Shown here in pieces: positions 1 through 11,762 of a stretch of 11,762 nt of DNA. Each line of letters starts with the position of its first letter. Position 1 is the first letter of the stretch. The translations under genes were made by a program, and so were the position numbers. The notes below the pieces were generated by a model, which worked only from the letters and a program-made list of their open reading frames with translations, did not search any database and was not told where the DNA came from. Source of the DNA: Candidatus Bathyarchaeota archaeon (GTDB lineage Archaea > Thermoproteota > Bathyarchaeia > Bathyarchaeales > Bathycorpusculaceae). The stretch spans positions 11,621 through 23,382 of the forward strand of contig JAGTRA010000003.1 in NCBI GenBank assembly GCA_018396935.1, written 5' to 3'.

Positions 1-938
1 ACCTTTGCTTCATTAATAAATTGGCTACATAGCGTTATTATGGCTTGATTTTTTGCTTTTTCCCTTTCAAGATTTATTAATGCGCCTAACTCTTCCCTTA
101 ATCTTCTCTTTGCATTCTCCAAACCCTCTAGAAGCATTTTAAGCTGATTGTCTGTCTGCCTCTTCTCCTCCTCAATTTTAGTCACTAACTCCATTTCTTT
201 TTCGAGCTTCGCTTCCGCCTCTTTTATTGTTGATTCACGTTGACTCACTTCTGCCCAAGCCATTTCTCGCTCTAAAAATTTTCTTTTTGCCAAGAGTTGT
301 CTTTTCTCCTGTAACTTATCATACTGTTCTCTCCAATATTTTAGTGTCTGCTCGGCTGACTCTAGGAGTTTGTTTATTGATTCCTCTTGACTTAGGATTC
401 GCGTCAACTTTTTCTGAGCTTGAAGCACATTTTCACGATATGCCTCCAACCCTACAGCAGCTTCAATCATTCTTAGCTTCTCTTGAGGCGTTAGAACTGT
501 AAATTGTTCAACCATGTTTTGGTGCATTATTATGAGCATATTATCTGGGTTTACGCCAAGCTTAGCAAGTAATCTATCAACTTCCTGCTTTGACACAGCT
601 ACGTTGTCAAGCTCAAACCAGTATTTCCCATCTCTCCTCAGGATGCGAGTTAGAAATATCTGATCTTTACTCACCTTTGGGATGGGTCTTCTTCCGCTCC
701 TTTTACTATTATCTAAGATAAGAGTGATGCGGGCTTGATCCTTCCCCCAGCGTATGAGCTCGCTAAGCTTTCTTGAACGTTCGGTATAAGACTGGCCTAA
801 AGCCACCGAGATAGCTAGCAAAAGTGAAGACTTTCCTGCACCATTTGGTCCACACACTATGTTTATTCCCGGCTTAAGGGGCACCCTTGCATACTCGTAA
901 CTCATGAAGTTTTCAAGGATAACTTCCTGTATTAGCAT
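1..938 (-). CDS. SMC/Rad50-type ABC ATPase, SMC5/6-like N-terminal head and start of coiled coil (partial)
   Basis: The minus strand is open from ATG at 938 to the left edge, giving 312 codons of a longer protein whose C-terminal half lies outside the window. An in-frame TAG lies six codons upstream with no other start between, and GAGG sits about 12 nt before the ATG. Residues 1-36 follow the SMC pattern: a strand ending in NFMSY, then Walker A GPNGAGKS at residues 30-37. Residues 137-165 hold the Q-loop region (MHQNMVEQF) followed by LTPQEKLRMIEAAVG and a tyrosine, as in SMC head-to-coil transitions. From about residue 165 the sequence is Glu/Lys/Gln-rich and heptad-like, so the coiled coil has begun. 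The head resembles SMC5/6 more than bacterial SMC. SMC proteins use ATP-driven head engagement in chromosome organisation or repair; which role applies here cannot be told without the C-terminal head and hinge. Confidence 0.88.
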   Translation of the reverse strand, partial: MLIQEVILENFMSYEYARVPLKPGINIVCGPNGAGKSSLLLAISVALGQSYTERSRKLSELIRWGKDQARITLILDNSKRSGRRPIPKVSKDQIFLTRILRRDGKYWFELDNVAVSKQEVDRLLAKLGVNPDNMLIIMHQNMVEQFTVLTPQEKLRMIEAAVGLEAYRENVLQAQKKLTRILSQEESINKLLESAEQTLKYWREQYDKLQEKRQLLAKRKFLEREMAWAEVSQRESTIKEAEAKLEKEMELVTKIEEEKRQTDNQLKMLLEGLENAKRRLREELGALINLEREKAKNQAIITLCSQFINEAK

Positions 939-1065
939 TCGTTCCCTTTGCCTCTAATAGACGGTAATAGAAAAGAGAGCTATAACGATTATTAAAATAG
1001 TTGCGCTTATCCGTTGTCGCAAAACTTTAGTTTATACTCTAGCATATAATGTTCCGGCGGTGTAA
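939..1065. promoter_or_regulatory. Divergent promoter region between the SMC-like gene and the 231-aa gene
   Basis: This AT-rich gap separates two divergent genes. On the minus strand a TATA-like TTTTAATAAT lies at about 989-999, roughly 50 nt before the ATG at 938, leaving a short leader that carries GAGG. On the plus strand TTATAC/TATAAT-like motifs at about 1031-1050 precede the ATG at 1066, and GGCGGTG just before that ATG is one mismatch from the archaeal Shine-Dalgarno GGAGGTG. The assignments are by eye. Confidence 0.4.
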
Positions 1066-1761
1066 ATGGTTGTTGCAGGTAAGGTTTTTCGCCTTTTAGA
1101 AAGCCTCCCCCTTAATGAAGTTGCTTTTAAACTTGATGGATATAAGATGGAAGACCACTACGAAGAGAATAACTATAGGTTCAACCTTATTTCTGAAGTT
1201 GTAAGACTATCTGCTGGGAGTAATGCCATTAAAGGTATTTACTCACATGATTATGTAACACGAATCTTTCATCGCGGCCAACTTATTCCAACGCCTAAAA
1301 CCATTGAGGCTCTATTTAACATTAATTACTTTGATGGCTTCACCCTGCTAACCGTTGTTGAGCGGAAGCGGCTCGCTAACTTCATAGCTAACAAGCTTAG
1401 CGAAGTAATCTTCGGAAGAATTGGTGGGATAGTTGAAGCTCGAATATCTCCTGAAGCTTTAAAAGCCTTTCATATGAAGAATCCAGAAGATACAAAGATT
1501 GTTTTCTTTGATAATGTTGATATTCCAAATGTAGATAAACTATCCCTTTACGGCCCGGACCTAATGAATGCATCGATATTTGAAGAGTATTGTAAACGTG
1601 GAGACTTATGGTATATTGTCGCAAGAGATAAAAAGTATGGCTATGTGATTGGAGTAACGAGGGATGCATCTATCACAATATTTAACATTAGTGACAGGGA
1701 CAAGTATCTAGAGTATGTCACTAATGAGATATGCCCATTGATACTGAAGTCATCCTCCTAA
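1066..1761 (+). CDS. Uncharacterised 231-aa protein, divergent from the SMC-like gene
   Basis: I do not recognise this family. The protein is soluble-looking, with no signal peptide or membrane segment. The N-terminal part (about residues 1-115) mixes helices with charged stretches, and the C-terminal part (about 120-225) looks alpha/beta, with strand-like stretches around TKIVFFDN, LWYIVARDKKYGYVIGV and ITIFNI. There are no obvious catalytic motifs, cysteine clusters or P-loop. The start at 1066 is supported by GGCGGTG directly upstream. It is divergent from the SMC-like ATPase with 127 nt between the starts, so shared regulation or a functional link is possible but not shown. Codon use resembles its neighbours and the full-length open frame with sensible flanks makes it very likely a real gene. 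Confidence 0.8.
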   Translation: MVVAGKVFRLLESLPLNEVAFKLDGYKMEDHYEENNYRFNLISEVVRLSAGSNAIKGIYSHDYVTRIFHRGQLIPTPKTIEALFNINYFDGFTLLTVVERKRLANFIANKLSEVIFGRIGGIVEARISPEALKAFHMKNPEDTKIVFFDNVDIPNVDKLSLYGPDLMNASIFEEYCKRGDLWYIVARDKKYGYVIGVTRDASITIFNISDRDKYLEYVTNEICPLILKSSS

Positions 1762-1789
1762 CATTTAAACAATAATAATGTTATTTTTC
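1760..1789 (+). terminator. Possible terminator after the 231-aa gene
   Basis: AACATT at 1760-1765 and AATGTT at 1777-1782 can pair (6 bp, 11-nt loop) and are followed by ATTTTTC. The stem overlaps the stop codon. It is weak and AU-rich, but a U-tract is the main archaeal terminator signal. Confidence 0.3.
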
Positions 1790-1876
1790 AATAAATTTTA
1801 GAGTTAACTATTTTGTTCCTGTGTTTTTCATCAGTAAGGTTTAAGATGGTTTATGCTTTAATCTCTCGAGGGTTTA

Positions 1877-2476
1877 ATGGTAGGTGACCCTAAAGGGTTA
1901 TGGAATGTCGTATTAAGTGGTTATCCTAGATCAGGTAAAACAACTCTCGCCAGAAGGATTGTAGCTGATTATCCCCATTTTGCAAGAATAAGTGTTGATG
2001 ATTTAAGGGCCATGTTGTTTAATGAAACGTTTCCATGTCGTGATGAATTTTTAGTATATTCTTTAATCGCGGATTTAAGAGATAAACTCCTGGGTAAAGG
2101 TTATAGTGTTGTTATAGATTCTACCGCCCCTGACAATATTACTCGTCAATTTCTGTTGACGTCAAAAGTTAAGCATGTAAATCGTCTTCTAGTAATTATG
2201 AATGTCAGTAGACCTGTGCTTTTGGAGCGAAGCTTAAGTGAGTTTAACAGCACGGCTATCATTGCAGCTTATGACGAACGGTGGGAGGATCCTTTTAGTG
2301 GCGTGGCTGTTTTTGAATTTAAGAGTAATACTCCAGAGGAATTTGAGTCGTCGTATAAATGCTTAAGAAACTTCATGGAAGGTGAGTTGATACATAAACC
2401 TGAACTTCATCCCAAACTTCCAGCATTAAAGGATGTTAGAAAAGCTCTTCGAGAACTCCTCTTGAAAAGACACTAA
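1877..2476 (+). CDS. AAA_33-type P-loop kinase / nucleotide-binding protein
   Basis: This 199-aa soluble protein has Walker A GYPRSGKTT at residues 15-23. It continues with SVDDLR at 39-44, a Walker B-like strand ending VVIDST at 78-83, a conserved-type Arg at 90, and a lid-like stretch RPVLLER at 112-118. This order matches the AAA_33 / zeta-toxin-like / polynucleotide-kinase-type small kinase group, which transfer phosphate from ATP to a small molecule or nucleic acid end. The substrate is not deducible. GAGGG at 1868-1872 lies just ahead of the ATG. The gene is alone in its transcription unit and convergent with the DedA gene. There is no partner antitoxin beside it, so a toxin role has no support here. 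Confidence 0.8.
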   Translation: MVGDPKGLWNVVLSGYPRSGKTTLARRIVADYPHFARISVDDLRAMLFNETFPCRDEFLVYSLIADLRDKLLGKGYSVVIDSTAPDNITRQFLLTSKVKHVNRLLVIMNVSRPVLLERSLSEFNSTAIIAAYDERWEDPFSGVAVFEFKSNTPEEFESSYKCLRNFMEGELIHKPELHPKLPALKDVRKALRELLLKRH

Positions 2477-2496
2477 ATTATGGGAGGCAAGTGCTT

Positions 2497-2516
2497 AAAA
2501 TAGCCTACTATTTTTT
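2497..2516. terminator. Bidirectional hairpin terminator between convergent genes
   Basis: AAAATAG (2497-2503) and CTATTTT (2508-2514) form a perfect 7-bp stem with a 4-nt loop. It is flanked by T-runs on both strands and lies exactly between the stop of the kinase gene (2476) and the stop of the DedA gene (2516). Confidence 0.6.
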
Positions 2517-3145
2517 CAAATTATCCCTAGCCACCATCCCAACTGGTTCCCAAAGTAAGCCAAGAGTGTAAAAACCAAAAGTCTTGGTATAAAAGTTAGG
2601 GCTAGAAATATGTCGAAGCGCGTCTTCAATAATCCACAGAATAGTGATAGAAATTCTACTGGCAAAAATGGGATGAGACCGAAAATTGTGTAAATTATCC
2701 ATCCCCACCTCGACCATAGGTTTGAAATCTCTTCAAGCCTCTCACTTCCAACCTTCTTTAAGACATATGGCCTGCCTAAGCTATAGGCTAACCCATAGTT
2801 TATCACCATCCCTAAAGTAAAGCCTGTTGTAGCCATGAGAATCAGCGGTATTGGATGAAGACCAAAAGAGGCGGCTGCTACCACCAATGCTGGGCTTCCA
2901 ACGGGAATAACGGTACCTGCAAGCACCGTAACAAGAAATATCCCTATAAGACCATAGGACTCAATAAATGCTTTAACGTCTAAGATGAATTGACTCCCAC
3001 TAAAGTTGAAAATCTTAAAAACTACTATAAGTATTGCGCCCATAATTATAAATATACCGCCAAGTAAAAGCGAGGATTTTATCCATGGAATCTTAAAAGC
3101 TTCCTTAAGTCTTCTTTGCTTTTCATTTTCTTTAATTAATGACAT
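2516..3145 (-). CDS. DedA/VTT-domain (SNARE-associated) integral membrane protein
   Basis: The protein is 209 aa from ATG 3145, or 213 aa from ATG 3157. After a basic cytoplasmic N-terminus comes a long hydrophobic segment, then the VTT signature: IESYGLIGIFLVTVLAGTVI with a Pro/Gly/Ser-rich re-entrant-type stretch (VIPVGSPALVVAAASFG). Next are a Gly-rich segment ending in YSLGRPYV, a central amphipathic linker, and a second half with GLIPFLPVEFLSLFCGLL and a final membrane segment containing IPRLL. DedA-family proteins are linked to lipid (polyprenyl-phosphate or phospholipid) translocation; the substrate here is unknown. I prefer 3145 because a TATA box at 3171-3178 predicts transcription starting near 3145-3150, downstream of the first ATG. 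Neither ATG has a Shine-Dalgarno, which fits a leaderless mRNA. Confidence 0.87.
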   Translation of the reverse strand: MSLIKENEKQRRLKEAFKIPWIKSSLLLGGIFIIMGAILIVVFKIFNFSGSQFILDVKAFIESYGLIGIFLVTVLAGTVIPVGSPALVVAAASFGLHPIPLILMATTGFTLGMVINYGLAYSLGRPYVLKKVGSERLEEISNLWSRWGWIIYTIFGLIPFLPVEFLSLFCGLLKTRFDIFLALTFIPRLLVFTLLAYFGNQLGWWLGII

Positions 3146-3170
3146 GTTAGAAAACATCTAGAAATGGACC

Positions 3171-3178
3171 TTTAAATA
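3171..3178 (-). promoter_or_regulatory. TATA box of the DedA gene
   Basis: On the minus strand TATTTAAA lies about 26-30 bp before ATG 3145 but only about 14-18 bp before ATG 3157. Standard archaeal TATA-to-start spacing therefore favours the second ATG. Confidence 0.5.
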
Positions 3179-3220
3179 CTTGTCCATTGGGTATCATAAA
3201 TTTTCGTCAAGTGGGTTGAA

Positions 3221-3298
3221 GTGTTGCCCCACATAGCTTTGGCTGTAATTCTAAGTGTATATATAACGCTTGCTGTAATGAAATATGGAAACTTCTAA
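3221..3298 (+). CDS. Possible 25-aa hydrophobic peptide (low confidence)
   Basis: A GTG-started frame encodes a short peptide with a hydrophobic core (IALAVILSVYITLAV) and a charged/aromatic tail, ending at TAA 3296-3298. The frame is closed upstream by TAA at 3197. There is no convincing ribosome binding site. It could be a tiny membrane protein, the end of a decayed transporter gene, or chance. Confidence 0.18.
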   Translation: MLPHIALAVILSVYITLAVMKYGNF

Positions 3299-3331
3299 CA
3301 AAGAATGTCAAGAGTTTTTACTCATATCCCA

Positions 3332-3378
3332 ACGTTAACGTCGGTGTAGGATGAATGCGTATAAATGCGGTTGAATGC
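3332..3378 (+). promoter_or_regulatory. Promoter region of the glycosylase gene with AATGC direct repeats
   Basis: TATAAAT at 3360-3366 is a good archaeal TATA box, giving a leader of roughly 35 nt before the ATG at 3424. Three copies of AATGC start at 3354, 3364 and 3374, exactly 10 bp apart and overlapping the TATA box. A 10-bp palindrome ACGTTAACGT lies at 3332-3341. These could be regulator sites; no function is proven. Confidence 0.35.
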
Positions 3379-3423
3379 AACAACTTATCTAGCGGGAATT
3401 GCGAATAGTAATGTAGATAATCA

Positions 3424-3921
3424 ATGAGGTTATGGTCGGTTCATCCTAAATATTTAGACTATAAAGGTTTGGTTGCCCTATGGAGGGAGGGGCTCCTAGC
3501 TAAAAAAGTTTTGAGTGGTTGTTGTAAAGGCTATGTAAATCATCCTCAACTATTAAGGTTTAAAATGTATAAAAAGCCTGTTAGTTTAATAAACGCATAC
3601 TTGTACCAAGTTTATCTTGAGGCAGAGAGAAGGGGGTATAAATTTAACCGGGCAAAAGTGGAGCCTATAATCTTAATCGGGGAGACAACGGTCACAACGG
3701 GACAGTTGGAATTCGAGTTTTACCATCTGCTTAAAAAGCTCGAAATACGCGATAGACAGTACTTTGAAGAATTAAAAAAATTAAGCCCTAAAAACATTGA
3801 GCCAAATCCTGTTTTTAGAGTCATTGATGGTGGAATTGAAAAATGGGAAAAAATAGGGAGATTAAGAGGTAGAAGTAAGGGTGTTTTTGCTTTTATGGTA
3901 AGCACTGTATCAATTACGTGA
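3424..3921 (+). CDS. Pyrimidine dimer DNA glycosylase / endonuclease V-like protein
   Basis: The N-terminus RLWSVHPKYLDYKGLVALWREGLL, followed by CKGYVNHPQL and RFK, is the hallmark of the PDG/endonuclease V-like family. Glu22 in the WRE motif aligns with the catalytic Glu of T4 endonuclease V (E23). Further family features are the RGYKFNR region (70-76), TGQLEFEFYHLLKKLEIRD (92-110) and NPVFRVIDGGIEKWEKI at about 128-144. T4 enzyme uses an N-terminal Thr as nucleophile; here residue 2 is Arg, as is typical for this cellular branch, so activity on UV dimers is not certain. Family similarity ends near residue 144 (about 3855). The last 20 or so residues have no family look and read into the 3' end of a fasciclin remnant on the other strand, so the native C-terminus and stop have probably been replaced. 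Confidence 0.82.
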   Translation: MRLWSVHPKYLDYKGLVALWREGLLAKKVLSGCCKGYVNHPQLLRFKMYKKPVSLINAYLYQVYLEAERRGYKFNRAKVEPIILIGETTVTTGQLEFEFYHLLKKLEIRDRQYFEELKKLSPKNIEPNPVFRVIDGGIEKWEKIGRLRGRSKGVFAFMVSTVSIT

Positions 3922-4231
3922 ATAACGCCATTGTCAGCTACTATGTCTCCTTCAAGCATCTCTGCACCGTTAACTGAGCAAGTTTCTAGGTCTAGCTTTA
4001 ACTCTTTACCTTGTAAAGTTTTTAGCTTTCCTATTTTGAAGGCGTCTGCTAAGCAGTAAACTCCCTCTACTACATGATACTTCAGGACTTCAATGAGCTT
4101 AGGCATGTCCTTAAGGAGAGAGTATATGGGCCTCCACTATTCAGGACTGGTATTAGTCCAGCCGCTTTAGTTGCCTCTACGAGTTTTTTGAAGTTTTCCA
4201 TTTCAGCTACAACTTCACATATCCTTGGCAT
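3900..4231 (-). pseudogene. Fasciclin (FAS1) domain protein remnant: internal deletion, frameshift, lost C-terminus
   Basis: Reading minus from ATG 4231, the first 37 residues match the start of a single FAS1 domain: an EVVAEMENFKKLVEATKAAG helix, GL, then GGPYT. The frame then stops at 4082-4084. From about 4118 another frame carries the rest of the domain: LLKDMPKLIEVLKYHVVEG, TLQGKEL, SVNGAEML, DIVADNGVIHVIDTVL, ending near 3900. The FAPTDEAF-type segment of roughly 20 residues that belongs between the two halves is missing and the frame changes at the junction (about 4118-4121). After DTVL the frame runs without a natural stop into the antisense of the glycosylase gene. FAS1 proteins are usually secreted adhesion domains; no signal peptide is visible here. 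A TATA box remains upstream. Confidence 0.8.
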
Positions 4232-4260
4232 TTTAACATCACAATTAACAGTATTGTGAG

Positions 4261-4285
4261 TTATTTATATAACCTTTATGGTTAT
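4261..4285 (-). promoter_or_regulatory. TATA box and inverted repeat upstream of the FAS1 remnant
   Basis: On the minus strand TTATATAAATA (about 4261-4271) lies some 30-40 bp before ATG 4231. It overlaps a perfect inverted repeat ATAACC-5-GGTTAT at 4269-4285. An inverted repeat next to a TATA box is a typical archaeal operator layout, and the adjacent divergent gene encodes a winged-helix protein. Confidence 0.4.
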
Positions 4286-4346
4286 TTTATTGTACAAAAA
4301 GTTAAATGAATACATTAAAATAACTTTGAAAGTTTTAAAAGAAACC

Positions 4347-4356
4347 TTTATTATAC
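4347..4356 (+). promoter_or_regulatory. TATA box of the winged-helix gene
   Basis: TTTATTATAC is centred about 26 bp upstream of the ATG at 4378, predicting a leaderless transcript that starts at or next to the GTG/ATG pair at 4375/4378. Confidence 0.5.
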
Positions 4357-4377
4357 AGCAAAAAGTGCTTATAAGTG

Positions 4378-5136
4378 ATGAGCAGAAAAGAATTGATGAG
4401 AGAAATCCAAGAAATTAAAACAATGCTTACAGCTATCAATATTAGTCTAAAGCATTTCATTAATCAATCCGCTGAAATAAGCAATCAAGCCCTCTTATCA
4501 CATATACGCAATGACTACGTAAATGCCATTGAAAACTACCTATCAAGTGACGTCAAAGAAAAATTGGAATTGAAGTTAACTCCTAAATGCGAGAAACGTG
4601 AAGCCTGTAAAAATATACTTGGTGATTTCCTTCAGAAAAATGTTAAACTAATCAGACAAGAAAGGATTAATGATAAAGTTATTGAAAAAATGAGAGGCGA
4701 ACTTCATAATTTAAGGCGAGAGCACGCATTAAAGGATGAATGTCATCATTGTTTTGATGAGGCTGAATTACTTTTTGAGAAGCAAATTCAGCTTCTTAAA
4801 TCCTTGAACATATACGGCGATGTTGAACATGAATTCCAAGAAATATTTAAAATTCCTGAAGAAATCGTAAATAATGAAATATTGGAGCCATTGGCTAATG
4901 TTAAAAGGCTTCAAATTTTAAAAAGCTTGTTGATTAAAGAACGGACTTTCTCAGAATTAATGCAAATTACTGGGCTTCAAGGAGGCAACCTGCTTTTTCA
5001 TCTACAAAAGCTCTTAAGTGCAGGGGTAATTATCCAAAGGCATGAAAGAGGCGATTATATGATTACAGAAAAGGGGTATAAAATTTTAAAGAGCATAGCT
5101 GAACTCTACTTAGATATAGCTAATAAGGCATCTTAA
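4378..5136 (+). CDS. Winged-helix (ArsR-like) transcription regulator with N-terminal coiled coil and Cys pairs
   Basis: The protein is 252 aa from ATG 4378; GTG 4375 would add one residue. Residue numbers here count from 4375. The C-terminal part (about 165-245) is a winged helix: EPLANVKRLQILKSLL, TFSELMQITG, the recognition segment LQGGNLLFHLQKLLSAGVI, and a wing with RGDYMITEKGYKIL. The GGNLLFHLQKL motif is typical of archaeal ArsR-like regulators. The N-terminal 160 residues are helical and Glu/Lys-rich, with Cys72 and Cys78 and then Cys123-His-His-Cys126. These could bind a metal or form a redox sensor; that is inference. It probably dimerises and represses nearby genes. The divergent neighbour is the FAS1 remnant, whose promoter has an inverted repeat, so it may originally have controlled that gene and itself. 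Confidence 0.85.
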   Translation: MSRKELMREIQEIKTMLTAINISLKHFINQSAEISNQALLSHIRNDYVNAIENYLSSDVKEKLELKLTPKCEKREACKNILGDFLQKNVKLIRQERINDKVIEKMRGELHNLRREHALKDECHHCFDEAELLFEKQIQLLKSLNIYGDVEHEFQEIFKIPEEIVNNEILEPLANVKRLQILKSLLIKERTFSELMQITGLQGGNLLFHLQKLLSAGVIIQRHERGDYMITEKGYKILKSIAELYLDIANKAS

Positions 5137-5271
5137 GAAATACGTTAGCACTTGAAACAAGCAACATCAGTATTTCATCATTTTTAACACTTTCTTATTT
5201 ATTCGACTAAAATTCAGGTCTTAAAGTTCCATTATTAACCTCTCCCCCTCTATTTTGGGTTTTAATAAAAG

Positions 5272-5764
5272 GTGTGCAAAATAAAGGCTGGATATATCAG
5301 TGCATGCATTACAAAATCGTTGGCTTTAATTGTTGGCATTGCTGCATTGATTGCGAGTAACATTAATGTTTCAATGAGGTATATTTTGGATGGGACGTAT
5401 AGTGGCGGGATACCATTGGCGATGCATCCTCGCAATCAATCCGCCTCCGCATTGTACGTGGGGTCGACGCCCCTTCCGGAATTACCCGATGGCCCACATA
5501 GGATAGATGTCTACTGCAGAATAGAAATAGATAGTGTCGGCATAAATGGCGTTTACTATCAAAAATATGTTTGCCAACGTAACGCCACAGTTTACTTTAC
5601 CGTTAACACAACTTCCTCAATAACGCCCAACTCACCGCCCGAAACCCAACAATCAAAGCCTTCCATAAACCCCAAAATTAGCTGAAACAGCCATAGCGAT
5701 AATGACCATTGGAGCTGCAGTCCTTTTACCCAAAATTTTGGTGGGCCGGGCCGTATGCAATTAA
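5272..5764 (+). pseudogene. Truncated, frameshifted surface protein (Ig-like domain plus TM remnant)
   Basis: A GTG start at 5272 opens a hydrophobic signal-like segment (residues about 14-32). It is followed directly by a beta-sandwich-like stretch: RYILDGTYSGGIPL, then ALYVGSTPLPELPDGPHRIDVYCRIEI, then ATVYFTVNTT and a Pro/Thr/Ser-rich stalk. Such Ig-like units end many archaeal surface proteins just before a C-terminal membrane anchor. The open frame stops at 5683-5685, but the +1 frame across the AACCCCAAAATT stretch continues as LAETAIAIMTIGAAVLL, a membrane segment. That frame runs into the 40-bp repeat at 5741 and stops at 5762-5764. The gene therefore seems to have a one-base insertion, a C-terminus replaced by the repeat, and probably a deletion after the signal peptide. 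Alternatively it is a small secreted protein; the start codon is uncertain. Confidence 0.55.
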
Positions 5765-5780
5765 AAAATTAAGTGAATCC
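5741..5780 (+). repeat. 40-bp direct repeat copy A with tRNA-Ile 3'-end core (att-like)
   Basis: This is identical to 8400-8439 except one A/G change. Its first 13 bp (GTGGGCCGGGCCG) equal the tRNA-Ile 3' end on the opposite strand, and with the left flank (5737-5753) the match to 10611-10627 is 17 bp. The remaining 27 bp, beginning TATGCAATTAAAAA, are not tRNA-derived and look like an element arm. A 12-bp palindrome CCAAAATTTTGG (5730-5741) abuts the repeat. Confidence 0.8.
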
Positions 5781-5790
5781 CATGGTCGTT

Positions 5791-5810
5791 GCTTGATCTT
5801 CTCATCAAGC
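5791..5810. repeat. Perfect hairpin just inside repeat A
   Basis: GCTTGAT (5791-5797) and ATCAAGC (5804-5810) form a 7-bp stem with a 6-nt loop, 10 bp beyond the repeat and about 55 bp before the peptidase start. It might be an operator, a recombination-directionality site or an RNA hairpin. Confidence 0.4.
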
Positions 5811-5866
5811 CGAAAATGCAGTAAGGCTTATTAAATCAATGTGAAATCAATTTATAGTGGAAGGCT

Positions 5867-7247
5867 ATGCACCGACCGGGATTCTGGTGTTATGTAGGCT
5901 TATTATTTTCATTACTGTTGGCTGTTGTTGGTTCTGTAAATGTCTGCTCCGGGCTCAATGCGTCTGTAGTTTACGGCATTCCGGCTCAGCTTGAGGGCTC
6001 TGAGGCCCAGTTGGCTATTGAGGTTTGCAGCTACATTGCCCAGCCTTTTTTCTCAGACTGGCAGGTACGCTTACGTAGGCAACCTATGCGGTGCGTACAC
6101 GCAGAACTGCTACGTCTACTATATTGCGGAATATTTTGAAACATATCCATATGATTTTGTAGCCATCTATTATAGGGGGCACTCAGTATATAGGAAACCC
6201 GATCAAGATCCATATTACCACCACAACCACACGTTTCTCTATGACAACGATGGCGGGCTTAGGCACTGCGACAGAATATATGACGCGCAGATTGGGGCTA
6301 GGACGCTGAATGCCAGGCACAAGTTCGTGGTCCTATGGAGTTGTGGAACAGCGAACGAGGATCAAACCGGAGAGGTGATAGGCTCGATAGCGCAGCTTGT
6401 TAGGAACGGGGGATTTGAAAGCGGGAGCAGCTATTGGGTTCTTGGAGGTGATGGCGATCGCACGGTCACGAATGAGGATAGGCTTTTTGGCTCGTACTCG
6501 CTATTGCTTGGCTTCAAAACTGCAGCCCTAGGTAAGGACAAATTCGCCTACGCCTATCAGCTCATAAGCTTACCAGCAGGGGTCCAAGCATGGTTAACCT
6601 TTTGGTACCATCTATACACTTACGACAGAGCCGATTATGATAGGTTTGAGGTTTACATCACGCCAGTTGGGGGCAACCCCACGAGGGTGTTCTACAAGGG
6701 AGGAACTGCCCGAGGCAGCTTGACAGAGTTTAAGTGGCTTGAGGACCAGGTTATAATAGACCTGAGCGCTTATGCTGGTCAAAGCATATACTTATACTTC
6801 AGAGTGATCAACGGAGGGGACGCATACTATAGAACGTGGTGTTACATAGACTACGTGTCTGTAACAACGGGCCACACATGGGGCATGGCGGCGTCATGGA
6901 TCAAAAGGACGAAACAGCAAGGCCTAAGCCTAGACGGATACGCCAGGCCAGACGGAAGCGGAAGATGCTTCATAGGCTGGCAATACTACTCCATGCCACT
7001 AAGCAATGCAACGGGATACGGAACATATACATACGCGGAATTCGTTAAAAGGTTCTACCATTATTTATTGGTGGAACGTAAATCTGTTAAAGATGCGCTT
7101 GACTCTGCATCATATGAGTGTATAGGTGTTCGCTATTTTTATCAAACAAGAATCTATCAAGGCTGGTGGCAGTATTTCCCAGAGCAAAATGTTACGCTTT
7201 ATTGTAAAGTTAGAGTATGGGGAGATGGAGGCATGACTTTGCCATGA
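5867..7247 (+). CDS. Secreted caspase-fold-like cysteine peptidase candidate with inserted beta-sandwich domain; one frameshift
   Basis: ATG 5867 opens a signal peptide (hydrophobic GLLFSLLLAVVGSV). The frame is lost at a T6 run (6046-6051); dropping one T restores a 459-aa protein ending at TGA 7245-7247. In restored numbering, a strand ends in VAIYYRGH with His105, and a second in FVVLWSCGTA with Cys159. The His-Gly-type motif followed about 50 residues later by a strand and Cys-Gly recalls caspase/gingipain/clostripain-like peptidases, so this is proposed as a cysteine peptidase. Residues about 177-334 are an inserted domain. After it come WGMAASWIKRTK, a GYARPDGSGRCFIGWQYYS stretch and a C-terminal helix plus GDGGMTLP. 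The paralogue at 9692-10489 has the same His, Cys and C-terminal motifs without the insert. TTATTAAA near 5826-5836 may be the TATA box. The stop overlaps the next start (ATGA). Confidence 0.62.
6396..6869 (+). other. Inserted carbohydrate-binding/MAM-like beta-sandwich domain inside the peptidase candidate
   Basis: The segment begins LVRNGGFESGSSYWV and ends with YRTWCYIDYVSVTTG. In between are GSYSLLLGF, an AYAYQLISLPAG strand, AWLTFWYHLYTYD, and a YAGQSIYLYFRVINGGD strand. This pattern (NGGFE-W start, LTFWY middle, IDYVSV end) is typical of jelly-roll carbohydrate-binding or MAM-like modules on secreted enzymes. It interrupts the peptidase domain between the Cys motif and WGMAASW. The shorter paralogue lacks it, which marks it as an insertion that may target the enzyme to glycans. 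Confidence 0.6.
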
Positions 7248-8344
7248 GATATATTGTCTTTGTTCTGCTTGTTTCTCTGTTGCTTTTTCAGGCTTTGCCA
7301 TGGGCTGGTGGTTTTACATTTTCAGGACCTAGCCGACCAGACCTTGTGCTCTCGTTTCTCAGGGAGGTTATCCTGCTAGACCTCTCAAAGTATAATGTAA
7401 CCCTTCTGTTTGATGGCCTCACATTAGACCACAATAGAACTCGGTTTAAGCTTGAAGAGACTGGGGGCTATGTGGAGGTTGACTGCCGCTTCAAGGGTTC
7501 CTTTATGACCTGGTGTATGATCAGCAAGTATGGGAACGCTGCGCTTCATTATGTTGAGGCTGAGCCCGAGAGCTACGTTGAAAGAGTGAGAAAGCTCCTT
7601 GATAGGTATGAGGGATGGTCTGGAGACACAGCCTACAAGGAGATTAGGAATATCCTGTGGCTTGTCACGAAGGAAAAGAACCAAACAATCGTCCATGGAA
7701 GCTTGAAGCTTACGATTTCAATTTGCGAGCCCTTTGTGGACTTTCAATGGTATCGCATAATCATGGTTGACGGCTACAGCGTTGAGCTGCCCAGCCTAGG
7801 CATAACATTTGAGGGAGGCGAGCTACATATACTCGGTGATACATATAGGCCATTTAAGGTTGGAAATACAAGCCTAAAGATATCCAAGGAGGAGGCTATT
7901 GGGATGGCGCGTAGGCTTGCGGGTAATTTTTCGTGGAAGGTTGGCGTTGAGCCAAATGTAACTGTTGTTAGGGAGTTTAAGGTCCTCGAAGAGCCTGTTC
8001 AGGCCAGCCTAAGCCTCTGGGAGAGGGAGCCGCTTACGCTGTATCCCCACTGGCATGTCACGTTATACTTGGACAAGACATACCCGGGCTTCGTTACAGG
8101 GATAATGGTTGGTATCTGGGCTGACACAGGCGAAACACACTATATAAAGCCACTCGTAGCCTCAGGATACCCAACACCACCCCAAGAAACAGCCGGGGAA
8201 GACTTATCCAAAGAACAGCCCCTGCAGCCAGGCCAAATGGTCATAATCGTCGCGGCCCTAACAACAGCCGCAGCCATAAGCCTACTAGCCGCAAAGAAGA
8301 TGCGCCGCAAAGCATCCCCAACCAAACCAGCAAACCATAATTGA
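7244..8344 (+). CDS. Membrane-anchored extracellular protein with PepSY-like domain (cassette 1 partner)
   Basis: The 366-aa reading starts at ATG 7244, which overlaps the upstream stop as ATGA, with GGAGATGGAGG 12 or more nt ahead. This implies translational coupling. An ATG at 7217 would add 9 residues ahead of the signal peptide and is less likely. Residues 1-22 are a signal peptide. A novel N-terminal domain follows (LREVILLDLSKYNVTL, VDC-x9-C). Residues about 211-300 resemble PepSY: ISKEEAIGMARRLAG, then YPHWHVTLYLDKTYPG and VGIWADTGE. A Pro/Gln-rich linker and a C-terminal TM (about 332-351) with a basic tail anchor it outward. Several N-x-S/T sequons fit glycosylation. PepSY domains occur in peptidase propeptides and can inhibit peptidases, so it may restrain or fold the upstream enzyme. 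Its paralogue lies at 8569-9672. Confidence 0.75.
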   Translation: MRYIVFVLLVSLLLFQALPWAGGFTFSGPSRPDLVLSFLREVILLDLSKYNVTLLFDGLTLDHNRTRFKLEETGGYVEVDCRFKGSFMTWCMISKYGNAALHYVEAEPESYVERVRKLLDRYEGWSGDTAYKEIRNILWLVTKEKNQTIVHGSLKLTISICEPFVDFQWYRIIMVDGYSVELPSLGITFEGGELHILGDTYRPFKVGNTSLKISKEEAIGMARRLAGNFSWKVGVEPNVTVVREFKVLEEPVQASLSLWEREPLTLYPHWHVTLYLDKTYPGFVTGIMVGIWADTGETHYIKPLVASGYPTPPQETAGEDLSKEQPLQPGQMVIIVAALTTAAAISLLAAKKMRRKASPTKPANHN

Positions 8345-8377
8345 CCGCACAATCACCCTAAAATCTCAACGCTTGCT

Positions 8378-8400
8378 CTCAAGCACACGAAAAGCTTGAG
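8378..8400 (+). terminator. Hairpin after cassette 1, abutting repeat B
   Basis: CTCAAGC (8378-8384) and GCTTGAG (8394-8400) form a perfect 7-bp stem with a 9-nt loop, 34 bp after the PepSY-like gene stop and touching repeat B. No T-run follows, so it may be a recombination-site feature as well as or rather than a terminator. Confidence 0.4.
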
Positions 8401-8439
8401 TGGGCCGGGCCGTATGCAATTAAAAAGTTAAGTGAATCC
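8400..8439 (+). repeat. 40-bp direct repeat copy B with tRNA-Ile 3'-end core (att-like)
   Basis: Second copy of the 5741-5780 repeat, 39/40 identical and in the same orientation. Its first 13 bp equal the tRNA-Ile 3' end (10615-10627). It sits in the gap between two convergent gene pairs. Confidence 0.8.
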
Positions 8440-8568
8440 TCTTGAAACTCATTCTTATTATTTTGTAATGCGCTTGAAATTACGAGTTTACGTTTTATTT
8501 GAGACGCTTGTTGGATCTGCATGTGATTTATTTGGGTGAAAATGTAGAAATAGAAAGGGTGCTTAAGG

Positions 8569-9672
8569 TTACTTGCCTCTTTTCTTGGTATAAATGACAA
8601 CCATCACTATAAAAGTTATTGCCGCTAAAACCGCCAAGGCAGTCATATAAGGTGATATTGAGTGTTCGGTGGTTGCACTGCCGCTTCGGGTGTTATCATC
8701 TGGTGGAGGATAGAGACCGCCTGCTGCTTGGTTATTGCAGAAGAAGACTTCGCCGTTATCCGCCCATACCCCAACCAAAAGGGCGTAGACACCCCCAGGG
8801 TATGTCTCATTAAGATATAGCGTAACACTCCAATAGGGATAAAGAACGTTAGCATATTTCACCGCTGGAAACAGCTCTGCAACTGCCCGATCCTTGCTTA
8901 CATTAAAATTGGATATCCTTGTCATGTCAGGCATAAGATAGGAATAGTTCTTGACATATTCCATCGCAATTTCTATGGCTTGTTCCTTGGAAATATTCAC
9001 AGAAGTATCCCCTATGACATATACCACGCGATGGTCGACCATTCCATGGAGAACCCCATTAAGGAAACCAATATCTAGCACCAGATATTCACATCCATTG
9101 TAGACCCGTGTCCAACGGAACCTTACCTTGTCGCCAAACGGTGGGATGGAAGAACGCTTGGTCTCTATGGTCAGCTTTAGGGAACCTGAAACGAGCGTTA
9201 CGTTTTTCAGCGAGTTAACTTTATGCAACAGTTCTATCATGTCCGCCAAATTTGTTTTATAGTAGGATTGGTATTTCTTGAGAAAACCTTCAGCCGCATC
9301 AATAGGGTCAGAATAATGCCTGTCTAAAATAACTGATCCACTACGAACTTCTAGAAAACAACCGCTCACAGCACCATTTGTAACTGTACATATTACCTCA
9401 AGAGTACCCTTATTTGACTCTAAAGTGTATGTTAAAACCTCTTTCTTAAAACCTTTTAGAGGATTCACCCCAATGTCGGACGGCAACTTCACTTCACCAT
9501 AACTCTTAAGAGTTAGGTTGTATTGGGAAAGGTCTATTGGAAGCACGTTAGAAATGAACTCTAATCCCTTAGCATTAGCCGTTGAAAAATCAGACCGTAC
9601 CACGTAAACGGTTTCAAAAGATATTAAAATGGCGATAAAACCCCAAAAAATAATTTTGTTCGATTGTTTCAT
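8569..9672 (-). CDS. Membrane-anchored extracellular protein with PepSY-like domain (cassette 2 partner)
   Basis: The protein is 367 aa from ATG 9672, where GGTGAAGGAG lies just upstream; the ATG at 9687 would add five residues and has no clear ribosome site. Residue numbers below count from 9687. It has an N-terminal signal/TM segment (about 11-30) and a domain paralogous to the 7244 gene: SNVLPIDLSQYNLTL, then C100 and C110 with the same 10-residue spacing as in the paralogue. Both share SGSLKLTIE/HGSLKLTIS. A PepSY-like region (about 226-316) holds ISKEQAIEIAMEYVKN, YPYWSVTLYLNETYPGG and VGVWADNGEV. A Pro/Ser-rich linker precedes a C-terminal TM (about 347-366) and the tail TKKRGK. It starts within 20 nt of the upstream peptidase-candidate stop, so the pair is probably co-translated. 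The role proposed is inhibitor or chaperone of that enzyme at the cell surface. Confidence 0.75.
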   Translation of the reverse strand: MKQSNKIIFWGFIAILISFETVYVVRSDFSTANAKGLEFISNVLPIDLSQYNLTLKSYGEVKLPSDIGVNPLKGFKKEVLTYTLESNKGTLEVICTVTNGAVSGCFLEVRSGSVILDRHYSDPIDAAEGFLKKYQSYYKTNLADMIELLHKVNSLKNVTLVSGSLKLTIETKRSSIPPFGDKVRFRWTRVYNGCEYLVLDIGFLNGVLHGMVDHRVVYVIGDTSVNISKEQAIEIAMEYVKNYSYLMPDMTRISNFNVSKDRAVAELFPAVKYANVLYPYWSVTLYLNETYPGGVYALLVGVWADNGEVFFCNNQAAGGLYPPPDDNTRSGSATTEHSISPYMTALAVLAAITFIVMVVIYTKKRGK

Positions 9673-9691
9673 CTTCTCCTTCACCATCCAA

Positions 9692-10489
9692 TTAGTAATT
9701 CAAAGTCATATACCTGTTACCCCAGACTATCAAGGAGTCATAAAGTGGGCAAGATTCGAAATCATAAGTACCGTATATTTCTTGTGCTAAATAGTTAAGA
9801 GTATACCAGACATCCCAACCATAGTAGTGCATGCAGTAAAAGAAGTAGCAGGCAAAGTGAGCATATTGCCATGGGGGATGGCCAGGGATCTCACTTTCGA
9901 ACTGAGGGGATAACCAAATCCATCCTAAATAAACGCATGGGCCACTGGTTCCATATTTGGTCATTGCGACGTTGTGAGTGAACGCTAGTGGCAATCCAAT
10001 GGGTCCATCAACGTCTCGGTAGGGAGGCGGGACGGGGTAACTTCGAGCTGTGCCGCAATGCCAAATAAAGCAGAACCGACATTTGGCTTGATTAGTATAG
10101 GGGAATATGTGTATGGAGTCTTTAGCCGCATCTGGATAGAAAGTGCATAAAAGTTGATAGTGAACGCCATAAGTGCCCCACGGGGTGCAATGTCCTTTTG
10201 AAAAAACTGTTACCTTGTCAGAGCTTTGTTCCAAAGCATAAAGAGTATTGCTGTAAGTGCTGGCCGTAACTACAGGATCGCCATCAAAAGGATCCCCATA
10301 GTAGAAATAGCAATACCCAGGATAATAATGCTCCCAGAGATACATAGCAATGTAATAACATGTATAAGTTGACAGCACAATCTCATTATACGTGTCACCA
10401 GGAGGATTTTCAGGTATATAGCGGTTAGGACAGAAAACCCCGCTGCCATAATAAGCGTTAACGAATTTTATGCCGATTAAATGCGACAT
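9692..10489 (-). CDS. Caspase-fold-like cysteine peptidase candidate, short form lacking signal peptide and inserted domain
   Basis: This 265-aa protein is paralogous to the 5867-7247 product. His100 lies in TVFSKGHC and Cys145 in CFIWHCGTA, mirroring VAIYYRGH and FVVLWSCGTA with similar spacing. Downstream similarities are CVYLGWIW versus CFIGWQYY, a helix with YAHFACYFFYCMHYYG, and the end WGNRYMTLNY versus WGDGGMTLP. There is no jelly-roll insert. It begins at MSHLIGIKFVNAYYG with no signal peptide, although its partner is membrane-anchored. A TATA-like TTTATTTATA lies only 12-20 bp before this ATG, too close for a normal start. The frame upstream is open for 16 codons to a TAA but has no ATG. 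The gene may have lost its 5' end, or may use another start. It is very rich in Cys and Tyr, suggesting disulfides and an exported fate. Confidence 0.62.
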   Translation of the reverse strand: MSHLIGIKFVNAYYGSGVFCPNRYIPENPPGDTYNEIVLSTYTCYYIAMYLWEHYYPGYCYFYYGDPFDGDPVVTASTYSNTLYALEQSSDKVTVFSKGHCTPWGTYGVHYQLLCTFYPDAAKDSIHIFPYTNQAKCRFCFIWHCGTARSYPVPPPYRDVDGPIGLPLAFTHNVAMTKYGTSGPCVYLGWIWLSPQFESEIPGHPPWQYAHFACYFFYCMHYYGWDVWYTLNYLAQEIYGTYDFESCPLYDSLIVWGNRYMTLNY

Positions 10490-10560
10490 CCCAAAAAGCT
10501 TATAAATAAAAGCGCTAACGCTCGACTCCGAGCTTTACGACTTTCACTTCTTAACATTTT

Positions 10561-10589
10561 TATCAAAATTTTTAGAAAATTGTTTGATA
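10561..10589. repeat. Inverted repeat downstream of tRNA-Ile
   Basis: TATCAAAATTTT (10561-10572) pairs with AAAATTGTTTGATA (10576-10589) with a 2-nt bulge and a 3-nt loop. On the minus strand it lies 24 nt after the tRNA-Ile end and before the cassette 2 promoter. It could be a terminator for the tRNA transcript or a protein-binding site of the element end. Confidence 0.35.
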
Positions 10590-10610
10590 TTTAAAGATTC
10601 TGCTCAAGAA

Positions 10611-10627
10611 TTTGGTGGGCCGGGCCG
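10611..10627. repeat. tRNA-Ile 3'-end core shared with repeats A and B (attachment-site candidate)
   Basis: TTTGGTGGGCCGGGCCG is identical over 17 bp to 5737-5753, and its last 13 bp to 8400-8412. On the minus strand it covers the last base pairs of the T stem, the acceptor 3' strand, the discriminator and CCA of tRNA-Ile. tRNA 3' ends are classical archaeal integration sites. Confidence 0.6.
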
Positions 10628-10690
10628 GATTTGAACCGGCGACCTTTCGGTTATCAGCCGAACGCTCCAACCAAGCTGAGCTACCGGCCC
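10613..10690 (-). tRNA. tRNA-Ile (GAU)
   Basis: The complete cloverleaf reads on the minus strand: acceptor GGGCCGG/CCGGCCC, D stem GCTC/GAGC, anticodon stem TTCGG/CCGAA with loop CTGATAA (anticodon GAT), and T arm GCCGG-TTCAAAT-CCGGC, discriminator A. There is no intron. CCA follows the discriminator directly (plus 10613-10615), so it appears encoded, unlike the neighbouring tRNA-Arg. A TATA-like CTTAAAAAG (about 10715-10724) lies 25-30 bp upstream. Confidence 0.95.
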
Positions 10691-10824
10691 AACAATTAGT
10701 AGAATAAAACAAATACTTTTTAAGGATTTTCTAGAATAAACCTAGAATACAAAGTATCTCGTTCCAGACCTACGGCATATTTTTATTTTCAATAACAGCA
10801 ATTATGTCATTAAAGTTTCAGTAC
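10691..10824. promoter_or_regulatory. Divergent promoter region between two tRNA genes
   Basis: The AT-rich 134-bp gap holds the promoter of tRNA-Ile (minus, TATA-like near 10715-10724). It probably also holds that of tRNA-Arg (plus, AT-rich TTTTTATTTTC around 10778-10790, about 40 bp before the gene). Confidence 0.4.
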
Positions 10825-10900
10825 GGGCCCGTGGCCCAGTCAGGATCAAGGCGCCGGCCTTCGGAGCCGGAGAACGTGGGTTCAAATCCCACCGGGCCCG
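10825..10900 (+). tRNA. tRNA-Arg (UCG)
   Basis: The full cloverleaf has acceptor GGGCCCG/CGGGCCC, an imperfect D stem (GCCC/AGGC), anticodon stem CCGGC/GCCGG with loop CTTCGGA (anticodon TCG, reads CGA), and T arm GTGGG-TTCAAAT-CCCAC, discriminator G. There is no intron and no encoded CCA. Confidence 0.95.
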
Positions 10901-10982
10901 CTCATCAAATGGATCCAAATTACCTTCTCCACTTTTAATTCCTGAGAATACTTATTCTTGGGTGTTAAAGTGAGGAATCTTA

Positions 10983-11093
10983 ATGTACGACTATAAGCCG
11001 CTTCTGGATTGGCTCAGGGAGCACCCGAGGAAGGTGGACCCGAACCGCTCATTTGGGGTCTCATTCACCCGTTTCTTTTGCATAATTTGCTAA
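10983..11093 (+). CDS. 36-aa ORF, possible gene remnant
   Basis: ATG 10983, preceded by GTGAGG, opens a 36-aa frame beginning MYDYKPLLDWLREHPRKVD and ending at TAA 11091. The first 28 codons are more GC-rich and charged than the surrounding AT-rich sequence, which looks like the N-terminal scrap of a larger protein. The frame then meets AT-rich sequence and stops. I do not recognise the family. A recombinase remnant beside a tRNA would be attractive, but nothing in the residues proves it. Confidence 0.25.
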   Translation: MYDYKPLLDWLREHPRKVDPNRSFGVSFTRFFCIIC

Positions 11094-11339
11094 GTATCCT
11101 ATTTTGGTATTTCATAGATTTCGCCGAGTTTAACAGCTTTTCCCTATGCTAAAAAGTAGCAGTTTCGCTTTATATCATCACCTCAGTATATTTTCTTCGT
11201 AAGATATTTTCCCTTTTTGGATGCTGTCGCTAATACTGCTGCTAGTTGTCTGCTACATTGGAAGTCGCCTTCTTAAAACTTTGTTTAACTTTTTAGGCTT
11301 TCAGAATCCTATACCTCAAAAATAAAAGGATTTGATAAT
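11094..11339. other. AT-rich intergenic region
   Basis: Apart from the possible 34-aa hydrophobic frame listed separately, I see no RNA gene or repeat. A TATA-like GATATAAAG occurs on the minus strand near 11170-11178 with no gene after it. The T-rich minus-strand sequence just past the 121-aa gene (11325-11339 region) may act as its terminator. Confidence 0.3.
11221..11325 (+). CDS. Possible 34-aa single-pass membrane peptide (low confidence)
   Basis: ATG 11221 opens MLSLILLLVVCYIGSRLLKTL and ends at TAA 11323-11325: one membrane segment followed by a short basic/aromatic tail. A TATA-like GTATATTTT lies about 30 bp upstream, compatible with a leaderless message. There is no ribosome site. 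It is convergent with the 121-aa gene. Confidence 0.25.
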   Translation: MLSLILLLVVCYIGSRLLKTLFNFLGFQNPIPQK

Positions 11340-11705
11340 TTAGCGCGCGATGTATGGTTTTTTAACTTGTTCTACAGCCTTTAGAGCTGCTATCTTCGGC
11401 ATGTAGTGGCTTATTGTAAGGATTGTTCCCCACGTGGCTAGTGTGACAATTGACATGGCTGATCCTACAGTGGCCATTTCATGAAGCATTACTGGTATGT
11501 CTGCAGGGTTCGCCATCGCCGTTAGGAATGGTGGCCATGGGACTACTTCGGCATGCCATACGTGCTCTAACGCTAACAATATTACGCCTCCCCATAATAG
11601 CGCGTTAAGAATCCAAAGCTTCAACTTCTCAGCAAGGCTTCGCGCCGTCTTCTGTATGAGTGATGTGATGATTGCCAGAGCCATAGGAACTAAGAAACAT
11701 GCCAT
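11340..11705 (-). CDS. Small uncharacterised membrane protein (121 aa)
   Basis: ATG 11705 is preceded by GGAGG (11713-11717, spacing 7) and a TATA box at about 11731-11738, so the start is well supported. The protein has hydrophobic segments at about 2-18, 31-48 and 77-98. Between the second and third lies a motif-rich loop, EHVWHAEVVPWPPFLTAM then ADIPVMLHEMA, containing three histidines and a tryptophan/proline cluster. The His/Glu content of the loop could hold a metal or quinone site, but I do not recognise the family and assign no function. It ends with a basic tail (VEQVKKPYIAR). Confidence 0.78.
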   Translation of the reverse strand: MACFLVPMALAIITSLIQKTARSLAEKLKLWILNALLWGGVILLALEHVWHAEVVPWPPFLTAMANPADIPVMLHEMATVGSAMSIVTLATWGTILTISHYMPKIAALKAVEQVKKPYIAR

Positions 11706-11712
11706 TTATTTT

Positions 11713-11738
11713 CCTCCAGTAACACTAAACTTATATTT
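11713..11738 (-). promoter_or_regulatory. Shine-Dalgarno and TATA box of the 121-aa membrane protein gene
   Basis: GGAGG at 11713-11717 (minus strand) lies 7 nt before the ATG. AAATATAA at about 11731-11738 lies 25-33 bp before the ATG, giving a very short leader that still includes the ribosome site. Confidence 0.55.
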
Positions 11739-11762
11739 CGTAATACCAATATAAGTCTATCG

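What the first reader, a model, noticed from the sequence alone, without database searches (positions are those of the whole stretch)
5737..10690. Two tandem elements apparently integrated at the tRNA-Ile 3' end, each carrying a peptidase/PepSY-like pair
A 40-bp repeat (39/40) lies at 5741 and 8400. Its start matches the tRNA-Ile 3' end by 17 bp (A) and 13 bp (B), all in one orientation. Reading left to right gives core+arm, cargo 1, core+arm, cargo 2, core+tRNA body. This is the layout left by two elements that share one attachment arm and insert one after the other at a tRNA 3' end. Both segments are small (about 2.7 and 2.2 kb) and lack a visible integrase, so they would be mobilised in trans. 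Cargo-only tandem elements encoding secreted proteins would be unusual.
Basis: partly seen in the sequence, partly recalled or inferred. Interest (0 to 1): 0.85.

Follow-up and report, generated by a model that had tools for sequence, protein, structure and literature searches.

The report
Tandem tRNA-integrated gene islets in Bathyarchaeia
Two small gene islets sit one behind the other at the end of a transfer-RNA gene in an uncultured archaeon; they belong to a family of DNA elements that insert themselves at several such genes, apparently with a dedicated enzyme, which these two islets no longer carry.

Summary
The 40-bp repeat is a 13-bp tRNA 3'-end core plus a 27-nt element arm (E1). In the loci held, the arm stands at 25 distinct archaeal sites; at 18 the 12 bases beside it match one of four tRNA 3'-end types within 2 mismatches, 15 exactly. 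A relative (G117) holds both ends of a 56-kb element on one contig: core + E1; and E2 (inverted arm), a 435-aa XerA-like tyrosine recombinase and intact tRNA-Ala. Tandem E2-core-E1 junctions occur in two other MAGs, and in 9 of 29 other loci the gene flanking the tRNA-Val insertion faces a tRNA 3' end directly, as an empty site would. So the window holds two successive insertions with different cargo at tRNA-Ile. 'Mobilised in trans' is not shown: both units lack E2, the own genome (75% complete) has no match to this recombinase at 1e-15, and relatives show eroded integrases. Most likely they are relics. A sister unit in the same genome (C133) keeps both arms around only a peptidase/PepSY-like pair, so cargo-only satellites remain possible.

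The parts
5737..5753 (+). core A: displaced copy of the tRNA-Ile 3' end (13-bp core 5741-5753; 17-bp match with CCA and AAA)
5754..5780 (+). element arm E1, copy A (tRNA-distal end of unit 1)
5867..7247 (+). unit 1 gene 1: secreted peptidase candidate; start and body lie in two frames (5867-6139 and 5991-7247), so probably frameshifted
8400..8412 (+). core B: displaced copy of the tRNA-Ile 3' end between unit 1 and unit 2
8413..8439 (+). element arm E1, copy B (tRNA-distal end of unit 2)
8440..8631 (+). stretch shared with the unit at G000:C108 (8406-8631 aligned, 91% identical), including the last 20 or so codons of the unit 2 PepSY-like gene
8569..9687 (-). unit 2 gene 2: PepSY-like secreted protein
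9692..10489 (-). unit 2 gene 1: peptidase candidate; predicted fold weakly resembles caspase/gingipain; H100 nearly invariant, C145 invariant
10613..10690 (-). tRNA-Ile(GAT), the integration target; core at 10615-10627; no E2 arm follows it
10825..10901 (+). tRNA-Arg(TCG), divergent neighbour of tRNA-Ile, also so placed in G117, G121 and G007

Best explanation
The window carries two successive site-specific insertions at the 3' end of tRNA-Ile by a family of integrative elements of Bathyarchaeia and neighbouring archaea. The complete attachment site is E2 (GGATTCACTTAAAAATTTAA or close variants) - 13-bp core equal to a tRNA 3' end - E1 (TATGCAATTAAAWAATTAAGTGARTCC), so that inverted TTAAGYGAATCC-type arms flank the core. 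A 435-aa XerA-like tyrosine recombinase encoded just inside E2 recombines the core with the matching tRNA gene: the tRNA stays whole beside E2, and a short core copy is displaced to the far side of E1. A second insertion uses the regenerated tRNA end, giving core-E1-unit 1-core-E1-unit 2-tRNA. Shown by sequence: both ends, the recombinase gene, one 56-kb element with both ends on a contig, flanks that abut a tRNA directly in relatives, tandem junctions. Inferred: that this enzyme catalyses the reaction, and that both window units, which lack E2 and any integrase, are now immobile remnants whose E2/int side was deleted, leaving cargo.
For: Arm at 5 places in the own genome: Ile/Val-type core twice, Ala-type once, a core with 3 mutations at C108 and C133; in 11 of 162 genomes of the order, own included, reversed control 0; 14 of 16 genome contigs stretches archaeal. 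Cores: 15 of 25 arm sites exact, 18 of 25 within 2 of 12 bases, 14 of 23 exact against 0 of 322 control 12-mers. G117:C4: identical cores 55,981 bp apart with E1, E2, recombinase, tRNA-Ala(GGC). E2 or its Ala variant + recombinase beside tRNA-Ile, Val(TAC), Val(GAC), Ala(GGC). Recombinase: NCBIfam XerA_Arch 1.7e-10 but below its cut-off (82), PDB profile hit to archaeal Xer 7.6e-9 (83), Foldseek XerA 5.6e-8 with TM 0.30 (98), invariant R148, K193, R270, H297, Y305 in 21 sequences (78). The gene next to the arm in G118:C2, G121:C4 and G000:C108 faces a tRNA 3' end within 120 bp in 9 of 29 non-own loci. Tandem E2-core-E1 junctions in L029 and L035. Same ClC-channel-like cargo (84-91% identical DNA) in integrase-broken units at tRNA-Ala of the own genome and beside an Arg-type core of a Nitrososphaeria MAG.
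Against: E2 and integrase are absent from both window units, so their membership rests on core + E1. Other tRNA-linked E1 units also lack E2: L015, L036, L101, L103. Seven of 25 arm sites have no good core: 3 at three mismatches, 4 at five or more. No circular form was seen, and no empty tRNA-Ile site was looked for. In G000:C133 the core beside E1 does not match the tRNA-Val(GAC) at the other end; that contig may be a rearrangement or a mis-assembly. No viral contig gave the arm by exact pattern or a relative of the recombinase. In 20 of 29 non-own loci the gene next to the arm shows no tRNA core within 120 bp (4 of these have one at 0.9-1.5 kb; some are cut by contig ends).
Confidence: 0.82

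Rival explanations
1. The units are live cargo-only satellites: they keep just enough of the attachment site to be excised and inserted by the recombinase of a co-resident or incoming complete element (archaeal cis-mobilizable elements).
For: Unit G000:C133 (2.7 kb) has E1 and E2 around only a peptidase/PepSY-like pair; no integrase piece was found in it. Units with different cargo share near-identical arms at several tRNAs in a genome without a match to this recombinase. The start of unit 2 recurs at the C108 locus. Tandem arm arrays without an integrase among ORFs of 120 aa or more also occur in genus g11 (L231).
Against: Window units lack E2. Integrase remnants in L029, L099, L035 and G000:C110 show decay in place. 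The own genome is 75% complete and has no match to this recombinase at 1e-15.
Confidence: 0.3
2. Casposon-like insertion: Cas1 integrase, terminal inverted repeats and a target-site duplication at a tRNA 3' end.
For: 13-bp duplication and inverted terminal arms at tRNA 3' ends.
Against: No Cas1 match in 5 of 9 genomes searched, G117, G118, G007, G121 and G000; the other 4 have Cas1, in G015, G119 and G165 on contigs other than those where I found the arms (for G164 I did not check). A tyrosine recombinase sits at the element end instead.
Confidence: 0.02
3. Plain chromosomal tandem duplication of a gene pair that carried a tRNA fragment along.
For: Two related gene pairs in tandem with a 40-bp repeat.
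Against: The PepSY-like proteins are 35% identical and the pairs lie in opposite orientation, yet the arms are 39/40 identical; the arm recurs at other tRNAs with unrelated cargo.
Confidence: 0.02
4. The 27-nt arm is a regulatory or terminator element of tRNA genes rather than part of an insertion.
For: AT-rich, and on the same side of the core.
Against: It lies beside displaced partial cores, and the tRNA ends printed are not followed by it; the 56-kb element ends there.
Confidence: 0.02

Closest known systems
Archaeal tyrosine-recombinase integrative elements at tRNA genes (pT26-2 family, thaumarchaeal integrated elements; PMC8371274 sections 24 and 31 and passages, PMC6563490 section 6 and passages)
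   Same: Insertion at tRNA 3' ends with a short direct repeat; related integrases using several tRNAs; tandem insertions; copies thought to have lost the integrase gene.
   Different: Conserved inverted arms flank a 13-bp core, and arms of this family stand at Ile, Ala and Val genes within one genome. The integrase gene is not split by the attachment site. Units of 2-3 kb with cargo alone stand in tandem.
ssrA genomic islands of Dehalococcoides (PMC3146451, passages read)
   Same: Tandem islands at one RNA gene, bounded by copies of its 3' end; 15 reported without integration modules and suggested to be cis-mobilizable.
   Different: Bacterial, one target gene, a CcrB-like recombinase (serine type: recalled); here a tyrosine recombinase and several tRNA genes in archaea.
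Casposons
   Same: Inverted terminal arms and a short direct repeat; tandem insertions (PMC6563490 section 6).
   Different: No Cas1 in five element-bearing genomes; a tyrosine recombinase instead.
Integrons (recalled)
   Same: Cassette-like units added one after another at a fixed platform.
   Different: Platform is a tRNA gene; no integrase gene beside the array in the window; attC-type folded sites not tested.

Membership tests
tRNA-targeting tyrosine-recombinase integrative element | intact tRNA at one end, partial 3' copy at the other | tested here: met
   window; G117:C4
tRNA-targeting tyrosine-recombinase integrative element | element-encoded tyrosine recombinase | tested here: not met
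   not met for the window units; met for family members in G007, G117, G118
tRNA-targeting tyrosine-recombinase integrative element | empty target site in relatives | tested here: met
   tRNA-Val locus: 9 of 29 non-own loci within 120 bp; not tested for tRNA-Ile
tRNA-targeting tyrosine-recombinase integrative element | excised circular form | not testable with these tools
   needs reads or PCR
cis-mobilizable element | retains functional sites at both ends, no integration or transfer genes | tested here: inconclusive
   window units have core + E1 but no E2; sister unit C133 has both arms
casposon | Cas1 integrase | tested here: not met
   no Cas1 match in G117, G118, G007, G121, G000 (5 of 9 genomes searched)
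integron | integrase gene beside the array platform | tested here: not met
   none found in the window; own genome has 3 PF00589 matches, all on other contigs
integron | attC sites recombining as folded single strands | not tested
   no folding test was run
clan CD cysteine peptidase (unit gene 1) | caspase-like fold with His/Cys dyad | tested here: inconclusive
   Foldseek caspase-9 E 2.8e-4 with TM 0.41, gingipain E 0.048; H100 nearly invariant, C145 invariant; no PDB sequence hit at E 1

The most novel reading that the evidence does not exclude
Bathyarchaeia run a tRNA-anchored cassette system: minimal cargo units carrying only the element's arms are captured one after another at tRNA genes by a recombinase supplied by larger elements (56 kb in G117, about 21 kb in G094), so that tRNA genes act as platforms for arrays of swappable secreted-protein cassettes, in at least two related arm families (window type and the g11 type of G079).
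Probability: 0.28. Interest if true: 0.78.

Novelty: new variant of a known kind. Interest (0 to 1): 0.55.

Why it matters
It gives an uncultured archaeal class a concrete gene-acquisition route: a defined attachment site, a candidate recombinase without a Pfam match, a reference element with both ends, and older remnants at the same tRNA loci. It makes testable how an archaeal integrase family tolerates several tRNA targets, and whether archaea keep cargo-only satellites. The arms are specific enough to serve as a search tag for mobile cargo in MAGs.

Tried and rejected
Casposon: considered because of inverted ends and the 13-bp duplication; no Cas1 match in five of the nine element-bearing genomes searched. 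Viral origin: no arm by exact pattern and no recombinase relative in viral contigs; ten chosen proteins of the 56-kb element against PHROGs gave ParB, DNA ligase, protease, endonuclease, integrase and unknown families, no capsid or terminase, so the element type is left open. Common PF00589 integrases as the enzyme: 14 of 17 genomes have them and many lie beside tRNAs, but none of the 30 loci L049-L078 carried the arm; the recombinase beside E2 had no Pfam hit. Hef-like helicase beside the arm as a single-copy host gene: rejected because G007 and G118 carry two copies and G163 and G165 carry a separate diverged Hef (42% and 34% identical, against 89% and 81% for the element copy). My early idea of inverted repeats at both ends of every unit failed: the window units have no E2. 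A genome-wide E2 search (26 of 162 genomes with up to 3 mismatches; control hits in 4 genomes) is not used as a count, because its hits include reverse readings of E1 and a different palindromic motif of genus g11.

Counts: one search merged two sites by its duplicate filter (L043 with L001, L009 with L004), so (25 sites) is the better count; neither counts the L029 arm at 2277, which has a shorter spacer, nor the two bacterial chance hits L033 and L038. In one search the g11 arm is a palindrome, so its 61 readings include both strands of many sites; 24 of 61 lie within 2 mismatches of a tRNA 3' 14-mer against 1 of 1066 controls, and one of the 24 (L222) is a window-type variant. The search for homologous proteins timed out.
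Full report
WHAT IS THERE. The window (G000:C82:11621-23382) comes from an archaeal MAG of 1.08 Mb, 75% complete. A relative of the same family, G121, has contigs with the length and sequence of records titled Candidatus Bathyarchaeota, so the host is taken to be Bathyarchaeia. tRNA-Ile(GAT) lies at 10613-10690 on the minus strand, with tRNA-Arg(TCG) divergent beside it, an arrangement also seen in G117, G121 and G007. Left of it are two copies of a 40-bp repeat (5741 and 8400; 39 of 40 identical): a 13-bp core equal to the tRNA-Ile 3' end and a 27-nt arm, here called E1.

THE ARM MARKS AN ELEMENT END. The arm occurs five times in the own genome: beside an Ile/Val-type core twice (window), an Ala-type core (C101), and a core with three mutations at C108 and C133. 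It occurs in 11 of 162 genomes of the order, own included, and in 16 stretches of genome contigs, of which 14 are archaeal (titles: Bathyarchaeota, Brockarchaeota, Nitrososphaeria, uncultured archaeon) and 2 bacterial without a core, taken as chance. Over all loci held there are 25 distinct arm sites; the 12 bases beside the arm equal one of four tRNA 3' ends (Ile/Val-TAC, Val-GAC, Ala, Arg-TCG) at 15, differ by one base at 2, by two at 1, by three at 3, and by five or more at 4. In one search (23 sites, compared with 39 tRNA 3' ends) 14 were exact against 0 of 322 neighbouring 12-mers. Sites were selected on the arm alone, so the core is independent evidence.

THE OTHER END AND THE ENZYME. 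In the own genome, tRNA-Val(GAC) on contig C133 is followed directly by TTAAATTTTTAAGTGAATCC (E2), an inverted version of the inner half of E1, and tRNA-Ala(CGC) on C110 by the variant TTAATTTTTTAAGCGAATCC. E2 or this variant follows intact tRNA-Ile, Val(TAC), Val(GAC), Ala(GGC) and Ala(TGC) in relatives, and just inside it starts a 435-aa protein in G007 (twice), G117 and G118. It has no Pfam hit at E 0.01 (protein 10). An NCBIfam XerA_Arch match (1.7e-10, under that model's cut-off), a PDB profile hit to archaeal Xer (7.6e-9), a Foldseek match to XerA (5.6e-8, TM 0.30 on a model of pTM 0.56) and five invariant residues R148, K193, R270, H297, Y305 in 21 sequences mark it as a tyrosine recombinase. 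In G117:C4 both ends are on one contig: core GTGGACCGGGCGG at 11539 + E1 at 11552, and E2 + the same core in tRNA-Ala(GGC) at 67520, 55,981 bp apart. Tested proteins of that element include a Rad51-family protein, ParB-like, primase-like, type I methylase and specificity proteins, an intein-bearing subtilase and a second integrase. In nine other arm loci DNA of a Hef-like helicase gene adjoins E1 (L015, L019, L020, L021, L028, L035, L036, L106, L107; family).

EMPTY AND OCCUPIED SITES. The gene beside the arm at G118:C2, G121:C4 and G000:C108 (a conserved 250-aa protein; DUF2110 is my recall) was searched in 40 relatives: 31 have it and 30 loci were held. In 9 of the 29 non-own loci a tRNA 3' end of the Ile/Val type faces it within 120 bp of the matched stretch (ARAGORN calls Val(TAC) in 3, Val(GAC) in 1, Ala(AGC) in 1 and nothing in 4; one is cut by a contig end); in 4 it lies 0.9-1.5 kb away; in 16 no such end is in the fetched flank. 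So in the three occupied genomes the element sits between a tRNA core and that gene. The empty tRNA-Ile site itself was not looked for.

TANDEM ARRAYS ELSEWHERE. L029 (Nitrososphaeria MAG, Arg-type core) and L035 (Ala-type core) show the junction that tandem insertion predicts, E2-core-E1. In genus g11 a related arm (inner half TTAAGCGAATCC) stands beside Arg-type cores; 6 of 32 genomes have it, G079 at 21 places with up to 3 mismatches. On G079:C81 three copies are spaced 2733 and 2366 bp, with a transporter + DsbA-like pair in one unit and a secreted protein in the next (names by eye) and no integrase among ORFs of 120 aa or more. G094 has such an arm about 21 kb from a tRNA-Arg(CCG) that has a relative (51%) of the recombinase beside it.

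WHY THE WINDOW UNITS ARE PROBABLY RELICS. Neither the tRNA-Ile end nor the left side of copy B carries E2: the best match has 8 of 20 mismatches, the shuffled mean being 8.3. The tRNA-linked units L015, L036, L101 and L103 lack E2 as well. Integrases of this family are seen in decay: broken in L099 and internally deleted in L029, reduced to pieces in L035 and in G000:C110. The C110 unit, at tRNA-Ala(CGC), shares ClC-channel-like cargo at 84-91% DNA identity with L029, beside an Arg-type core in a MAG outside the own order, so elements with this cargo moved between lineages and tRNAs and the integrase was lost or broken in both. Against a pure relic view: 8406-8631 of unit 2, with the last 20 or so codons of its PepSY-like gene, recurs at the C108 locus, and unit C133 keeps both arms around only a peptidase/PepSY-like pair.

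CARGO. The PepSY-like gene is found in 65 of 162 genomes; in 12 of 19 non-own loci fetched a peptidase homologue lies beside it, so the pair is common outside these elements. Units 1 and C133 are related to unit 2 in the PepSY-like gene (1.1e-36 and 1.8e-12); for the peptidase, unit 1 and C133 match each other (2e-18) but unit 2 and C133 only weakly (4e-4). The unit 2 peptidase model (pLDDT 81) resembles caspase-9 and gingipain weakly.

PRIOR WORK. PMC8371274 (sections 24 and 31 and passages read) reports tandem integration, presumed integrase loss, and one family using 14 different tRNA genes. PMC6563490 (section 6 and passages read) reports thaumarchaeal elements with short sites, several tRNA targets and tandem insertions. 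PMC3146451 (passages read) reports tandem ssrA islands, 15 without integration modules. The searches listed no paper whose title or abstract start describes this family; this covers listings from the held open library only. The kind is known; the arm design, its presence at several tRNA genes of one genome, and small cargo-only tandem units in archaea make it a variant.

Noticed in passing
G000:C108 and C133 (L017:5853-5967, L018:1-115): Two contigs share 115 bp of left flank (one mismatch) up to inside the arm and then carry different cargo: two strains, a rearrangement between two tRNA-Val loci, or a mis-assembly.
   Followed up: partly
window 5867-7247: The unit 1 peptidase gene has its signal-peptide start and its body in two reading frames: probable frameshift or sequencing error.
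   Followed up: no
L231 (G079:C81), L232, L233, L266-L268: Genus g11 genomes carry a related palindromic arm beside tRNA-Arg-type cores, at 21 places in G079, with tandem cargo-only units; why it is so dispersed is unexplained.
   Followed up: partly
L222:1159 (G142:C40): An arm variant TATGCGATTAATTTTTTAAGCGAATCC directly follows an Ile/Val-type core: a third arm version outside the counted 25.
   Followed up: no
L016:7037-7291 (G000:C101): C-terminal piece related to a different, common tyrosine-recombinase family ends about 40 bp from the Ala-type core: two element families stacked at one tRNA site. Members lie near Leu, Arg, Pro, Thr, Phe and other tRNAs in these genomes.
   Followed up: partly
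L026 1-110 (JAGLGJ010000052.1): A tRNA 3' end is followed by E2-like and E1-like arms within about 55 bp with no proper core between; unexplained.
   Followed up: no
L135 (G118:C1, near tRNA-Arg GCG): An integrase with a different N-terminal part but a C-terminal tail nearly identical to the arm-family recombinase: module exchange.
   Followed up: no
L143:5060-7672 (G117:C4): Subtilase-family protein with an intein in the 56-kb element.
   Followed up: no
window 4296-4311: AAAAAGTTAAATGAAT resembles part of the arm without a core beside it; probably chance.
   Followed up: no
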